From Thioalkalivibrio sp. ALMg11 (lineage in GTDB: Bacteria > Pseudomonadota > Gammaproteobacteria > Ectothiorhodospirales > Ectothiorhodospiraceae), in the NCBI RefSeq assembly GCF_000377905.1, contig NZ_KB898873.1:124001-188000 (forward strand): a DNA stretch of 64,000 nt, in the 5' to 3' direction. The notes below the pieces were generated by a model. That model had not been told where the DNA came from, made no database searches, and saw nothing but the letters and a program-made list of their open reading frames with translations. Positions 1 to 64,000 of this stretch are shown here, one piece after another; position 1 is the stretch's first letter; each line of letters starts with the position of its first letter. The position numbers and the translations under genes were made by a program.

Positions 1-478
1 TGCCCGTGATCCGGTGAGGAATGTACATGTCCTCTCCCAGCTCATCGGCCGCGAATTGGGCCGCAGGCAACCAATCCTCACGAGAGCCCGTGGAGGCGAT
101 GTCGAGGCAACCCGGTACGCGGGTGTAGATCAGGGTCAGAACCACGCACACGAAGAAGTCGTAAGGCTTCCGGGAGGTGTCGCAGAACTCGAATCGACCA
201 TCCGCAACCTCGGGCGTCAGCAGGAAGGTGTCGCCGCTGAGGCCCATCCGGCCAGTCCCGTTGAATCGGATCGCATCCGCCGAGAATTCAGGCGGCGCGT
301 CCGGGGCGTTGCGATCGAGGGCGAGCCGAAGGGGCTCGTCGTCGAAGTAACCCCCCGCCGAGATCGAGTGCTCTGGCAGCCGTCCGGCGAGATACCGAGC
401 GTCCCGGATGATCTGACGCCAAACGTGGGTCGGGATGGGGATTTTGCGCGTGAAGTAGTGGGTGTAACCGTTGCCCAT
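1..478 (-). CDS. Hypothetical protein, 3-prime end outside the window
   Basis: An open frame runs from an ATG at 478 on the minus strand to the window edge without a stop (at least 159 residues). The start has a strong Shine-Dalgarno, AAGGAG, about six bases upstream. The protein opens MGNGYTHYF and contains no motif I can assign; proteins beginning this way are common as uncharacterised phage and plasmid genes (recollection, not a search). It is the fourth gene of a minus-strand series after ERF, SSB and the methyltransferase, and like them it is preceded by a terminator cassette and a short leader. Function unknown. Confidence 0.7.
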   Translation of the reverse strand, partial: MGNGYTHYFTRKIPIPTHVWRQIIRDARYLAGRLPEHSISAGGYFDDEPLRLALDRNAPDAPPEFSADAIRFNGTGRMGLSGDTFLLTPEVADGRFEFCDTSRKPYDFFVCVVLTLIYTRVPGCLDIASTGSREDWLPAAQFAADELGEDMYIPHRITG

Positions 479-537
479 GGTCTTCTCCTTGCGATGCCGC
501 TCCGGGATGGAGGGCTTCGCAAAGGGGTTGCGCCCAC

Positions 538-569
538 AAAAAAACCCGCCCAGGCAAAGCCGAGGCGGG
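538..569 (-). terminator. Intrinsic terminator after the methyltransferase gene
   Basis: On the minus strand a CCCGCC/GGCGGG stem with an inner GGC-TTT-GCC hairpin is followed by seven T. Copies with nearly the same stem, loop and downstream GTCCG/CAAT-like bases occur at 2034-2067, 2583-2617 and, on the plus strand, 31468-31502. Confidence 0.8.
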
Positions 570-577
570 TGTGGTCT

Positions 578-1972
578 TCACGCGGCGAATGCCGCTTCCT
601 GTACCGGAGAGTCCCGGAGCGCAACGAGCGAATGCCCCAGATGTTGCCCCACAGCCTCGAAGGCCGAATGGACAACGGACTGGCCGAGGATTTCATGCGC
701 GCGGGTAGCGGAGAGCCCTGCAACCAGGGACTCGGGAACCGCTTTGACGCGGGCATGTTCCTTCGGAGTGAGCAGGCGCGAACGTTCCGGATCGGTCGGG
801 TGCTGGATGAAGGGCTCGGTTGACCGAGCCTTCGCGTACCCTCGGCCGATGGTCCCAAGGCTGGCCTCGGAGCCATCGAGAAGCTGCCGCCGGAAGCCTT
901 TTCCGGCTTCCTTGTCGCGGACTTCCTTCTCGGCCAGGTAGCTGTACTCCTTCCAGATCGGATCGTCGTGGCCGATGTCCTCCAGGATGTCCTGGATGCA
1001 CGACTCACGCTCCCGAGCGGAACGAAGCCCCTCGAACGAGAAAGGCACCTCCGGGTTGGTCGCAATCATGCAGAACCGATTGCGCCGCTCCAGCGAGCCC
1101 AGCTCGAAGCCATCCAGGACCGTTTCGTGCAGCTCGTAGTCGAGACTGCGCAGAACCGACCGAATCACCGTCATGCTGGTCGTCGTGCCGTACTGAGGCA
1201 CGTTTTCCAGCAGGATTACACTCGGCCGCAAGGTCTGGATCGCCGCGAGGAACGCGACGAACAATGGACCAGCGGTTTCGTGCTCCTCGGCTTTTGCCAA
1301 GCGGTTCTTCGCTCGACCCGAGAGTGAGGCCCCTGTGCAGGGGAGCCCCGCCGCGAGGATGTCGATGGCCGGTAGCTTGCGCCACTCCACATCCTGCATT
1401 GGAGCCTCGATGGCAATGGAATCCGACTTCCAGATCGGATTGTTCGCCAACGACGACTCCAGGTAGTCGCCGTCCGCCTCGTTGGCAAAGGCCAGCTCGA
1501 CGGGGACTCCGGCAGCTTCCAGACCGCGATGAAGCGCGTGGTCCAGGATGCCGCCCCCGTGGGCCAGCGATCCGATACGGAGCGGCTGATGAGCCTGTAA
1601 TCGCTCGATCAGACGCGAGGAGCGCTCGGCCGTGGCACGGTCATGGTGGTGAACCGTGACCTCGATCGAACCCGGCCGGATCACGACCCGGACCCGCTCG
1701 GCCGAGCCGAACGTGCGGACCAGCTCCTCGCCGCTCACGTCAATGACGGGAAGCTCCTCATCGCCCCGCTTGCGGCGGGAAACCTTGCGCTCGCCGGTAT
1801 CGACGAAGCGCATGACGAGGCCCTTCCCGGCCTTGCCGCTCTGCTCGACATGAGACAGCTCGAAGTGCTGGCCGGGGGCAATCCCCGCGCGAGCAAGACG
1901 GCGGCCTTCCAGCCACAGACGCTTCTTGCCCTTGCGCTCACCGAGCTTGGTGTAGATCACAGTTGCCGACAT
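578..1972 (-). CDS. DNA (cytosine-5) methyltransferase
   Basis: A 464-residue C5-type DNA methyltransferase. Visible conserved motifs are the Pro-Cys catalytic loop GLPCTGAS near residue 207, the ENV motif in LLENVPQYG near 254, and an RR motif in ERRNRFCMIA near 300. The cofactor motif is present in variant form as IGSLAHGGG rather than FxGxGG. The first 120 residues form an extra N-terminal domain that reads like a SymE/AbrB-type beta fold. The ATG at 1972 has an AAGGAG site. No restriction endonuclease lies beside it, so it is probably an orphan enzyme protecting the plasmid from host restriction during transfer. Conjugative elements of the SXT/IncA-C type carry comparable orphan methylases. 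Confidence 0.88.
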   Translation of the reverse strand: MSATVIYTKLGERKGKKRLWLEGRRLARAGIAPGQHFELSHVEQSGKAGKGLVMRFVDTGERKVSRRKRGDEELPVIDVSGEELVRTFGSAERVRVVIRPGSIEVTVHHHDRATAERSSRLIERLQAHQPLRIGSLAHGGGILDHALHRGLEAAGVPVELAFANEADGDYLESSLANNPIWKSDSIAIEAPMQDVEWRKLPAIDILAAGLPCTGASLSGRAKNRLAKAEEHETAGPLFVAFLAAIQTLRPSVILLENVPQYGTTTSMTVIRSVLRSLDYELHETVLDGFELGSLERRNRFCMIATNPEVPFSFEGLRSARERESCIQDILEDIGHDDPIWKEYSYLAEKEVRDKEAGKGFRRQLLDGSEASLGTIGRGYAKARSTEPFIQHPTDPERSRLLTPKEHARVKAVPESLVAGLSATRAHEILGQSVVHSAFEAVGQHLGHSLVALRDSPVQEAAFAA

Positions 1973-2033
1973 GATGATTCTCCTTCGGGTATGCAGGACC
2001 GGAATGGCCTGCTTCCCTGGGGATTGCGGGCAT

Positions 2034-2067
2034 AAAAAAACCCACCCAAAGCAAAGCTAAGGGTGGG
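2034..2067 (-). terminator. Intrinsic terminator after ssb (repeated cassette)
   Basis: Minus-strand CCCACCC/GGGTGGG stem followed by seven T, a second copy of the cassette at 538-569. Between it and the methyltransferase start lies only a 60-base leader with a small hairpin and a Shine-Dalgarno, with no obvious promoter. Confidence 0.82.
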
Positions 2068-2083
2068 TAGGGGTAATTCCGTC

Positions 2084-2512
2084 TCAGAACGGAATATTGT
2101 CGTCGGCGGGGGCGCCTTCGTTAGCCGGGGCAGAGTCGGACGGCGGATTGCCGCTGGAGGAACCGTTACCGGAACCACCACCAAGCATCTGAAGATCGTT
2201 CACGACGATTTCGGTCGTGTAGCGATCAGTACCAGATTGGTCCTGCCACTTGCGAGTCTGGAGCTTGCCTTCGATATAGACCTGCGAGCCTTTGGTCACA
2301 TACTGACCAATGATCTCGGCGGTCTTGTTGAAGGCAACGCACCGGTGCCACTCGGTCTTCTCCTTGGTTTCACCAGAAGAAGCGTCTTTCCAGCGCTCGG
2401 AAGTTGCGATCGAGATATTCGCGATCTTGACGCCATTCGGCGTCTCGCGCATTTCCGGATCGTTGCCCAGATTGCCGATGAGTTGCACTTTGTTCAGACC
2501 ACGGTTAGCCAT
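2084..2512 (-). CDS. ssb: Single-stranded DNA-binding protein
   Basis: A 142-residue bacterial SSB. The OB fold occupies residues 1-110, beginning [16 protein letters not shown], and is followed by a short Gly/Ser/Pro-rich linker and the acidic tip DDNIPF that recruits SSB partner proteins. The start has the same AAGGAG leader as its neighbours. It coats single-stranded DNA during conjugative entry, replication and recombination. Its place between the ERF annealing protein and the methyltransferase matches the ssb/annealase modules of conjugative elements such as SXT and IncA/C plasmids. Confidence 0.96.
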
Positions 2513-2582
2513 TTTGATTCTCCTTACTTGAGTTCAAGCGTCACGAGGCGACATGCCTGTGATCGCAAGGGGATTGGCGGAC

Positions 2583-2617
2583 AAAAAAAACCCACCCAAG
2601 GCAAAGCCGAGGGTGGG
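2583..2617 (-). terminator. Intrinsic terminator after the ERF gene (repeated cassette)
   Basis: Minus-strand CCCACCC/GGGTGGG stem with inner GGC-TTT-GCC and eight T, followed by GTCCGCCAATCCCC. This is the copy most similar to the one at 31468-31502 on the other strand. Confidence 0.85.
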
Positions 2618-2644
2618 GTGTGGTCGAAGTCCCGCTACCTGGAA

Positions 2645-3325
2645 TCAGGCAACGGCACTCTGCTGATCGCCTTGGTTGGCGATCTTCTTCTCCTGCTCAT
2701 CGAGCATTTGCAGGGCCTTCTTGCGGGCTTCCTCGCTGATGCCGGTATCGGCCGAGGTAAGCCACTGGCGCGCGGTAGCGGCCTTGGTGGCGGTGTCGAT
2801 GCCCCGAATACGCTGAACGAGATCATCCGGCGGCTCCTTGGCCTCCGGGCTAATCACGGGCTGAGCCGATTCAGCGGCAACCACAGCACTCGCACTCGCA
2901 CCATCGTCGTCGTCCGCTGCGATCCCAGCGACAGCAAGCGCCTGATAGCGACGCATGTAGGTGACCACGGAGCCGAACAACTGCGGGCCGGGCGTCTTCC
3001 CGTTCCCGGTGGGAACGCGAAGCATGACCATCGACTCGATGAACCCGCCCGAGGCGTGCCCAAGGATCGTCCGAAGATAGTCACCACCCTGGGTCACTTC
3101 GCCGGATTCGTTGTCGATGCTTCCCGGCAGCGTCTCGATCCATTGCGTGATGAACAGGCCGTGACGGGACAACACCGGACGGATCGCCTGAAGCACAGCC
3201 GAAAGGTCGGCGTACTTGTTCTTCAGGTGAAGGTTCTCGGCGTTTTTCACCGCGTTCTCCATTTCCCCCTGCGCTTTCGCGAAGGCGGCCATGAAGTCGG
3301 GGTTCATTTCTCGGGTCTGCTGCAT
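2645..3325 (-). CDS. ERF-family single-strand annealing recombinase
   Basis: A 226-residue ERF-superfamily protein. The diagnostic stretch is NLHLKNKYADLSAV near residue 35, followed by the IRPVLSRHGLFITQW segment. The N-terminal annealing core (about residues 1-135) is followed by an acidic hinge and a C-terminal helical part. The ATG at 3325 was chosen because an AAGGAG site lies just upstream; longer in-frame starts reach into the divergent promoter region. ERF proteins anneal complementary single strands and promote recombination, and here the gene pairs with ssb. It probably heads this minus-strand operon. Confidence 0.85.
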   Translation of the reverse strand: MQQTREMNPDFMAAFAKAQGEMENAVKNAENLHLKNKYADLSAVLQAIRPVLSRHGLFITQWIETLPGSIDNESGEVTQGGDYLRTILGHASGGFIESMVMLRVPTGNGKTPGPQLFGSVVTYMRRYQALAVAGIAADDDDGASASAVVAAESAQPVISPEAKEPPDDLVQRIRGIDTATKAATARQWLTSADTGISEEARKKALQMLDEQEKKIANQGDQQSAVA

Positions 3326-3412
3326 ATCTGCTCTCCTTCTCAATGCGAATCCGGGATGGATCGCTTCGGGTGAATGCCGGGGAATCCGGCTGCACAAAGG
3401 TTTGCCAGACAG

Positions 3413-3441
3413 AAAAAACCCACCACACCGCCCCTCCGGGC
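3413..3441 (-). terminator. Possible attenuator in the ERF leader
   Basis: In the minus-strand leader a short GCCC/GGGC hairpin and a GT/GG-rich stretch end in six T, about 90 bases before the ERF start. It resembles the terminator cassettes but the stem is weak, so it may be a decayed copy or an attenuator. Confidence 0.35.
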
Positions 3442-3469
3442 TGTCATTTTCCGAGGCCCGTTGTACAAT
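3441..3469 (+). promoter_or_regulatory. Promoter of the traD operon with overlapping TACAATGTA-type box
   Basis: CTGTCA at 3441-3446, a 17-base spacer and TACAAT at 3464-3469. The recurrent box continues from the -10 element to 3480 (TACAATGT then TTCA). It lies 47 bases upstream of the traD start, between divergent operons. Confidence 0.55.
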
Positions 3470-3515
3470 GTTGTTCATCAGTCAATCACAGACCAATGCA
3501 GTTTCCGGAGCCGGA

Positions 3516-5261
3516 ATGAACTCTCGATCCAAGCTGGGCGGGCCTCTCGACACCCTTGCGCTGACCAGCGCCGGGATCGCGCTTATGAGCGCTCACCCGG
3601 CCGTCGCCCCCTATCTGCCCCACGCGGCCGCGCTCGGAGCCGCAGCGGCCGGGAGCGGCTGGCTCGCGTGGCGCGGGAGTGAGTTTGTCCGGCGGCGCTG
3701 GGCCTTCGAGACCGACATGAAGGTGCGCTCGGACGTGCCGCGCCTGAAGGCGGGCCTTGGGGAGCACGTCCCCGGCGCGCTGCTCATGGGGTACTGCCTC
3801 GATACGGGCGAGCCGATCTGGGTGCCGGACGAAGACCTCATGCGGCACGTCTACATCCGTGGTCAGTCCGGGGTCGGCAAAACCGTGATGGCCTCCTCGC
3901 TCATGTTCCAGCAGATCGAGCGCGGCGGCGGTCTCATGTTCGTGGACGGCAAGATCGACGTGGACAACCTCGACGCGCTGTATCAGATGGCCGCATGGGC
4001 CGGGCGCGAGAATGACGTGGAGATCATCAGCCCCGGCACCCCGGAAACATCGAACAGCTACAACCCGATCCTCTACGGCGACCCCGACGAGGTGGCGGCG
4101 CGCATCATCGGCCTCATCCCGTCTACCGAAGGGAGCGCCGGGACCGACTACTACAAGCAGGCGGCAAACCAGGGCGTCTCGACCCTCATCGGCGCGCTCC
4201 AGGCGTCCGGGATGGCGTACAACTTCATCGACCTTACGATCCTGCTTTCATCCCCGAAAGCGCTTCAGTACCTCGAAAGCCTGGTGCCGCCGGATCGGCC
4301 GGAAGCCAAGGCCCTCTCGATCTTTCTGGACCAGTACCGCACCGGAAAGGAAGGGATGGTGGACCTCAAGCGCCTCAAGGAGACGTTCGGGGGGATTGGC
4401 GGGCGCCTCTATATGTTCGGCACCGGCAAGTTCGGTGAGGTGATGAACACCTACGACCCGGAAGTGCGGCTCTACGACTCGGTGCGGAACAACAAGATCA
4501 CCTACGTTGCGCTGCCCACGATGGGCAAGGACGTGGCCGCATCCAACTTCGGGAAAATGCTGATCGGAGACTTCCGCACAGCGGTTTCCTGGATTCAGGC
4601 GCTCCCGAAAGGAGATCGGCCGGACCCGCCCTATCTCGGCTTCTTCGACGAGGCCGGTTCGTACATTTCCGCGACATGGGACCGCATGTTCGAGCAGGCC
4701 CGCTCCGCACAGATCATCCTCATGCCTGCGATCCAGACCAACTCCAACTTCGAGGCGATCTCGCCGGAGCTGGCTGAAATGATCGAGGGCAACACCTGGA
4801 ACAAGGCGTTCTTCAAGCTGGGTGCGCAGAAGACGGCCGAGGCAGCCGCCGAGTTCATCGGCATGAAGATGGGCGTCCAGCGGACCCTTACGCAATCGGA
4901 TTCCCAATCGGAAACGGCGACCCTGGTGAACCCGGCGCCTACGCAATCGTCGGGGGATTCATCCGGATCGGGGTACTCCGAGCGAGAGCAGGAGGAATAC
5001 CGCGTCAGCCCGGACGACCTGAAATCGCTGGCGAAGGGGGAAGCGATCATGGTGATCGGAGGGGACCGCATCTACCCGATCAAGGTACCAATGATCCAAC
5101 TGGACCCGGCTTTCACCAAGCAGATCGGTACCGCGAAAACTTCCCACCGGAAGCGCCAGTTCCGCAAGGGCATCAACCTCTTTGGTCAGATTGACCGCTT
5201 CCTCACCAGTCGGGAGAAGGAAGTGCTCTCCGAGGAAGCCGGAAAGGCTCTCGGTGTGTGA
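3516..5261 (+). CDS. traD: Type IV coupling protein, TraD/VirD4 family
   Basis: A 581-residue coupling ATPase that links the relaxosome to the secretion channel at the inner membrane. An N-terminal membrane hairpin (about residues 10-55) precedes the nucleotide-binding domain. Walker A is GQSGVGKT near residue 115 and Walker B is LGFFDEAG near 375. The tail is Ser/Gln-rich and then basic. The start at 3516 sits behind a GGAG and beyond the promoter; an earlier ATG overlaps the -10 element. The sequence and the F-type transfer genes elsewhere in the window fit the SXT/IncA-C TraD group. Its stop overlaps the next frame (TGATG). Confidence 0.88.
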   Translation: MNSRSKLGGPLDTLALTSAGIALMSAHPAVAPYLPHAAALGAAAAGSGWLAWRGSEFVRRRWAFETDMKVRSDVPRLKAGLGEHVPGALLMGYCLDTGEPIWVPDEDLMRHVYIRGQSGVGKTVMASSLMFQQIERGGGLMFVDGKIDVDNLDALYQMAAWAGRENDVEIISPGTPETSNSYNPILYGDPDEVAARIIGLIPSTEGSAGTDYYKQAANQGVSTLIGALQASGMAYNFIDLTILLSSPKALQYLESLVPPDRPEAKALSIFLDQYRTGKEGMVDLKRLKETFGGIGGRLYMFGTGKFGEVMNTYDPEVRLYDSVRNNKITYVALPTMGKDVAASNFGKMLIGDFRTAVSWIQALPKGDRPDPPYLGFFDEAGSYISATWDRMFEQARSAQIILMPAIQTNSNFEAISPELAEMIEGNTWNKAFFKLGAQKTAEAAAEFIGMKMGVQRTLTQSDSQSETATLVNPAPTQSSGDSSGSGYSEREQEEYRVSPDDLKSLAKGEAIMVIGGDRIYPIKVPMIQLDPAFTKQIGTAKTSHRKRQFRKGINLFGQIDRFLTSREKEVLSEEAGKALGV

Positions 5262-6199
5262 TGGAGAGCGCAACCATGGACGCAGCCACTATGGACCCAA
5301 CGCACGAACTGAACGGCTTTTACTGGGACGCGAACGATGCTGGAGAATCTGAACGAGACGCTGGGAGCGACCTTCCTTCCGACGATACTTTGGTGGGGTG
5401 GGATTGGAGTGGTGGCGCTTCTGATTTTCCCTCCGACGAGGCCCTTGCTGAGCTACTTGGTGAGTCAGGTTTTCACGCCGAGCGGGAGGGGGATCATCGT
5501 CGTTCTCTGGCAATGGACGGTCTGGGCGATCAAGAGCCTGATCGGTTCCCACAAGGCGTACTTCCGGCATCTATTGACGCCTCGCTCCAAGCTATTCCCG
5601 ACGCTCCGAGACGCGCGCAGAAGGGGCGACGGGAAAGCGGATCGAGACTGACCTTCCACATCCGCCCGGAGGATTGGGACGACCCGGTTCAGCGCGACCT
5701 CGTGCGGCTTCTTCAGCTCCGAATGAAGGAGATCATTGACCAGCGGCCCAGGGGGCGAGAATTCCTCGCGTGGGTCTTTTCCTGCGACCCCGAGGAGCCC
5801 CTGCCTTTCGATGAGTGCGCGAGGGCACTCGGGGCCGAGCCAAACAATATCCGGCTTCGCCTCCAGTCGTACCTCTATCGGCACTGGATTTACCTGAACC
5901 GCCCGCTGTCCGGGTTTTTCATTGCCCATCCCCCGCGCGACCTCATGGGGCAATGCCTATTCAACGGCGGCCCTCTCGGTGAGTTCATGGCGCTTCGCGT
6001 GTGGCTTCAGCCGGGCATCCCGTTGAGCCTCCTTATGCGCGCCGCGAAAACCGAGTTTCCAGACAGGAAGGAAATGGATTTCAAGGCCGCCGTGGAAGCG
6101 CTGCTCGAAAGCCGCCTCATGCTCGAAAACGCTGGCTCTAACCTCTACCTGGTCGGACACTATGGCTACCGCCTCGAACGAGAAGACCCCTGGCGATAA
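5261..6199 (+). CDS. Unknown protein downstream of traD; N-terminal half uncertain
   Basis: This frame starts at an ATG overlapping the traD stop and encodes 312 residues. The C-terminal two thirds, from about LTFHIRPEDW at 5650, looks like a genuine mostly helical domain ending in YRLEREDPWR. The N-terminal part is acidic and low in complexity. From 5337 to 5651 another frame has better codon usage and encodes a membrane protein (see the next entry). The real gene may therefore begin near 5648, at a CTG overlapping that stop, or a frameshift may join the frames. The position after traD resembles traJ of SXT-type elements, but I cannot show homology. Confidence 0.5.
   Translation: MESATMDAATMDPTHELNGFYWDANDAGESERDAGSDLPSDDTLVGWDWSGGASDFPSDEALAELLGESGFHAEREGDHRRSLAMDGLGDQEPDRFPQGVLPASIDASLQAIPDAPRRAQKGRRESGSRLTFHIRPEDWDDPVQRDLVRLLQLRMKEIIDQRPRGREFLAWVFSCDPEEPLPFDECARALGAEPNNIRLRLQSYLYRHWIYLNRPLSGFFIAHPPRDLMGQCLFNGGPLGEFMALRVWLQPGIPLSLLMRAAKTEFPDRKEMDFKAAVEALLESRLMLENAGSNLYLVGHYGYRLEREDPWR
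5337..5651 (+). CDS. Small membrane protein, overlaps the 5261-6199 frame
   Basis: A 104-residue frame with two convincing hydrophobic segments (about residues 13-45 and 52-68) and a basic C-terminus. Its codon choice (CTG, ATC, GAG, ACG) matches the rest of the window, while the overlapping frame uses GAT, GCT, TCT and GAA in this stretch, as expected for an out-of-frame reading of a membrane gene. The Shine-Dalgarno is weak, so translation may be coupled to traD. It is likely an inner-membrane accessory factor of transfer. Confidence 0.55.
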   Translation: MLENLNETLGATFLPTILWWGGIGVVALLIFPPTRPLLSYLVSQVFTPSGRGIIVVLWQWTVWAIKSLIGSHKAYFRHLLTPRSKLFPTLRDARRRGDGKADRD

Positions 6200-8087
6200 C
6201 GCACCCGCGATCGAACCGGCGGAATGGCTCCTCCATCTGCCGAAGGATTTTGTGGACTATCGCGAGGACGACTACCCCTTCGGTGTGGGCGACCGCTTCT
6301 GCGGCCTTGCCCGCGTCCTGACAGCCCCGAAGGCCAAGCGCGGCACTCGGCGCCCGATGTGGCAGTTTGACGTGGCAACGAGCACGCTGGAGCTGCGGGT
6401 TACCTACTTCGGGAAACGCCCGGAACACACGACCGACTGGAAGGACGTGAAGCCCGGCGCCCGCATCCTGCTCAAAGGCACGATCAACCAGTTCGGCCGT
6501 CAGTTCGTCCTCGATGGCGCCGAGCGAGTATCCCCGGCGATGTACGGCCGGATTGCCGCCCGGTACCGCCGGGGCGCCCTGAAGCGAGCGGCCTCCGCCA
6601 CCGTCGCCAAGCGCGTAGCCGAAGCACTGGAGGATGAGCGCCACCTGGAGCGGGCTTCCGAGCTTCTTCACGAGAGACTTGGCGCGGCCTCCCCTGGTCC
6701 CGCACCCCTGAATCAACTGCTGCTGGCCCTGCACGCCCCGGACTGCGAGCGCGACGGGCACCTGGCGATCCAGCGAGCCCGTCAGCTCTCCGCTCTCTCC
6801 ATCCTGAAGCGGCGCCCTCCTCCGGTGTCGGGCCGCCCCGGCGCTTGCGTAGCCATCGAGGACTGGCTGCGCGATCGCGCCGTGAGGGTACTGGAGGAGC
6901 GCACGGGGTTCTCCCTATCCGAATCCCAGCTCAAGGCGATCCACGGCCTTGTGGACGCCCTCCGGCGGGATCAGCCCACCCGAGCCCTGATCTCCGGCGA
7001 CGTAGGCTCCGGAAAGACGCTCCCGTACCTTGCGCTGGCCGTTCTGGCCCATACGGCCGGGGCGCGCGTAGCGGTGATGATCCCGAATGGGGTGTTGGCC
7101 GAACAGGTCTTTCGCGAGTGCCAGGAGGTGTTCCCCCGCGTGAACGCCACCCTGGTATCGAAGGGCGGCCTCAAGGGTGATCGAGACACGGGGCTCCTGA
7201 TCGGAACGACCGCCATTTCCGCCTACGCCAAGCGCTCGGGTTGGCGGGCGGATGTGCTGATCCTCGATGAGCAGCAAAAGCTCGGGCTCACGCAGAAGCA
7301 ACAGGTCATGCACGAGGACACCAACGTTATCGAGGCCACCGCGACGTGCATCCCTATGACCATGGGGCAGATCAAGCACGGCGACATGGACATCTACCGG
7401 CTCAAGCCGCATACCGAGAAGGACATCCGATCCTACATCCTGGGGGAGCAGGATCGGGCGCGGCTTGTCGATCACATCGAGAAGGAGATGGCAGAGGGCC
7501 GTCGGTGCGCGGTGATCTACCCAATCCGGAACCAGGACACGGAGCGCAAGCGCAGCGTCATCCATGCCGCCGAGGCATGGGCCGAGCGTTTCCCCGGTCA
7601 GGTGGCGTGCCTGCACGGGCAAATGACGCAGGAAGAAAAGACGGCTATCCTCCAGGGTGTACGAGACAAGGACACGCCGCTGCTGGTCGCCTCCTCGATT
7701 ATTGAGGTAGGGGTCACAATACCGGACCTCTCCACTTTGATTGTGGTTGATGCCGGGCGGTATGGAACGAGTACACTCCACCAGATGCGCGGACGGCTCG
7801 TGCGTCAGGGCGGCAAGGGGTTCTTCTTCATGCTGCCGGGCGTGGACACTCGTAACTCGGACGCGCTGACGGACGGCCAGGTGACAACGCTGGAGCGCCT
7901 GAGCCTTCTGCTGAGAACGCAGGATGGGTTCGAGCTGGCCGAGCTGGACATGGCCCAGCGGGGTTTTGGTGACCTGTTCAGCGAGGAAGCCGAGAAACAG
8001 CATGGGGCAACACAGGCCCCCTTTTATGGACTGAAGCTGACTCCCGAAGACTTCGACGGGGTGATCGCTCAGGAAAACGTGGCATGA
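6162..8087 (+). CDS. RecG-like superfamily 2 DNA helicase
   Basis: A 641-residue RecG-type helicase. An N-terminal OB/wedge-like region (residues 25-130) is followed by two RecA-like lobes. Walker A is GDVGSGKT near residue 279, motif II is DEQQ near 368 in place of DEAH/DEQH, and motif VI is in the QMRGRLVR stretch near 545. RecG enzymes remodel forks and Holliday junctions and unwind D- and R-loops. It overlaps the preceding frame by 38 bases and the next gene by four (ATGA), so it belongs to the traD operon. A plasmid-encoded RecG-like enzyme could process recombination or replication intermediates after entry. Confidence 0.85.
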   Translation: MATASNEKTPGDNAPAIEPAEWLLHLPKDFVDYREDDYPFGVGDRFCGLARVLTAPKAKRGTRRPMWQFDVATSTLELRVTYFGKRPEHTTDWKDVKPGARILLKGTINQFGRQFVLDGAERVSPAMYGRIAARYRRGALKRAASATVAKRVAEALEDERHLERASELLHERLGAASPGPAPLNQLLLALHAPDCERDGHLAIQRARQLSALSILKRRPPPVSGRPGACVAIEDWLRDRAVRVLEERTGFSLSESQLKAIHGLVDALRRDQPTRALISGDVGSGKTLPYLALAVLAHTAGARVAVMIPNGVLAEQVFRECQEVFPRVNATLVSKGGLKGDRDTGLLIGTTAISAYAKRSGWRADVLILDEQQKLGLTQKQQVMHEDTNVIEATATCIPMTMGQIKHGDMDIYRLKPHTEKDIRSYILGEQDRARLVDHIEKEMAEGRRCAVIYPIRNQDTERKRSVIHAAEAWAERFPGQVACLHGQMTQEEKTAILQGVRDKDTPLLVASSIIEVGVTIPDLSTLIVVDAGRYGTSTLHQMRGRLVRQGGKGFFFMLPGVDTRNSDALTDGQVTTLERLSLLLRTQDGFELAELDMAQRGFGDLFSEEAEKQHGATQAPFYGLKLTPEDFDGVIAQENVA

Positions 8088-8698
8088 GCACGAACCTGAA
8101 GAAGATACTGGACGACGATTTCGAGGCGAAGCACGCCCGGAAGGTCGCTGGCGTGCGCTTTGCGATCGCCTCCGCATATCGCGCGTTCGAGAAGGAGTGG
8201 GGTTGGATGCCCGCCAGTCGGGCGCACTGGATCAAGCAGTGGTCCGATGTCCTCGCGGACTTCTCGCCCGAGGCCATCCAGGCGGCCACCCGCCGCTGCA
8301 CCGCCACCCTGAATCGCCCCCCCACCCTCGCAGAGTTCGACGGGTATTGCCGTGAGCAGGCAGGCGGGAAGCCGCTGCCGAGTCCCTACCCGAGACGAAC
8401 CGTGGCGACGATGGCGCGCGAGATCGCCCTGGAAGCCGAGGAGGCCAGCGCAGCAGAGAATCGCTCCCCTCTGGAGCGGGCGGATGCCTACATCCTGGCG
8501 GCGGCGCTTCTGCTTGCACGCGCCAACGAGGCGGATGGGATTGAATGGAACGACCAGAGCCTCACGACCGACTACATCGAGCGTTACGGTCGCTACGGCG
8601 ATGATTCCGTCAAGCTCGTTGGAGCTGCCAAGTCCGGATACGGGGAGTGGGCGGGCCTATTCGACGGCGACGACTTCGAGGATACGGACCCGTTCTGA
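8084..8698 (+). CDS. Hypothetical protein, possibly replication-linked
   Basis: A 204-residue soluble protein translationally coupled to the helicase (ATGA overlap). Residues 20-90 form a helical segment with aromatic positions and a PPTLAEFDGYCRE stretch. This is reminiscent of lambda P-like loader-associated domains, though the likeness is weak and from memory. The C-terminus is acidic (DGDDFEDTDPF). It is the last gene of the traD operon and is followed by a terminator shared with the convergent gene. Function not assigned. Confidence 0.7.
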   Translation: MSTNLKKILDDDFEAKHARKVAGVRFAIASAYRAFEKEWGWMPASRAHWIKQWSDVLADFSPEAIQAATRRCTATLNRPPTLAEFDGYCREQAGGKPLPSPYPRRTVATMAREIALEAEEASAAENRSPLERADAYILAAALLLARANEADGIEWNDQSLTTDYIERYGRYGDDSVKLVGAAKSGYGEWAGLFDGDDFEDTDPF

Positions 8699-8724
8699 GC
8701 GGCGGCGAAGCCGAAGACCGACCC

Positions 8725-8754
8725 CAAAAAGAAGCCCCGGATGTCCGGGGCTTC
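8725..8754. terminator. Terminator between convergent operons
   Basis: A perfect 11-bp inverted repeat, GAAGCCCCGGA/TCCGGGGCTTC with a TG loop (8731-8754), is flanked on the left by AAAAA. It works best as a terminator for the minus-strand regulator operon and may also stop the traD operon. Confidence 0.8.
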
Positions 8755-8759
8755 GTCGT

Positions 8760-9338
8760 TCAGCTCACCTTGAGCTGCTTGGACAATCGCTCGGTTAGCC
8801 GATCAAACCGCATGAGGGTTTCCGGGTCCGGCCGCGCCATCCCCTTTCGCCATCTGTAAACGCTATTGGCGTGTACCCCGATGAGGTCGGCGCCTTCCTT
8901 GTCGCTCTCGGGATCATCCAGAGGCAACCCGAGCTTCGTCCACCACTCGTTGACCAAATCGTTCATGTTCGCCGTCTTCAGGCGCTCTACGGCGTTCAGA
9001 CGCTCGGGGTCTTCGATCAGCTCCCGTGCGGGCTGCATGATCTCGTCTTCGATGTTCAGGATGCGGCCATTCTCGATATTCACGAGCTTGTCGCGGGAAA
9101 TCCCGATCGCCGCCGCGAACGACGCCTGAGACAGCCCCATCTTGTCGCGGATCGCCAGAAGCTCCCGCTGTTCCGGAGAACGGATGCGTCGCTTCTTCTC
9201 GCGGCGGGTCGCGCTCTCTGACGGGACCAGGGCGCCACCCAGGCGGCCCACGGCATTCATTCCCGAAGCTCGCTCCACCTTGACGCTACCCTTGGTGTTC
9301 TTCGGGAAAACGCTACCTGCGGCTCCCTTCTCTTTCAT
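8760..9338 (-). CDS. XRE-family regulator, short paralogue of the sigma/XRE protein
   Basis: A 192-residue DNA-binding protein. A basic N-terminus leads to an XRE helix-turn-helix (residues 58-92, with LSQASFAAAIGISRDKLVNIENG). A second domain at 126-185 contains DLVNEWWTKLGLPLDDP and another probable helix-turn-helix. The same domain pair forms the C-terminal half of the next upstream gene, so the two are paralogues and this one lacks the sigma-like part. The ATG at 9338 has a GGAGG site and overlaps the upstream stop (ATGA). It could compete with or modulate its larger partner. The in-frame extension upstream of 9338 is only the overlapping gene. Confidence 0.85.
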   Translation of the reverse strand: MKEKGAAGSVFPKNTKGSVKVERASGMNAVGRLGGALVPSESATRREKKRRIRSPEQRELLAIRDKMGLSQASFAAAIGISRDKLVNIENGRILNIEDEIMQPARELIEDPERLNAVERLKTANMNDLVNEWWTKLGLPLDDPESDKEGADLIGVHANSVYRWRKGMARPDPETLMRFDRLTERLSKQLKVS

Positions 9339-10270
9339 TTTGACGTTCCTCCGCTTGTTGGCTGAGCCAAATAAGCGAGAACGGCCGCGTGGCACTGAGC
9401 CAGGCCGCTCACCTTCGGCTTCTGATCTGCATTGTACCACCTCTGTAGCGTTTTGAACGTCTTGCCTGTGACTTCTTGTAGGAGTGGGTCGCACAGGGAT
9501 ACCCCCAGCATTTCCATCCACGACCCTACGATGTCCTTCGAGGAAGCGGTATGCAGCCAATCGAAATGCTGTGGCGGCCGAGCGCTCTCAGCGTAGTCCC
9601 GCGCGCGATCCTGGAATCGCTCGGGGGGCTTTGCCTTGCCGGTTTCGTAGGATTGGTACCTCCACGTTTCAATCCCGAGGCCCTGGGCCATTTCCTCTCG
9701 GGTGAGCCCCGCCCGATCCCGAATGGATTGCAGCGTCTCGTTCCCGCGCAGGTGCCGAGTGTCCTTCCGGCTCCGCTTCCGGGGCTCCAGCTCCTTCAAG
9801 GCTGAGCGCAGCGCCGAGGCGTCGATGCGGGCCGAACGCCGCGCCATTTCAACACCCTCGATCACCTCGAAGGGTCTGCTTTCGGCAGTCGCGGATTGAC
9901 CAGCCTGGGCCGATGCCTCCACGGCATCGAAGACCTCGCCTACGCTATAGACCTCGCGATGGTCGAACCGCTTGGTTCGCGCATTCGCGATGTTCTGAGC
10001 GCAGCCAAACAGGTAGGAAGACAACGAAGCCCCTGCCTCCGGATTCCAACCCCGCTTCTCAAACAGAAGGGCGAGACATTCCTGAGCCAAATCCTCCTCG
10101 CTCCCGAACAGGCCAAAGCGGCCCGCGACGTTGAATGCAATCCGCTCGACACGCGGCTGCACAAGGCAAGCAAACTCATTGGCATCCATGCGGCCTTCAA
10201 GCCACTCGCAAGCCGCTTGGTCCAACGCCGCATCCTCCTCGCGATACGGCAACTCCATCACCTCCATCAT
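9335..10270 (-). CDS. Sigma-70 region 2-like / XRE fusion regulator
   Basis: A 311-residue protein with an unusual domain order. Residues 33-103 match sigma region 2, including the EEDLAQECLALLFEKRGWNP core and the SYLFGCAQNIANART helix that in ECF sigma factors contacts the -10 element. There is no recognisable region 4. Instead an XRE helix-turn-helix lies at 176-218 and a second DNA-binding-like domain at 244-302 (DIVGSWMEMLGVSLCDP), shared with the 8760-9338 protein. Start ATG-ATG with GAGGAGGG upstream, overlapping the relaxase stop. I infer a plasmid transcription factor, perhaps an alternative sigma that uses XRE domains for promoter choice. Confidence 0.8.
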   Translation of the reverse strand: MMEVMELPYREEDAALDQAACEWLEGRMDANEFACLVQPRVERIAFNVAGRFGLFGSEEDLAQECLALLFEKRGWNPEAGASLSSYLFGCAQNIANARTKRFDHREVYSVGEVFDAVEASAQAGQSATAESRPFEVIEGVEMARRSARIDASALRSALKELEPRKRSRKDTRHLRGNETLQSIRDRAGLTREEMAQGLGIETWRYQSYETGKAKPPERFQDRARDYAESARPPQHFDWLHTASSKDIVGSWMEMLGVSLCDPLLQEVTGKTFKTLQRWYNADQKPKVSGLAQCHAAVLAYLAQPTSGGTSK

Positions 10271-12207
10271 CGCGAGCCCTCCTCGTACTGCGCGTACAAG
10301 TCGTCCTCGCTAAAACCCGCGCCTGACTCTCTGGCCGAGGCTGGATCGCTGGGGTTCCCGTCATTCTCTTGCTCTGTGACGGAAGCCCCCTCCGATGCCT
10401 CCTGCTCTTTGGGCGGAGCCTTGCGTTTCTTCTTGCGAGGCGGGAGAGCCTGCGACATGTATGCCGCAAAGGGGTCGTCGGCATCCTGGTCCGTCTCAGC
10501 CTCCTGGGGCTCGGCTTTTTCCTCGGCCTCACCCGCCCCGCGAGGGGGTTCCTCGGCCGGAGGTTCTGGACCCTCGGGATCAGCCTGCGGCCTCTCCTCG
10601 GCTTCTTCCGCTTCGGCCGGGCGCTTGCGTAGAGCGTGCTGCGGGAACACCGCACCCGTGATCCGGGGCGGCTTCGGCGCAGGCGACATGGTGCCAAGCA
10701 CCACCGGGAGCGTGTCCGGCGTGAACTCCAGAACAATCGCACTGTTCCAGCCCTGGTTGAGCACCTTCCCGGTATCCGGGTCGGTCGATTTCACCTTGAA
10801 CAGCGCGTTTTTCGCGTTCCACTCCCGCCCTTCGTGGCGGCGCACCAGAACCCCCTTGGCGTCCAGCGCTTCCAGGAGGGGGGTCGTAATCGGAAAGCGG
10901 CCGTCCCCGGCCTGCTCGAACGCTCGTTGCGCATCACCGTGGTACTCGCTCGCAAGCAGCTTCCGCGTGTCCGCCTCGTTGAGATACAGGCGCTTCCCGT
11001 CCCAAAAGCCGATCCGGTACTGCTTCTGTCGGCCGTTGATCGTTCCCGGCCGAGCAATGATCTCGCGGAGCCAATCCCACAACTGTCCGGCTTCGGCCGC
11101 CTGCTCGCGAGCGGCCTGCGCCTGCGCTTCGGTATCGCCCGAGGGGGTCGCGGCGGCCACCGAAGCGCCGGGCGCTGGATCGGCGCGACGCGGATTGTCG
11201 CCTGGGTGTGCTTCGCCGCCTTGCTCGCTCTCATAGAGAGAGCTGTCGCTTCCAGCTTCCTGCTGGGAGGGCGCGCGGGCGGCCTCAGCCTGACCCTCGG
11301 CCGGGGCCGGGGCCTCCGCAACAGGGAAGCGCTCGGGCAAGCCCTTGGCCCGCCGCCCCTCGTTCTCCGATGCCACTCGATCCGCGTGGATCAGGAACTC
11401 CATCAGCAAGCGCGCTCGATCCGTGGCGTGTTGCGGGATGTCCTGCGGGTGGTGCTCAAAGCTGAGCGCCATGATGAGATCGTTGTGCTCGTCCTCAGAC
11501 AGCTCCCACGACTCCTCCATGAGCGCTACCAGCCGCGCGCTCTCTCGGTCGTGATATGCCTTGCGACCAATCACCTTGGTATCGTCGCCGTTTTCGGTGC
11601 GAAAAGCGACGATCTTGCCTAGATCGTGCGCCAGAAGGACCAGCGGCATCAGCGGGTATGCGTCGGCATCCAGGCGCCACCCATCGTTGGGGTGATTCTT
11701 TCGGCTCAGTCGCCATTGTTCGACTTCCCGGAAGCCGGTTTCCACGACATTCAGGCAATGCTCGATCAGGGTGCAGCCACCATGACCGCCTGGTTCCGGG
11801 GCCGCCGGGAGGTCTGGACGCGCCGCCATCGTTTCCAGGACCGCCCGGAACAATCGGCGGTGGGCCTCGAAATCCTTGGCCCCGCTCTGGAGCCAGGCGT
11901 GAGTCATGGGCCAGCGCTCCTTGCTGAAGGAGTCCACCTTGCACCGCTTCGGCGGCTGGTAGCCTGGCACTGGCCCGATCGTCGAGCGCGCCATCTTGGC
12001 CGCACCACCCTTGAGGATCGCGGCGTTCGCGCTGCGAAGCCCGTAGGCCAGCCCGAACACCAGCAGCCCGGTCGCCCCGGCCACCATCGCCACGTCCAGA
12101 ACCCTGCCCACATTCGGGAGCGCGACCGGCATCCCGCCCCAGAACCAAAGGATTGCCCACCAGAAGGCGAAAACCACCATGGCGGGCCGAAGTACGCTTC
12201 TATGCAC
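10267..12207 (-). CDS. traI: MOBH-type relaxase candidate (HD domain, TraI_2-like)
   Basis: A 646-residue protein. Residues 9-57 contain two hydrophobic segments. A helical HD-type domain follows, with TLIEHCLNVVET near 148, LLAHDLGKI near 198 and EHH near 250. A long Ala/Glu/Pro-rich linker leads to a C-terminal domain (about 375-480, LWDWLREIIARPGTINGRQ) resembling the TraI_2 C-domain, then a charged tail. This plan fits MOBH relaxases of SXT/R391, and no other relaxase is visible in the window. Membrane segments are unexpected in a relaxase. The GTG start at 12207 follows GGGAGG. It overlaps the regulator gene downstream, so transfer and regulation are co-transcribed. Confidence 0.65.
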   Translation of the reverse strand: MHRSVLRPAMVVFAFWWAILWFWGGMPVALPNVGRVLDVAMVAGATGLLVFGLAYGLRSANAAILKGGAAKMARSTIGPVPGYQPPKRCKVDSFSKERWPMTHAWLQSGAKDFEAHRRLFRAVLETMAARPDLPAAPEPGGHGGCTLIEHCLNVVETGFREVEQWRLSRKNHPNDGWRLDADAYPLMPLVLLAHDLGKIVAFRTENGDDTKVIGRKAYHDRESARLVALMEESWELSEDEHNDLIMALSFEHHPQDIPQHATDRARLLMEFLIHADRVASENEGRRAKGLPERFPVAEAPAPAEGQAEAARAPSQQEAGSDSSLYESEQGGEAHPGDNPRRADPAPGASVAAATPSGDTEAQAQAAREQAAEAGQLWDWLREIIARPGTINGRQKQYRIGFWDGKRLYLNEADTRKLLASEYHGDAQRAFEQAGDGRFPITTPLLEALDAKGVLVRRHEGREWNAKNALFKVKSTDPDTGKVLNQGWNSAIVLEFTPDTLPVVLGTMSPAPKPPRITGAVFPQHALRKRPAEAEEAEERPQADPEGPEPPAEEPPRGAGEAEEKAEPQEAETDQDADDPFAAYMSQALPPRKKKRKAPPKEQEASEGASVTEQENDGNPSDPASARESGAGFSEDDLYAQYEEGSR

Positions 12208-12289
12208 GCGACCTCCCGATCAAACCGTCAATAAGGGGCTCACGAGGCCCGTTCCGGACCTCGCGGCCAACAGCGCGACAAATGGGCGC

Positions 12290-12583
12290 TCAGATCGAAT
12301 ACGTCTCGCCCGACGCGATTTCTTTCTGCTTCGAGGACCGATCAAGGAATTGCTCTACCTGAGAGGCGCTGGGGTAACCGCACCCCGTCGCAGCGCGGGT
12401 TTCGTCGATCACGCGCTCCAGAGCCGACATGGCGAGCTGAACGAACGCGGTGTCCCGCTCCAGCTTGGTCATGGACTTATCGGCCCCGGAGCCGATCCGA
12501 AGCATGGTCGCCATCACTTCAGCGCGAACGGCGTCATCCCCGATGAGTTCGGCCGAAATGCGGCGCTTATCTTCTGTCTGCAT
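12290..12583 (-). CDS. Small hypothetical protein upstream of the relaxase gene
   Basis: A 97-residue charged protein starting MQTEDKRR. The second of two adjacent ATGs is preferred because AAGGAG is six bases upstream of it. Mostly helical, no recognisable motif or membrane segment. It is transcribed ahead of the relaxase candidate with an 82-base gap, a position often used by relaxosome accessory proteins, but nothing else supports that role. Confidence 0.6.
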   Translation of the reverse strand: MQTEDKRRISAELIGDDAVRAEVMATMLRIGSGADKSMTKLERDTAFVQLAMSALERVIDETRAATGCGYPSASQVEQFLDRSSKQKEIASGETYSI

Positions 12584-12600
12584 CATTTTCTCCTTTCGTG

Positions 12601-12617
12601 TGTACATTGCACCTGCA
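12601..12617 (-). promoter_or_regulatory. Degenerate copy of the plasmid box upstream of the relaxase operon
   Basis: On the minus strand GGTGCAATGTACA matches the core of the recurrent box with one change. I see no convincing -35 at the right distance; a better -10 (TAGAAT, 12624-12629) lies just upstream. Confidence 0.35.
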
Positions 12618-12749
12618 ACCTGTATTCTATATGACAGGCAGCATGGCGCACGCGCCGAAAGGCCATAAAGAACAAAAAATCGAGGTGACAGGGCGCGCGG
12701 CGGGGGTTGCGGCGAAAACCTCGCCCCTCCTCAGCCGGAGTAAGTGATA

Positions 12750-12821
12750 ATGGTGAGCCTCTGCGGCGCCGAAAACGCCCGACCCAGCTCCATCGCCCAC
12801 CTCTCTGCGAGAAAGGATTAA
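12750..12821 (+). CDS. Possible 23-codon leader peptide before the recombinase
   Basis: An ATG at 12750 opens a 23-codon frame whose TAA (12819-12821) is immediately followed by GTG and then the recombinase ATG. The 12-base string TAAGTGATAATG occurs both at this start (12741) and at the recombinase start (12819). The arrangement could couple or regulate recombinase translation. There is no other support. Confidence 0.25.
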   Translation: MVSLCGAENARPSSIAHLSARKD

Positions 12822-12827
12822 GTGATA

Positions 12828-13841
12828 ATGACCATTAACACTTATAACGAGCCCGAAACGGATGCCAGGATCGGGGCCATCGGCTCCGAAGACGCCCAGA
12901 CCCGCCTCCTGGGCGCCTTTTCGGACTGGCTGAAGGGCGGTGACTTCGCCACTCCGTACTCGGAGGCCACGATTCGGGCCTATTCCCGCTGCGCGCGTCA
13001 ATTCATCGAGTTTGCGGCCTCCATGCACCTGATTCACGTCTCCGAGGCGACACAGCCGACCATCCGGGCTTTCGTGAACGAGCAGGCGCAAAACGTCAGC
13101 ACCTCGACCCGGAACCTCTGCATTTCCGCCGTGGACGCCTTTTTCGACTTTCTGGAGTTCGAGGGCATCCGCGAGGGCAATCCGGTCAAGAAGTACCGGG
13201 CCGAGCTGAAAAAGACACGACGAGGCGGGCGGACTGCAAAACGCCTCCCGGCCTTCCTGTACCCCAACGAGGTCGATCTGGTCATGGACACGCTGTTTGC
13301 GCGCAACCACACCAACCGGCTGCGCGATCTGGCCCTTGTGGGGCTGATCCTCGACTCGGGGCTACGATCCAGCGAAGTCCAAGCCCTGCGGGTGCAGGAC
13401 GCCAAAGACCTGCTGAACAACGGCGTACTGCGGGTAATCGGCAAGGGCGACAAGGAGCGGCTGGTCCGCCCTCTCGACCGGAACCGCGCGCACCTGATGG
13501 ACTACCTGGACAGCCTGGGCGAGAAACCCGACCCCGAGGAGCGCCTGTTCCGGGTGAGAACGGGCGCGGCCATGCGCCAGTGCAACCTCCACCACATCGT
13601 TCAGCGGGCGGTTTCTGAGGTAGGAATCGCGAAGCCTCAGACCGGCCCCCACCTCTTGCGGCACACCGCCGCGACCTTGATGCTCGCCTCGGGGATGTCC
13701 ATGCGCCGCGTGCAGGACAACCTCGGCCACGCGAGCCTGAACACCACGCAGCTCTACACGCATCTGGTGGACGTGGAGCCCAGCGAAGCCAGAGATTTCG
13801 ACCCAGCAGCGGAGGAGGGCCGCCGAATCGAGGGAAAATAG
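12828..13841 (+). CDS. Tyrosine recombinase, XerC/D-like
   Basis: A 337-residue tyrosine recombinase. The SAM-like N-terminal DNA-binding domain covers residues 25-125, and the catalytic domain follows. Visible catalytic elements are Arg in SGLRSSEV, Lys in GKGDKER, HLLRH, the later His in LGHASLNTT and the Tyr nucleophile in QLYTH. It probably resolves plasmid multimers, or integrates and excises the element. No att sites can be recognised, but four 22-bp-spaced repeats lie just downstream. The ATG is ten bases after AAGGA; a GTG six bases earlier is an alternative. Confidence 0.92.
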   Translation: MTINTYNEPETDARIGAIGSEDAQTRLLGAFSDWLKGGDFATPYSEATIRAYSRCARQFIEFAASMHLIHVSEATQPTIRAFVNEQAQNVSTSTRNLCISAVDAFFDFLEFEGIREGNPVKKYRAELKKTRRGGRTAKRLPAFLYPNEVDLVMDTLFARNHTNRLRDLALVGLILDSGLRSSEVQALRVQDAKDLLNNGVLRVIGKGDKERLVRPLDRNRAHLMDYLDSLGEKPDPEERLFRVRTGAAMRQCNLHHIVQRAVSEVGIAKPQTGPHLLRHTAATLMLASGMSMRRVQDNLGHASLNTTQLYTHLVDVEPSEARDFDPAAEEGRRIEGK

Positions 13842-13952
13842 CCCCTTCTTCTGCCCTCAAATGCAGATTTTGGGACGATTGACCCTGCTTTTACCCGACA
13901 AAACCTGCACCCCACCCCTCGCAAGAGACACATTTACGACTCGATGGGCTCG

Positions 13953-14040
13953 GGGTGGGATAGCGGTTACGCAAGGGTGGGATAGCACCTACCCCGGCCG
14001 ATATGGGGAGGGATAGGTTGTCATATAGGGAGGGATAGGT
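13953..14040. repeat. Four GGGWGGGATAG repeats with 22-bp spacing
   Basis: GGGTGGGATAGC starts at 13953 and 13975, and GGGAGGGATAGGT starts at 14006 and 14028. Each pair is spaced 22 bp, two helical turns, the same period as the origin iterons near 55.7 kb. They fill the gap between the recombinase and the CsrA-like gene. They could be protein-binding iterons, a centromere or accessory recombination sites. Confidence 0.7.
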
Positions 14041-14059
14041 GGTTGCGCTCTCAACGAGA

Positions 14060-14087
14060 AAGGCCCCACCCGAAAGGATGGGGCCTT
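14060..14087. terminator. Bidirectional terminator
   Basis: AAGGCCCCA/TGGGGCCTT stem with a short GAAA-containing loop; T-rich bases follow on both strands (CTTCTTCATT on plus, TTTCTC on minus). It ends the CsrA-like gene and could stop read-through from the recombinase. Confidence 0.75.
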
Positions 14088-14117
14088 CTTCATTGGAGCG
14101 GCTGCCGAGCGCCGGAG

Positions 14118-14546
14118 CTACGCGGCGGCCAGGTCTTCGGCCAGCTCATCCCGGAGGATCGTCAGCTCGCGCGGGGCCGTGATGGCGAATCGGGCGGCAT
14201 CGGCCGAGCGGGGAGAGATTGCCAGCTCCACATCGAGGCCGGGGCGCCCGAGGTGGACCCGCTCTCCCCCGCCCACGCCGAGAACGAGTGTGCTGATCGG
14301 CCCGATATACTCGGGATCGCCCTGCTCGGCGGCTTCTTCAGCCTCCCTCTCCAGAGTCGCGGGATCAGGCAGCAGCGACTCCCGCCGCACCGGCATATCG
14401 CGCGGGGCCTCGACCATGATGCGAGGGCCGGAGGAGCCGACTGAGTAGGTCACCCGAACATCCGGGCCAATGCAGATCGCCTCGCCGGGGCGGCGGGTCA
14501 GCGCTAGGGTGGAACGGCCGTCATCGGCCTTGCTTGCGTCGTTCAT
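14118..14546 (-). CDS. Two-domain CsrA-like RNA-binding protein
   Basis: A 142-residue protein made of two CsrA-like domains in tandem. Residues 12-59 follow the CsrA pattern closely (LALTRRPGEAICIG, then RIMVEAPRDMPVRRESL), keeping the Arg positions of strand 1 and the conserved Arg of strand 5 that bind RNA. Residues 85-138 repeat the fold (TLVLGVGGGERVHLG, then FAITAPRELTILRDEL) but have lost the strand-1 Arg pair. Since CsrA works as a dimer whose sites combine strand 1 of one chain and strand 5 of the other, this may be a single-chain pseudodimer with one intact site. The start at 14546 has only a weak GGAA site. Confidence 0.82.
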   Translation of the reverse strand: MNDASKADDGRSTLALTRRPGEAICIGPDVRVTYSVGSSGPRIMVEAPRDMPVRRESLLPDPATLEREAEEAAEQGDPEYIGPISTLVLGVGGGERVHLGRPGLDVELAISPRSADAARFAITAPRELTILRDELAEDLAAA

Positions 14547-14921
14547 GTTCACATTTCCGTGTGATTGTGTATTGGCGAGCCCCGATCCGGGACTCACCCC
14601 ATACGCTACCGGGCGAAAAACGCGGGCGCAACCCCTAACTATGGTATAAATCACGGATTTTTGGGGGAATTTTCACCCTTTCTCGTGGCAAAATTGCCAC
14701 AAGGGGGCTGTTGATCGGGGGTGGGGTGCCGTGGGAATTGTGCCGCCGAGAGCCTGCGAGCGCTCCAGTGGCGCTAAAAACACCGGGGAGCGCTCGTTGG
14801 CTGCCGGATGCGCCTTTCGGGCGAACAACACGCCCCTGGCTGGTGTAAACTGGACGCCGTGCAGGAACCGCTCGAAAAACACCTCGGATTCTCCGATCCC
14901 TAGCGGATCGAAATGGGGTGG
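14547..14921. other. Region between the CsrA-like gene and the repeat array
   Basis: No convincing gene. It holds a TATGGTATAAAT stretch (near 14640-14650) that could serve either strand as a -10, a near-palindrome GTGGCAA/TTGCCAC with an AA centre at 14685-14700 that may be an operator, a GAGCGCTC repeat pair near 14760-14795, and an inverted GATCC/GGATC pair at 14895-14910. If the array is transcribed rightward, its leader is here. Confidence 0.4.
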
Positions 14922-15186
14922 GTGAAAATCACCGCTCGAAAGGGCGGTGGCTGAAAGCGGGAGGTAATCGCTGATGCCTGTTTTCCTGATTGGCCGTGAA
15001 AATCACCGCTCGAAAGGGCGGTGGCTGAAAGCGTCGATCACGGCCTCGACCTCCGCGCGCCCGTCATCAGGTGAAAATCACCGCTCGAAAGGGCGGTGGC
15101 TGAAAGATGAGAAGCGTGCCCTCATCCGTATCGCGGATGCCCGTTGTAATTCACCGCCTCGCAGAGTGCTGGGTGGTGGCTGGAAG
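14922..15186 (+). CRISPR. Orphan CRISPR-like mini-array, three perfect repeats plus one degenerate
   Basis: Three identical 36-base repeats at 14922-14957, 14996-15031 and 15071-15106 are separated by unrelated spacers of 38 and 39 bases. A 36-base third spacer leads to a degenerate terminal copy at 15143-15186 that keeps CACCGCC, GGTGGTGGCTG and GAAG. Each repeat contains CACCGCTC-GAAA-GGGCGGTG, a perfect 8-bp stem (one G-T pair) with a GNRA tetraloop, and ends in GCTGAAAG, like the 5-prime handles of type I/III crRNAs. Hairpin, handle and decayed last repeat all indicate rightward transcription. No cas gene lies in the window. Confidence 0.75.
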
Positions 15187-15227
15187 CGAGACGGGAAGAC
15201 CTCCATCGAACCGGAGATCGCTGGGAA

Positions 15228-15257
15228 AGTCACGGCCCTCATGTGAGGGCCGTGACT
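15228..15257. terminator. Perfect 14-bp inverted repeat downstream of the array
   Basis: AGTCACGGCCCTCA and its exact complement are separated by TG. It lies 42 bases after the last degenerate repeat. No T run follows on either strand, so it may be a transcript-stabilising hairpin, a weak terminator or a protein site. Confidence 0.5.
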
Positions 15258-15397
15258 ACCTCCGCGTGACCGCTGGGTTGGCACCTCGCGCAATCTGCGC
15301 TGGTTTCTTGATCGGATCGCGGCCATACAAATTGCCCGCGATGGAAGTCACTGATTTTTCGGTTGCAATTTAATTGATCGTTTCTTGATTCAGTGCC

Positions 15398-16447
15398 TTA
15401 CTTGCGCTGCGCCTGGGGTCTAAGGGGAGCCCCGGTCAAGGTGACATGATCGAAAGAATAGACATGTTCGTTCGGGGCGTAATTACAGCGTCCGACGAAC
15501 CGGCCGGAAAACTCTTTTCGCCCCCCGCTCACTAGGAGAGAGCCCCCGCAGACAGGGCATGTTCCCCTGTATAGCGCCAAATGGAGCGAATTTCGCCCCC
15601 CACTTGAACCGGGCCGAAGCTCAAGCAAATACCCATCACCCGCATCAAAACGAAGTGGTTGAAGCCACCAAGGCGCACGAATCAACCTATCCCTGCCGAT
15701 CTTGTAAATCGGAAAAACCATCCAAAGCGCGGCTGCCAAGGCCATTAAAGAACCCGCCATACTTTGCGCGGAATCGCCGCCATCGAATGCAAACACCATG
15801 AACACCAAGATCGCCGCGATCGAGTAGAGGCCGATGAAGGCCGCTATGATGCCCAGCCCGGCCAGCCTCCATCCGTAAAGCCCCCCTCCAGTCAGGGTCG
15901 AGACGAGCAATCCTGGTGGGCGGGCGCCTTTCTCAAGGCGATACTCTACGCCGCCAATAGGGGGCGCATAAATTGCTTGGGGGGCGCCCGCCCACACAAG
16001 CCGAAACCCATAACTCGCGTGGCGTCCCGCTCCACCCAACCCGGAATCGTTCGTCAACTCCAGGGTTTCGCCCAACCCCGCCCTCCGGAACACGCCCTTT
16101 ATCGCCTCAGACCTCTGCTCGCAAAGCCGCTTCCACGAGTTCCGAATGGCTCGGCTCCTATCCCCGCTCTCGTCGGGAATCGGCTTACCACCACTCGATG
16201 TGCGCCCCCAGAATCCCGTTTCCGGATCAATCGCTTCGGCTATTTCCTTCGTCGTGAACAAGGCTCTATCTCGATCGGGGCTAGAGCCCTGGGCCAACTC
16301 GCAAAGCGTCTTGAGAAGGACCACGGGGCGATCACAGGGGTCGGTCCAGCGAGAAACCTCGGAGGCAAGGATTCGGGCTGCTTCAGGAGTAGACAAAGGG
16401 GTTCTAGAACCCTTCTGCACCTGTTTCCTCGATACGCTTTCAACCAT
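15398..16447 (-). CDS. Membrane-anchored zinc-site protein of unknown function
   Basis: A 349-residue protein. The soluble N-terminal half (1-165) looks like a winged-helix or effector domain with a TTKEIAEAID segment. Two membrane helices follow (about 190-222 and 228-250). The C-terminal part carries TCPVCGG near 296 and GRCNY near 318, a probable zinc site. Start ATG with a GGAG five bases upstream. It is divergent from the CoiA-like nuclease across a palindromic operator. Cytoplasmic sensor, membrane helices and a zinc site recall membrane effectors of phage-defence pairs, but no family is recognised. Confidence 0.7.
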   Translation of the reverse strand: MVESVSRKQVQKGSRTPLSTPEAARILASEVSRWTDPCDRPVVLLKTLCELAQGSSPDRDRALFTTKEIAEAIDPETGFWGRTSSGGKPIPDESGDRSRAIRNSWKRLCEQRSEAIKGVFRRAGLGETLELTNDSGLGGAGRHASYGFRLVWAGAPQAIYAPPIGGVEYRLEKGARPPGLLVSTLTGGGLYGWRLAGLGIIAAFIGLYSIAAILVFMVFAFDGGDSAQSMAGSLMALAAALWMVFPIYKIGRDRLIRAPWWLQPLRFDAGDGYLLELRPGSSGGRNSLHLALYRGTCPVCGGSLLVSGGRKEFSGRFVGRCNYAPNEHVYSFDHVTLTGAPLRPQAQRK

Positions 16448-16462
16448 GTTTTCTCCATGTTC

Positions 16463-16482
16463 GGCTGCGATTTATCGCAGCC
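16463..16482. promoter_or_regulatory. Palindromic operator between divergent genes
   Basis: GGCTGCGAT-TT-ATCGCAGCC, a perfect 9-bp dyad, lies 16 bases upstream of the minus-strand start and 62 bases upstream of the plus-strand start, well placed for a shared repressor. TTGACC at 16509-16514 may be a -35 for the plus gene. Confidence 0.55.
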
Positions 16483-16543
16483 GCTAAGTTTAGCTGGTAG
16501 GGCGCTTGACCCATAAAACCAATCTTGACCGTGGAGCGACTTA

Positions 16544-17485
16544 ATGGGTTACAGAGACGATTACCTAACCTGGGGGATTGACAGCTCAACCGGAGCGAGG
16601 AAACACATTGATGATGCCGCGCGAGGCCAGGGTTGCGACTGCCATTGCGAAGGGTGCGGGGCTCCCCTTGTAGCAAAAAAGGGGGCTATTCGAGTTTCCC
16701 ACTTCGCCCACGCTTCAGGGTACGAACCATGCGGATACACACCAGAAACCAAAGTGCATTTATTAGCGAAAGCGATAATTGAAGAAGAATCTGCAATTTG
16801 GCTTCCAGGGCTCAAAATCTATATTAACAAAAAGGATGGGCGTGGAACCGCGAAGAAAGTAGAAATCCCTATCCATCGAGAAGGGGTGTTCCCCCTCTAC
16901 GAAGTGAGAAGTGAAACGAGAGTCGGAGACCTTCAGCCCGACATTTACGCTGTTTGTAACTTTGAGCCTATATTTATCGAATTCGCGGTTTCCCATTTCT
17001 GCTCACACGAGAAGGTCAAGAAGGTTAAGAAATCGCGCGTCAGCACGGTTGAAATCGACCTTTCAGCAGTCCCTCAAGACATTAGCAAGGAGGGGTTGAG
17101 GAAAAGGATTATGAGCGGCCAGACGGGACCGCGCTCTAGGTGGATTTTCCATCCTGGAGAGGCTTTGGTGCGCGCCCGCGAAAAGCAGGACGAGGAACCG
17201 GCGAGCAAGTTAAGACAAGGAAAGGCCGATGCCCGATCAAGACGAGGAAAGGCCGATGCCCGAATCAACTGGCTTTACTGCAACCATTGTCATTCAGCAT
17301 TAAGGATCGAGTCCCAATTCTGGATCGACGAAATGGAATGCCCGAAATGCAGGTGGCGGATCGTTGACCCAGCGGCAAACCTACCGCATGTGCGTTGGCA
17401 AGGATTGTCTGCTCAGACCGGATCAGTTTTTACTTCCTCTCTCGCCCCACCTGCCCCGGTACGCACCGGCTCTGGTCGGTCGTGA
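16544..17485 (+). CDS. CoiA-like nuclease-domain protein with zinc fingers
   Basis: A 313-residue protein with the CoiA plan. An N-terminal Cys cluster (CDCHCEGCG at 31-38) and VSHFAH at 51-56 form a zinc site. A PD-(D/E)XK-type core follows, with QPDIYAV at 131-137 and FIEFAVSH at 144-151. The C-terminus has a zinc ribbon (CNHC, then CPKC). A 25-base direct repeat (17212-17236, 17239-17263) encodes two RGKADAR copies. The gene is visibly richer in A+T than its neighbours, suggesting recent acquisition. CoiA-like proteins are linked to DNA uptake and recombination; nuclease action on incoming DNA is inferred. Confidence 0.72.
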   Translation: MGYRDDYLTWGIDSSTGARKHIDDAARGQGCDCHCEGCGAPLVAKKGAIRVSHFAHASGYEPCGYTPETKVHLLAKAIIEEESAIWLPGLKIYINKKDGRGTAKKVEIPIHREGVFPLYEVRSETRVGDLQPDIYAVCNFEPIFIEFAVSHFCSHEKVKKVKKSRVSTVEIDLSAVPQDISKEGLRKRIMSGQTGPRSRWIFHPGEALVRAREKQDEEPASKLRQGKADARSRRGKADARINWLYCNHCHSALRIESQFWIDEMECPKCRWRIVDPAANLPHVRWQGLSAQTGSVFTSSLAPPAPVRTGSGRS

Positions 17486-17738
17486 ACTGCTCGCCATCCC
17501 AGACGAACATGGCCGTCACTACCGCCATGTCGTCGGTCAGCGGTTCGAGGCGGTACTGAGCGCAGCCCCGGTCGTCCCAGCCCGAGAAGACGAACGCCGC
17601 CACCGGCTCCCCGTGGCGATCGCGCTCGTATCCGTGGATGTCGCCGGTTCTGGTTTCCATTGCGCCTCCCGTGCAGGCCGTGGTGGCGAAGACGATGGCG
17701 GCCGCAAGGGCCGCCCGGTTTCCGTTCAGGAATCGCAT
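17430..17738 (-). CDS. Small lipoprotein
   Basis: A 102-residue protein with a basic start, a hydrophobic signal and a lipobox ending TTAC near residue 22, so it is probably lipid-anchored. The remainder has two further Cys (GCAQY, SRCVPG) that could pair. Its 3-prime end overlaps the convergent nuclease gene by 56 bases. It is transcribed after the subtilase gene with an 11-base gap. Function unknown. Confidence 0.65.
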   Translation of the reverse strand: MRFLNGNRAALAAAIVFATTACTGGAMETRTGDIHGYERDRHGEPVAAFVFSGWDDRGCAQYRLEPLTDDMAVVTAMFVWDGEQFTTDQSRCVPGQVGRERK

Positions 17739-17748
17739 GATGCGGCCC

Positions 17749-20061
17749 TCAGAAGCGCGCGGAGTACGTCGCCACTCCGGCCATGTCCGAACCGCTCTGG
17801 TGGTCCGGATGGCGGGAGTAGAGAAGGTTCAGGTTCAGGCGGCTGTCCACGGACGGGGCAAAGGCATAACCCAGCTCCACGTCCTGCTGACGGCCACCGG
17901 GGGCCAGCCCGGCGGAGCGCCGTTCACGGATCACGCTTCCGTCGAGATCGCGACCAACCGGCACGTCGAGCTGGGCTTCGCCCCCGGTTACCCGCAGCGG
18001 TTGGCTCACCATGAAGACGGCCTCATGGCGGTCATGCTCGAAGGTCAGCCCGAGCGCGGACTGCTCCGTGGTGAGCCCGTCGATGGACCGGATCATGCCC
18101 GGCCCTCCGGCCACGTCCGCGTAGCCCTGCTCGTAACGGGCCATGACCCCGAAGTGATCGCCCAGGGAGAGATTCACTCCCGCGTTCAGCAGGTTCATCC
18201 GGGTCTGGTCGCCCAGCGACAGCGCCCCGAAGCCGCGCGAACCCAGCACGCCGCCGTCCTCCTGGCGCTGGCCGTAACCCAGCTCCATTTCCAGATGGGA
18301 TGCTGCCGCGAAGCGGAGCGCCACATCCGTCCGTGCCTGCCGGTATCCCCGGTACAGGCTGTCCTCCTCACCGCCTGCTGAACCGGCCCAATGGCCCACG
18401 TCCATGCTCCAGCGGTCATTGAGCGGCAACGTCGCGCCGAATCCCGCGCCTGTGTCCAGAAGGTGAGCCAGACCGCCCGAGCCGTCCGAAAGCATCGCCA
18501 TCCCGCTCTCCGGGCTCCACGGGTCCATCAGGCCGGTTTCGCCCTGGTGGAAGCCGAAGGCCGACAGCTCCAGATAGCCGGTGTCGAAGCGCATTTCACT
18601 CGCGCCCAGCCCACCCCCGGCTGTATGGCGGCTGGTCATGGACAGGCCCGGCATAATGTCCGTGGTGATCGGACGGGGGTTCAGGCCCGCCGAGGCGATC
18701 CGCTCCACGCGATCCGCGAGGCGCTGGCCGTAGGGCTGAACCTGCTGGCTGTGCCCGGACAGGTCGAGGGTGTAGTCGCGCCCGAGCGCGTCGAAGGCCA
18801 CCGCTCCGGTCAACGCCTGGGGATCGAGCCCGCCCCCAAAGCTCGACGACCAGGCCGCCCGGCTCTCAGCAGGAGCGTAGCTCGCCGTATTGACGGTTTC
18901 CTCCTGGCTTGCGATTGCCAGATCGCCGTCCGGCTCCAGGGCGGCCTCGATGTCGAGGTGCCCCTGGCCGAGATAGTAGAAGCCGCAGTTCAGGTTCTCG
19001 TCGGGACCGCAATCGTTCTGCTCGTACAGCTCGGAGCCCTGATCGGCCGTCTTCAGCAGGTGCCCCGTCGATTCCTTCGATGTCAGGTGCGGCCAGCGTG
19101 AATGCAGCAGGGCAAGCGCCCCGGAAATTCTCGGGGCAGACATCGAGGTTCCGAAGAAGAAACCCACGGCATCATCTTCGGTATAGCTGGCCGACATCAG
19201 CCACTCGCCCTGAGCCACCATGAAACGGTCCTGAATCCGCTCATCCTCCCCCGCGTAATTGCTGAAAGTTGAGAGGTCACCGTTTGCATCGCTGGAGCCC
19301 GCAATAATCAACTGGTCCCACACTTGCGCGGTCCATTCGAGCGCGTCGTAATCGAGCGCCGGAGGGTTCCCGTCTTCGCTTCGCGAGAGGTTCGTCGCGC
19401 TGTTCCCTGCTGCGACGACCACAGCCATTCCGGCGCCATCGTTGGCCGCTTGAATGCTCTGCACCGTTTCCTCACGGTTCATGGACAGCCACGCGCTCCC
19501 GTAGGAAACATTGGCGATCAGCGCGCCCGAAACCGCCGCATGTTCCAGTCCGGAACGAATGTCCGAGCCCCAGGCTGAAGTCCCCTCGGTTACCCGGATC
19601 AGCTCCAGCTCCGCCTCCGGGGCGACACCAAACGTATTGCCAGCGGCAAGGGCCGCCACGGGGGTTCCATGCTGTTCGGGGGCCAGGTTTCCGTCCGCGT
19701 CTTCCGCAGCCTCCATGTCGTCGTCCTCACCTACTACGTTGTGGACGCCCGCGATCCGCCCATCGAACTCCTCGTGGCTCAAACGAAACTCGTTGTCGAG
19801 AACCGCGATCTTTACGGCCTGAATTTCCTCGGTGCCTCCGTCTTCGGTGCCTCCGTCCTCGGTGCCTCCGTCCTCGGTGCCTCCGTCTTCGGTGCCTCCA
19901 TCCTCGGTGCCTCCGTTTTCATCTACGTCTTCATAGCCAGAATCCGGCGGCGTCGGTCGCACTTGCGATGTGCCACCGCCCCCGCCACCACACCCGTAAA
20001 GAGTGAGTGTCGCGGCCGCAACCGCTATCGCCATCCTGCTTTGAACCCAGAGCCCTTCCAT
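17749..20061 (-). CDS. Subtilisin-like autotransporter lipoprotein
   Basis: A 770-residue secreted protease. A signal with lipobox (LTLYGC) is followed by poly-Gly and a tandem GGTED repeat, then an S8 peptidase domain. The triad is Asp in VLDNEF, His in EQHGTPVAAL and Ser in GTSMSAP. The C-terminal third (about 500-770) is a beta-strand-rich autotransporter domain ending in Phe, which would form an outer-membrane barrel. The ATG at 20061 has GGGAG/GAGG upstream. Proteins of this kind are displayed on or released from the cell surface. Cargo unrelated to transfer, possibly for competition, biofilm or nutrient release. Confidence 0.88.
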   Translation of the reverse strand: MEGLWVQSRMAIAVAAATLTLYGCGGGGGGTSQVRPTPPDSGYEDVDENGGTEDGGTEDGGTEDGGTEDGGTEDGGTEEIQAVKIAVLDNEFRLSHEEFDGRIAGVHNVVGEDDDMEAAEDADGNLAPEQHGTPVAALAAGNTFGVAPEAELELIRVTEGTSAWGSDIRSGLEHAAVSGALIANVSYGSAWLSMNREETVQSIQAANDGAGMAVVVAAGNSATNLSRSEDGNPPALDYDALEWTAQVWDQLIIAGSSDANGDLSTFSNYAGEDERIQDRFMVAQGEWLMSASYTEDDAVGFFFGTSMSAPRISGALALLHSRWPHLTSKESTGHLLKTADQGSELYEQNDCGPDENLNCGFYYLGQGHLDIEAALEPDGDLAIASQEETVNTASYAPAESRAAWSSSFGGGLDPQALTGAVAFDALGRDYTLDLSGHSQQVQPYGQRLADRVERIASAGLNPRPITTDIMPGLSMTSRHTAGGGLGASEMRFDTGYLELSAFGFHQGETGLMDPWSPESGMAMLSDGSGGLAHLLDTGAGFGATLPLNDRWSMDVGHWAGSAGGEEDSLYRGYRQARTDVALRFAAASHLEMELGYGQRQEDGGVLGSRGFGALSLGDQTRMNLLNAGVNLSLGDHFGVMARYEQGYADVAGGPGMIRSIDGLTTEQSALGLTFEHDRHEAVFMVSQPLRVTGGEAQLDVPVGRDLDGSVIRERRSAGLAPGGRQQDVELGYAFAPSVDSRLNLNLLYSRHPDHQSGSDMAGVATYSARF
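19831..19920 (-). repeat. Six 15-bp tandem units coding GGTED
   Basis: Six consecutive copies of a 15-bp unit (GGTGCCTCCGTCTTC and one- or two-base variants on the plus strand) encode the GGTED linker of the autotransporter. Unit length is a multiple of three, so copy-number change would only lengthen the linker. Confidence 0.9.
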
Positions 20062-20124
20062 CACCTCACTCCCTGTCTCGGTTTCGCGTCTCCACCGCAA
20101 TGTCGCGGATCGCGTATGGGTGCC

Positions 20125-20991
20125 TCAGCAAAGATCGACCTCGCTGACGATTGGCAAAGAACGCGCGCGATCGAAAATGAAGCTCGCGATTTCCTGTTCA
20201 TTCATTCCATTCGAGATCGGGATGTCTCGAACCCAGTGCTCGCCTGGGTGCTTCCGACTGATCCAGAATCCGATGTATCCGGGTTTGTAATGCAAGAAGG
20301 CACCTTCGTTGGCGCCCTCGCAGGCGCGGACAAACCAGGCGGCTGCCGCCTGTTCAGCGGCCTTCGCAATGCGGCCATGAGCAGTCCAAGGGCGCCCGCT
20401 GACCGGAAAGCACTGAGCGGCAAGCCGGATCGCATCCCGGCCCAGCTCCGCGATCTTGCGGTTGCCCTCGGGGGTCTTGTACGTCCGGTTCCACGCCAGA
20501 CCCGAGGTATGCGGCATCGGGATCACCCGGCGCCCCTCATACAACGGGAGGGCCTGACTGCCGCGCTGCTGCGCGTCAGCGATCATTCGGGCGACTTGCG
20601 GGAGGTAGGCCCCGGCACGCAGGCGTTCGCCGCAGAGAACGCGCCCTGCGCTCTCACCCACCGCGAGGATCACGCGCGGGTTCTGCCGCTCGATCGCCTC
20701 CTTCAGCTTGTCCGTGCAGGATCGAACCTCGTCCGCAAAAGGCTTGCGGTTGTTCGGAGGACGGCACCGCACGATGTTGGCCCGTGACCAGCCCTCACGG
20801 GGGAGCCCGGTGATGGCCTCGATCTCGCGCCTCAAGGTCCGCCCCGCCGCCCCGATGAAGCCCACGCCGCGCTCGTCTTCTTCGGCGCCAGGCGCTTCGC
20901 CCACGGCCAGGATCGAGTCGGTGGCGCCATCCGGCTCCACCATCTGCGTTCGGCACTCACTCAAGCGGCAAGCCGCACAGTCGTTTCGCAT
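20125..20991 (-). CDS. Family 4-type uracil-DNA glycosylase
   Basis: A 288-residue UDG4-like enzyme that would remove uracil from DNA. The active-site motif GEAPGAEEDERG starts at residue 31. Iron-sulphur ligand candidates are CAAC at 5-8 and the Cys pair in IVRCRPPNN and EVRSC. The ATG at 20991 follows CGGAG; upstream in-frame codons overlap a non-coding gap and were discarded. The last 80 residues (from about RPWTAHGR) extend beyond the usual family length of about 200 and have no known motif. Plasmid uracil glycosylases could repair deaminated single-stranded transfer DNA. Confidence 0.85.
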   Translation of the reverse strand: MRNDCAACRLSECRTQMVEPDGATDSILAVGEAPGAEEDERGVGFIGAAGRTLRREIEAITGLPREGWSRANIVRCRPPNNRKPFADEVRSCTDKLKEAIERQNPRVILAVGESAGRVLCGERLRAGAYLPQVARMIADAQQRGSQALPLYEGRRVIPMPHTSGLAWNRTYKTPEGNRKIAELGRDAIRLAAQCFPVSGRPWTAHGRIAKAAEQAAAAWFVRACEGANEGAFLHYKPGYIGFWISRKHPGEHWVRDIPISNGMNEQEIASFIFDRARSLPIVSEVDLC

Positions 20992-21026
20992 TTCGTTCTC
21001 CGCTTGGGACCGGGAAGCCCCATCCG

Positions 21027-21485
21027 TTATCTGAGGCGCTGTAGCAGCGCGCGAGCACACCACCGAACTAACCGCCGGGCCGCGCGCCGAATCTGGCGAT
21101 CCAAGTCCCACCACGGGATCGGCCGCGCTTGCAGAAAAGTCGATTCCACCCAGGTTCCATTGTCGAGCTGCCATTGCAGACGCCCATCCGGCATCACTCG
21201 ACGAGTTGATCGAGAGAGCAACCGGCACGACCGGCATACGCCCAGCGCCTCGATCACATGCGTATCGGGCACGGGCTCCTGGTGGCGGAATCGCGTGTCG
21301 TTCTTGGGGATGGGTTCGCCGCACCCTTCGCAGCCAATCTCCACCCCGGTCACCTTCTGTCCCTCGGGGAGCGTGATCGGGAACACCGCTTCGGCTTCGA
21401 GCCCGTCCCTCACGGCTTCACGGTCCTCCTCGGTGGCGATGCGGAAGGGCTTAGTCGCTTCCCGAGTCACCGGCTTCCGCCTCAT
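21027..21485 (-). CDS. Hypothetical zinc-site protein
   Basis: About 152 residues. The middle has two CxxC pairs (CEGC and CRSC) some 30 residues apart, a likely zinc ribbon; the C-terminus is strongly basic (RRAARRLVRW). The exact start is uncertain: ATG 21485, or GTG 21470 behind GCGGAAG. It overlaps the 3-prime end of the next upstream gene. Part of a block of small minus-strand genes running from 22564. Function unknown. Confidence 0.55.
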   Translation of the reverse strand: MRRKPVTREATKPFRIATEEDREAVRDGLEAEAVFPITLPEGQKVTGVEIGCEGCGEPIPKNDTRFRHQEPVPDTHVIEALGVCRSCRLLSRSTRRVMPDGRLQWQLDNGTWVESTFLQARPIPWWDLDRQIRRAARRLVRWCARALLQRLR

Positions 21486-21690
21486 CCGCCCAGGAGCCGG
21501 GCTCACCCGCCGTTTCCAGCAGGTTCAGCGGCTCCTCGGGCGCCTTCCATTGGGATACCTCAGCCCACTGGCCCTTGCGCCAATCCACGCTGTCCTCAGC
21601 CTCCTTGCGGGCTTCTTCAGGAGAGCGAGCCTCAAACCGAACCGCTCCAGTCACCCGGCCCAGCTCGACCAGCTTCGCGAGGTAGATCAT
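21451..21690 (-). CDS. Small hypothetical protein
   Basis: A 79-residue acidic protein starting MIYLAKLVELGRV, with a beta-strand then helix pattern (VRFEARSPEEARKEAE) seen in many small plasmid and phage proteins. The start overlaps the DUF4326 stop (ATGA) and has GGAGGG upstream, giving good evidence for translation. Function unknown. Confidence 0.62.
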   Translation of the reverse strand: MIYLAKLVELGRVTGAVRFEARSPEEARKEAEDSVDWRKGQWAEVSQWKAPEEPLNLLETAGEPGSWADEAEAGDSGSD

Positions 21691-21962
21691 TTCTCGGACC
21701 CTCCGTTGGCGATCTCCAGAAGAACGTCGCCGTGGCACGCCGCTGGGGCGCAGAAGCACACGAGGTCTTTCCCGGCCAGCTCGGCCCGTGCCCGCTCGAC
21801 CAGCTCGGGTCGCGCGAGCAGGTGGCTACGGTACTTGGCGATCACGGTTTCCCGGTCGCCGTCGCGGCCCAGCACGAAGGGGTTGCCCCACGGGCCACCC
21901 CGACCGATGTACACCGCACCAGGCGGCACGCCATCACGGCGCTTGTTCAGCACTTTCGGCAT
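21687..21962 (-). CDS. DUF4326 family protein
   Basis: A 91-residue protein with the DUF4326 signature: RGGPWGNPF, then GRDGDR, a KYR segment and the C-terminal LVCFCAPAACHGDVL with conserved Cys and His. This family is frequent in phages and plasmids and has no established activity that I know of. The start has GGAGGAAT upstream. It is coupled to the following gene by an ATGA overlap. Confidence 0.82.
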   Translation of the reverse strand: MPKVLNKRRDGVPPGAVYIGRGGPWGNPFVLGRDGDRETVIAKYRSHLLARPELVERARAELAGKDLVCFCAPAACHGDVLLEIANGGSEK

Positions 21963-21965
21963 TCG

Positions 21966-22235
21966 CTATTCCTCCCGCTCCTCATGGGCATAACGGTTCT
22001 CGGCGCTCAGTCGCCCAAGGCCCCACCAGGCAATCCGGGTCGTCAGACCGACCAGGATCAGCGCGCCGATCCAGACGCCAAGCGATCCGGGGCTCAGCTC
22101 GACTCCAGCCAGATACTTGAACCCCGCGATAATCAGCGCGGCGTGAATCAGCGCGAGGGCGCCAATAACCACCGCAATCAGCCCAATCGCCTGCGCACCA
22201 CGCAGGTAGTAGAGCCAGCGGGATTCAGACTTCAC
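21966..22235 (-). CDS. Small membrane protein with two helices
   Basis: An 89-residue protein with hydrophobic helices at about 13-40 and 50-68 and a charged tail (ENRYAHEEREE). The GTG start at 22235 overlaps the upstream stop (GTGA), so translation is coupled. Membrane position is clear; role unknown. Confidence 0.65.
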   Translation of the reverse strand: MKSESRWLYYLRGAQAIGLIAVVIGALALIHAALIIAGFKYLAGVELSPGSLGVWIGALILVGLTTRIAWWGLGRLSAENRYAHEEREE

Positions 22236-22564
22236 GATGCGCGCCCCACCAACGGCCCGGCGGGCTGCCAGTCGTCCACGAGCGTCACAACGCCTGCGTG
22301 ATCCTTCCCTTCGGGATCGCGGGCACGCACGAGCATCTGTCCGGGCGGGAGAGGAATGCTGACCAACGCCCGTTCCCGGACCAGCTCGACGGCTTCGCTG
22401 AGGCTCATCAGCTCGTCGGGATCAATCCCCTCGTCTTCCAGCTCGTGCTCCCAGCCATCTTCGTACCACTCAACCTCCGCGCTGGCCGCGTAGACCTCGC
22501 TCCCGGCCGGGAGGCCGAGCTGGCTCAGGGCGATGTTCGTGTAGCGCTCAAAAGGTGTGCTCAC
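22232..22564 (-). CDS. Hypothetical acidic protein
   Basis: A 110-residue acidic protein. The GTG start at 22564 is supported by AAGGAG. No motif beyond an acidic YEDGWEHELEDEGIDPDE stretch and a C-terminal beta-rich part. It heads the coupled set 22564-21027. Confidence 0.62.
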   Translation of the reverse strand: MSTPFERYTNIALSQLGLPAGSEVYAASAEVEWYEDGWEHELEDEGIDPDELMSLSEAVELVRERALVSIPLPPGQMLVRARDPEGKDHAGVVTLVDDWQPAGPLVGRAS

Positions 22565-22598
22565 CGGGCTCTCCTTCGGTTTGGCGTGTGAATGGAAT

Positions 22599-22617
22599 CC
22601 CCGCCGCGAGGGCGGGG
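22599..22617 (-). terminator. Terminator-like hairpin without T run
   Basis: CCCCGCC/GGCGGGG stem with a five-base loop just after the secreted-protein gene. The following minus-strand bases (ATTCCATTC) are not a T run, so termination may be weak. Confidence 0.4.
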
Positions 22618-22630
22618 AACAGGGGGCTGC

Positions 22631-23146
22631 TTACTGAGCCTCGAAGTTGCCTTCCCAGAGCGACGTGAAGACGCACCGGCCGCCCTCGGTGTCGCGGAAC
22701 ATGCCCGTCGATTCGTCCGTCCAGGCCACGCCCGGCGTGGTGGCGTTCACCTCAAAGTCCGGGTTGCTCTCCATGTCCACACAGGAATCCCTTGCGGTGA
22801 AGGTCATGGCAACCGTGGTGTGGCAGCTTTTCGTTTCACGGTCGTAGATCACATGCACGTCCTGGGTGCGGGGGACTCCGCCGCCCTCGCCGCCGCCATC
22901 CCAGGAGGCCGTTACCCGGCGCCACGCGCCAGAACTCGTCTTGGCACCGGCTGTACGCACATGCACGTTGTCGTTCTCTGCCGCCTGATAAACCACGGCG
23001 AGCGCACCCGCGCAGGCTTCCATCCCGTCCTTCGATCCCTGCTCAACGATGTATTGAGCCTCCCTGCTCAGCTCCGAATCCGCTGCGGCCGGGGCCGCCA
23101 TCACGGCCAGCGCGCAGGCCAGCCCCAATTTGCTCCACTTGTTCAT
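22631..23146 (-). CDS. Secreted protein sharing its signal peptide with the next gene
   Basis: A 171-residue exported protein. Residues 1-24 are a classical signal peptide cleaved after AAPAAA. The mature part has four Cys (EACAG, SCHTT, DSCVD, GRCVF) likely to form disulphides, consistent with periplasmic folding. No family is recognised. Its signal-coding region and ribosome site are identical, base for base, to those of the 23190-23588 gene, while the mature parts are unrelated. Confidence 0.72.
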   Translation of the reverse strand: MNKWSKLGLACALAVMAAPAAADSELSREAQYIVEQGSKDGMEACAGALAVVYQAAENDNVHVRTAGAKTSSGAWRRVTASWDGGGEGGGVPRTQDVHVIYDRETKSCHTTVAMTFTARDSCVDMESNPDFEVNATTPGVAWTDESTGMFRDTEGGRCVFTSLWEGNFEAQ

Positions 23147-23165
23147 GCTTCTCCCTTCTCCTTGT
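23079..23165 (-). repeat. 87-bp direct repeat, copy 1
   Basis: Perfectly identical to 23521-23607. It spans the ribosome site, the start codon and the signal-peptide codons of the 22631-23146 gene. Confidence 0.95.
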
Positions 23166-23189
23166 TTTCAGGTAACGACCAGGCGCTAT

Positions 23190-23588
23190 CTACCGGCTTA
23201 ACTGCGAGCTGGAGTTGTACTCGATGGGAATGCGGAAAGTGCGCTCCGCAACGCTTAACGTCTCGGGCGGCGTCGGCAATCCGCTCATGGACTCCACAAC
23301 CTCAAGGGCTGCGCGATCGAGATAACCGTAGCCGCTGGACTCGTCCACAAGGGCACCCTCAACCTTGCCGCTATCAGAAACCGTGAACATGACGGTCACC
23401 GTTCCCAGCCCGTACTGGTAGAACGGATTGCGGGTAGATTTTCCTTCTGCCGGGTGCTGCGCTGTCTCCGCCACATGCGCGTGGACGACTTGCCCGACCT
23501 CCTGCGTAAAAGCCTCCGAGTCCGCTGCGGCCGGGGCCGCCATCACGGCCAGCGCGCAGGCCAGCCCCAATTTGCTCCACTTGTTCAT
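23190..23588 (-). CDS. Secreted protein with TonB C-terminal-like domain
   Basis: A 132-residue exported protein with the same signal peptide as its neighbour. The mature part (about 45-125) contains VTVMFTVSDSGKVEGALV and a YLDRAALEVVESM helix, the pattern of the TonB C-terminal fold used in energy transducers and in standalone periplasmic TonB-like proteins. There is no N-terminal membrane anchor or Pro-rich region, so it is not a complete TonB. It is expressed from the box-containing promoter at 23727-23755. Confidence 0.75.
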   Translation of the reverse strand: MNKWSKLGLACALAVMAAPAAADSEAFTQEVGQVVHAHVAETAQHPAEGKSTRNPFYQYGLGTVTVMFTVSDSGKVEGALVDESSGYGYLDRAALEVVESMSGLPTPPETLSVAERTFRIPIEYNSSSQLSR

Positions 23589-23607
23589 GCTTCTCCCTTC
23601 TCCTTGT
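23521..23607 (-). repeat. 87-bp direct repeat, copy 2
   Basis: Second copy of the signal-peptide and ribosome-site repeat, 442 bp from the first. Identity stops abruptly on both sides. Confidence 0.95.
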
Positions 23608-23716
23608 CGTATTGCGCCGGAAGCCTTACACCCCGAGCGCGGGCCGCCCGGCAGTTGGCACGAGCGGGTGATCTGGCGCAGCCTGTGGAATACTGGAAAC
23701 AACCACGCCTGACTCT

Positions 23717-23755
23717 ATTGAATCACATTGTAACTCGGTAGATATTCTGAATCAA
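23717..23755 (-). promoter_or_regulatory. Promoter with plasmid box, driving the TonB-like gene
   Basis: Minus strand: TTGATT (23755-23750), 17-base spacer, TACAAT (23732-23727), then the box arm ATTCAAT to 23717. Near-consensus sigma-70 spacing. The divergent M50 gene starts 16 bases away on the other side. Confidence 0.72.
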
Positions 23756-23770
23756 CCACGGGTATTCCTA

Positions 23771-24358
23771 ATGGACTACTTCCTTGCCCTTCTTCTCACC
23801 GTTTTCCTGTTTCACCTGAGCATCGCCGCCCACGAAGGCGGGCACGCGGCCTTCGGCTGGATGCGAGGGCACCGGCCGGATGAGGCCGTGATCGGATGGG
23901 GGTTTCCACTAAGGTTCAAAGCGCGCGGGGTTCCCATCAGGATCGGGATGTTCCCGATGGCCGGGTCGGTTGAGTTCCGGGCGCTTTTCGAGGCCGAAAA
24001 CCCCGAGGGCAACCGGACCCTTGCCCGAGACAAGTTCCTGATCGCCCTGGGCGGCCCGGTGGGTTCCGTGGTGGCCGCGCTGGGCTTCTTCGCGCTGGGC
24101 GGGATCGACCCCGAGCGGGCGTTCGTCTGGGGCGTTTTCGGTGTCATCAACGTGCTGATCGCCGTGATGAACCTGGTGCCCCTGCCCCCGCTGGACGGCT
24201 GGCGCATCCTGGAGGCGGGGCTGGAGCTGAAGGGGATTCGTGTCTGGAGGGACCGCGAGCAGCGGGATCGCATCTACCGCGCAGGCTTCTTCATCGCCGT
24301 GGCCGGGATGATCCTCGCGATCCCGTTCCTCGTGGGAATCCGCGAGTCGGTGTCGTAG
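23771..24358 (+). CDS. Site-2-protease-like M50 membrane metallopeptidase
   Basis: A 195-residue integral membrane protein. The zinc motif HEGGH is at residues 21-25 in the first helix and the second metal-binding motif LDG lies near 141 (LPPLDGWR), the two hallmarks of M50 peptidases. Three or four membrane segments. Site-2 proteases cleave membrane-embedded regulators such as anti-sigma factors; no PDZ domain is present. The substrate is unknown. The Shine-Dalgarno is weak. It converges with the 24360-25163 gene. Confidence 0.85.
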   Translation: MDYFLALLLTVFLFHLSIAAHEGGHAAFGWMRGHRPDEAVIGWGFPLRFKARGVPIRIGMFPMAGSVEFRALFEAENPEGNRTLARDKFLIALGGPVGSVVAALGFFALGGIDPERAFVWGVFGVINVLIAVMNLVPLPPLDGWRILEAGLELKGIRVWRDREQRDRIYRAGFFIAVAGMILAIPFLVGIRESVS

Positions 24359-24359
24359 C

Positions 24360-25163
24360 TCAGGCGGTTTGCGCTGCCTCGGCCGCCTCGGCCTGGGCCT
24401 TCTCGAATGCCTCGACCCCGACATCCCCCGCGATTCCGTGCGCCATCAGTGGCAGCTCGTAGCTGTCTACCGGCGGCTCCGCGACCTTGGGATTCGGCGC
24501 GATCTCGACCGACATCGCCTCCAGTTCGGAGAGCGAGACACCTCGCGCGATGAGCTTCAACATCAGGGCAGGCAGGGCGCGCTCCGCCTCAGACGCATTC
24601 GCCGCCCACACGCGGCTCTCCGCGCCCGCACGAAGGACTTTCGCCTGGCCCTCGCGGGTGACGAACCGAAGGGTCGCCAGATACGGCTCCTGTGTCGAGT
24701 TGGAGTGCTCGCGGGCTTTCTGGGCAGCCAGCGCCTCAGCCTTGCGCTCAGCCGCGCGCGCCTCCCATTCTTCCAACGCCTCCCGGAAACGGCCTTCAGG
24801 CACCTCTCCAAGCGCCTGAATCGCAGCGAACCGAAGGTCCGCCCAGCGCGGATGTTCGTGCCAAGTGCTCGCGCCCCGGCCCAAGCCGTCCGTCAAGAGG
24901 ACACGGCAGCCCAGCTCCGGGTGAAGCGCCTGCATCACCGTCAGCACTTCCCCGGTAAAGCGGTTCGTGACCGCGATCCCCGGCTCCGCATGGGGTACCG
25001 ACCAGAACGCGACATTGACCAGATCGCCGCTAGGGGCGGAGGACGTAACAACGCCGTGCGCCTGAAGCGCCTGTTCTATGCGCTCGGGGGTTTCGCTGGG
25101 GAATCGCTCCCCCACTCGCTCGCGGGCATGACAGCCCAGGGTGAAAGTCTTTGCCAATAACAT
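24360..25163 (-). CDS. Hypothetical protein, weak DUF4258-like start
   Basis: A 267-residue soluble protein. The first 90 residues (HARERVGERFPSE, then VTNRFTGEVLTVMQ) recall the DUF4258/BrnT-like pattern. A long helical, charged middle (about 120-165) and a C-terminal part follow. The ATG at 25163 lies 50 bases downstream of a clear promoter; the longer upstream frame would run through it. No confident function. Confidence 0.65.
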   Translation of the reverse strand: MLLAKTFTLGCHARERVGERFPSETPERIEQALQAHGVVTSSAPSGDLVNVAFWSVPHAEPGIAVTNRFTGEVLTVMQALHPELGCRVLLTDGLGRGASTWHEHPRWADLRFAAIQALGEVPEGRFREALEEWEARAAERKAEALAAQKAREHSNSTQEPYLATLRFVTREGQAKVLRAGAESRVWAANASEAERALPALMLKLIARGVSLSELEAMSVEIAPNPKVAEPPVDSYELPLMAHGIAGDVGVEAFEKAQAEAAEAAQTA

Positions 25164-25210
25164 GATGTCGTCTCGCGCACAGCGCGGCTCCTGTATCCGT
25201 TTGCTATGGA

Positions 25211-25242
25211 TACAATGTAGTTCAATGCCTGCGTAATTGCAA
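25211..25242 (-). promoter_or_regulatory. Promoter with plasmid box before the 24360-25163 gene
   Basis: Minus strand: TTGCAA (25242-25237), 17-base spacer, TACATT (25219-25214). The full box TACAATGTAGTTCAATG is read on the plus strand at 25211-25227, so here it lies in the opposite orientation relative to the promoter. Confidence 0.65.
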
Positions 25243-25270
25243 CAGATAGTCTCGGAAATCTTCCCATCCG

Positions 25271-25771
25271 TCAAGGAGTTGGAAGCTCAATCCGATCCCA
25301 CACTCCCAGCAGGAGGAGGCCGAGGATGCCCACGAGAACGAGCGTGCCCACCGGGTATCGGGCCGCGATCCGAAAATCCGTCCGGGACGGCCACCAGGAC
25401 CACGCCAGAACCCCGAGGACATAACCAACCCCACCCTGAACCGGCAGGCTTTGACCGCTGCCGTAGGCATAAAGCGCGACGGCCAGAATCGGCAGGAGGT
25501 AGGCCGGAGCCATCGCTACGAACCCCGCCGTCAGCCAACCCGGCGCGAAGCTCACCGAGCCCAGCGACCAGTTCCCGCAGTCCATCCGGTGCGGGATAAG
25601 GCGCGGCAACCCCGGCCGCGATCCGGTCAGGAACGCGACCAGCCAGTGAGCCAGTTCGTGAGCCAGTGTGCCGGGAAGCAGAAAGAGCCAGTTCAAGGGG
25701 CGGTACAGGACGCCGCCGAGGGCAAGAAAGGCGGCGATGGCCGCCGTCAAGAGCATAGGGGCCGAGGCCAT
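25271..25771 (-). CDS. Membrane metallopeptidase with HELAH motif
   Basis: A 166-residue membrane protein with four to five hydrophobic segments. HELAH at residues 38-42 sits at the start of a membrane helix (LLPGTLAHELAHW), as in M50-type peptidases. A clear second motif (LDG-like) is not seen, so the assignment is less firm than for the 23771 gene. The ATG at 25771 was chosen by hydrophobicity; its ribosome site is poor. Confidence 0.65.
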   Translation of the reverse strand: MASAPMLLTAAIAAFLALGGVLYRPLNWLFLLPGTLAHELAHWLVAFLTGSRPGLPRLIPHRMDCGNWSLGSVSFAPGWLTAGFVAMAPAYLLPILAVALYAYGSGQSLPVQGGVGYVLGVLAWSWWPSRTDFRIAARYPVGTLVLVGILGLLLLGVWDRIELPTP

Positions 25772-25807
25772 GAGAGGGAAGCATCCTCGACGTGGTTGAG
25801 GGGGAAT

Positions 25808-25833
25808 GGCCCCCGACCCGTGAGCCGGGGGCC
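25808..25833 (-). terminator. GC-rich hairpin after the 25842-26792 gene
   Basis: GGCCCCCG/CGGGGGCC stem with a ten-base loop directly downstream of the gene. No T run follows. Confidence 0.45.
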
Positions 25834-25841
25834 TGGAAGCG

Positions 25842-26792
25842 TTACAGCCCTGCCGCTGCCTTGATCCGATCCACGTCCTCGAAAGCGGCCGGGGCGGCCT
25901 CGGCCAGCTTGTCGCCCAGCTCCGCAAACGCGGCCTTGAACGCCTCGTAGCGGGTGTCCTCGATCTCCGGGGTCGGCTCGGTGGCCCGGCCATTCCGGTT
26001 GATCTCGTGCTGCTGGTTATAGCTGGCCGTCCGCTCCATCGAGCGGGGATCATCCAGCGACATAAACACCGCGTCCGTGGTCGTGTCGGCCTTGATCTCC
26101 CGCACGTCCAGCAGTTCACCCTCCGCGCTGAAAATGTAGAAGCTCTGGCCCGCCTCGACGTTGGCAACCCCCTGGAACGTCAGGGCACCGTTGCCGTACA
26201 TGTTCATCGAGGAACCCATCTGCCGGAACGGGTTGGAGCCGGTGTAGTGCGGGTTCGGATTCTCCATTTCGCCCTCGTACTCGACCCGAATCCACGGCTC
26301 GTCCGCGACCACCATCAGACCCAGCGCCTCGCGCTGCATCGCCGGGCGAGAGGCGTTTTCCTCGATCCGGGCCTGCACCGCCGCCAAGGCCGCTTCTTCC
26401 CGCGCCACACCCAGCGAAAGCGGGGCATTCATCGTCTCGGAATCCGAGAAGCCAGAGGTCGTCAGGTGATCCGCCATCGAGGACAGCACCCGCTCCTGCC
26501 AGGAAGCGACCCACTCCGGCATATCGCGGGCCGTCAGGCGATCCGCGTAGGAGATCGCTTCATGGCGCAGGTTGTAGTTCCACTCCCGCACTGGCTCTGC
26601 CAGGGTGATCGGGCAGTTCCCGAGGTACGGGTCTTGGCCCTGCCCCGGATTGATAACGCTCATCTGCTGCTGGCAGGTCGTGGCCCACGACAGGCTCGCG
26701 CCGTCGATCAGGGTCACGGTGTCCGCCTGGGCGGCGGAGGTGGCGGTCACGGCCATCGCCAGGCCGAGAAAAATGCGGTTCATCTTCGTCAT
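25842..26792 (-). CDS. Secreted hypothetical protein
   Basis: A 316-residue protein. MTKMNRIFLGLAMAVTATS is a signal peptide, cleaved after AQA near residue 22. The mature part contains a Cys pair (TCQQQ, GNCPI), a helical middle, a Gly/Asn/Met-rich segment and a helical C-terminus. Periplasmic location is likely. AGGACAGG precedes the start. Only 13 bases separate it from the small gene upstream. No family recognised. Confidence 0.68.
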   Translation of the reverse strand: MTKMNRIFLGLAMAVTATSAAQADTVTLIDGASLSWATTCQQQMSVINPGQGQDPYLGNCPITLAEPVREWNYNLRHEAISYADRLTARDMPEWVASWQERVLSSMADHLTTSGFSDSETMNAPLSLGVAREEAALAAVQARIEENASRPAMQREALGLMVVADEPWIRVEYEGEMENPNPHYTGSNPFRQMGSSMNMYGNGALTFQGVANVEAGQSFYIFSAEGELLDVREIKADTTTDAVFMSLDDPRSMERTASYNQQHEINRNGRATEPTPEIEDTRYEAFKAAFAELGDKLAEAAPAAFEDVDRIKAAAGL

Positions 26793-26805
26793 GGTCCTGT
26801 CCTTT

Positions 26806-27033
26806 TTACCGGCTGAATCGGGGGCCTTCTTCTTCGGCGCGCTCAACGCGCAGCTTCGTCCGCATGAACTCATCCGCTGCATTGGCCGCAATACTGGAAG
26901 CCTCTGCGGCGATCGCATCGCTGCGATAGCTGGCTCGGTCTTCCGGAAAATTGGGGTTCGCGGCCAGACCGCTGATCGCGGCCTGCATGAATTCCCCGTA
27001 CTTCTGCTTCCATTCGCCGTTGTTTCGGGCCAT
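26806..27033 (-). CDS. Small hypothetical protein
   Basis: A 75-residue charged, Ala-rich helical protein (MARNNGEWKQKYGEFM). The start is supported by AAGGAAGGA and by a near-consensus promoter 35-65 bases upstream. First gene of a two-gene unit with the secreted protein. Confidence 0.68.
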   Translation of the reverse strand: MARNNGEWKQKYGEFMQAAISGLAANPNFPEDRASYRSDAIAAEASSIAANAADEFMRTKLRVERAEEEGPRFSR

Positions 27034-27058
27034 TACTGAATCCTTCCTTTATTTGTCA

Positions 27059-27096
27059 TTGAACTACATTGTACTTCAACCGAATTAACGTCGCAA
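27059..27096 (-). promoter_or_regulatory. Promoter with the most complete palindromic box
   Basis: Minus strand: TTGCGA (27096-27091), 17-base spacer, TACAAT (27073-27068). The box at 27059-27079 shows both arms: TTGAA, one base, TACATTGTA, one base, TTCAA. This is the best full copy in the window. Confidence 0.75.
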
Positions 27097-27576
27097 CTAT
27101 GATCGCGCGTCAGATTCCCCGAGGAACAGATTGGCCGCCGATGGATGCGGCACCACCGAATATCGTGGCGGCCCGGCATCCCCGCTTCTGGAAACCTCTT
27201 TCACAAGGCCGAACGCTTGCCGGGCCGACTCGCTTCGCACGATCACTCCTGCGCGGATCAGGCGCTCAAAAGCCTCGTCCAGCCACTCAAAATCGGAGGG
27301 AGTCGCCGTCCTATTGATGGCACGCAGAAACGCCTCACCCTCGAAAGCATCCGGTGGCGCGCTGGAGCACACACGAAGGACTTGCTCCCATACAGCCCGA
27401 TCCGAGAGATCAAGGGCCGGGCCGCTGTACAGAATCTCCATCCCCTCCTTCTTGAAGACCGGCACGTTATCAAGCCAGGAATCGGAGGTCCGTCGATCAT
27501 AGCGCCCCATACCGAAAAGCGATTCAGCGAGGATGGAGCGGTCCCTGGGGTTCAGGGCAGGCCGCTTGATGCTCAC
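27097..27576 (-). CDS. Short TrfA-like protein
   Basis: A 159-residue protein resembling the first winged-helix half of the IncP initiator TrfA: a GMGRYDRR segment, then VPVFKKEGMEILYSGPALDLSDRAVWEQVL, equivalent to the TrfA stretch around TYTGVELRADDDELVWQQVL. The second winged helix needed for a complete initiator is absent. The GTG start overlaps the upstream stop (GTGA). It may be a remnant replicon or a dimerising regulator derived from one. The true initiators are probably those at 56-59.7 kb. Confidence 0.68.
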   Translation of the reverse strand: MSIKRPALNPRDRSILAESLFGMGRYDRRTSDSWLDNVPVFKKEGMEILYSGPALDLSDRAVWEQVLRVCSSAPPDAFEGEAFLRAINRTATPSDFEWLDEAFERLIRAGVIVRSESARQAFGLVKEVSRSGDAGPPRYSVVPHPSAANLFLGESDARS

Positions 27577-27902
27577 CTCGACCCCCTTCCCGCCAAGCGC
27601 ACGGCCTCGATGGCGGCCTCGATGTGCGCGGGGTGCTTGCGGTTTTTCGGACGGCGGCGGCTTCGGTCCTCCTGGGCGGGCGGGAGCACTTTCGGCGCAG
27701 TGTTCGGCGTCATCATCCAGACCCGGAGCGCGCCCGGCGTGGTGAAGGTCTTGCCGCCGATCTGGCGGCACGGCAGCTCGTGTTTATGGCGCATGACCCA
27801 ATCCACCGAGACGCCAAGGACATCGGCAATCGTCGCGAGGCCACTGATGATTTCGTCGTCGTGGTACTCACGAGGCTCGTCATTTCCCGTCTCGTTGCTC
27901 AT
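27573..27902 (-). CDS. Helix-turn-helix DNA-binding protein
   Basis: A 109-residue protein. Residues 18-62 (GLATIADVLGVSVDWVMRH, then a FTTPGALRVWM segment) form an excisionase/MerR-type helix-turn-helix. The C-terminus is basic (RSRRRPKNRKH). The start has AAAGGAGG. It is coupled to the TrfA-like gene and may act with it. Confidence 0.72.
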   Translation of the reverse strand: MSNETGNDEPREYHDDEIISGLATIADVLGVSVDWVMRHKHELPCRQIGGKTFTTPGALRVWMMTPNTAPKVLPPAQEDRSRRRPKNRKHPAHIEAAIEAVRLAGRGSR

Positions 27903-27918
27903 CGCGCCCTCCTTTCGA

Positions 27919-28539
27919 TCACTCGCCACACACACGCTGCACGCTGCGATCCACGAGCAGCCCGTCATGGCTCACCGTCAGCTCCACCGGCATACAGCCG
28001 TTCCCGTCCGGAACGCCGACCCTTTCGGCCGCGTAGGTGTACCCCTGGTACTGGCTCCGGCCCGATCCGTACAGGAGCGCGCCATCGGTTGCGCTGCGCA
28101 CGGCCGCCTGGTCGATCTCAACCGGCCCCGCCCCGAACGCGCCCTGCCCCGGCCGAGCCGGTGCGACCTCCTGCCGCCGGGTGATCTGCCCATTGCACAC
28201 CGCGTAATGGCTCGTGAGATCGAAATTGCGGTTCTCGACCGTGACCGCCTGACAGCCATTGCGCTCCCCCACATACGTCGCGCTCAGCTCCGAATGACCG
28301 GAGAACCCGGTAACCGGCTGGCGTGCGTTGGCGGCCGCCAGGATCACCTCGACTTCCTGCGGGTCGTAGACGCCCTGGTGACCGCGCGGGGCTTCACGCG
28401 CGATCCGCGAATCCGCGCCCTGGCCCCCAATGGACCGGGTTTCCGCCTGCGTCGTATCCATCGACGCGCACCCCACGAGTGTTCCGGCAAGCGCCGCCAT
28501 CACGGTCGCGCCCACGCCTCGGGATCGAATCGAATCCAT
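27919..28539 (-). CDS. Lipoprotein
   Basis: A 206-residue protein with a signal and lipobox (LAGTLVGCAS, Cys near residue 24). The mature region contains further Cys residues (NGCQA, AVCNG, NGCMP, RVCGE) likely paired in the periplasm. Start supported by AAGGAGAGC. No known domain. Confidence 0.68.
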   Translation of the reverse strand: MDSIRSRGVGATVMAALAGTLVGCASMDTTQAETRSIGGQGADSRIAREAPRGHQGVYDPQEVEVILAAANARQPVTGFSGHSELSATYVGERNGCQAVTVENRNFDLTSHYAVCNGQITRRQEVAPARPGQGAFGAGPVEIDQAAVRSATDGALLYGSGRSQYQGYTYAAERVGVPDGNGCMPVELTVSHDGLLVDRSVQRVCGE

Positions 28540-28596
28540 GCTGCTCTCCTTGTGATTTCCTGTGACCATAAGTGGCCTCGATGAACGGTTCCTGAC

Positions 28597-29022
28597 CTAT
28601 CGAGGAATTCGTCTCTCCGGGGCACCGGGCCGTGGCTGGTAGTGCGTCACGGCATACCCGCCGCACCCCTCGGCAACACCGACCCGCTCTCCATCCGGGC
28701 CAATGTAGACATAGCCCCGAAAGACATCGCCCTCGCCGCGCTCTCCGGCACCCTCCGCCCAGACCAGCAGCATGATCCTCTCCTCGCCCGGCTCGCTGGC
28801 CGGGGCAAACTGAATCGGGCGCCAGCCATGACGATCCGGCCCCTTGGCACCCTCGGGGCACCCCTCCGGGTCGTCCAGATCGACCTCGCAGACCGGGCAA
28901 CGACCCTCAACGGAATCCCTGTGCAGGTGGGCATCACAGCACGGGCACACATAGAGATCGGATTCCGCATCCACGTCCACGTCCCAGAAGCGAACCCGCT
29001 CGACATCCACCGTGCCGTTCAC
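28597..29022 (-). CDS. Zinc-ribbon hypothetical protein
   Basis: A 141-residue protein. CPCC and CPVC near residues 26 and 43 make a zinc ribbon. The rest is a compact beta-rich domain (LLVWAEGAGER, YVYIGPDGERVG, YAVTHYQPRP). The GTG at 29022 follows GGAGG and overlaps the upstream stop (GTGA). It could be a nucleic-acid-binding accessory protein. No family assigned. Confidence 0.65.
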   Translation of the reverse strand: MNGTVDVERVRFWDVDVDAESDLYVCPCCDAHLHRDSVEGRCPVCEVDLDDPEGCPEGAKGPDRHGWRPIQFAPASEPGEERIMLLVWAEGAGERGEGDVFRGYVYIGPDGERVGVAEGCGGYAVTHYQPRPGAPERRIPR

Positions 29023-29417
29023 GACTCGCCTCCTTGGGTAGCCAGCTCCTCGGGAATCCAGTGCTCGAACAAGTCGTCGTCCCACGGGCCATAAATGCCG
29101 CTCTCGACGCACTCGCGGCGCGCTTCATCAAGGCTGTACACGCGGGTTTCTTCTTCCTCGATCTCCCCCGCTGCGTAGTAGGCTTCTTTCATCAGAACAG
29201 CCTCATTTCCATTCGAGAAATCGAAGACGATCGTGCTGTTCATTTCGATCCAGGCGTGGCCGTAACGCAGCCCCTCGACCGGGCCGGAGGAGCCGGTCAC
29301 GATCCCGTGAACGATCCGCAGGGTATCCGGGTTCATCCGGTGAATTGTCACCAGCTTCTCCGCGCCCCAAAGGGCCGCCTCACAACAGTCACCGCCGTAG
29401 TGGCTTTCGTCGCTCAT
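29019..29417 (-). CDS. Hypothetical protein with a possible Cys-His-Asp site
   Basis: A 132-residue protein. The order Cys (GDCCEAALWGAE), His (YGHAWIE) and Asp (VFDFSNG) followed by an aromatic YY resembles papain/transglutaminase-like folds found in small phage proteins. This is a motif impression only. AGGAG lies upstream, and its start is only ten bases from the helicase stop, so it is in the helicase operon. Confidence 0.58.
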   Translation of the reverse strand: MSDESHYGGDCCEAALWGAEKLVTIHRMNPDTLRIVHGIVTGSSGPVEGLRYGHAWIEMNSTIVFDFSNGNEAVLMKEAYYAAGEIEEEETRVYSLDEARRECVESGIYGPWDDDLFEHWIPEELATQGGES

Positions 29418-29427
29418 GCCTCACTCC

Positions 29428-30972
29428 TCACGCTGCCTGCCGGGAGCCAATCTGCTTCCACCACCGCAGCAGGGCAGCCAGCTCCGTGTTCACACCGAGG
29501 GTCTTCTGTGCGCGAGTCGCGGCGACATACGCCAGATACACCTCATCCGCCTCGATCGGGTCTTCGTTCGCGCCGCGCGGCATCCGGCTCTCGATCAGGG
29601 GGAATTGCTCATTGATCGGTTTCGACTGGTTCCCGATGAAAGCGGGGAAGTCTTCACCCAGGATCACATGCGCAAACTCGGACCCCTTGGATCGGTGCGC
29701 GGTCGTCAGCAAGGGTTCCCCGTGAACCACACGCTCCAGCGCCGTTCGCCGCAACTGCGTCACCTTCTGGGGGAGCTTCTGGCCGTACTTCTCAACGACC
29801 TTCACCCGCACGCTGATCTCGATGTCCTCGGCCTCGTCGGCGTATGTCTTCAGTTCTTCGAGCCCTCGGAAAGACCGAATCAGCCGGTCCTTAATCTCAC
29901 TGTGCTGCCCGACCGACAGGCGGTAGACATCCATCAGCGTCTCCATGCCGTAGCTCTCGATGCCGCCGAGCCAGCACAGCCGTTCATAGCCCTGATCCAG
30001 CAGCTCAACGGCCTGATCGAACAGACCCGCATTGGTGCGGCACAGGTAGGCCCGATGATCGGCCGGTATGTCCTTGTCGTCACTCGGCACCAACCGGGTC
30101 GGTCCGCCAAGCCCTTCGAGGGTCAGGGACTCACCGAGGTAAAGGCCGAGCAGCACGTTGGCGGTGTACGCGACTGGCGCTCCGAAGCGGAAGCTGCCGG
30201 TCAGGGAGTACGGGTCTGCGTCCGACATTTCGGACATCACATCCATGCTCCCCCGGAATCGGTAGATCGACTGGTTTCGATCTCCGACCGCGACCCGCTG
30301 CATGTTCGTCTGCGCCGAGAAGATTGCGAACATCGCAGGGTTCGTGTCTTGCGCCTCGTCGAGATAGATCGCGTCGAACTGGCTGGAAAGGTCCGGCTCC
30401 GAAAGCTGATAGAGCTTCAGGTAGCCATCGTGCGTCATGGGCACATCCGGGCGCCCCGTGTCTTGCATCAGGCTCCAGAGGCCCAGCGCGTAGCTCTGCA
30501 CGTCTCGCACATCAAAGCCGCTGGTCCGCGCCTTTGCGGCGGGAACGTGGCGATCGGAAAGCTCGGCGTCAGGGGACGCACAGAACCGCTTGACCGTCTC
30601 AGCACACAGCGAAGCAAAAACCATCGCTTGATCGTTGCGCATGGAGAGGCGCAGCGCGTTCTTCACCTGGAAGGGCCGCAGATTCCCCAGCTTCTCCTTG
30701 AAGGGCGCCCCATGCGTGCGGAAAGCCAGCGCGTGCGTGGTCTTGCAGGTCACGTTCGACGGGAACCGTTGGGCGGCCTCCTGCTGAACCGACTTGTTGA
30801 GCGCCACATAGAGGATCTTCTGGCGCGGATGGGCCTTTGCCCGCAACTCCAGCGTTGTCGTCTTGGCGGCCCCTGCAAGGGCGCTTACCGCAATGTCCCG
30901 ATCTTCCGGTGCATCAATGATCGCCTGCTGCTCGGGCGTCGGGCGGATTTCCTGTTGTTCGGTCGCGGACAT
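29428..30972 (-). CDS. UvrD/Rep-like superfamily 1 helicase
   Basis: A 514-residue SF1 helicase, short compared with UvrD (about 720). The Q motif is TPEQQAI, Walker A is AGAAKTTT near residue 31, Walker B is YLDEAQDT near 205, motif III is VGDRNQSIYRFRG, motif V is TTAHRSKGSEF and motif VI is YVAATRAQK. The insertions 1B and 2B are small, as in FBH1-like helicases. Start ATG at 30972 with AGGAGG. Driven by the promoter at 31013-31042. It probably unwinds DNA in repair or recombination of the plasmid. Confidence 0.9.
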   Translation of the reverse strand: MSATEQQEIRPTPEQQAIIDAPEDRDIAVSALAGAAKTTTLELRAKAHPRQKILYVALNKSVQQEAAQRFPSNVTCKTTHALAFRTHGAPFKEKLGNLRPFQVKNALRLSMRNDQAMVFASLCAETVKRFCASPDAELSDRHVPAAKARTSGFDVRDVQSYALGLWSLMQDTGRPDVPMTHDGYLKLYQLSEPDLSSQFDAIYLDEAQDTNPAMFAIFSAQTNMQRVAVGDRNQSIYRFRGSMDVMSEMSDADPYSLTGSFRFGAPVAYTANVLLGLYLGESLTLEGLGGPTRLVPSDDKDIPADHRAYLCRTNAGLFDQAVELLDQGYERLCWLGGIESYGMETLMDVYRLSVGQHSEIKDRLIRSFRGLEELKTYADEAEDIEISVRVKVVEKYGQKLPQKVTQLRRTALERVVHGEPLLTTAHRSKGSEFAHVILGEDFPAFIGNQSKPINEQFPLIESRMPRGANEDPIEADEVYLAYVAATRAQKTLGVNTELAALLRWWKQIGSRQAA

Positions 30973-31002
30973 CGCGAGCCTCCTGTATCTCGTTGCGTCT
31001 CG

Positions 31003-31042
31003 ATTGAAATACATTGTAGTGCTACGAAACACAGCCAGTCAA
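31003..31042 (-). promoter_or_regulatory. Promoter with plasmid box for the helicase operon
   Basis: Minus strand: TTGACT (31042-31037), 18-base spacer, TACAAT (31018-31013), then the box arm TTTCAAT to 31003. Confidence 0.72.
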
Positions 31043-31128
31043 CAACAACGATGGGCGGGTTTCGATCTTCCGGCAATACCCCGGTGAACGTCCGGCATCC
31101 CGCCTGGCGACACCCGAAGGAGATTCCC

Positions 31129-31458
31129 ATGAAGAACGAGCGAACCCTGGCTTTCACCCTGGAACTGCATCACCTGGTCGCAGGGGCGGTTGCCCTCATC
31201 CCCCTCCTGAGCGGGCTCATCCTTGCCATCGCTCAAGGACTGGTCGTGATGGGTGCCATGCTCGCCCCGCTTACCGTCGCGTCGATTGTTGCCACGGTCC
31301 TGCTCGCGGACGTGCTGCACGACACCTACCGACGCACGATCGGGACGCAACGGCGCATTGCCCTGTGCTCCCGGCTCGGGCACGGTGCGGGACGCGAACG
31401 CCGTTTCTGGCCGGTTTTTGCGGACGAATTGAAGGCTAAAACGGGCCTCGATTCCTGA
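31129..31458 (+). CDS. Small membrane protein
   Basis: A 109-residue protein with two membrane helices (about 14-40 and 42-62) and a basic cytoplasmic tail (RRTIGTQRR, GRERRFWP). The start at 31129 has AAGGAG. It is followed ten bases later by a strong terminator, so it is a single-gene unit. Function unknown. Confidence 0.75.
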   Translation: MKNERTLAFTLELHHLVAGAVALIPLLSGLILAIAQGLVVMGAMLAPLTVASIVATVLLADVLHDTYRRTIGTQRRIALCSRLGHGAGRERRFWPVFADELKAKTGLDS

Positions 31459-31467
31459 CGAAAACCA

Positions 31468-31502
31468 CCCACCCCTGGCTCTGCCCTGGGTGGGTTTTTT
31501 TT
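31468..31502 (+). terminator. Intrinsic terminator, fourth copy of the repeated cassette
   Basis: CCCACCC/GGGTGGG stem with inner GGC-TCT-GCC and eight T, then GTCCGGACAAT. It matches the minus-strand copies at 538, 2034 and 2583 in stem, loop plan and following bases. Confidence 0.9.
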
Positions 31503-31609
31503 GTCCGGACAATACGGGGCACGCGGGACACAGAATCCATGCGGGAGACGCAAGGCGTCACACAATGACAAGAAAAGGCTAAGTATCTGAAACAGGAGAG
31601 AAACAGACA

Positions 31610-31774
31610 ATGCGAAGCACGACCTACACACCCCCCGAGGGCAAGCGGCTCCTCCCCTGCGTCCAGGGCCGGGCCAAAAAGGCATACCGAGCCACCCCGG
31701 AGGAACTGGATAACATCCTGCCCGATCGAGGGTCGGAGCACCTGAGCAGCACTCCGGTCTCGAACCTGGGGTAG
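31610..31774 (+). CDS. Small hypothetical protein, 54 residues
   Basis: ATG at 31610 to TAG at 31774, encoding a basic protein (MRSTTYTPPEGKRLLP, RAKKAYRATPEELD). CAGGAG lies 11 bases upstream and a textbook terminator follows 20 bases after the stop, which together make a real gene likely despite its size. Function unknown. Confidence 0.6.
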   Translation: MRSTTYTPPEGKRLLPCVQGRAKKAYRATPEELDNILPDRGSEHLSSTPVSNLG

Positions 31775-31795
31775 CGTCTCCCGCGATACCTAATG

Positions 31796-31823
31796 AGCCG
31801 GGCCTTCGGGTCCGGCTTTTTTT
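31796..31823 (+). terminator. Intrinsic terminator
   Basis: AGCCGG/CCGGCT stem with a TTCG-containing loop followed by seven T. Confidence 0.9.
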
Positions 31824-31859
31824 ATGCCCATAACAAGGCTCGACCGCAGATGAATACCC

Positions 31860-31899
31860 TTGAACTCCCACCCTTCACGGAGTACAATGTAATTCAATG
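31860..31899 (+). promoter_or_regulatory. Promoter with plasmid box for the 31955 gene
   Basis: TTGAAC (31860-31865), 17-base spacer, TACAAT (31883-31888), with the box TACAATGTAATTCAATG covering the -10 and start region (31883-31899). Confidence 0.8.
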
Positions 31900-31954
31900 A
31901 AGCACTGTCTGTAACCAGCTCGAAAACCAAAGGACACCATGAGAGGACACACCG

Positions 31955-32623
31955 ATGAACCTTCAGTACACCGAAACCCTGGCGGGCCATCAGGGCCGCC
32001 GCATCCCGGTCAGCATCCAGGTTGACCGCACTCGTCGCCCGCCGCTGTTGAGCGTCGTGGCGTTTGCCCGTGGCCGCCCGGTGCCGATGGGTCACTACAC
32101 CGTGCGAGACGGCCGTGTAGAGACGCACACCAGCCCGAATGAGCTACCCCTGCGCCAGAGGATCGTTCTCGCCGCAGGAGCCGCCCTGGGCCTTCTGTAC
32201 GTCCCGGATCGCTACGAGGTGCTGGGCGGTTTGCGCGAGGCGCACCAGGCATTCGACCTGACCCAGCGTAGCCCGGACATCGAGGACTTTACGGATCATC
32301 CGGGGCTGCCCCCGGAAGCGACCGGAGCTACGGATGATGCCTATGTGGCACACCTGGCCGCCCAGGAAAGTGCAGTGGCCCCGGCAGGCGTGCTCGGGCA
32401 AATGAGCCGCGAGAGCGACGAAGCCCTGTACGGCGACCTCACTCCGCAGCAGATCGCTGAGGAAAACGAGCGAGCTGTTGAAGCGATGCGCCGGGGGCTG
32501 GAAGAACAGGATCATGTGGACGAGCTATTGGAACGTCACCTGTATGACATCACCCTGGACTTCTGGCAGGACGGGCCTCTCGACACCCCTTCTAGCGTGG
32601 AATATGACGACCACCGGCTCTAA
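31955..32623 (+). CDS. Hypothetical protein
   Basis: A 222-residue soluble protein. The first 95 residues are beta-rich (MNLQYTETLAGHQGRRIPVS), and the remainder is acidic and helical (ENERAVEAMRRGLEEQDHVDE). It has its own promoter and box. It converges with traG, an inverted repeat covering the junction. No family recognised. Confidence 0.7.
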   Translation: MNLQYTETLAGHQGRRIPVSIQVDRTRRPPLLSVVAFARGRPVPMGHYTVRDGRVETHTSPNELPLRQRIVLAAGAALGLLYVPDRYEVLGGLREAHQAFDLTQRSPDIEDFTDHPGLPPEATGATDDAYVAHLAAQESAVAPAGVLGQMSRESDEALYGDLTPQQIAEENERAVEAMRRGLEEQDHVDELLERHLYDITLDFWQDGPLDTPSSVEYDDHRL

Positions 32624-32637
32624 CGCCAGTGGTCGTC
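32606..32637. terminator. Inverted repeat between convergent genes
   Basis: GACGACCAC/GTGGTCGTC, 9-bp arms around a 14-base loop, overlapping the end of the 31955 gene and 12 bases from the traG stop. No T run, so termination is uncertain. Confidence 0.4.
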
Positions 32638-32648
32638 AATCCGGGAAT

Positions 32649-35618
32649 CTACCGCCCTCGGCCCGGAGGGCGCGGACCCTGGTTGCGCTTCGCCTCGATC
32701 ATTTTCTCCTGGGCATCCTCGCGCCAATCCGATTGGGCGCTTCCCTGCTGCTGATCGGCGCGATCCTGCCGCTCGCCCCGGAGACGATCTTCCACGGCCT
32801 CACGCTCACTTCCCCCGCCTCCTGAACTGGCCCCATCGCCCTGATAGACCAAGGAGCGGTCGGCGCCCGGCTTCAGCTCCAGGCCACCGTTTTCGCCCAC
32901 ACGCCAATCGCCCAGGGTGCTCGGCGCCTGACTCCCGATGTTCTCAATCGCGATGTTCCGGGCACCGTCATGTTGGCCCTGGAGGTCTTGGCGTCCTGCG
33001 CGCACGTTGCCTTCGACGCCGGTGATTCCGCGGCCCTCAGCGTCGTCCGCGAGATCGTTCCGCGCCCCGCTGCCGAAGTCGCGGGCCTGATCCGCCCCCG
33101 GAACACCCGAGGCATAGCCTCCGTAAGCGGCATTGACGTTGTTTTGCGGGGCTCCCGCAATGCCAACGCCGAAGTACCGGCCCGCGATCTCCTCGCTGTT
33201 CTCGCGAATCATCCCCATCAGTGCGCGGCTGTCTGCGCTGTCACCGCCATCATTGGCGTTGGCAATCATGCGCTGGAGGTTGGCTTCGCCCACCTTCGGC
33301 GCGAGGGTGCTGTAGATCGCCCCGTCGAGCTTGCCACCCACGGAAAGCCCTTCCTTCTCGACGCGCGACTGAAGCTCAGACCAGGACTGCGATTCCTGAA
33401 GGGAAGCGCCCATGCGTTGCGACGCATCCCGTGTCTCAGCCACACCGGCCGAGCCCAGCATGGAGAAGGAATCCCCGAACCGCTCGGTCTGGGTATTGCC
33501 CACGCGCTCCCCAATTTGCCGGATGTAATCGTCCGACACCTGATACTCCTGCGAACGGGAAACCGTCTGAGCTTCCTCGACGGTACGGGAAGCCTGCTCC
33601 TGGCTTACACCCTGGGAAACCAGCGCGGCTTCGGCTCTTGCGGAGGCCACGGGCGTTGAAAGTCCGGCAGAAGTCGAGTGCTTCAAAGAACTGAGCGTGC
33701 TCCGCATATCCGATTCGGAAACGCCCGCGCGCTCTGCGGCTTGCTGGACCAGGCCCTCCCGCTGCCCATACGCCTGCTGGTACTTGAAGGATTCATCGCT
33801 GCTCAGCCCCATATCGGAGGCCATGGCACGATCACCCACCAGGTCGTTGAGCTGGGACTGCTGAGCCGCCGTGCCCTGCACCCGCTGGTCGAAGGCAAGG
33901 GCCTGTTCCTGCGCCGCCTGCTGGGCGCGCTGAGCCTGGGTCTGGATGCCCGACTCCAACGTGCCCTGAGCGGACGCAGAGACATTCCCGAGACTCGTTG
34001 CGCCAGGGCTTGCGTTATAGCTCGCCTGACCACCCTCACTCGTGCGCGCCGTGCCACCGGCCATGGTGGATTCCTCGATCGTAGCCGCCCCGAAGCGCAT
34101 GTTGGGCGCGGTGTTGACCTGGTTGGCGCTCGCGGTGTTCACCTGCGAGGTATCCCACGACACCGATCCGGACTGCATCGAGGCGTCCGTCAGGGACGCG
34201 CCCGAGCGGGTCGCCGCCTGCGACATGGGCTGGTTCAGACTCGACGCCACGCTCGCCCCGATCATCGCCCCGCCACGGATCATCATGTAGGAGATCATCG
34301 GGATCGTGAGCGCCATGTACCCGGCCAACGCCACCATGTCGGTGTTCGCGTAGCTGACTGAGGCGGCCGTATCCAGCGTCAGCCCTGAGCTGCCGTCGCT
34401 CATTTCCGCCATACGCTGTGACTGCGGCGCTCCGTACCAGTACATGATCGAGTTCAGCACCGCGTACATCGGCGGCCAGAGCTGAATCCACATCATTACG
34501 ATGATGTACTGGCCCAGCACCGACAGCCACGCCGGGGTCAGCATGAAGATCATAATGACCGGGAACAGGGCATACAGCAGGGCCTCGATCACCGCGCGCA
34601 TCACCGGCAGGGTGCGCGAGGCCATGTTGCCCATGAGCATGTAGGTATTGCGCTGGGTCTGCTCGGCCTGAGCGGTGAACACCGACTGCGCGAGCGCAGC
34701 GTTATCCGTCTCCGATACGCCCTGCGCGAACGCATCCTGCATGGCGTTGATCGTCATGGCCTGACGGGTGAGGCTCGCGGCATCCTGGTTGATCCCGAGC
34801 ATGTCCTGGCCGGTCACACCCCCGGCCGAGGCCAGGTAGCGCGCGGCCGCATCATCGACCGTGCAGGCCGACCAGATCGCGCCGCCATTCTGGCGGGCGG
34901 CCGCCTGAATCTGCGAAGCGCCATTACCCGTAATCTCGGGCGTCAGCTCGTCCCCCAGCGCCCGACAGGAGAGGACGCTACCATCGCTACGCGCGACCCA
35001 GCGGTTGTTCGGGAGCTGAGAGCTGATCGTCTGCCACAAATCGGTCGAACGGGTCGCTTCATTCAGCGGCAAATGGCCGCGCGCGATCATGGGGAACACG
35101 CAGCTCGTCATAAGCGAGGACATATCCGCCGAAAGCTCCGAATCGGCAATCCGCGTCTGCGTCAGCGTGCGGGCGACCTGGGAACCGAACAGCATCCCGT
35201 TCTGCGCGTACTGCTGGTCACCCGGCAGGCTGATGTACTGCTCGTAGAGGCGCGTGATGCCATCACCCAGCCCCGAGGTAACGTAACCGAACGCCGCGAT
35301 CCCAACGGGAACGCCGGTCACGATCGCCGGGGGTGCCGTCCCGCACCCCGACTCGATCCGGTCGATCACGGCGACATCCACCTTCGGCACCATGAGTCCG
35401 AGGTAGATGAACCCGAACCCGAGGAACCACGACCAATCGACCTGCAATGACCCGCCGCGCGCGTTCTTGAACGCCGCGAGCATCACCCAGACGATCCCGA
35501 CCACACCTGCTATCCGCGCGAGCGTGACCCAATCGCTGCTCCCCGCGAGAGCGGAGAGCGAGGTGAGCGTCTGCTGGACGTAGGAGCCCGAGCCGTAGGT
35601 GATGATTTCAAGCGCCAT
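32649..35618 (-). CDS. traG: TraG, mating-pair formation and stabilisation protein
   Basis: A 989-residue TraG of the F-type system. The N-terminal 460 residues hold several membrane segments, including the hydrophobic run around VIEALLYALFPVIMIFMLTP, equivalent to VirB6. The rest is a long Gln/Ser/Ala-rich periplasmic domain. TraG acts in pilus assembly, stabilises mating pairs and in F also mediates surface exclusion with TraS. It follows traH by 16 bases in the traF-H-G block, the SXT order. Confidence 0.9.
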   Translation of the reverse strand: MALEIITYGSGSYVQQTLTSLSALAGSSDWVTLARIAGVVGIVWVMLAAFKNARGGSLQVDWSWFLGFGFIYLGLMVPKVDVAVIDRIESGCGTAPPAIVTGVPVGIAAFGYVTSGLGDGITRLYEQYISLPGDQQYAQNGMLFGSQVARTLTQTRIADSELSADMSSLMTSCVFPMIARGHLPLNEATRSTDLWQTISSQLPNNRWVARSDGSVLSCRALGDELTPEITGNGASQIQAAARQNGGAIWSACTVDDAAARYLASAGGVTGQDMLGINQDAASLTRQAMTINAMQDAFAQGVSETDNAALAQSVFTAQAEQTQRNTYMLMGNMASRTLPVMRAVIEALLYALFPVIMIFMLTPAWLSVLGQYIIVMMWIQLWPPMYAVLNSIMYWYGAPQSQRMAEMSDGSSGLTLDTAASVSYANTDMVALAGYMALTIPMISYMMIRGGAMIGASVASSLNQPMSQAATRSGASLTDASMQSGSVSWDTSQVNTASANQVNTAPNMRFGAATIEESTMAGGTARTSEGGQASYNASPGATSLGNVSASAQGTLESGIQTQAQRAQQAAQEQALAFDQRVQGTAAQQSQLNDLVGDRAMASDMGLSSDESFKYQQAYGQREGLVQQAAERAGVSESDMRSTLSSLKHSTSAGLSTPVASARAEAALVSQGVSQEQASRTVEEAQTVSRSQEYQVSDDYIRQIGERVGNTQTERFGDSFSMLGSAGVAETRDASQRMGASLQESQSWSELQSRVEKEGLSVGGKLDGAIYSTLAPKVGEANLQRMIANANDGGDSADSRALMGMIRENSEEIAGRYFGVGIAGAPQNNVNAAYGGYASGVPGADQARDFGSGARNDLADDAEGRGITGVEGNVRAGRQDLQGQHDGARNIAIENIGSQAPSTLGDWRVGENGGLELKPGADRSLVYQGDGASSGGGGSEREAVEDRLRGERQDRADQQQGSAQSDWREDAQEKMIEAKRNQGPRPPGRGR

Positions 35619-35634
35619 TGCGGTTCCCTGCTGC

Positions 35635-37101
35635 TTACCGGGCCAAGGTCTGAGCGAAGTTGATCCGCTGGGCCATGGTCGGGCTCATGCGGGTCGCCAT
35701 GATGGATTTCAGGTCGCGCTGCATTTGGATGAACTCGTGCATCCCGCCCTGATTGCGAAGCTCCGTCTGGAACTCACGCTGCGCCTGATCGACCAGGCTC
35801 CGCGCGTTTTCCGCAATCTGGAGCGCCTGAAGCGTCCCGGTTTCCCCGCCCGGCATATTCGCCGTCGAGAGCAGCGCGGTTTGCAGGGGCGGGACGACCC
35901 GTTCCAGCCAGCGGAACATCAGTTCCTTCACGAGAAGATCGGTGTACTTCTCGCGAGTGAGCCCCGGATACCCGGCATCCGTCTCGGCCTGAATCATCTG
36001 GAAGATTGGCAGGCGCGACAGGGCCAGCACGAGGGTGGCGTCGTCCGAGAACCCCATGTGGGTCGCTGACGGCGGCTGCTGCACCGCATCCATGATCTCC
36101 TCAACCGCAAGCACGACCCGCGTGCGGAACACGTTGGCATCGCGGGCCGGGATATTGCGCTCCGAGGTTTCGAGGCAGCCGCGCCCTGGGTCGTTGCATT
36201 GCAGGAGCGTGACGTGCCCCGAAGACGTATCCGATCCCGATTCCGACAGCTCGCTCCATGTGAGAGTGGGCGGAATCGGCTGGTTCTGGAGCGCGCTGAT
36301 CCCCGGCCCCGTGGCGCCTTCCGGCCAGACCACGGTGCCGACCAATGACATCACCAGCTCCAGAATCTCGTCGTCGGATACCTTGGCATTCTTGAGGGCC
36401 TGCCAGACGATGTTCCCGCGAAGGGCCTGTTTGACGGCATCCCCATCATCCTGCGGCTGGCCGTCGTCGTTCAGGGGGTTCAGCAGGCCCCAATCCCACT
36501 CCTTCTCGGAGCCGCACTCGAACCGCGAGGCGAACTCGTCCGAGGCCATGGACTCGCCCGAGTTGAAGCGCTGGCACACACTGTCCTGCATCCCCATCGC
36601 GCCCAGGGCGCCCCGGTTAATGTCCACGGCCGTCTGGCAGGAGTCCATGTTGAATTGGTTGGCCTTGTTGGCCCAATCCTGCATCTGCTTCATCAAGGCG
36701 CCGAGCTGCGGCGAGAGGGAATCGAGCGCCAGGTAGAACGCGGTCGATACCGCCTGCGATCCGACCTGCCGGGCCATCGCGACGATCTGATCCATGTTGA
36801 TGAACGAGAACCCGCCCAGGAAGGCGTCGATCCCGCCGCAGCCGAACTCGGCGCGCGGGGCCTGAATCTGGATCGGCTGGTAGTACCGGGTGCCGGTACG
36901 AGCGGTGAGCTGGCCGAAGTTGACGAACCCGGCCGACTCCGACTGATAGAACCCCGGCTCGTTGACCGTGTAGGAATCCAGGAACGAATCCATCGCGCCA
37001 TCAAGCGCCGCCGCATTGGAGAACCCCGCCACACTGGTTGCCAGCATTACGGCTCCGGCCAGCGGCTTCAGCTTCGCCATCACACCCTTCTTCGTTTTCA
37101 T
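35635..37101 (-). CDS. traH: TraH, F-pilus assembly protein
   Basis: A 488-residue TraH. A signal peptide at the N-terminus is followed by the conserved GCGGIDAFLGGFSFIN block near residue 88 and a Cys-containing middle (SCQTAVDINRG, QRFNSGESMASDEF). TraH sits in the periplasm/outer membrane and is needed for pilus extension with TraF, TraW, TraU and TrbC. It begins just after the traF stop. Confidence 0.94.
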   Translation of the reverse strand: MKTKKGVMAKLKPLAGAVMLATSVAGFSNAAALDGAMDSFLDSYTVNEPGFYQSESAGFVNFGQLTARTGTRYYQPIQIQAPRAEFGCGGIDAFLGGFSFINMDQIVAMARQVGSQAVSTAFYLALDSLSPQLGALMKQMQDWANKANQFNMDSCQTAVDINRGALGAMGMQDSVCQRFNSGESMASDEFASRFECGSEKEWDWGLLNPLNDDGQPQDDGDAVKQALRGNIVWQALKNAKVSDDEILELVMSLVGTVVWPEGATGPGISALQNQPIPPTLTWSELSESGSDTSSGHVTLLQCNDPGRGCLETSERNIPARDANVFRTRVVLAVEEIMDAVQQPPSATHMGFSDDATLVLALSRLPIFQMIQAETDAGYPGLTREKYTDLLVKELMFRWLERVVPPLQTALLSTANMPGGETGTLQALQIAENARSLVDQAQREFQTELRNQGGMHEFIQMQRDLKSIMATRMSPTMAQRINFAQTLAR

Positions 37102-37103
37102 GC

Positions 37104-37916
37104 TCAGAACTCTCCAATTTCAAGCGACACGATCCGACGCAGGCGCTTACCCAGCTCCGCATCATCAATCACCCCGTACCCCACGGAATCCACCTCGCCG
37201 GTTACCGGATTCACGAGGAACAGGCCCGGCGCTTCCTGAACGCCGAAGGCTTCCGCAAGCCCATCGTCCTGACGCGCCTCCGGGAAGTATTCGTTGGTGC
37301 TCCCGTCGAGCGTGATGGCTCGGACGGTCAGGTTGTTTTCGCGAGCAAAACGCTCGACGTGGCGGGACTGCACTTCGCAGTACGGGCATTCCTCGCGGTT
37401 CATGTAGAAGAAGACCAGCCCCCTCTCGTCGCGAACGTGGTCCACGGCCTGAGCGATCTCCCGATCCTCGATCCGGCGCTGCTCCCGGACCCCGGACTGC
37501 ACGACCGGGCGCTCGGTGCTGTAATCGAGGTCGGGGCGATCCCAGAGCGTGCGGCGCCAGGTGTCCGCGAAGACCATCGAGCGGTTCATCATCGCGTCCT
37601 GCATTTCGAGGTAGGCGGCGATGTTCTCCTGCGTCGGCTCCAGGATTGCGAGGGCCTTGGCCTCCTCGATCTCCTCCTGAAGCGCCTCAAGGCGCTCACG
37701 CGCCGAAAGCTCCGGAACAATCGGGACGATTTCCGGCTCGGGCTCGGGCTCCGGCGGTTTCGGCGGTTCCGGGGGCTGCTCGTACCAGAACCAACCCCGC
37801 TCGCGATCTCCGTAGAAACCCGAACTGGTGCCCGGATTGGCCTGCGCAAGACCGACGCTTGCCGCCACTCCGGCCATCAGCAGGCCGCGCACCCAACCCT
37901 TGCAAGTGATTCTCAT
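37104..37916 (-). CDS. traF: TraF, thioredoxin-like pilus assembly protein
   Basis: A 270-residue exported TraF. The signal peptide is followed by a Pro/Glu-rich segment (PPEPPKPPEPEPE) and a C-terminal thioredoxin-like domain. An active-site CPYC is present (FFYMNREECPYCEVQ), so redox or isomerase activity is plausible; F-plasmid TraF lacks an active pair, so this copy belongs to the redox-competent type. The ATG at 37916 replaces a TTG two codons earlier. A box lies 20-35 bases upstream. Confidence 0.9.
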   Translation of the reverse strand: MRITCKGWVRGLLMAGVAASVGLAQANPGTSSGFYGDRERGWFWYEQPPEPPKPPEPEPEPEIVPIVPELSARERLEALQEEIEEAKALAILEPTQENIAAYLEMQDAMMNRSMVFADTWRRTLWDRPDLDYSTERPVVQSGVREQRRIEDREIAQAVDHVRDERGLVFFYMNREECPYCEVQSRHVERFARENNLTVRAITLDGSTNEYFPEARQDDGLAEAFGVQEAPGLFLVNPVTGEVDSVGYGVIDDAELGKRLRRIVSLEIGEF

Positions 37917-37935
37917 GGTCAATCCATTCAGAAGA

Positions 37936-37951
37936 AGAACATTGTAATTCT
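37936..37951 (-). promoter_or_regulatory. Plasmid box upstream of traF
   Basis: Minus strand GAATTACAATGTTC: TACAAT at 37946-37941 in the spacing of the other boxes relative to the start codon, but no good -35 17 bases upstream. Confidence 0.45.
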
Positions 37952-37952
37952 A

Positions 37953-38510
37953 TCAGAATTGAAAGCGGACTGTTCCGACGATGCGAGAATAACCAATCAG
38001 GCCGATGTCCGCATAGCGCGAGTCGTAGGAGTCTTCGTGTGGGGTCCAGACAAACACCTTCCCATCAGGAATGACGCCCCCCTCAACCACCTCCAGGGGG
38101 AGCCCGCGCCCCGACTCCGGCTTTGCCTTGGCGACCGGCTGACCGTCGATGTGAACAATCCGATTCTCGTCCACGCTGACGGTCTGCCCCGCCACGCCTC
38201 GGACCTCTTTCACGAACACGGTGTCCGGCCGATAGTGGTCGCGCGCCCCCTCTCCCACGAGGAAAGCGATACGATCCCCGAAGCTCAGCTCCTCGATGAT
38301 CGCGCGATTGGACGGGTTGCCCTCGGACTCCACACGCTCGACCCAGAAAACCCGCTCCGGCAGGCTCTCGGTGAGATTGAGCGCGAACATGTAGCGATCC
38401 GACACCGCGCTCACGAGCGCATGGACCGGCCACGCCAGCAGGGCGGCCGCAACGAGCGCCGCCCGGAGCACCCGCACTCTCACGGGCACATCCGGGCGGC
38501 TCTCGGGCAT
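37953..38510 (-). CDS. S26 signal peptidase, TraF/TrhF type
   Basis: About 185 residues. One N-terminal membrane helix (ALVAAALLAWPVHALV) is followed by an S26 catalytic domain with Ser in LTESLPERVFWV and Lys in VFVKEVRGVAGQ. In IncP and IncH systems such peptidases trim the pilin and close it into a ring, so TraA here may be cyclic (inference). The start at 38510 has GAGG upstream; an ATG at 38531 is an alternative. It ends the block that begins at traA. Confidence 0.85.
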   Translation of the reverse strand: MPESRPDVPVRVRVLRAALVAAALLAWPVHALVSAVSDRYMFALNLTESLPERVFWVERVESEGNPSNRAIIEELSFGDRIAFLVGEGARDHYRPDTVFVKEVRGVAGQTVSVDENRIVHIDGQPVAKAKPESGRGLPLEVVEGGVIPDGKVFVWTPHEDSYDSRYADIGLIGYSRIVGTVRFQF

Positions 38511-38541
38511 CACGGAAGCCTCAGCACCCATGACGGCCGGT

Positions 38542-39018
38542 TCAGCGGGCAGGAGACGCCTGCGGCTCCAGAATGGCGCGCAGATCGTCCGTGTAGTCTT
38601 CAAGGCCCGCCTCGACGGCGACCGCCTGGGACTGGATCAGCACGAGGCCGGGGTTGCGCTCAGCGAGAACCAGCAGCGCTTGGTCCACGCGCTCTGCGAA
38701 AGCCGTCGCTTGGCTCATCGCGGCCATCTGCGCCTGCTCGTCCCCTTCGATGACGTGATCCAGCGCCGTGCGCTGATACTCCTCCATCAGCCCCGCCACA
38801 TTGACGACGCCGATCTGGTGGCCGCCGGAAACCATGCCCTCCGGCATCGCGTATCGCGCCACCAGAACCAGCAGCACAACAGCCAGCGCGAAGTACACGC
38901 CGAACAGGATGAAGCGCATCGTGCGCTGTTTCGCGGCCAGCTCGGCCGTGTTGGGGGCCGAAGCGCCCTGGGGCGCCGGGCCAGCGTTTACGTTCTCGTT
39001 GGGATTCTCGTTGCTCAT
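38542..39018 (-). CDS. trbI: TrbI, F-type transfer protein
   Basis: A 158-residue protein with one membrane helix (about 35-58), then a periplasmic domain opening with QIGVVNVAGLMEEYQR, the F-type TrbI signature. TrbI modulates pilus elongation and retraction. Its position between traC and the S26 peptidase fits the family. Confidence 0.85.
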   Translation of the reverse strand: MSNENPNENVNAGPAPQGASAPNTAELAAKQRTMRFILFGVYFALAVVLLVLVARYAMPEGMVSGGHQIGVVNVAGLMEEYQRTALDHVIEGDEQAQMAAMSQATAFAERVDQALLVLAERNPGLVLIQSQAVAVEAGLEDYTDDLRAILEPQASPAR

Positions 39019-39022
39019 TGGG

Positions 39023-41602
39023 TCACTCCTTCTTGCCCTTTCGCTGCTCGATCACGATTTCGATGGCATCTGCCAGAGCGACCCCGTTCTCCTGGAGCTG
39101 GTTGATAGCGGCCACTTCGTCGGCCTTGGTCGAGTACATGAATTCGCTGAAGGGGTCCGCGATCAGGCGACCGATCCCCGAGCCCAGCGGACTCTTGACG
39201 AAAATCTCGGAATACTGGCCCTGCTGGGTCTTCACCGAGCGCAGCAGGCGCTCGGTGTACCCCTCCACCTTGAACCGGCCCGAGTTCTTCAGGTCGTCGA
39301 TGGACTCCTCCTTCTGGCGAAGCAGGAACATCCAGTCCGCGTTTTCCCACGCCGCTCGGGAAGCGTCGTTCTTGAAGTAGTCGTTGACGCCCTGGGTCGC
39401 GGTCATAAAGCTCCCGCCATACTTCCGCGCCCGGCGGTACCCGGTCTCAATGAAGTCAGCCGCCTTGCCGCCGCTCATCAAGTCCCACGCCTCGTCGATG
39501 ATGCAGATTTTCGGCTGCTCCCGATTTCCCGACTGGTGGGAGAGGTACATCGCCTCCTGAATCTGAAGCATGATGATGAGCAGGATCACCGCCTGAAGGT
39601 CTTTCCGCCCCTTCAGCTCCTCAAGCTCCAGCACCACAAGCGACGAGTTGAAGTTCAGGTTGGCCGGACCCTCGAAGTAGTCGGCATACATGCCGTCCTT
39701 CGTGTACGGATAGAGCATGTCTCCGAGGTCATGCGCACGCGCATCCGGGTTCACATGGATCAGGTGATGGGCCACGTCCGTCAATGTCGCCTGGTTGCCC
39801 TTTTCCGCCCACGCATAATTGATCGCCTGCTCGACCCACGAGCCCTCCAGGTCCGTGAGTTCGCGCTGGGAGGAGATCGCCTGGCTCACGATGTCTTTCA
39901 GCAGCCGGATACGGTCCTTATCGAGCGTGTCGATGAAGGTGAACGGGTTGACGTTGATCTTCGATTTTTCGCCAAACTCGATGAACTGGCCGCCCAGCAG
40001 CTCGCACGTCCGCTGGTACGACCGGCCCACGTCGATGATCCAGACCCGTCCGCCGGTGCCGACATAGGCCGTCGCCATTTCGTTCAGGAAGAAGCTCTTG
40101 CCGGAGCCCGAGGACGCGACGATCGCCGCGTTCATGTTCCCCGCCTGCGACACGTCGAACACGTCGAAGGAAAGAGGCTGCCCCCGACGCCCCATCAGCA
40201 TCATCCGGGGCGTGCCCGTGCCACCCCATTCAGCCATCAGCGGCATCATGTTGGCCGCGTTCCATTCCGTCATTTTTCGGGTGCGCTTCATCGAGGCGAA
40301 GTCCGCAGCCATCTGTGAGTCGTACCCGAAAGGAAGGGACGCGAGGAAACCCTGCACCTGGAGAAAGCTGTCACGGCTCAGGGTCCACCCCTTCGAGCGC
40401 CACATTGAGAGCAGCTTGTTCTCGGCCGCATTCGCCGTCTCCGGACGCGAGAGCATGATGACCGAGTGCGATACCTCGACCAGATCGACGCCCTTCTCGA
40501 CCGCATCGGAAATGTACTTCCACTCCTCCGCCTTCGCGCCCATGTCGGGCATGATCCGGGCCATCTGCGAGTCAGCCGACTGGACGGCACGCGCGGTCTT
40601 CATCTGCACCTTGCTCCGCAGCGCTTCCCGATCCGGAATCCGGATGTTGCAGCAGAGGAGGAAAGGTGCCGGAACCTGCATCGTTTCCTGAAACTCGTCA
40701 CCGATCAGGCCCGTCATGTACGGCAGGAGCATTTCCTGGGGGTAACCCTGGACGGTATAGGAGCGAACAGCGGTGTCGTTGATCGTCATGCCCTGAGCGC
40801 CGACCCGATACACGGTATCCCGGTCGATCACCTGATCGCGGATCAAGGCTCCTTCGTCGTACTGCCGGGCCTCACGGACGTGCTCGGTCGCATTCGGGTT
40901 CAGGATTTCGTGCAGCAAGGTAATCAGGTCACGGGGCTTCATCTGGCGCGACTGAATTCCGGCCGTGCGCAGCGTCCCCTCGAAGCCGTCTCGGGCACTG
41001 ATCGCGTGCTTGATCTCCGTCTCGGTCGGATCGTTGCCCGGCAGGCTGACGGTGATGAATAGCCGGAAGTTGCGAAGGCGATACTCTTGCCCCTCAAACA
41101 GCGAGTTCCAGCGCCCTTTCAGCAGATAATCGAGCCGCCGCCGCGCCATCCTCCGGTACACGTTGGTCGAACGCGGGGTGCGCCCGAGTCGGTCCAGCTC
41201 CTCGGGGCTGTACTCCTGATCGGGGAGGCGCATCTTTGCCCACTCCTTCATCACCGGAAGCACTTGGGGCGAGGCATAAAGCATCGTCTGGATCGTCGCT
41301 CCGGTCGGGAGGGACTGCTTGAAAAGCCCCAGCAGCACCCGGACGGTTTCCTCGGAGGCCCCGACCAGCGGGGCACACTCGAAGGCGAAGCCGTGGCTTG
41401 CCGAGTTGAAGAACAGGCTCGTCTCCTCGTCATAGGACTCGTAGTTCAGCAGGTCAGAGAAGCGGTGATGCTCCATGCACTGAGCCATTCGGGATAGCGT
41501 GGGCGGCAGCGCGCCCTCCATCACCTCGTCGTCCGGGGTGTCCTGAAGACTCGACCCAACCCACTCCTTCACCTGCCGTTTCAGCGCATTAAGATCAAAC
41601 AC
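39023..41602 (-). CDS. traC: TraC, VirB4-family secretion ATPase
   Basis: An 859-residue TraC that energises pilus assembly at the inner membrane. Walker A is ASSGSGKSFF near residue 500 and Walker B is ICIIDEAWDL near 700. Also visible are the conserved VWIIDVGRSYQ strand after Walker A and the FMTATQGVNDYF segment. Length is normal for the family (about 800-880). Confidence 0.96.
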   Translation of the reverse strand: MFDLNALKRQVKEWVGSSLQDTPDDEVMEGALPPTLSRMAQCMEHHRFSDLLNYESYDEETSLFFNSASHGFAFECAPLVGASEETVRVLLGLFKQSLPTGATIQTMLYASPQVLPVMKEWAKMRLPDQEYSPEELDRLGRTPRSTNVYRRMARRRLDYLLKGRWNSLFEGQEYRLRNFRLFITVSLPGNDPTETEIKHAISARDGFEGTLRTAGIQSRQMKPRDLITLLHEILNPNATEHVREARQYDEGALIRDQVIDRDTVYRVGAQGMTINDTAVRSYTVQGYPQEMLLPYMTGLIGDEFQETMQVPAPFLLCCNIRIPDREALRSKVQMKTARAVQSADSQMARIMPDMGAKAEEWKYISDAVEKGVDLVEVSHSVIMLSRPETANAAENKLLSMWRSKGWTLSRDSFLQVQGFLASLPFGYDSQMAADFASMKRTRKMTEWNAANMMPLMAEWGGTGTPRMMLMGRRGQPLSFDVFDVSQAGNMNAAIVASSGSGKSFFLNEMATAYVGTGGRVWIIDVGRSYQRTCELLGGQFIEFGEKSKINVNPFTFIDTLDKDRIRLLKDIVSQAISSQRELTDLEGSWVEQAINYAWAEKGNQATLTDVAHHLIHVNPDARAHDLGDMLYPYTKDGMYADYFEGPANLNFNSSLVVLELEELKGRKDLQAVILLIIMLQIQEAMYLSHQSGNREQPKICIIDEAWDLMSGGKAADFIETGYRRARKYGGSFMTATQGVNDYFKNDASRAAWENADWMFLLRQKEESIDDLKNSGRFKVEGYTERLLRSVKTQQGQYSEIFVKSPLGSGIGRLIADPFSEFMYSTKADEVAAINQLQENGVALADAIEIVIEQRKGKKE

Positions 41603-41612
41603 GTCTGGCCCC

Positions 41613-42143
41613 TTACTGGTTCGCCTGCTGGTTCAGGAAGTCCACGGCCGACTGCGTGGCCTCCTCATCGGTCATGCGCTCCGGCGCCTCCTCCTCAATC
41701 ACGAGGGGGCTGGTATCCGGCGCTTGCAGGTTGATGAAGCGATCGTCCTGCGCCTGGTGGTTGCGCTTGAGCACCCACTGACCCTCACGGACCACGGTGT
41801 AGACATAGGACTGGTCGTGGAACTGACCCACCTCGTCTTCCCACGGCCCGACCCAGACCCGGAGGATTTCCGGCTCGCTCAGGATCGGAGCGCCCGAGGG
41901 CAGGCGCGGCGGCATGGCCTGTTGTGGGAGCGCGGTCGGCGCCGCCCGAGCGGCATCACGCGCATCGGTATCCGCAATGGAGTTGGCGTAGGCGTCCTCC
42001 AGGCTCAAACACTGGTCACCCTCCGGGTACGGGCACGACAGGTTGCTTTCCCCCATCCCCATCGTGGAGGCACAGCCCGAGGCCAGCATCACGGCCCCGG
42101 CCAGCGCTCCGAAACGGATCGTGGTCGTGGTTGTTCCCTTCAT
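41613..42143 (-). CDS. traV: TraV, outer-membrane lipoprotein of the core channel
   Basis: A 176-residue lipoprotein (lipobox SGC near residue 24). The family pattern of Cys residues just after the lipid site is clear (CPYPEGDQC). TraV, the VirB7-like partner, anchors TraK and TraB in the outer membrane. The ATG/stop with dsbC overlap by one base (TGATG). Confidence 0.9.
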   Translation of the reverse strand: MKGTTTTTIRFGALAGAVMLASGCASTMGMGESNLSCPYPEGDQCLSLEDAYANSIADTDARDAARAAPTALPQQAMPPRLPSGAPILSEPEILRVWVGPWEDEVGQFHDQSYVYTVVREGQWVLKRNHQAQDDRFINLQAPDTSPLVIEEEAPERMTDEEATQSAVDFLNQQANQ

Positions 42144-42997
42144 CAGTTACCCCCCTTGGCCCAGGACTCGAAGCCCTGGGGATTGAAACCAATCCGGTTG
42201 TCGCCATCCGGGCGCACGAAGAACGGGGTGCCCCGGATGCCCGAGCGGGCGGCGAAGCGCTCCACCTCACCGATGTATTCCTGCGCCCGCGCCAAGCACG
42301 CCTGGTCGTCCACGGACGGGGCGCCCTGCCCGTTAATCAGGCGGGTATAGGCAGACATCGGATCAGCCGCGCACAGCGCCATCGCGGCCTGCTGGCGCGC
42401 GGCCGGATCACGGGAAAGCGGCATCATCAATCGGTAAACCCGAATGTCCCCCATCGAGGGAAGGGCCTGCTCGAAACGGGTGCAATGTGGGCACGCCGGG
42501 TCCGTGAACAGAGCAATGGCGGGTGCATCCTCCGGTCCCGTCACGATCATCATGTCGCTCGGCAGGTTCTCCCAAATATCGGAGCTTCCACCCGCCTGTA
42601 CGGGCGCCGTCGCGGGTGCGGCCGACTCACCGGCCGAAGTGGCGGCCGACAGCCCCAGCTCGCGCTTACGCTCGGCTGTGATGTCCTGCTGGTCGTCGGT
42701 CGCAAAGATATGTCCCGCGACGATGTAGGGCTCACCTGGGCGGACGTAGAACACGTTGCTGCCCGCCACGACCTCGTAGAGCCCCGTGACCGGAGAGGGC
42801 GTGACACTCGCGATTCGGCTATTGGGGAACTGCTGCCGGATCACGGCCTCCGCCTCCGCCGCGCTCATCTGCTCCACGTCGAAGCTGATAATCTCCGCCA
42901 CGGAGGCGGGTGTGCCGCCCCCGCGCTCACCTTCGGCCCAAGCCGGTGACTGGGCCATTGCCGCCGCAAGGGCGGATACGATCAGTGCCTTCTTCAT
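42143..42997 (-). CDS. dsbC: DsbC-type disulphide isomerase
   Basis: A 284-residue exported DsbC. After the signal peptide comes a cystatin-like dimerisation region (about 30-115), a linker, then a thioredoxin domain with CPHC (FTDPACPHCTRF) and the cis-Pro GTPFF. It probably corrects disulphides in TraN, TraU, TraH and other Cys-rich transfer proteins. dsbC between traB and traV is typical of SXT/IncA-C systems. Confidence 0.92.
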   Translation of the reverse strand: MKKALIVSALAAAMAQSPAWAEGERGGGTPASVAEIISFDVEQMSAAEAEAVIRQQFPNSRIASVTPSPVTGLYEVVAGSNVFYVRPGEPYIVAGHIFATDDQQDITAERKRELGLSAATSAGESAAPATAPVQAGGSSDIWENLPSDMMIVTGPEDAPAIALFTDPACPHCTRFEQALPSMGDIRVYRLMMPLSRDPAARQQAAMALCAADPMSAYTRLINGQGAPSVDDQACLARAQEYIGEVERFAARSGIRGTPFFVRPDGDNRIGFNPQGFESWAKGGN

Positions 42998-43012
42998 CTT
43001 CCAAGTCTCCAG

Positions 43013-44398
43013 TTAGCGCACGTTCACACGAGAGCGAACACCCGTGCGGGCCAGCGCTCGATCTTCGTCGGTCACGATCGGCTCGAAGCCCGCCTCGCGA
43101 CCCGCGTTATTCACATTTCCGTCCAGCTCCGCGCCACGCAGGAACACCACGGATACGTCGCGGCCTGCGGGCACTTCGATTACCGGATAGGTCTGCTCGG
43201 CTGCCTGGACGTAGTAATCAGCCAGACGCTCCATTGCGGAGCCCACACCGCTTGCGGTGCCGTACTCCAGGACATCCCCCGGATCAACGTCGCGGGTCGT
43301 CCCGGTTCCGGTCGTGCGAAGCGTGGTGCTGGCCTGCGAGAAGCCCTCGCCAATGCCGCCGACGATTCCGGCCATCAAGGCGCGAGCGATGAGCTGACCC
43401 TGCTTGCTGACCAGGCGGCCCCGGATGCCAGCCTTGCCGTCTTCACCGACGACATAGGCATCAACGGACTGGTCGATCACGGAACCATCCGGCAGGACAC
43501 AGGACAGGCTCTCGACGCGAACGTAGGCACGCTCACTCGAAATGTCGCCGTAGCCCGCACCCGTCATAAAGCACTCCTTCACCTTGCCCCGGAATCGGTT
43601 GGGGAGGATGGAGTTGTCGGACAGGCGCATCAGCAGCGGATGGGGGTCGCCCTGGGCAGTGCCGCCCGTGGGGGCGTCGATTCCGCCGATGATGTTGGCG
43701 CGAACGAACGACCCGGAGGGGATGTAAGTGCCCACGTTCCGGGAGCCGGCCTCCTCCTGCTCACGCTGCTCGGCTTCCTCCTGCTCGCGCGCTTCGCGCG
43801 CCTCTCGGCGGGGGTCGCCAAGAGAGACGCGGGCAATGCCGCGAACCACGTCCGGCTCGCGCGGACGATCCGCGCGTTCTTCACCACCACCCTCCCGGCG
43901 AGAACCCGGAGGGGGCGGCGGGACCACGCCCCGCTCGGCCGTATCCGGTTCCGGGTCCGCTTCCAGGTTGTCAGGGGACGGCGGGGGCGGCGGAACAAAC
44001 GGGCTGTCGATCGCAAACGGATCGCCACCTCCGCCACGAACGGCCGTCGATTCCGCCACGCGGTCGCGCGCTTCGTCGAGATCATCACGCAGGCGTTCGT
44101 TATCCCGTTCCATGCGGGCAAGCTGGCCTTCCAGCGAGCGGATCGAGTCCTGAAGGTCACCCAGAACCGCCTCGGAGCGCGCCACCCAGATTTCGGAATC
44201 CGTCAGTGACTCCCCACCCGAACGAATATCGGTGCGCTCGACCACCACCGGGTCCGGCCGGTCGCCATCGCCACCGCTTTCCGAAACCGCGATCAGGCCG
44301 AGGACGGCGAGAAACAGAGCACCGCCACCGCCGTACAGCATCATCTTCTGGCGCTTGAGTACCGCCGCCGGATCACGAACATTCACATCCTTCGCCAT
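43013..44398 (-). CDS. traB: TraB, VirB10-like channel protein
   Basis: A 461-residue TraB. One N-terminal membrane helix (about 22-42), a coiled coil (about 70-115), a Pro-rich periplasmic stretch (PFVPPPPPSPD) and the C-terminal VirB10 beta-barrel domain (from about 245, with IPSGSFVRANIIGGIDAPTGG). It spans both membranes and couples ATPase action to channel opening. TAATG overlap with traK. Confidence 0.94.
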   Translation of the reverse strand: MAKDVNVRDPAAVLKRQKMMLYGGGGALFLAVLGLIAVSESGGDGDRPDPVVVERTDIRSGGESLTDSEIWVARSEAVLGDLQDSIRSLEGQLARMERDNERLRDDLDEARDRVAESTAVRGGGGDPFAIDSPFVPPPPPSPDNLEADPEPDTAERGVVPPPPPGSRREGGGEERADRPREPDVVRGIARVSLGDPRREAREAREQEEAEQREQEEAGSRNVGTYIPSGSFVRANIIGGIDAPTGGTAQGDPHPLLMRLSDNSILPNRFRGKVKECFMTGAGYGDISSERAYVRVESLSCVLPDGSVIDQSVDAYVVGEDGKAGIRGRLVSKQGQLIARALMAGIVGGIGEGFSQASTTLRTTGTGTTRDVDPGDVLEYGTASGVGSAMERLADYYVQAAEQTYPVIEVPAGRDVSVVFLRGAELDGNVNNAGREAGFEPIVTDEDRALARTGVRSRVNVR

Positions 44399-45423
44399 TA
44401 CCGGCCTCCCGCAGACTGCTGAACGACAAAGACTCGGGCGGCTTCGCCCGGCTCCAGCTCGTGCTCGTCAATCGCGACGGCGAGGACGCCCTGGGTCGCG
44501 AACTCGGCTTCAGACAGCGAGAGGCGCTGGCTGGAGTCGTTGCGCACGGAATACTCCTGGCCCATCAATCCATCCCCGCTCCAATCGCGAATCAGGCGCA
44601 TCGGTAGGCCGTCCCAGCGCTGGGTTTCGGTCCCGCGAGGGGTCGCCTGGTAGTGGCTCGAATCCTTGTCGTTTCGGTGCATGGTCCGGATCAGCCCCAT
44701 CAAGCGCTGCTGGTACGGGGTACCCGGCCCGGTCGTGCGCTTGTGGTTGATCGTGTGCGGAAGCTGCCCAAAGGTGGGTCGCAGGATGATCGAAGTCGTG
44801 GATTGGCCGTCCGGGCGCAGAATCACGGTGTAGGTCGCCCCCCGGTCGTCGCTCACGAACAGGGAGATCGGACGCCATTCGGTGCGCTCGCTCGACCCGC
44901 TGCGCATCGTTTGCGGGTTAAAGCGGAAGAACACCTGGCCGCGCTCATCGTCGCCCTCGATCAACAGGTGCTCGGAGGCCCCGGTGACATCCGTGATCCG
45001 GCCGCCTTCGATCGCGAGGCGGTTTACCTCGCCGCGCGAGACGCTGACCTCAACGGTGTCATTCGGCTCTACCGGATGAACCTGCGTCAGCGCCGCCGGG
45101 GCGCCGGATACGGTTGGGATCGCCCCGGAGGAACGCTCGGGTGCCGGGGGCGCAACCGGGCCATCCGAGCGCTGGGTCGGCATACGCCCAGCCAGACGCT
45201 CGGGAAGGACCAGCTCCATCCCTTCCTCGATCTCGTTCGGATTCTGAAGGTCGTTCAGCTCGGCCAGCTCCGCCCAGGAAATGCCGTAGCTCATGGCGAT
45301 CAGGTGGAGATTCTGGCCCGGCTCGACCGTGTGAGTGGGCGCGTCGGCGGCGATTGCCGTGGCCGAAAGGCCAAGAGCAGCCTGCACCGCCACGACTGCT
45401 ACCAGCTTTTGCATCATTCGCAT
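44398..45423 (-). CDS. traK: TraK secretin-like protein with N-terminal LysM domain
   Basis: A 341-residue exported protein. Residues 31-74 form a LysM peptidoglycan-binding module (HTVEPGQNLHLIAMSYGIS, then NPNEIEEGMELVLP). The C-terminal part is TraK/VirB9-like. F TraK is about 240 residues and has no LysM. The extra module may tether the outer-membrane core to the cell wall. Four-base gap to traE upstream, overlap with traB downstream. Confidence 0.85.
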   Translation of the reverse strand: MRMMQKLVAVVAVQAALGLSATAIAADAPTHTVEPGQNLHLIAMSYGISWAELAELNDLQNPNEIEEGMELVLPERLAGRMPTQRSDGPVAPPAPERSSGAIPTVSGAPAALTQVHPVEPNDTVEVSVSRGEVNRLAIEGGRITDVTGASEHLLIEGDDERGQVFFRFNPQTMRSGSSERTEWRPISLFVSDDRGATYTVILRPDGQSTTSIILRPTFGQLPHTINHKRTTGPGTPYQQRLMGLIRTMHRNDKDSSHYQATPRGTETQRWDGLPMRLIRDWSGDGLMGQEYSVRNDSSQRLSLSEAEFATQGVLAVAIDEHELEPGEAARVFVVQQSAGGR

Positions 45424-45426
45424 CGC

Positions 45427-46014
45427 TTAGCTCTCAAAGGGTTTGTTGGGGTCTTCCGCCTGGTTGTAGCGGGTGAGGTACACCCGGCCGCCGACCACGG
45501 TGAAGCTCATCACCACCGCGACTCGTTCGCGGCTTGTCTCGCGACTCCCCACCTTGCGGGTCACGTCACCGAACACCGCGACACGAGGGATACCCTCACC
45601 GCCGCGATCCAGCTCAACCCGCATCGGGGAGAAGTACATGGAGGCGTTCTCCCGCTTGATCCGGTTCGCCAGGCGCACCATGTCGCTGCGCAGCTCGCCG
45701 TGAATGCTCGGGTGAACCCAGTCCATAAAATTCTCGGTCTGATACTCGATTGACGATGGAGTTACATTGTACCCCAAAGACACAAGAAACATACCGAGAG
45801 ATTCAATATATTTCCGGTCCACATTGTCCTGCGTGATCCAGAAGGGCTCGTCGATCCCAGGGGGCACCACCACGGTCTTCGTGTTGCCCGCCAACTGAAA
45901 CAGCGCAACGATGAGGGCCAGATTGACGACGACCGCCGCGCCCAATGCGTAGCGCAACATCGCCTGAGTCCCCATCAGGGCCGCGACCTTGGATTTGTAC
46001 TGCTCGCGCTTCAT
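45427..46014 (-). CDS. traE: TraE, VirB5-position inner-membrane protein
   Basis: A 195-residue TraE with one N-terminal membrane helix (about 22-45) and the family periplasmic domain (DEPFWITQDNVDRKYIESLG, then NFMDWVHPS). Part of the pilus-assembly complex. The stretch 45730-45830 is locally A+T-richer and contains an in-gene match to the plasmid box, probably by chance. Confidence 0.92.
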   Translation of the reverse strand: MKREQYKSKVAALMGTQAMLRYALGAAVVVNLALIVALFQLAGNTKTVVVPPGIDEPFWITQDNVDRKYIESLGMFLVSLGYNVTPSSIEYQTENFMDWVHPSIHGELRSDMVRLANRIKRENASMYFSPMRVELDRGGEGIPRVAVFGDVTRKVGSRETSRERVAVVMSFTVVGGRVYLTRYNQAEDPNKPFES

Positions 46015-46025
46015 GTCTGCTCCTT

Positions 46026-46050
46026 AAAAGCCCCGCCCGGCTGGGCGGGG
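46026..46050 (-). terminator. Terminator-like hairpin between traL and traE
   Basis: CCCCGCCC/GGGCGGGG 8-bp stem followed on the minus strand by CTTTTAA. It lies inside the transfer operon, 12 bases before the traE start, so it probably works as a partial terminator that lowers expression after traA-traL. Confidence 0.6.
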
Positions 46051-46054
46051 TGCC

Positions 46055-46360
46055 TTATCCCACAAATTCCCGAATATGCGACGGCGGGGTTCGCTTCAGC
46101 TTTGCAAGGCCGCCGCTGGGCAAATACCAGTAGGCGGCGCGCATCATAAAGCCGCTCCCCTGCCCCTTCTTGAGCTTCGCCAGGCCGTAGGCCATCAGCA
46201 CACCCAAGACGATGCTAGTCAGGATGAACCCCGTGACAATGCCGATCCCAAGGGGCGCCATCGCCACTACGAACTCGTCGGCATCCCACATAAACACCTT
46301 GGGCTGCGCGTCGAGATAGCGCGGTATCCGGTTCGAGAACTCGGGGCCGCTGCCGCCCAT
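46055..46360 (-). CDS. traL: TraL, inner-membrane pilus protein
   Basis: A 101-residue TraL. IPRYLDAQPKVFMWDADE opens the protein, then a long hydrophobic hairpin (about 30-65) and a C-terminal tail. TraL is the VirB3-like inner-membrane component working with TraC. Its start overlaps the traA stop (TGATG). Confidence 0.92.
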   Translation of the reverse strand: MGGSGPEFSNRIPRYLDAQPKVFMWDADEFVVAMAPLGIGIVTGFILTSIVLGVLMAYGLAKLKKGQGSGFMMRAAYWYLPSGGLAKLKRTPPSHIREFVG

Positions 46361-46716
46361 CAGATCACCGCCGACGCAATGCCTTCGATGATGTCCGGGC
46401 CAAAGGCGACAAACAGCGCGAACACCACGCCGGAGATCGCCGGGATCGGGCTCTGACGAGCCACGCCCACACCGAGGCCCAGCAGGAAGGCGAACAGGGC
46501 GATGGCCTTACCGAGATAGCCTTCGGTCCAGCCCTTCACCTGGTCGTAGATACCCTGAAACTCGCCGCCACTCGTGCCCGCAACGGCCGCCGAAGCGTAG
46601 ATCGCGGTCATTACCAGCAGCATCAGCAGCAGGCTCTTGTGGTTGGAATCGACGGCGGTTGCGGCCTTCATGCTCACGTTGTCCGCGTAGCGGATTGCAG
46701 AACGGATTGCGTTCAT
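46360..46716 (-). CDS. traA: TraA, pilin precursor
   Basis: A 118-residue propilin. A long leader ends at AVAGTSGG (cleavage likely after AVA near residue 46), leaving about 70 mature residues with two hydrophobic helices (YLGKAIALFAFLLGLGVGV and ISGVVFALFVAFG) joined by a short basic loop, the F-pilin plan. With an S26 peptidase in the operon, head-to-tail cyclisation is possible. Confidence 0.88.
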   Translation of the reverse strand: MNAIRSAIRYADNVSMKAATAVDSNHKSLLLMLLVMTAIYASAAVAGTSGGEFQGIYDQVKGWTEGYLGKAIALFAFLLGLGVGVARQSPIPAISGVVFALFVAFGPDIIEGIASAVI

Positions 46717-46737
46717 CTTCAGTCTCCCTTGGAGGAT

Positions 46738-47229
46738 TTACTTGGGTGGATTGCAGTTCGTGATGTGATCGGGGACATCACGCCCCTCGATGAGCGTCCA
46801 GTCCTCATCGGTCATGCCCTGGCCGCCGTCGCAATAGCGCTCCCAAGCCAGAGCCAGACGACCCTCCTCACCGGAGACGGGGCCACTCGGATCACGGGTA
46901 TCCGAACGCCCCCACCCCGGCTGAGACGGATCGTGTTCACGCGCCGCCGCGCGGTCGCCCACCCGGTCACGGGTCAGGCTTTCCTCGCGACTGGCGGCGC
47001 TCCAGACGGGATGCGCCACGTCGCAGACGTGATCGCCCCGAAATTGCTTCGTCCGCACCGGCACGATGCACTTCGCGTCCGTGTTCGCTTTCACGCCCAG
47101 GATCGGGTTGCCGATGGAATCGAACACGTCCACGGCTTCGTCATTGCTCGCCTTCGGTGTCGCGCAACCAGCCAGCACAGCCAGTCCCGCCGCCACCACC
47201 ACCGCGCGAAGCGCTCCCTTGTTCGTCAT
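46738..47229 (-). CDS. Lipoprotein in the transfer operon
   Basis: A 163-residue lipoprotein (AGLAVLAGC, Cys near 19). The mature part is charged and has conserved-looking Cys (KCIVP, HVCDV, RYCDG, TNCNP). It lies between the transglycosylase and the pilin. No family recognised; an entry-exclusion or assembly role would suit the position. Confidence 0.65.
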   Translation of the reverse strand: MTNKGALRAVVVAAGLAVLAGCATPKASNDEAVDVFDSIGNPILGVKANTDAKCIVPVRTKQFRGDHVCDVAHPVWSAASREESLTRDRVGDRAAAREHDPSQPGWGRSDTRDPSGPVSGEEGRLALAWERYCDGGQGMTDEDWTLIEGRDVPDHITNCNPPK

Positions 47230-47233
47230 GTCC

Positions 47234-47707
47234 TCAGTACCTCTCAAGGGCTGCATAGACACGCTCGGCATAGCCCAGCCGCAGCCGTTCTCGTTCTTCG
47301 CCTCGGCCGGTGCCCGCGTTGTAGGCCCCAATGGCCTGCCAGCTCCAACCCACCTGCTGAAAGTTCGTCGCGAGAATCCACGCGCCGACCTTGATGTTCA
47401 TGCACGGCTCCATGAGGTCCGTTTCCGTGATGCCGTAATCGCGCTCCAGGCGCGGGAACCACCACGAATTGATCTGCATAACGCCTACGTCATAGGTGCC
47501 GTTGCCGTTGGCCCGGTTGATCGCGTCCGGGCGGAAGCTCGATTCCACCTCCGCGATCGCTTTGAGAAGGGGCGCGGATACGTCATAGCGCTCGGCCGCC
47601 TCCTGGAAGCAGCTCTCCAGCTCCGGCGGGGCGGCCTGCACCTGTCCCACTCCCCCGGAGAAGGCCAGAAGGGCCGCGGCCGCAAGTAGGGAGCGATCAG
47701 GCCGCAC
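47234..47707 (-). CDS. Lytic transglycosylase, VirB1-like
   Basis: A 157-residue exported SLT-type transglycosylase. A signal peptide (to about 25) precedes the catalytic Glu in AIAEVESSFRPDAIN, the GVMQINSWWFP motif and a C-terminal AIGAYNAG. It opens peptidoglycan for assembly of the secretion channel. Overlaps the upstream small gene. Confidence 0.92.
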   Translation of the reverse strand: MRPDRSLLAAAALLAFSGGVGQVQAAPPELESCFQEAAERYDVSAPLLKAIAEVESSFRPDAINRANGNGTYDVGVMQINSWWFPRLERDYGITETDLMEPCMNIKVGAWILATNFQQVGWSWQAIGAYNAGTGRGEERERLRLGYAERVYAALERY

Positions 47708-47927
47708 GGCGCCGGGCCTCGATGCAATCCTCGGCCTGCTTCAGCCGCCACCCATTCGAGCACCAGGTCACGACCCCGGCTTCGCGCAGCTCCATGAGAG
47801 CCGAATGCACACGGCCTTCATGCCGGGTCACCGTCACCTCACTGGCGATGGAATGAACAAGCGCTGCGCTCTTTCGCGCGCTCAAGATGCGGATGATCTG
47901 GCGATGCAAGGGCTGGTTCGTCTGCAT
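47697..47927 (-). CDS. Small winged-helix-like protein, first gene of the tra block
   Basis: A 76-residue basic protein. The pattern QIIRILSARKSAALVHSIA followed by VHSALMELREAGVV and a short hairpin (SNGWRL) suggests a winged helix, so it may regulate the transfer operon from its first position. GGGGAG precedes the ATG at 47927. A degenerate box lies just upstream. Confidence 0.6.
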   Translation of the reverse strand: MQTNQPLHRQIIRILSARKSAALVHSIASEVTVTRHEGRVHSALMELREAGVVTWCSNGWRLKQAEDCIEARRRAA

Positions 47928-47954
47928 TACTGATTCTCCCCAGAGGATACCTGA

Positions 47955-47970
47955 AAAGTACATTGTCTTG
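47955..47970 (-). promoter_or_regulatory. Degenerate plasmid box before the tra block
   Basis: Minus strand AAGACAATGTACTTTTC: a GACAATGTA core at the expected distance from the start codon. No convincing -35. Confidence 0.4.
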
Positions 47971-48003
47971 TGTGTGCGCGATTGATTGTTTCTCGCTGCA
48001 TTT

Positions 48004-48438
48004 TTACCGGGCGCTTCGGTACTCCGGAATGTCCCCGTCCGCGCAGCGCTCGACGTGGTAGCGAATCTCGAACGGCTTGGTTCCGGCCGGATTCCCGTCG
48101 CGATCGACTACCGGGACACCCTCCTGCACGAAGTACATGAAGACCACCGCGCACCCCGGCTGGCCTTCAATCATGTTCTGGCGCTCGGCACGGATTTCCA
48201 CGGGTTCGCTGGAGCCCGTGGTTCGCTCGAACATGCGCTGCATGTCGTCTCCAGCCGGGCCGCGCGAGGCACCCTGGATGGTCGCCTTCATCAAGTGCTC
48301 CTCGAAGGAAAGCTCCATCCACTCGCCCTCCCCGTGGGATTCGAGTTCCGTTCCCGCGTGGAGCAGACCCGAGAAACCAACGGTCAGCGCCGCGATCAGT
48401 GCGGCCACGCCGGGGCCTCGCTTATGCTTCTGGTTCAT
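48004..48438 (-). CDS. Secreted hypothetical protein
   Basis: A 144-residue exported protein (signal to about residue 27, cleaved near LLHA). The mature part has two Cys (PGCAVV, ERCAD) and a beta-rich C-terminus (KPFEIRYHVERC). The ATG at 48438 with AAGGAAA is the real start; a much longer open frame upstream is antisense to the neighbouring lipoprotein gene. Confidence 0.68.
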   Translation of the reverse strand: MNQKHKRGPGVAALIAALTVGFSGLLHAGTELESHGEGEWMELSFEEHLMKATIQGASRGPAGDDMQRMFERTTGSSEPVEIRAERQNMIEGQPGCAVVFMYFVQEGVPVVDRDGNPAGTKPFEIRYHVERCADGDIPEYRSAR

Positions 48439-48454
48439 TGCGTTTCCTTCGTGT

Positions 48455-48475
48455 AATGTACAAGCTGATTCAATG
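48455..48475. promoter_or_regulatory. Plasmid box between divergent genes
   Basis: TACAAGCTGATTCAATG at 48459-48475 keeps both ends of the box and loses its middle; an inverted AATGTA overlaps at 48455. It serves the divergent pair 48438 (minus) and 48495 (plus). No strong -35 on either strand. Confidence 0.4.
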
Positions 48476-48494
48476 GTAACGGGAGAACACACGC

Positions 48495-48809
48495 ATGGCA
48501 AGTCTTTCATCAGGGATGGCACGAATCGCGGCGATTGGCCTCGTCGCCGTGGTGACGGCCGGGTGCGCCTCCGCTCCGAAAGGGAGCGGCGAGACACCGC
48601 CTCCATGCAAGGGGCCGCGCGTAGACCTGGGCATCCAGCACGAGCTGGGGCGCGGGGGCATGGGCGGCCTGGGCGTGGTGATGGCCTCGTTCCTGATCGA
48701 CCGCTCGGTGAGGGCCACGCGACAAGCCACGGGCCGCTGCATCCCGAAACACCACCACCCCGACCCCTATGGCCGGGGAAAGAGCGCTGACGAAGACGAG
48801 AGCGCCTGA
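48495..48809 (+). CDS. Small lipoprotein
   Basis: A 104-residue protein with a lipobox (LVAVVTAGC, Cys near 24). A Gly-rich hydrophobic stretch follows (GRGGMGGLGVVMASFLI), then a basic and His-rich tail. GGGAG upstream. The only plus-strand gene inside the transfer region; an entry-exclusion or immunity role is conceivable but unproven. Confidence 0.62.
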   Translation: MASLSSGMARIAAIGLVAVVTAGCASAPKGSGETPPPCKGPRVDLGIQHELGRGGMGGLGVVMASFLIDRSVRATRQATGRCIPKHHHPDPYGRGKSADEDESA

Positions 48810-48820
48810 TCCATGGCACG

Positions 48821-48843
48821 AAAAAGGGCGGCATCGCCGCCCT
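48821..48843 (-). terminator. Terminator of the traW-U-trbC-N block
   Basis: AGGGCGGC/GCCGCCCT stem with a three-base loop, followed on the minus strand by TTTTT. Confidence 0.82.
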
Positions 48844-48874
48844 CGGATCACCCTGTTGAACCGGCCTGCCCGCT

Positions 48875-49432
48875 CTAGGCCACACTCGCCGCCTTCGCTT
48901 CCTTGAGCCGCTTCCTGCGCGCCTCCAGGCGCTTCGCCTTCTCCTGGCGCCGCGCCTCCATCTTGTCCTCGTGCGCCTGCTTCGCGTCTTCGGTCGTCGT
49001 CCGGCCCTCGTCGTCGGGCGTCCCTGCCGCTGGTTCAGGCTCAGGCTCACCCTTGGGGGCAGCCGAGCGTTCGGACAACCGCTTCGCGCCCCGCTTGGCA
49101 AGCGTCTCGGCGTGCTCGGCCATCGCCTCTCGCAAGTCCCCGCGCGTCGGCCGCCGCTTCTCCCGCTCGATCTGCTTCGCGAGGCGGTACACGCGGTCGT
49201 CGTCGTAGGCTAGCGCCAGAAACACCCGGAAGTGGTGGCCGGTCAGGCGTTCAGCCTGCCAGCCCTTCCAGAGAAGAAAGGCGCCCAGCGCCAGGGTCGC
49301 CACCGTGGCCGATACGGAAAGTGCGGCGCCAAAAAAACCGGGGATCACCAGCCAGAGCATTGCGGTGGGGCCCACAAAAGCAAGGGATAGAGCCCCAGAA
49401 ACTATAAAAGCATAATGCTTCGAGAAAACCAT
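48875..49432 (-). CDS. Membrane protein with charged coiled-coil tail
   Basis: A 185-residue protein. Two membrane helices (about 5-35 and 40-57) precede a highly charged helical tail (EDKMEARRQEKAKRLEARRKR). Start overlaps the upstream stop (TAATG). Last gene of the traW-U-trbC-N block. No family recognised; it may scaffold an inner-membrane assembly. Confidence 0.65.
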   Translation of the reverse strand: MVFSKHYAFIVSGALSLAFVGPTAMLWLVIPGFFGAALSVSATVATLALGAFLLWKGWQAERLTGHHFRVFLALAYDDDRVYRLAKQIEREKRRPTRGDLREAMAEHAETLAKRGAKRLSERSAAPKGEPEPEPAAGTPDDEGRTTTEDAKQAHEDKMEARRQEKAKRLEARRKRLKEAKAASVA

Positions 49433-50415
49433 TAGTTCTGGGTGATCGCATCCACATCGGAGCAGCCATCCACCCACGCCTCACCGGAGATCGTCGGTTC
49501 GGCGTTATAATTCACTAGGTAAGGACCATCCTCTCCAGTGCCTCCGCCATGCATATCATAGTAACGAAGGTAAAAAGACATAGTGCAAGCTCCCCCGCTA
49601 CATGATTGCCGCCAATCTTCAGCGTTCACGGATACGTAACACTCCCCCTGTATAGGTTGAACGCAATAAATCCTAAAACCACTTGACCCCCGCCCCCCTT
49701 CGCCATAGTTTAGGCCCGTATCTAGCCAGCCATAATGATCGCTATGCGTCTGAACTCGCATACTGGAGTCACACCGAAAACCATCGGCAAACTGCTCACC
49801 AGGGCTACAGGCAGGCTCAACCTCAACTTCTAAGGTTTGGCTACAAGAATACTCATCCATCGAATATCCATCATCGCATTGGTAGACCACCTCACGGTCC
49901 ACCTCGATCACGCGCTCCACATCGCAATGGCTTACGTTTCCGTGGCGAAACACGTCGCAGCTCTGCTCCACCGTCATGTCCGGGCCTGAGACGGTCGTGG
50001 TGACACACTCCGCTTCGGAGTCCATGTCCGGCCCCGCAATCGACTCCGCGTTGCTCCTGATCTCCTTGGCATCCTCAAGCAGCGGGTCGTCCCGGCTCAC
50101 CGGGTAGTCCGGCGTCGGGTTCTGGTTCATAAAGTTGATCGCATTGCACTCCGGATCGTCATTCCCCTGCGCATCGCACTCCAGCACCCGCGTCGTACCC
50201 GGCCCGGTCGTGCTGCCCTGGCCGCCCTGGAAGTATCCGCGCTGCTGGGACGTGTCACCCTCCGCGTCCGGTAGTTCCGCCGCCGCATCCGTGCTGATCT
50301 CCTGGCGCCCCATGTCGCTCGAAAATGCACGCCCTTCCTCAAAGGCGCCTGCGTGAGCGAGGGGCGACAACGAGAGCAGCAACGCGCCATAAATTGCGTT
50401 TCGAGAAAATCTCAT
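49432..50415 (-). CDS. TraN N-terminal-like protein (split TraN)
   Basis: A 327-residue exported, Cys-rich protein. It begins with a signal peptide and GAFEEGRAF, followed by PTPDYPVSRDDPLLEDAKEI and Cys pairs, matching the arrangement of the N-terminal half of TraN. It lacks the TraN C-terminal core, which is encoded by the gene immediately upstream. The section 49440-49860 is A+T-richer than its surroundings, suggesting exchange of a variable domain. It overlaps the upstream gene by four bases. I infer it pairs with that product at the outer membrane to stabilise mating pairs. Confidence 0.7.
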   Translation of the reverse strand: MRFSRNAIYGALLLSLSPLAHAGAFEEGRAFSSDMGRQEISTDAAAELPDAEGDTSQQRGYFQGGQGSTTGPGTTRVLECDAQGNDDPECNAINFMNQNPTPDYPVSRDDPLLEDAKEIRSNAESIAGPDMDSEAECVTTTVSGPDMTVEQSCDVFRHGNVSHCDVERVIEVDREVVYQCDDGYSMDEYSCSQTLEVEVEPACSPGEQFADGFRCDSSMRVQTHSDHYGWLDTGLNYGEGGRGSSGFRIYCVQPIQGECYVSVNAEDWRQSCSGGACTMSFYLRYYDMHGGGTGEDGPYLVNYNAEPTISGEAWVDGCSDVDAITQN

Positions 50416-52094
50416 TGATAGAAGTCCTCGGTCCTTTGCTGAATCAGGTCTGCGTTCTTCTCGATCATTTCGTTCAGCAGCCCCTCATCCGGAACGTGCG
50501 CCGAGTTCAGGATGTCGTTGTAGAACTCGCTCATGTCGATCTGTGAGAAATCGAGCTGCTGGAACTCCTCGGGGCTGAAGCCGGAGCAGTCCTGCGAGCC
50601 GGGGGAACCCCAAGACTTTCCGATCTGCGGGCGGCCCTGGACGTTGATGATCCGGGCCAGCTTGGAGTTGTAGCAGCAGAACTCATCGTGACGGCGCACG
50701 CACCCGATGAGAGTCACATCGCGCGTGCAATGGCGGCCGATCTTGTGGCAGAGACCGGCTTCGACCTTGCCCCCGGTGATGATCTCGTCCTCGTCGCACG
50801 CCATCATTTCCGTAATGACATGGATTGCGACCGCGATGGCAAACGACCACGGATCAAACCCGAACTGGAGACCACCTGCGGCGGACCAGGACACCTCGAA
50901 GCCGTAGAACCCGATCCCGAAGTCGGTCCCGATGGAGTCCGGCCCCCAAGAGCCGGAGTACCAGGCATCCACCGCCTTGTCCGCCATCCACCCGGAGCCC
51001 TGATCGAACATGAAGTCGTACATGTAGTCGGATGCCATGGAGTACCCGGCATCCACGGCCGCGCGACCCGCGCCCATTCCTGCCTCCTGCATCACGGACT
51101 GGTTCGAGCGGGCGGTACCGCCTCCGGCGCTACAGCAATCGGGGTCACCGAAAATGCCGAGTACCGAGCCGAAACGCACCCACACGCGGCAGCGCTCGGC
51201 TTCACCTTTGAAAATCTGGAAATCGTCTTCGTTGAAGTATTCGCCCGCCTGACGCGCCGCCTCCATCGCCGTTGCGGCCTGAAGGAAGTCATCCGCCGCA
51301 GAAGGGTGGCTGGTGTCGAAGCAGTTGCCGTCCGCGCACACGCTATTGGTCCCGCAGGACTCGAAGGTACGGGTCGTACCTTCCTCGGGGCAGTCGTAGT
51401 ACCGGCTGGTCGCCGTGCATTCCTCAACGCCGTCGATCTCGACCGTGGAGAAGCATTCTTCATGGGAGAACGTGCAGCCCGAGTCGATGGCATCACAGGT
51501 GTCGTCCCACTCCCCGAGGCAGTGATAGCGGTAGTCCCACTTCCAGCACTCGCGGTAGACATCCTTCCCGTCGATATTCCGGGTTTCCGGCCCCTCCAGA
51601 CAGACGCGCTCGACATCCGCGCAGTAGGGGTCTTCGTTCTCCCCGTCGCACATCGAGTAGTCCAGCTCCTCGCTAGAGATCACATAGGCATCTTCCAGCT
51701 TCTCGGTCTGCTGCGGCTGCGGTTCCAATTCGTCGCTGCACTGAAAGGTCTTCGTGTAGCGAATGCACTGGCCCCGATGGTCCGTCTCCGCGCAGACGGA
51801 GCTAGTCTCGAAACAACCGTCCTCGCGCTCAAGCGGAGAGCAGTAATCGACATGCTCGGTGTAGCAGGCGTAGGTCTGCTCGTACTCCCAGCATTCACGG
51901 GTCAACGTCATGCCGTCGATGGTCTTCGTCCCAGAGTCCACGCACTCCGTTGACAACCTCCAGCACGTCTCGTACTTCGAGGCATCGAACGCCTGGGCGC
52001 CGGAGCCCCACGGGGCCATGAGCGCGGAGGCCGCTGTAAGCAGCATCAGCCCTTTCAGGAGGGCCAAGAGGAGCAAATACTGGGGTCGGGTCAT
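50412..52094 (-). CDS. traN: TraN C-terminal-like mating-pair stabilisation protein (split TraN)
   Basis: A 560-residue exported, very Cys-rich protein. The CWEYEQTYACY and CWKWDYRYHC segments, then SVCADGNCFDT, FKGEAERCRVW and the C-terminal CCYNSKLARIINVQGRPQIG with DFSQIDMSEFYNDIL, are the core of TraN. The usual N-terminal half is missing and is found in the next gene. TraN sits in the outer membrane and contacts recipient surface proteins. DsbC and TraF in the same system probably handle its many disulphides. Confidence 0.88.
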   Translation of the reverse strand: MTRPQYLLLLALLKGLMLLTAASALMAPWGSGAQAFDASKYETCWRLSTECVDSGTKTIDGMTLTRECWEYEQTYACYTEHVDYCSPLEREDGCFETSSVCAETDHRGQCIRYTKTFQCSDELEPQPQQTEKLEDAYVISSEELDYSMCDGENEDPYCADVERVCLEGPETRNIDGKDVYRECWKWDYRYHCLGEWDDTCDAIDSGCTFSHEECFSTVEIDGVEECTATSRYYDCPEEGTTRTFESCGTNSVCADGNCFDTSHPSAADDFLQAATAMEAARQAGEYFNEDDFQIFKGEAERCRVWVRFGSVLGIFGDPDCCSAGGGTARSNQSVMQEAGMGAGRAAVDAGYSMASDYMYDFMFDQGSGWMADKAVDAWYSGSWGPDSIGTDFGIGFYGFEVSWSAAGGLQFGFDPWSFAIAVAIHVITEMMACDEDEIITGGKVEAGLCHKIGRHCTRDVTLIGCVRRHDEFCCYNSKLARIINVQGRPQIGKSWGSPGSQDCSGFSPEEFQQLDFSQIDMSEFYNDILNSAHVPDEGLLNEMIEKNADLIQQRTEDFYQ

Positions 52095-52114
52095 ATCGAA
52101 GCGTCCTGGCCTTG

Positions 52115-52906
52115 TCAGTCGCGCTCCAGCGCGTTCAGGTAGTTCTCGGCGGCGAAGCGCCAGTCGGAGTGCCCAGCGCGCCGCTCCATCGTCTCCAGCG
52201 CATACCGCACGGAGACATCACCGGAAACGGTGAGCGCCGGTACCTCGGTATCGGCCTGCTCGCACACCCCGAGCCCCTGGGTGCAGCTCGCCTCCAGAAT
52301 GGAGTCGGGCTCATCCACCAGGGCGAACGTGGGCACTCGCTCGATGCCGAGAGTCACGAACAGGCGCGGGTCGATGTCGAACTCGAATTCGGTCGAGAGA
52401 CCCACAATGTCGCGGACCTTCTTGGAGGTTTCCTCGAAGCTGTCCTCATGGAGCCCCTGCATCAACACAACGCCTCCGGCCCGGTTCACATCCAGGATCA
52501 GGCGCTTCAGGTTCTCGTCGGGAATCGAGAAGCTGGCAAAGGCGATCAGGCGCACCCCGCCATCGGCCAGGGCCGCCGGGTCGGGCAACGCGATCTCACC
52601 GGACTCCATGCGGTCCAGAAACGCCCCCATCGCCTCGACGCCAACCTCCGAGGGGTCAATGTCCGGAACCGAGACAGATGGCAGCGGGCGGTCCTGATCC
52701 GGCATTCGCTCCTCGGCCGAACCGTCAGCGGTTTCCCTCAACCGATCGTCCTGAAGTCGCTCGGACGACTCCCGCTGGTAGTCACCGATCCGGTCCTGGG
52801 CCTGCTGCAACACATCCGCCGAAACAGCGGCGGGAACGGCAATGCCTAGCGCCCCGGCAATCACCAGGGCGCGGGTCAGCGCGGTAGAAGTCATGGAATT
52901 CCTCAT
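52115..52906 (-). CDS. trbC: TrbC, F-pilus assembly protein
   Basis: A 263-residue exported protein. The signal is followed by a charged segment and the F-type TrbC domain (about 110-235) with LIAFASFSIPDENLKRL, GGVVLMQGL and FDIDPRLFVTLGIERVPTFAL. The thioredoxin-like fold lacks a CxxC. Needed for pilus assembly together with TraW. One-base overlap with the traU stop (TGATG). Confidence 0.92.
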   Translation of the reverse strand: MRNSMTSTALTRALVIAGALGIAVPAAVSADVLQQAQDRIGDYQRESSERLQDDRLRETADGSAEERMPDQDRPLPSVSVPDIDPSEVGVEAMGAFLDRMESGEIALPDPAALADGGVRLIAFASFSIPDENLKRLILDVNRAGGVVLMQGLHEDSFEETSKKVRDIVGLSTEFEFDIDPRLFVTLGIERVPTFALVDEPDSILEASCTQGLGVCEQADTEVPALTVSGDVSVRYALETMERRAGHSDWRFAAENYLNALERD

Positions 52907-53934
52907 CAGAACATCGCCTCCAGCCCGCCCTGGCAGCAGTCGCGCTTACGGAACACCTGGAACGCGAAATCCTCGCCCTTGTAGGGATACTCCTTGCCTG
53001 CCGCCCACTCCTGCGTGGTGCGCCCGAGAGGCTGGCAGCACTCGCCCCGAATCTTCCGCGTCTGCGGGATCGGGTAGAGCATCGTGTACTTGTACTCGGT
53101 CTTGTCCATGATCGGCTGCGGGTAGTAGCCGCAGAGCCCATCCGAGCCATTCGCGCTCCAGAGTGCGAGCTGACGGTGCATTTTCGAGAGCAACCGCTGA
53201 AGAATCAGAGAAGCAGACTGAGGCCCGCTGGTGTGGTGCGCGATGTTGCCGGTAAGCGGATACAGCGGTCCTTGGCAGCCCGCACACCAGTACAAGTCAT
53301 TACTCGGGAACCCGGCGGTGGCCTGGATGCAATCCGCTGTGCAGGCAATCGAAGCCGCCATGGATGTGAACAGGTTGGCGTCCGGGTTCAGGATCAGCGT
53401 CAGCTCGTCGTCGTTCCACATCGGATCGACTTCGGTGATGTAGGCGATGTCGAACGGGCTGCGCTCCAGGCAAGGATTGTCGAGGATCACTTCCAGCCAG
53501 TAGAGCACCGGGTCCATGTAGTAATGGGCCTGATAGAAGGCCGTGGTCTGGCCCGATTCCTGACCGGTTCCGGACATGGAGCGCCCGTGCTCCGGCGCGT
53601 CAAAGCCGGGATCGACCTCGATGCCGCCCAACGAAACCATGCAGTAGGGCTTGCGGTTTACGTCGATTCGGCGCAGGGGTTCCCAGAAGGAAACCGTGAT
53701 CCCCAGGTCGAGCCCGCAGTTGCAAAGTGGGCCGGATGGGCCGTCGATGTCCTGCTGACCATCATCCATCAGCGTGACCCCACCGACCTTGATCGGGTAC
53801 ATGCAGCTCCAGCACAGATCGGTGATCGGATTGGCGAACTCCCCGGTGCAGGTCGTCGCACTCGCATTGGGAGCAGCGACGAGCGCCAGGACACCCAGGG
53901 CCGCCCCGGCGGCCCACTTCATCAGCGACTTCAT
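52906..53934 (-). CDS. traU: TraU, DNA-transfer protein
   Basis: A 342-residue exported TraU. Cys-rich throughout, with the family stretches ITDLCWSCMYPIKVGG, LCNCGL, FWEPLRRIDVNRKPYCM and GRTTQEWAAGKEYPYKGEDF. TraU is periplasmic and more important for DNA transfer than for pilus growth in F. Overlaps traW by one base. Confidence 0.96.
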   Translation of the reverse strand: MKSLMKWAAGAALGVLALVAAPNASATTCTGEFANPITDLCWSCMYPIKVGGVTLMDDGQQDIDGPSGPLCNCGLDLGITVSFWEPLRRIDVNRKPYCMVSLGGIEVDPGFDAPEHGRSMSGTGQESGQTTAFYQAHYYMDPVLYWLEVILDNPCLERSPFDIAYITEVDPMWNDDELTLILNPDANLFTSMAASIACTADCIQATAGFPSNDLYWCAGCQGPLYPLTGNIAHHTSGPQSASLILQRLLSKMHRQLALWSANGSDGLCGYYPQPIMDKTEYKYTMLYPIPQTRKIRGECCQPLGRTTQEWAAGKEYPYKGEDFAFQVFRKRDCCQGGLEAMF

Positions 53935-54653
53935 CAGCGTGGCCCTCTGCCGGTCATGCTTTCGTATTCGAGCGTCAGCACCCGCTTACCGGCCTCTTGG
54001 TACACGCGGACCGGCACGGCCCCGATCCCGAGCTGCCGGATCAGCGCGCCGCCCTGGTCGTAGAAGACCTGCTCCTCCCATTCGCGCATCAGCTCCAGAT
54101 AGGAGCCTGCAACGAGGATCGGCCGGGGCACCTTGCCCGCGTCCCGCGCTTCCTCCATGCGCTCGCGCGCCCACGCCACCTGCCGCCGGTCGCGGCCATC
54201 GAAGAACAGCATTTCGCGGGTCATGGTGATGGTGTCGAGCGGATTAACGGTGGTGCCTTTCTCCACGATCACCCGCCCCTCGTGGTCCCGAATGTCTCGG
54301 GTCGCCATGATCGACGGGTCGTGGTACTGCACCGTGTCGTAGTCCAGCGTCGGGAGGTTGTTCGGGTCCGGGTTCTCCAGCGAATCCAGCGCTTGCTCGA
54401 CGGCCTCCTCCTGAAGCCGGTCCAGTTCGCCGGATTGCTCCCGCTTGAGAAGCTGCTGCTCGATCCATTCGAGCATGTTGGCCTCCGCGATCGGATACAC
54501 CGGCCCCACAGCGCCGAGGTCTTCCCGACCCAGCGAGGGGGCCTGTTCAGGAAGGGGTTGCGGTTCGGGGGTGTCCGCAAACGCAGGTGCCCCGGCCAAC
54601 AACACCGGGGCGAGAGCGCCTGCGATCTTCGATGGAATGGTCCGGCGTCTCAC
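53934..54653 (-). CDS. traW: TraW, F-pilus assembly protein
   Basis: A 239-residue exported TraW. The signal is followed by GAVGPVYPIAEANMLEWIEQQL, the conserved opening of TraW, and a C-terminal domain with VLVAGSYLELM-like strands and FYDQGGALIRQLGI. The GTG at 54653 overlaps the upstream stop (GTGA); the longer frame upstream is antisense to coding signals and was rejected. Confidence 0.93.
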   Translation of the reverse strand: MRRRTIPSKIAGALAPVLLAGAPAFADTPEPQPLPEQAPSLGREDLGAVGPVYPIAEANMLEWIEQQLLKREQSGELDRLQEEAVEQALDSLENPDPNNLPTLDYDTVQYHDPSIMATRDIRDHEGRVIVEKGTTVNPLDTITMTREMLFFDGRDRRQVAWARERMEEARDAGKVPRPILVAGSYLELMREWEEQVFYDQGGALIRQLGIGAVPVRVYQEAGKRVLTLEYESMTGRGPR

Positions 54654-54943
54654 ACTTCCTGCTCCTCGGTTTCGGATTCGAGCTGATCGGGATGGGCGTA
54701 GAACGCGCGCCAGATGATGTACTGGCAGCCGTACACGCCCTTGTCGGTGTACTCGCGAATCAGGCGAACGGTGGTGCTGTTCGGCTCCGTGGCGAGTTCG
54801 CCGCCCGCCTCGACGAGCTGGCCGCCCCAGGAGATCGGGGCGCACGCACGATCCATCCGCTGCTCGGGGGTCGAGGCGAGGAAAATCCAGCCAAGGAAGA
54901 ACAGCACCCCAGCGAAAAAGATCATGTCGAACATCCGGAACAT
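54650..54943 (-). CDS. Small membrane protein ahead of traW
   Basis: A 97-residue protein with one N-terminal membrane helix (MFRMFDMIFFAGVLFFLGWIF), then a soluble part with two Cys (RACAP, YGCQY). First gene of the traW block and coupled to it. Probably an inner-membrane accessory of transfer; no family recognised. Confidence 0.7.
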   Translation of the reverse strand: MFRMFDMIFFAGVLFFLGWIFLASTPEQRMDRACAPISWGGQLVEAGGELATEPNSTTVRLIREYTDKGVYGCQYIIWRAFYAHPDQLESETEEQEV

Positions 54944-54970
54944 GCGTCGTTCTGCCGTTTGGTTTTAGCG

Positions 54971-55002
54971 TTGCATTGTAGTCTCGGTGTATTATAGCGC
55001 AA
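54971..55002. promoter_or_regulatory. Divergent promoters with plasmid box
   Basis: Minus: TTGCGC (55002-54997), 16-base spacer, TACAAT (54980-54975), toward traW. Plus: TTGCAT (54971-54976), 16-base spacer, TATAGC (54993-54998), toward the YdjM-like gene. The two interleave, so they may compete. Confidence 0.55.
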
Positions 55003-55034
55003 CCCACAGACCATAACCATAGGCTCGACGCGGC

Positions 55035-55505
55035 ATGAAATCCAGCTCACACAAGCTCGGCGGGATCGCCCTGGGCGGGGCAATTCTTGCCGCGCTCCCA
55101 TCGGGTACGGGGGTCGTCGCAGCCGTGGCGGCCTACCTGGGGAGCACAGCTCCGGATGCGCTGGAGATTCCGCGCTGGAAGGAGGAAGGGTTCTGGCCCT
55201 GGAGCCGCCGCCGGGTTCGTCACTCGGCCGTTCCGCACAGGACCGCGACTCACTGGCTCGCGGCGTGGGTGCTGCTGGCTCTGGCTGGGGTAATCCAGGG
55301 GTGGCCGGTGCTCTGGGGCTTCGCCCTGGGCGGCCTGCTCCACGTCACCCTGGACTGGCTCACTCCCATGGGGATTCCCGTATGGCGGCCAGATGTCCGG
55401 CACAGCCTCCGGCGCGTCAGCGGCCCCGGTACCGAATTGCTCTGGCTGGTTGCCGTCAGTGCGGCCATGGTCGGCACGGGGCTGACAATTTCCCTCCTCA
55501 CCTGA
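55035..55505 (+). CDS. YdjM/DUF457-like membrane metal-dependent hydrolase
   Basis: A 156-residue membrane protein. HKLGG near the start, PDALE in the first third, HRTATHW and the LLHVTLDWLTPMG stretch match the conserved His/Asp positions of the YdjM (LexA-regulated inner-membrane hydrolase) family. Four membrane segments. Actual substrate unknown. No LexA box was seen. Confidence 0.85.
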   Translation: MKSSSHKLGGIALGGAILAALPSGTGVVAAVAAYLGSTAPDALEIPRWKEEGFWPWSRRRVRHSAVPHRTATHWLAAWVLLALAGVIQGWPVLWGFALGGLLHVTLDWLTPMGIPVWRPDVRHSLRRVSGPGTELLWLVAVSAAMVGTGLTISLLT

Positions 55506-55558
55506 CCACCCCCCCCTCCTGAACCGGCGGTCTGGCCGAAGGCGAAGCCGGAGGCGTC

Positions 55559-55680
55559 TCGCGCGCGCACGCGCGGGTGTGTGTGCGTACCCGCGTGCCT
55601 GCGCCCGCACGCGCCCGCACGCGCGTTACGCGCTCCCTTTGTTCCTTTGACCTTTGTGGTTTACTTTGCCTTTGCCTTTG
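55559..55680 (+). other. Origin-proximal Z-DNA-like tract and CTTTG repeats
   Basis: Positions 55559-55637 are an alternating CG/CA/TG tract with Z-forming potential. Directly after it, six CTTTG pentamers (55637, 55645, 55652, 55664, 55670, 55676) give a pyrimidine-rich strand. Both lie between the YdjM-like gene and the iterons and could be the melting region or a loading strand of the origin. Confidence 0.55.
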
Positions 55681-55720
55681 GGGGGCGCGTAAGTCACTGA
55701 AAAGGCGGAGGAGGCGGAAA

Positions 55721-56103
55721 CTCAGGGGGACAAATACCCCCTCTCAGGGGGACAAATACCCCCTCTCAAGGGGACAAATGCCCCCTTCTCAGGGGGACAA
55801 ATACCCCCTCTCAGGGGGACAAATACCCCCTCTCAAGGGGACAAATGCCCCCTCGCTTCGCGGGGCGGGATGTCTCTCAGGGGGACAAATACCCCCTCGG
55901 TTTTTTGTGACTGTCACTGTCACTGTGCTTGTGAATGTTACGGGTGCTGAGGCCAGGCACAGGCTCTCAGGGGGACAAATACCCCCTCACCTTGGAGCCC
56001 CACCGCTCTCAGGGGGACAAATACCCCCTCACCTAGCCAGAGGGGCCGGTTTCTCATGCGTCTTGGTCGGGGCGCATGGGCTTCAAGGGGACAAATACCC
56101 CCT
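55721..56103 (+). repeat. oriV: Ten origin iterons (oriV)
   Basis: A 22-bp unit with core GGGGACAAATACCCC (G in place of T at some AAATGCCCC copies) starts at 55721, 55743, 55765, 55788, 55810, 55832, 55876, 55966, 56008 and 56082. The first six form two tight triplets with 22-bp period; the rest are spaced out. The core has GGGG/CCCC dyad symmetry. This is the arrangement bound by Rep_3-type initiators, and a rep gene starts 146 bases later. A TGACTGTCACTGTCACTG stretch lies between iterons 7 and 8. Confidence 0.92.
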
Positions 56104-56218
56104 TGCGGCACCGCAACATGCTGTGCATACCGATGGTATTTCTGGCGTTCTTTTGAATCCGCTTGCACACCTGCTGATGCCTGGGTAGAATCTCCGGTCA
56201 ATCAGTTAATGTTTTCGC

Positions 56219-56235
56219 ATTGCACTACGTTGTAA
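56219..56235 (+). promoter_or_regulatory. Plasmid box upstream of rep
   Basis: ATTGCACTACGTTGTAA, two changes from the TTGAACTACATTGTA form of the box, 14 bases before the rep start. It could tie replication control to the plasmid-wide regulator. No clear -35. Confidence 0.4.
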
Positions 56236-56248
56236 AACAGGTGGTCAC

Positions 56249-57667
56249 ATGGGATCAGAAGCGGTCGAGGGTGAGGTTGCCCCGAAGAACCCCGAAAAGA
56301 GCATGGTGGTGAAGGCCAACGCCTTCGTTGAGGCGGCTTATTCGCTGAACATGATGGCAACGCGGGTTCTGTTGACGACGATCGCCCAGGTGGATCGCTC
56401 CAGCGAGATCACGGAGACGCGCATCTTCAGCGTGTCGGTGGAAGACCTGCGGCGCCTGTTTCCGCCTTTGAGAAACGCGAGCGGGGGGTGGCTTTATCGC
56501 GAGCTGAAGAAGGCCGCCGACGAGCTTTATGAAGCTCAGCTCGTGTTCTGCGGAAAACCGAACGAGAAGCCCGATCGCGGCGCGGAGCTGGACGTGGGCC
56601 GCTGGGTACAGCGCGCTCGCTACATTCCCTCGGAAGGCCGCGTCGAGCTTCGGTTTGCTTATGACGTGTTGCCGTTCCTCCAGAACCTTTCGGGCCATTT
56701 CCTCCAATACGACCTCCAGTTCGTCGCCCGGATGGGGTCGCCGTACTCGGTAAGGATGTATGAGCTGCTGGCGTCCTATCGCCGCTGGTCCGAGGTCACG
56801 GTATCGCTCGAAGACCTCCGAAGGATGCTCCGTCTCGAAGACAAGTATCCGGCCTGGAAGGACTTTCGGCGGCGGATCATTCAGCCAACGGTGGACGAGA
56901 TCAACGCGATGTCGGACATGCGGCTGAGCTACAAGCCGGTTCGCGAGGCGAAATGGACCGTGGCGGTCTGTTTTCAGATGGAAAGGCAGACGCCCCCGAT
57001 TCCCGAGCTGATCGACAGCGCTCTGGAGGCGAATCCAGAAGGCGACACCCGCAAGACCAAAGCTGAAAAGCCGTCACCTGCCGCGCAGCCGCAGGAGAGC
57101 GAGAACCCCGCCCCGGCCGAATACGCGGAGGCTGAAAGTCAGGCCGAGGCGTATGAGCCCCTACCCCTCCTCGATGCCGAACCGATGGAGCTGCCCCTGT
57201 ACATCGAGGAGCCCATCCCATCCGAACCGGCACCTGAACCGGCCAAGCCGCAGGCCAACACCGAAACACCCCCCAAGAAGACCGTAAAGAAGACTCAGAC
57301 CCAAGGAACCCGTCTGCCGGACGATTGGGTTCTGCCCGCCGAGTGGCGCGAGTGGGCCGCCGAGCAGGCCAAGGCCAAAGGGGCCGCCCTGAGTGACGCG
57401 GAGATCGAGGAGATTGGCGAGGTTTTCGCGGATCACTGGCGCAGCAAATCAGGAAAGGAGGCCCGGAAACTGGATTGGCTCGCGACCTGGCGGAACTGGG
57501 TGCGGCGTGAACTCCAGTGGAAGAAGGAGCGCGCGGGCCGGTTCGGAGGTGCGGGTGCAAAAGCCACGGGAGACCGGGTGAGTGCCGTGAGGACAGCCGA
57601 GCAGATGGCTGAGCAGCTAGAAAACGAGCCCGAAGACCTGCGTGCAGCGGTCTTCGGTCAGAGGTAG
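56249..57667 (+). CDS. rep: Rep_3-family initiator with DnaT-like C-terminal domain
   Basis: A 472-residue initiator. Residues 15-250 are Rep_3 (NAFVEAAYSLNMMATRVLLTTIAQVD, the SVSVEDLRRLFP wing and the VRMYELLASYRRW second half). After an acidic Pro-rich linker (about 260-345), residues 353-425 (LPDDWVLPAEWREWA, then KLDWLATWRNWVRREL) resemble the DnaT/phage-O-associated C-terminal domain. Rep_3 proteins are normally 230-330 residues. With a dnaC-like gene next, the tail probably helps load the helicase. AGGTGG precedes the start. Confidence 0.88.
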   Translation: MGSEAVEGEVAPKNPEKSMVVKANAFVEAAYSLNMMATRVLLTTIAQVDRSSEITETRIFSVSVEDLRRLFPPLRNASGGWLYRELKKAADELYEAQLVFCGKPNEKPDRGAELDVGRWVQRARYIPSEGRVELRFAYDVLPFLQNLSGHFLQYDLQFVARMGSPYSVRMYELLASYRRWSEVTVSLEDLRRMLRLEDKYPAWKDFRRRIIQPTVDEINAMSDMRLSYKPVREAKWTVAVCFQMERQTPPIPELIDSALEANPEGDTRKTKAEKPSPAAQPQESENPAPAEYAEAESQAEAYEPLPLLDAEPMELPLYIEEPIPSEPAPEPAKPQANTETPPKKTVKKTQTQGTRLPDDWVLPAEWREWAAEQAKAKGAALSDAEIEEIGEVFADHWRSKSGKEARKLDWLATWRNWVRRELQWKKERAGRFGGAGAKATGDRVSAVRTAEQMAEQLENEPEDLRAAVFGQR

Positions 57668-57685
57668 ACAGGAAGGAGCCGAATC

Positions 57686-58486
57686 ATGCTGAAGCATATT
57701 GGTGGAGCGCTGGAGATCAAGCGAGAAGACCGCGTGTGCCCGGAGCACGGGCCATACGAGGCGATGAGTTTTCGCGACAAGCCGTGGAGTCAGTGCCCGC
57801 ATTGCATGGAGCGCGACAAGGCGGCGGAAGCGGCCGAAGAAGGCCGAGAACTGGAGCGCCACCGTTCCAGCATCCAGACGGCGAAGGCCCAAGGTGAGGC
57901 GGAAGTCCCGCGCCGGTTCAGAGGCTTGCGTCTGGAGTCGTTCGAGCCGCGAAACAGCGAGCAGGAAAAAGCCTTTCGGTTGGTGAAGGGCATTGTCCAC
58001 GCCCTTCGGACCAACCCGGACGAGGCGCGCAATGTCGTTTTCCTGGGGGCGATCGGTGGCGGCAAGACGCACCTGGCATGGAGCACGGTGAACACGGTGA
58101 ACGACTCCGGTGGTCGCGCGGTGTACACGAAAGCCTCGAAGCTGATGATGCGCCTGAAGTCGTCGTACTCACTGGATTCCGCCGAGCGCCCGGAAGACAT
58201 CCTCGATGCCCTGGTGTCGGCCGATCTGCTTGTTCTCGACGAGATCGGCTTCACCCCGGATTCCGATTCGGAGCGCAAGACACTGGCCTACCTGCTCGAC
58301 GAGCGCTGGGGGCAAATGCGCCCGACCATGGTGATCTCGAATGTCACCCTGACGGAACTTACTCTGAGCCTGGGCGGGCAAGCGAGTATGAGCCGCCTTT
58401 TCTCGGAGTCGGATGCGGTCCAATTCAAGGGCGAGGACCAGCGAGGCAAAGTGGTGACCCCTCCGGTACAGGAGGCCCTTCACTGA
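57686..58486 (+). CDS. dnaC: DnaC-type helicase loader
   Basis: A 266-residue AAA+ protein. An N-terminal zinc-like region (CPEHGPYE, CPHC) is followed by a DnaC/IstB-like ATPase core: Walker A GAIGGGKTHLA near residue 120, Walker B LLVLDEIGF near 181, and a sensor Asn in VISNVT. It would deliver the host DnaB helicase to the origin. GAAGGAG upstream; its stop overlaps the next start (TGATG). Confidence 0.92.
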   Translation: MLKHIGGALEIKREDRVCPEHGPYEAMSFRDKPWSQCPHCMERDKAAEAAEEGRELERHRSSIQTAKAQGEAEVPRRFRGLRLESFEPRNSEQEKAFRLVKGIVHALRTNPDEARNVVFLGAIGGGKTHLAWSTVNTVNDSGGRAVYTKASKLMMRLKSSYSLDSAERPEDILDALVSADLLVLDEIGFTPDSDSERKTLAYLLDERWGQMRPTMVISNVTLTELTLSLGGQASMSRLFSESDAVQFKGEDQRGKVVTPPVQEALH

Positions 58487-59691
58487 TGGGCTCGGCGGTG
58501 CCTGCGGTGCGGATGCCTTCTCGCCTGATCGAGTCGGCATACCAGATGGACCTTACCTCCGCACGGCTGATTCGTGCGGCGCTTGCGCGCGTTGACCTCG
58601 CCGCGCTGCCGGTGTCGGCGCCCGTGCCGGATGTGCTGGTGTCGATGCCGGACGTGGCACCGATGATGCCGCCGAAAGCATCGGCGGCAGCCTATCGGGA
58701 TGTGCGGGACGCGATCGACACCCTGGGGAGCGCGGAGCTTGCTTGTGCGCGGAAGGGTCTGCGCCTGCGCTGGCTGGACCGCGCCGACTACCGGGAGGGT
58801 CGTGGCGAGGCCGTTCTTCGGTTCTCCGAGGCGTTGCAGCAGCTCGTGGCCGAGAGCGACCGGGTGCTGATCTACGAGCCGAGCTTGATCCGGGGCCTGA
58901 TGCCCCGCGTGATCCGCCTTCTCGAATGGATCGCCGTCAAGAGCGAGAACGGCCGGGCCTGTCTTGATCTCGCGGAGCTGAGGGAGGCGCTGGGCTTGGT
59001 CGGCCGCTACCCGGCGAAGGGGGATTTCCGCCGGTTCATCATTGCCGAGGGGCTGGATCGTATCCGAAAGCGGCTCGGGGTCGAGCTGGATGCGGCGCCG
59101 ATTCGTGATGGCCGGAAGCTGCTGGGTGTTGAGGTCGATACGAGCGACCTTCGCGCGTTTCTGCGGGTTTCGCAAGTGGCTGAATATGAGAGCGAAAACG
59201 TGGAAGTGTCACAGTCACAGTTACAGGCGCAGTCACTATTACAGGCACAGTCACAATCACAGTCGCAAGTGGTTTCTGGGTGGGGTTCTGGCCGGGGGGT
59301 TGAGTGGGTCCGAACCGGGTCGCGTTGCCCCGCAATACCGAGTCCTCCCCTCTCATCCGAACCGGCTGGGCCGCAGGCCCAGGAAGACCATCATTGCGAT
59401 CTCAATGAGAGCGCTGTGTGTGGTCCTGGTGAGTGGGATCGGGGCCGTGATCTTGATACAAGGGTGCCGGAAGTCTGGTTGAGCTGGGCGGAGTCGTTCT
59501 GCGAGGCCAGTGGGTTGCCGGGGGGTCGCGCGATGTTTCGGGCCGAGGCGGCTCGATGCCTGGCGTATTGGCGGGAGGAGTCCTGCGGCGAGGTGTCGGT
59601 TCCGGCTGCGATGCCGATGTGGCTCTGGAAGGCTTGGCTGCGCCGCCGGATGGCCGGTTCAGATGGGTTGCGGCGTGCTGTGGCCGGGTAG
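58486..59691 (+). CDS. Second Rep_3-like protein with DnaT-like tail
   Basis: A 401-residue protein. Residues 10-225 follow the Rep_3 pattern (RLIESAYQMDLTSARLIRAALARVD at the start; LAELREALGLVGRYPAKGDFRRFII later). A Gln/Ser stretch (SQSQLQAQSLLQAQ) follows, then a C-terminal domain (about 325-390, VPEVWLSWAESF to WLWKAWLRRRM) like the tail of the first Rep. The start overlaps the dnaC stop. It may be a co-initiator or a copy-number regulator. Confidence 0.78.
   Translation: MGSAVPAVRMPSRLIESAYQMDLTSARLIRAALARVDLAALPVSAPVPDVLVSMPDVAPMMPPKASAAAYRDVRDAIDTLGSAELACARKGLRLRWLDRADYREGRGEAVLRFSEALQQLVAESDRVLIYEPSLIRGLMPRVIRLLEWIAVKSENGRACLDLAELREALGLVGRYPAKGDFRRFIIAEGLDRIRKRLGVELDAAPIRDGRKLLGVEVDTSDLRAFLRVSQVAEYESENVEVSQSQLQAQSLLQAQSQSQSQVVSGWGSGRGVEWVRTGSRCPAIPSPPLSSEPAGPQAQEDHHCDLNESAVCGPGEWDRGRDLDTRVPEVWLSWAESFCEASGLPGGRAMFRAEAARCLAYWREESCGEVSVPAAMPMWLWKAWLRRRMAGSDGLRRAVAG
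59209..59273 (+). repeat. CACAGT-type hexamer repeats inside the second rep gene
   Basis: About ten degenerate copies of a 6-bp unit (TCACAG, TTACAG, GCACAG and similar) code for the Gln/Ser stretch. The complementary form TGTGACTGT also occurs in the origin at 55906-55914, so the site could be a protein target as well as coding. Confidence 0.55.
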
Positions 59692-59885
59692 CTGTTCATT
59701 TGTACAGTATCCCGAGCCGGGAGGCATGGGCGGCGTGATTCGGGAAGGGCGTGGCCTGTTCCGATGGTGGGCGTTTGGTCCTGGGCGGCGAAGTACGCGG
59801 CGGGGCTCATCGACCTCCGAACCGGCGGCGGCGAAACGCCGCGCACCCGAACGGGCCGGGCAACCGGATTCGGCATCGCGCAAGA
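59692..59885. other. Gene-free stretch after the second rep gene
   Basis: I see no convincing gene, promoter or terminator here. It contains a GTACAGTAT stretch at 59701 that loosely resembles the plasmid box, and one inverted copy of the dispersed 14-bp repeat. Confidence 0.4.
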
Positions 59886-60049
59886 GCGCCTGTGGCGCAG
59901 GATCGCCTACGGCGGGAGTTTTCCTTTGACCCACTCGCTTCGCTCGTGGAGAGAAGCTGCTTTGCAGCCAGAAGGAGTGCTTGCGCACAGGGAGGAGCGC
60001 CTACGGCGCAGAGGATCGCCTGCGGCGGGCCAAGCAGCGCCTACGGCGC
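59886..60049. repeat. Array of short hairpins with 3-4 base loops
   Basis: Consecutive small palindromes: GCGCC-TGT-GGCGC (59886), CGCC-TAC-GGCG (59904), GCTGC-TTT-GCAGC (59956), GTGC-TTGC-GCAC (59977), GCGCC-TAC-GGCGC (59997), CGCC-TGC-GGCG (60017), GCGCC-TAC-GGCGC (60037). The order long-short recurs with similar connecting bases (AGGATCGCC). There is no good reading frame. Confidence 0.7.
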
Positions 60050-60070
60050 CGGGGTGGCACTTCAACCATT

Positions 60071-60117
60071 TACATTGCATTCGCAGTATCTTGGCGATTC
60101 TGACCATGTACAATGTG
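60071..60117 (+). promoter_or_regulatory. Two plasmid boxes upstream of the EAL gene
   Basis: TACATTGCA at 60071-60079 and TACAATGTG at 60109-60117, 38 bp apart, 35-80 bases before the EAL start. The second would be a -10 but lacks a good -35. Confidence 0.45.
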
Positions 60118-60151
60118 GCTATTCGGCCTTCTGGCGTAACGAGGTAGATCA

Positions 60152-60925
60152 ATGGGGAATTTCATCGACTCGGTGGGTACGCACTCGGTTCTGTTTCAGC
60201 CGATCGCACCGCTCCCGTGGCAGCTATCGACGGATGTGGAGTATTACGAGCTGCTGTCTCGCGTCCAGAATCCGGGCGGCTGGGAATGGCGGCTGGAGGA
60301 GCTATTTGCGTGTCCCGATCGGACCCTCAAGGTCGATTTCGCTGTGATGGCCCAAGCCGTGTTAGCCGCCCGGACTCGGCCGAACGAGTGCTTCGGGATC
60401 AACGTGGCCCCGAGCAGCCTGATTCATCCTGAGTACCTGCCTCGCCTGACCGCTGCCGTTCAGAGCCTCCCCTCCCCCGAGAACCTGGTGATTGAGATTA
60501 CGGAGTCATTCGATGCGAGTGAGGCGGTGCTGTTCTCGTTGGTCGCGGCCGTGGAGCGGATCGCGGAAATGGGGGTGAAGACGGCCCTCGATGATTTCGG
60601 CACCGGGGGCGCAGGGCTCGCGATCTTCAGCATGGCGCACTTCGATTACGTCAAGTTCGCCCCGGTGGTCGATGTCACTTCGGATCGAGGCCGCGCGGTT
60701 CTGGAATCGGTGGCCGATACGGCAAACCGCCTGGGCGACTTCTCCGTGATCCTGGAGGGCGTCGAGACTCAGGACATGCTCGATGTGGCGAACGATTGCG
60801 GGGCGTTCTTCGCGCAGGGGTACCACGTTGGGCGCCCAGCAGAACGGCCGATCCCGCCGCAGCCTTTGCGCCTGTCTCCTCGCTCGCGAGGTGGATCGTG
60901 GACTTCTCGCGCGGCGAGCCTTTAA
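60152..60925 (+). CDS. EAL-domain protein (cyclic-di-GMP phosphodiesterase)
   Basis: A 257-residue stand-alone EAL domain. The signature Glu motif reads ELL instead of EAL (VEYYELLSRV), but the other metal and substrate residues are present: INVAPSSL, IEITES, LDDFGTG, a Lys in YVKFAPV, LEGVET and QGYHVGRP. Activity is therefore plausible. It would lower cyclic-di-GMP and favour motility over biofilm, or bind it as a sensor. No signal or membrane domain. A plasmid-borne regulator of host lifestyle. Confidence 0.88.
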   Translation: MGNFIDSVGTHSVLFQPIAPLPWQLSTDVEYYELLSRVQNPGGWEWRLEELFACPDRTLKVDFAVMAQAVLAARTRPNECFGINVAPSSLIHPEYLPRLTAAVQSLPSPENLVIEITESFDASEAVLFSLVAAVERIAEMGVKTALDDFGTGGAGLAIFSMAHFDYVKFAPVVDVTSDRGRAVLESVADTANRLGDFSVILEGVETQDMLDVANDCGAFFAQGYHVGRPAERPIPPQPLRLSPRSRGGSWTSRAASL

Positions 60926-60957
60926 GGCCCCTTCAGATGGCCGGTTCGGAGGGCTTT

Positions 60958-61137
60958 ATGCCGCTTGATGAGTATGTGGAGGCGAAGCGTCGTCGGTATT
61001 TGCGGGCGCTGGAGCTGATTGCTGAGGCGGACCCGGATGGGAGTGATGTGGACCGGGTGCTGTATCGGTGGATCGAGGTGTATCACGAGAGGGATGCCGG
61101 TTCAGATGGGCCGGTTCAGATGAGGAAGGTGGCGTGA
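60958..61137 (+). CDS. Small hypothetical protein
   Basis: A 59-residue charged helical protein (MPLDEYVEAKRRRY). ATG with GGAGGG upstream, the latter formed by a copy of the dispersed repeat. Its C-terminus contains AGSDG and GPVQM encoded by two tandem copies of that repeat. Coupled to the next gene (GTGA). Confidence 0.6.
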   Translation: MPLDEYVEAKRRRYLRALELIAEADPDGSDVDRVLYRWIEVYHERDAGSDGPVQMRKVA

Positions 61138-61370
61138 TTCGCTTTGTCACGGATCAGTGGCTCCACGAGCCGGACATTTTGGCTCCGGTGCGTCACCTGG
61201 AGCTTTCGGTGGTCGATCTCGACGGGAATCTGCTGGCTCAATCCTTGCCGCCGGAGACGGGGTGGACGCACGAGCGCCTGGAGGCTTTTGCGGAGGAGCT
61301 TGCCCCGTTGACCGAGGGGGGCGCTGAAGCTTATCTCGGGCGCGTGTGGGTTGGGGGGACTGAGGTGTAG
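61134..61370 (+). CDS. Small hypothetical protein
   Basis: A 78-residue protein with a beta-rich N-terminus (HLELSVVDLDGNLLAQ). GTG start at 61134 overlapping the upstream stop, with GAGGAAGG. Followed by a strong terminator. Function unknown. Confidence 0.6.
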   Translation: MIRFVTDQWLHEPDILAPVRHLELSVVDLDGNLLAQSLPPETGWTHERLEAFAEELAPLTEGGAEAYLGRVWVGGTEV

Positions 61371-61393
61371 GGTTCCCGGAGTGACAGGCAAAG

Positions 61394-61429
61394 AAAAAGG
61401 CCCCGTGTGGATTCCACCGGGGCCTTTTT
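61394..61429. terminator. Bidirectional terminator
   Basis: AAAAAGGCCCCG/CGGGGCCTTTTT, a 12-bp dyad that supplies its own T run on both strands, between convergent genes. The loop contains a further GTGG/CCAC pair. Confidence 0.92.
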
Positions 61430-61464
61430 CGTGGGCCGGTTCAGATGGCCGGTTCAGATGGCCG

Positions 61465-62013
61465 TCAGTCGCTCTCCACGGCCTGACGGGTGCTTGCGGC
61501 CTCGGATGCCGCCTTGATGCTCTCCTGGGCCTTCAGAGGCCGGGAGAGGCCCTTCATGGCGACCTCGGCCTCGTTGGACCCTGCGGCATAGATCAGGATG
61601 TCTCCGATGCCGAGGATGCGCTGCATGATGCTCTGCTTCAGTTCGACCGACCGGATGGCTGCGAGGCGGATGCTGTGCTGGTTCCGCGCCACGATTCCGT
61701 GGCGATGGGCCACCCGGTTCTCGTCGAGACGGAAGTGATCGACGTAGCGCAGGTACAGGACGCGGAGAATCAGGAAGCCCAGCGCGCCCCACGAGGCGAC
61801 CAGCAGCGAAGGAATGGATGCGCTGGCGATCGCCGCGAAAAGGCCCTGTGGGGGCGGCAGCGGCAGGCTGAGCCCCGGCAGGGTGTACCACGCCGTCACC
61901 CAGACCGGGACCGCTGCGACGAATGGAAGGGCCGCGAGGCTCATCCATTGGTTTCGCCACGCGGGCCGGGCCTCGATGATGGCCTGATTCGTCTGGGTAT
62001 CCTGGTTCTCCAT
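61465..62013 (-). CDS. Membrane PH-domain protein (bPH_2-like)
   Basis: A 182-residue protein. Two membrane segments (about 25-48 and 62-88) precede a bacterial PH domain (about 92-160) with the RLDENRVAHRHGIVARNQHSIRLAAIRSVEL pattern of the YdbT family. Such proteins localise to the membrane; biochemical role unknown. Second gene of the HU unit. Confidence 0.85.
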   Translation of the reverse strand: MENQDTQTNQAIIEARPAWRNQWMSLAALPFVAAVPVWVTAWYTLPGLSLPLPPPQGLFAAIASASIPSLLVASWGALGFLILRVLYLRYVDHFRLDENRVAHRHGIVARNQHSIRLAAIRSVELKQSIMQRILGIGDILIYAAGSNEAEVAMKGLSRPLKAQESIKAASEAASTRQAVESD

Positions 62014-62023
62014 CGTGTCCGCC

Positions 62024-62302
62024 TCAGTTCACCGCGTCCTTGAGTGCCTTGGCCGCCTTGAACGCCGGGGCCTTCTTGGCGGGAACGGTAATCGACTCTC
62101 CGGTGGCCGGGTTGCGAGCGGTGCGGGCGGCCCGGCTCGCCACGGAGAATTTCCCGAAGCCGGGGATGGTGACTTCTTCGCCGTGGCCGAGGGCGTCGGT
62201 GATGGCCTCGAATGCGGATCGCAGGTTGCGTTCCACCTGGGCTTTCGAGGACTCGTTCTTTTCGGTGTCGGCCACGATGTCGGCCAGCTCTTTCATGTTC
62301 AT
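62024..62302 (-). CDS. HU-family histone-like protein
   Basis: A 92-residue HU/IHF-family protein. The DNA-binding arm region (TIPGFGKFSVASRAARTARNPATG) and the dimer core (ELADIVADTEKN) are clear. Start at the first ATG after AAGGAG. Compacts DNA and may assist initiation at the iterons or site-specific recombination. Confidence 0.95.
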   Translation of the reverse strand: MNMKELADIVADTEKNESSKAQVERNLRSAFEAITDALGHGEEVTIPGFGKFSVASRAARTARNPATGESITVPAKKAPAFKAAKALKDAVN

Positions 62303-62337
62303 GTCGTGCTCCTTTTCGGTTGGTGATGGATGCTCGC

Positions 62338-62378
62338 GGCATCCCGGAACCGCCCCCACCGGGCGGCTCGGGGATGCC
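62338..62378 (-). other. Large hairpin upstream of the HU gene
   Basis: Two 18-base arms (62338-62355 and 62361-62378) pair over GGCATCCC/GGGATGCC and CCGCCC/GGGCGG with a mismatched middle. It lies 36 bases before the HU start and just after the upstream gene. No T run; a processing or stability element is as likely as a terminator. Confidence 0.5.
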
Positions 62379-62397
62379 CCGGAGTCCGGGGCGGGCG

Positions 62398-62724
62398 TTA
62401 TTCCGTAATCACGATCTGTTCGAGGATCGGGGCTTCGGGGTTGCGCTGGCTGGGGTGGAACCGCCGGATCGCGAACCGCATGAGCGCGGCCGGGCCTTTC
62501 TCGGCGTCCTCGCGGGCTTCGGCCTGTAGGTAGTCCCGCATGGGGCTTCGTGTTTCGGCGCGAAAGCCCCGGAGCACGAGAGCGCCCTTCCCCTTCGGAG
62601 CGTCGAGGGGCTGGTTCCGGTAACCCTCGCGATCAATGACCAGCTCGCTTTCCGGATCGGGGTCGATGCGGAGTGCGTAGTTCTGGCGGCGGAAATCCTC
62701 TTGAGTCCCCTTAAAGTTCTGCAT
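62398..62724 (-). CDS. Hypothetical protein
   Basis: A 108-residue protein starting MQNFKGTQEDFRRQNYALRID, with AGGAGG upstream. Overlaps the upstream gene by 14 bases. Charged, no membrane segment, no motif recognised. Confidence 0.62.
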   Translation of the reverse strand: MQNFKGTQEDFRRQNYALRIDPDPESELVIDREGYRNQPLDAPKGKGALVLRGFRAETRSPMRDYLQAEAREDAEKGPAALMRFAIRRFHPSQRNPEAPILEQIVITE

Positions 62725-63076
62725 TGGAGTCCTCCTGTTGGCTTGGGGGGTTGAGGGTGGATTCATCCCCCTGTGCATGGGGGTGTGACACGACACCGGG
62801 ACCGTTTTCGAGGTGGTCCCGGATCAGGGCGAGTGCTTCGCTTTGGACGAATCGGGAGCGGGATCGCTTGCCCGATTTCTGGGCCTGTTCGCAGGCGCGC
62901 GAGAACGCGCGATCTCGAATCCAGACCGCTACATCGGTGGGGTCGTCGTTGAACAAATGCAGGAGGATCGCGTAGAGGTTCGAGTCCATCGAAACGGTCG
63001 TCTTGAGGCGACCATCCCGCACGGATACGAGGCGGATATTGCGATCCCGGAGGTTGGTGGCGCGGGGCTCACTCAT
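62711..63076 (-). CDS. Possible ribbon-helix-helix protein
   Basis: A 121-residue basic protein. RLKTTVSMDSNLYAILLHLF followed by a DVAVWIRDRAFSRA helix has the strand-helix-helix rhythm of small DNA-binding or regulatory proteins. Start ATG overlaps the upstream stop (ATGA). Confidence 0.6.
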   Translation of the reverse strand: MSEPRATNLRDRNIRLVSVRDGRLKTTVSMDSNLYAILLHLFNDDPTDVAVWIRDRAFSRACEQAQKSGKRSRSRFVQSEALALIRDHLENGPGVVSHPHAQGDESTLNPPSQQEDSNAEL

Positions 63077-63396
63077 GCCGCCCGATCCCTTTGTGAGCGC
63101 GAGGGCTGGATGCCTTCATCCGAACCGGCCAACCAAGAACGAATCGAGGAGAGGATTTGACGGGCAGAATGCTCATACGGCCCCGAAAGAACGATCTCCG
63201 GCTTCTGCATCCGATGGGAGGGCTTGTAGACCAGCAGGGCCATACGCTGCCTGCCTGCCGGGTGCTGAAACTGCTCCCTCATGGCTTCCCGGTAGTCTTC
63301 ATCTGAACCGGCAAAGTCGGCCGGGGGTGCCAGCAGGCACCCGGAACCGGGGGTGGTGTCTTGCACCGTGTCGTCGATGATTCCGTAGGTCAGCAT
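63073..63396 (-). CDS. Hypothetical protein with two AGSDE segments
   Basis: A 107-residue protein. It contains FAGSDEDY and LAGSDEGI, each encoded by an in-frame copy of the dispersed 14-bp repeat. The start codon itself lies in a third copy. No domain recognised. Confidence 0.6.
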   Translation of the reverse strand: MLTYGIIDDTVQDTTPGSGCLLAPPADFAGSDEDYREAMREQFQHPAGRQRMALLVYKPSHRMQKPEIVLSGPYEHSARQILSSIRSWLAGSDEGIQPSRSQRDRAA

Positions 63397-63408
63397 CCGA
63401 ACCGGCCC

Positions 63409-63735
63409 TCAGTTCGGGAGACGAGTCAGGTTGAGAATCGTGATGTAGCGAACGTCCTCGGGATCGGGGCTCAGGCCCTCCACCTCGCGATTGGTGAGCG
63501 CTTCCTGCGTCGTGGCCCAGACCCCGCTCCGGAGCGTGTCGAATGCCTTGGAGTTCAGCTTGCCGGGCACGCGGAACGACCCATCCAGCACAAACTCCTG
63601 TGGCGCCTGGCCTTTGCGGGCGGTGTCCGGAAGCGCGTACACCTTCCAGGTGACGTGCCACGTCTGCGAGGGCGCGATCCAGTCCCGAAATCGACGTAGG
63701 GGGTTGCGCTGCTCGGGAGGGTTCCCGTTGTCCAT
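63409..63735 (-). CDS. Hypothetical protein
   Basis: A 108-residue protein starting MDNGNPPEQRN. An aromatic beta-rich core (TWHVTWKVYALPD) and a C-terminal VRYITILNLTRLPN. The start lies just after ATACAGGAC. First gene of the minus-strand unit running to 62024 or further. Function unknown. Confidence 0.6.
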   Translation of the reverse strand: MDNGNPPEQRNPLRRFRDWIAPSQTWHVTWKVYALPDTARKGQAPQEFVLDGSFRVPGKLNSKAFDTLRSGVWATTQEALTNREVEGLSPDPEDVRYITILNLTRLPN

Positions 63736-63803
63736 GTCCTGTATCCAGCTTGCGCGCACGATGCGCCTTGATGAATACGAGGATAATCAATTAGGGCACG
63801 AGT

Positions 63804-63820
63804 TACAATGCAGCGCAATG
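63804..63820. promoter_or_regulatory. Plasmid box in the last intergenic region
   Basis: TACAATGCAGCGCAATG, matching both ends of the box. It lies 69 bases upstream of the minus-strand gene at 63735 and in front of a plus-strand leader. No clear -35. Confidence 0.4.
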
Positions 63821-64000
63821 GAATTCTTGAAACACCAGAGTTGAAGATTGCCGAACAAGCCGCTAGGATTCGTCCTGTTGCCGGAAGGTTGCTCCCCTGT
63901 GGCCTTCCGGCTTCATCCGGGCAGGTATTTCTCCTGTTGTGCGTCTGCCCCGGCGACTGGCCGCCGTAAGCGGCCCTCCCTATCGACGTGGGGAGGAAGT
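63821..64000 (+). other. Leader region of a gene probably starting beyond the window
   Basis: No gene is complete here. A GCCGGAAGG/CCTTCCGGC inverted repeat at 63880-63911 and a GGCCGC/GCGGCC one near 63960-63975 could form a structured leader, and GGGGAGGAAG at the very end looks like a ribosome site for a plus-strand start just outside. Confidence 0.4.

Follow-up and report, generated by a model that had tools for sequence, protein, structure and literature searches.

Plasmid and phage CRISPR systems that lack Cas1 and Cas2 can obtain spacers in trans, as reported for type IV-A3 plasmids, which acquire them through the type I-E system of the host (Benz 2024, via PMC11656645). As portrayed there, these plasmids resemble the array described here in being mobile CRISPR systems without acquisition genes of their own that depend on host Cas1-Cas2, whereas at our locus the borrowed module would be the type I-G Cas4/1 and the effector genes are missing too. 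Viral CRISPR mini-arrays, as outlined in PMC11656645, are likewise short, cas-less and carried on mobile elements, but they are described there with repeats identical to those of the host, and no further array with our repeat was found in its own host or in 95 relatives. Type IV-A with an array was defined on pTK9001, a plasmid of Thioalkalivibrio K90mix, according to PMC7434947; type V-U systems are said to lack acquisition genes typically (PMC11013384); and the PAM of type I-G (formerly I-U), which has a Cas4/1 fusion, is reported as TTN (PMC9638904).

The locus under study lies in a window of 64,000 nt (C3:124001-188000 of an 18-contig genome that is 99.96% complete), to which all positions given without a contig or locus name refer. 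It shares with the type IV-A system of pTK9001 the nearest repeat of 51, a similar repeat fold, the same leader, the same 125-nt gap between leader element and first repeat, and decayed distal repeats; in contrast, pTK9001 owns DinG, Cas6, Csf1, Csf2 and Csf3, none of which was found for the window, and the two repeats differ. With type I-G systems it has in common a leader inverted repeat, a half-site at -51 and one protospacer flank that fits TTN, but it has neither Cas4/1 nor an I-G repeat, and its gap of 125 nt compares with 147 and 144 nt in two I-G loci of the same genus. Because the defining cas genes of both systems were tested for and not found, the array is a member of neither type IV-A nor type I-G. 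A sequence-only reading of this DNA had placed the array in type I or III, an assignment that we do not retain given that the nearest repeats are type IV-A.

The array and its carrier element

The stretch at 14922-15186 is a real CRISPR array, in agreement with that first reading. Three letter-identical 36-nt repeats, GTGAAAATCACCGCTCGAAAGGGCGGTGGCTGAAAG, occupy 14922-14957, 14996-15031 and 15071-15106 on the plus strand (start-to-start distances of 74 and 75), so that exact direct repeats within 24-40 nt are combined with unique spacers of similar size. Spacer 1 (14958-14995, plus strand) has 38 nt and spacer 2 (15032-15070, plus strand) has 39 nt, both as first read, while spacer 3 (15107-15144, plus strand) has 38 nt rather than the 36 given earlier, a length that hinges on the start chosen for the decayed repeat. 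That degenerate terminal repeat, at 15145-15186 on the plus strand, has a local score of 17 compared with a best of 12 in 200 shuffles. The repeat folds into a 9-pair stem capped by a 4-nt GAAA loop (8 pairs if the terminal U-G is left out) and followed by a tail of 7-8 nt, at -15.3 kcal/mol, and none of 200 shuffles is as good (two of the three identical copies were folded). The hairpin with its GAAA loop, the GAAAG-type tail and the decayed distal end had all been recognized correctly from the letters. Just past the decayed repeat, window 15210-15260 holds a strong 13-bp hairpin (z -5.41), which may be one more decayed repeat or some other structure; the inverted repeat at 15225-15257 is a possible fifth decayed copy, and it was left uncounted because the best of 200 shuffles also reaches its score of 12.

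The same genome showed no second array, and when the complete array was compared with 95 relatives the matches were weak, the best (E 0.006) covering 25 nt with 92% identity; these were set aside, with none better than E 0.006 and many falling within the GC-rich spacer 2. Rfam models at their gathering scores gave no match across the window, and a sigma-70 scan of 14500-15500 found no promoter. The search of the spacers against plasmid and phage databases that had been suggested was run, and none of the three has a convincing match. Against plasmids (E up to 1, inside a 701-nt query) spacer 2 gave two matches, at E 0.2 and 0.7, and the best phage match (E up to 10), at E 0.05, was rejected, since it covers 48 nt at 79% identity spanning repeat 2 and spacer 2. 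Exact pieces of 21-22 nt from spacers 1 and 3 had zero matches in IMG/VR, and three viral contigs found there for spacer 2 were rejected with 9-12 mismatches over all 39 bases, leaving this spacer with partial GC-rich matches only. The evidence named in advance as able to argue against a CRISPR array is therefore divided: a similar repeat does occur beside a complete type IV-A locus, with a shared leader, and the spacers remain without a convincing match.

The array had also been taken to be plasmid-carried. In this assembly, its carrier is an element of ~90 kb that has inserted into a tRNA-Met gene (C3:115303-115379). Genes with DnaG and sigma-70 domains precede this tRNA gene, which is followed by an MmeI-like gene and then a phage-type integrase. 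A 47-base copy of the 3' part of the tRNA-Met gene, with 4 differences, lies roughly 90 kb away at about C3:205670, where ARAGORN detects no complete tRNA; tRNA-derived direct repeats at both ends together with an integrase identify the carrier as an integrative element. Between these ends lie conjugation genes of six families (TraG N-terminal, TraH, TraC, TrbI-like, TraN and TraU; 32649-53934, minus strand) and a Rep_3 initiator gene (56249-57667). The element also encodes a tyrosine recombinase (12822-13841, plus strand; PF00589, 5.9e-29) and, adjoining the array, a CsrA-domain gene (14118-14546, minus strand; Pfam PF02599, 2.3e-18) with its ATG at 14546 and an open frame that extends to a GTG at 14654. 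Genome G020 holds a related element with Rep_3-like matches and a csrA-like gene of 49% identity; no CRISPR array was found within the 20 kb examined there, a short tandem repeat being visible by eye only.

Several other features of the element were seen in passing. The gene at its left end, adjoining the tRNA-Met attachment site, is of the MmeI restriction-modification type (L026:11637-14387), and iteron-like repeats (TCAGGGGGACAAATACCCCC) are present at window 55732-56103, upstream of the Rep_3 initiator gene. On the minus strand, 9335-10270 encodes a protein with a helix-turn-helix domain (Pfam) whose N-terminal part looks sigma-factor-like by eye, and 10267-12207 encodes a 646-aa protein without a Pfam match, possibly an HD-domain conjugation protein to judge from its resemblance.

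A type I-G leader ahead of the array

The conserved leader upstream of the array was absent from the sequence-only reading. Its distal element, an inverted repeat GCGAGCGCTCC...GGGGAGCGCTCG at 14756-14796 on the plus strand, ends 125 nt before repeat 1 and is indicated by blastn, by pattern scans and by its fold (z -3.89); the proximal half-site GGAACCGCTCGAAAAA, at 14864-14879 on the same strand, has a CTCG that starts 51 nt before repeat 1. When 14700-15400 was compared with plasmids using blastn, 79 nt upstream of the array matched pTK9001 between csf3 and its array, and 55 nt matched a Methylocalor plasmid ahead of an 18-repeat array. Alignment of the window and pTK9001 leaders gives 120 identical positions in 203 columns, with a score of 131.5 compared with at most 89 in 200 shuffles. 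The Methylocalor leader, used as a query, led to two Azospirillum thermophilum plasmids whose arrays begin 148 nt past the element, with no annotated cas gene within 6 kb, their gene tables being incomplete; a Streptomyces plasmid match (E 0.6) had no array and was set aside. These Azospirillum thermophilum and Methylocalor plasmids (L030 and L031:6002-6600; L012:4016-5490) combine I-G-like repeats and the I-G leader with no cas gene annotated nearby.

Scans of genome contigs with a degenerate pattern for the leader inverted repeat gave 69 matches in 68 loci, and 47 of the matches have an array 100-200 nt downstream (at least 250 nt of downstream sequence being present for 63 of the 69). For at least 31 of these 47, a Cas4/1-like gene is found upstream in the same orientation, a lower bound from tblastn with one query. 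Ten loci were picked for an HMM test; an open reading frame was recovered in eight, one fragment of 157 aa was left out, and all seven proteins submitted exceed the NCBIfam Cas4g/Cas1g cut-off, the assignment to subtype I-G resting on the NCBIfam name. The leader-bearing type I-G arrays span several phyla. The genome scan yielded 39 leader-linked repeats whose consensus was clean and 34-38 nt long; CATTGAAG(N) or something close to it ends 29 of these, and the remaining endings include actinobacterial ones such as CATAGCGGC. The other 22 of the 69 matches have no array 100-200 nt downstream, and five of these have a Cas4/1-like gene upstream. The element is therefore conserved with cas-linked arrays and is found before I-G arrays, and it marks type I-G leaders.

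A second pattern, applied to 47 genomes of the family, matched five, namely those of the window, K90mix, G006, G018 and G026, and a reversed-pattern control gave 0 matches. K90mix belongs to the same genus as the host of the window, and in G029 csf2 and the leader lie at the coordinates of pTK9001. Of 30 genomes in the genus, only G006, G018 and G026 have a Cas4g/Cas1g above the cut-off. Such a gene is also present in five further family genomes that escape this pattern, and in three of them (L018, L019 and L020) a diverged version of the leader layout is visible by eye. Within type IV, the exact 8-base core GAGCGCTC stands ahead of an array only in pTK9001 among eight loci scanned, and a looser pattern has zero matches in eleven other type IV stretches, which tells against a general rule. 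By their sequences, the window and pTK9001 arrays are chimaeras in which a type I-G leader precedes a type IV-A-like repeat; these two cases from one genus may represent a single event. Viral contigs provide a parallel case. The first pattern matched five of them, three with an array behind the element and two without, and the second pattern matched the same three (L040, L041 and L042), in each of which a Cas12u1 (5e-86; 3.9e-41) or Cas12u3-like (2.5e-17) protein precedes the array. The gap is 136-137 nt in two of these contigs, and in L042 the first occurrence of the repeat core is 141 nt past the element. In L041 and L042, the leader inverted repeat falls inside the effector open frame, at its 3' end.

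Across 54 leader-bearing arrays, the distance separating the element from the first repeat takes values of 125-130 nt (21 arrays), 135-139 nt (7) and 144-149 nt (26), with none in between; two Azospirillum soli loci have gaps of 147 nt and L047 one of 126 nt. In 45 of the 54, the first base of a CTCG or ATCG falls between -49 and -52, a count computed before three gap values were corrected. The vector length at a period of 10.5 is 0.61, which is reached by none of 2000 uniform draws, although periods of 10 and 11 are nearly as good and the loci share descent. This distribution is a hint of helical phasing and hence of a DNA-binding signal; phasing in CRISPR leaders has reportedly been the subject of an earlier paper. 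From its co-occurrence with Cas4/1 genes, we infer that the leader is used by Cas4/1. The type I-G leader may be a shared docking site at which host Cas4/1-Cas2 writes mobile arrays of differing effector types (pTK9001 IV-A, viral Cas12u1/V-M and Cas12u3-like, and the cas-less array of the window), the -51 half-site facing the same side of the helix as the distal inverted repeat, a proposal for which we see about an even chance. No I-G leader is described before a type IV or V array among the literature matches listed, and the motif itself may already be contained in Santiago-Frangos 2021 or Buyukyoruk 2025. An I-G leader shared by IV-A, viral Cas12 and cas-less arrays would give a concrete, testable answer for other systems to the question of how such arrays acquire spacers, and it offers a handle in the search for orphan arrays.

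Absence of cas genes and the origin of the array

The sequence-only reading was right that no cas genes stand beside the array, as none of the searched families is present. Csf2, Cas1, RAMP-type Cas7 and Cas4g/Cas1g, the four families that the genome-wide search covered, all gave zero matches in the host genome, and for these families the idea that the present host donates Cas proteins does not hold up. Neither the csf genes and DinG that a type IV-A locus would have nor the Cas4/1 fusion of type I-G was found, both Cas4g/Cas1g and Cas1 being without a match. PADLOC was run on 10 window proteins; a match of 10267-12207 to a Cas3 model (E 2.5e-5) was not read as a cas gene, and neither was a DEAD-box helicase at 6162-8087 that matches DinG, Cas3 and other helicase models (best 1.3e-6). 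K90mix has no Cas4g/Cas1g match and one other Cas1 match.

The explanation that we favor, without holding it to be better than evenly balanced between right and wrong, is that of an IV-A-like orphan array on an integrated element with conjugation genes, into which spacers are inserted in trans by the I-G Cas4/1-Cas2 of a host and which is read by a co-resident IV-A complex. In a host with a type I-G system, Cas4/1-Cas2 would add spacers to the array through the leader; since Cas4g/Cas1g is absent from both the genome of the window and K90mix, such acquisition would have taken place in other hosts. Should a pTK9001-like IV-A element be co-resident, its Cas6 and Csf proteins would process the transcript and use the crRNAs, although Cas6 of pTK9001 itself may fail on the window repeat because the two repeats differ at many positions. 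In the sequenced host, neither the I-G nor the IV-A partner is found, and the array should therefore be silent there.

The main rival holds that the array is a decayed remnant of a former pTK9001-like IV-A locus that lost its cas genes, so that the leader and short array are dead. Just three intact repeats and a decayed end are left, the window leader aligns to the one behind csf3 in pTK9001, and the searched cas families are all missing from the genome, as such decay would predict. The three repeats, however, are letter-perfect and both leader parts stand at canonical positions. Moreover, searching the window and 120 kb around it by tblastn with the five pTK9001 proteins yielded nothing below E 0.2 and no csf remnant, and the related G020 element has a csrA-like gene without an array in the 20 kb examined. 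We consider a remnant possible but rather doubtful on balance.

Conflict and kinship with pTK9001

A second feature absent from the sequence-only reading is a pTK9001 spacer aimed at this element. Spacer 7 of the pTK9001 IV-A array matches 14557-14595 on the plus strand exactly (39/39), with TTT as the immediate 5' flank, and no other match to window 1-25000 came up when 72,556 plasmid records were searched with megablast. The 37-base core of this spacer, allowing up to 3 mismatches, is found in 2 of 96 genomes, those of the window and K90mix. Spacer 1 of pTK9001 was rejected as a further link to the genus (8 mismatches of 36). Elements of this kind have met, since pTK9001 stores a perfect spacer against the window element, and two mobile elements of one genus are linked by this recorded conflict. 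The longer 5' flank of the protospacer, CACATTT, fits the type I-G PAM TTN, a single flank of this form having a chance of about 1 in 16; type IV-A interference prefers AAG-like PAMs. With the ATG as the start of the csrA-like gene, the protospacer starts 11 nt upstream of it; with the GTG as the start, it lies inside the gene. Type IV-A is reported to suppress gene expression, and an effect on the csrA-like gene is therefore plausible.

This conflict could be read differently, with the transcribed repeats acting as an RNA decoy, an anti-CRISPR that sequesters the Cas6 or Csf complexes of competing IV-A plasmids, pTK9001 among them. Anti-CRISPR RNAs that imitate repeats have been described (PMC10651486), and both the perfect spacer and the similar repeat layout would suit such a role. 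A decoy, however, needs neither a leader nor real spacers, and the window repeat is divergent from that of pTK9001; we regard this as improbable.

The kinship of the repeats argues for the orphan IV-A-like array that we prefer. Among 51 repeats drawn from pTK9001, other IV-A loci and leader-bearing loci, the type IV-A repeat of pTK9001 ranks first against that of the window (z 4.56, 300 shuffles), and ranks 2-4 are also IV-A (Aromatoleum twice, with one repeat in two arrays, and Azospira, as a consensus of two copies). For the type IV arrays in this comparison, 5 of 13 consensuses were fragmentary and left out, and no array was obtained from three type IV stretches. By similarity, the window repeat is thus IV-A-like. 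The pTK9001 repeat has a similar layout (a stem of 8-9 pairs, a 4-nt loop and a 7-8-nt tail) with a UGUG loop in place of GAAA, and it differs from the window repeat at many positions. Its array has about eight repeats, and PADLOC identifies a DinG helicase, Cas6, Csf1, Csf2 and Csf3 on pTK9001.

The same comparison bears on the suggestion that the array is an orphan of type I-G whose repeat is unusual, served by I-G effectors. Its leader is indeed type I-G, and plasmids of Azospirillum thermophilum and Methylocalor do carry arrays in which I-G-like repeats follow this leader and no cas genes are annotated nearby. The window repeat, however, is not of the I-G kind, as it does not have the common I-G ending CATTGAAGC or its relatives, and I-G repeats score below IV-A ones (best z 2.76). 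In addition, its tail of 7-8 nt after the stem contrasts with the cut 4 nt past the stem and the 8-nt handle given for the I-G nuclease in PMC9638904, and we judge this reading very unlikely. That the repeats are not CRISPR at all and serve as a CsrA sponge for the neighboring csrA-like gene is scarcely credible and was rejected, as the intact repeats contain no GGA (of the three in the 267-nt array, two fall in spacers and one in the decayed repeat) and the leader, spacing and spacers all fit CRISPR, leaving the adjoining CsrA-domain gene as the one point in its favor.

A class-wide search for Csf2 in 369 genomes returned one locus above the cut-off (L118) and one weaker full-length match (L119). 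No array was detected in the former and a short one is present in the latter, neither with the leader by the patterns used; one loose leader-pattern match in L118 was discarded as chance-like. On pTK9001 itself, a second decayed cas-less mini-array with the IV-A repeat of that plasmid is visible at L113:22578-22840 (pTK9001 about 77,580-77,840), with ~4 copies by eye, the best having 5 mismatches of 36, downstream of an annotated Xre/RES toxin-antitoxin pair.
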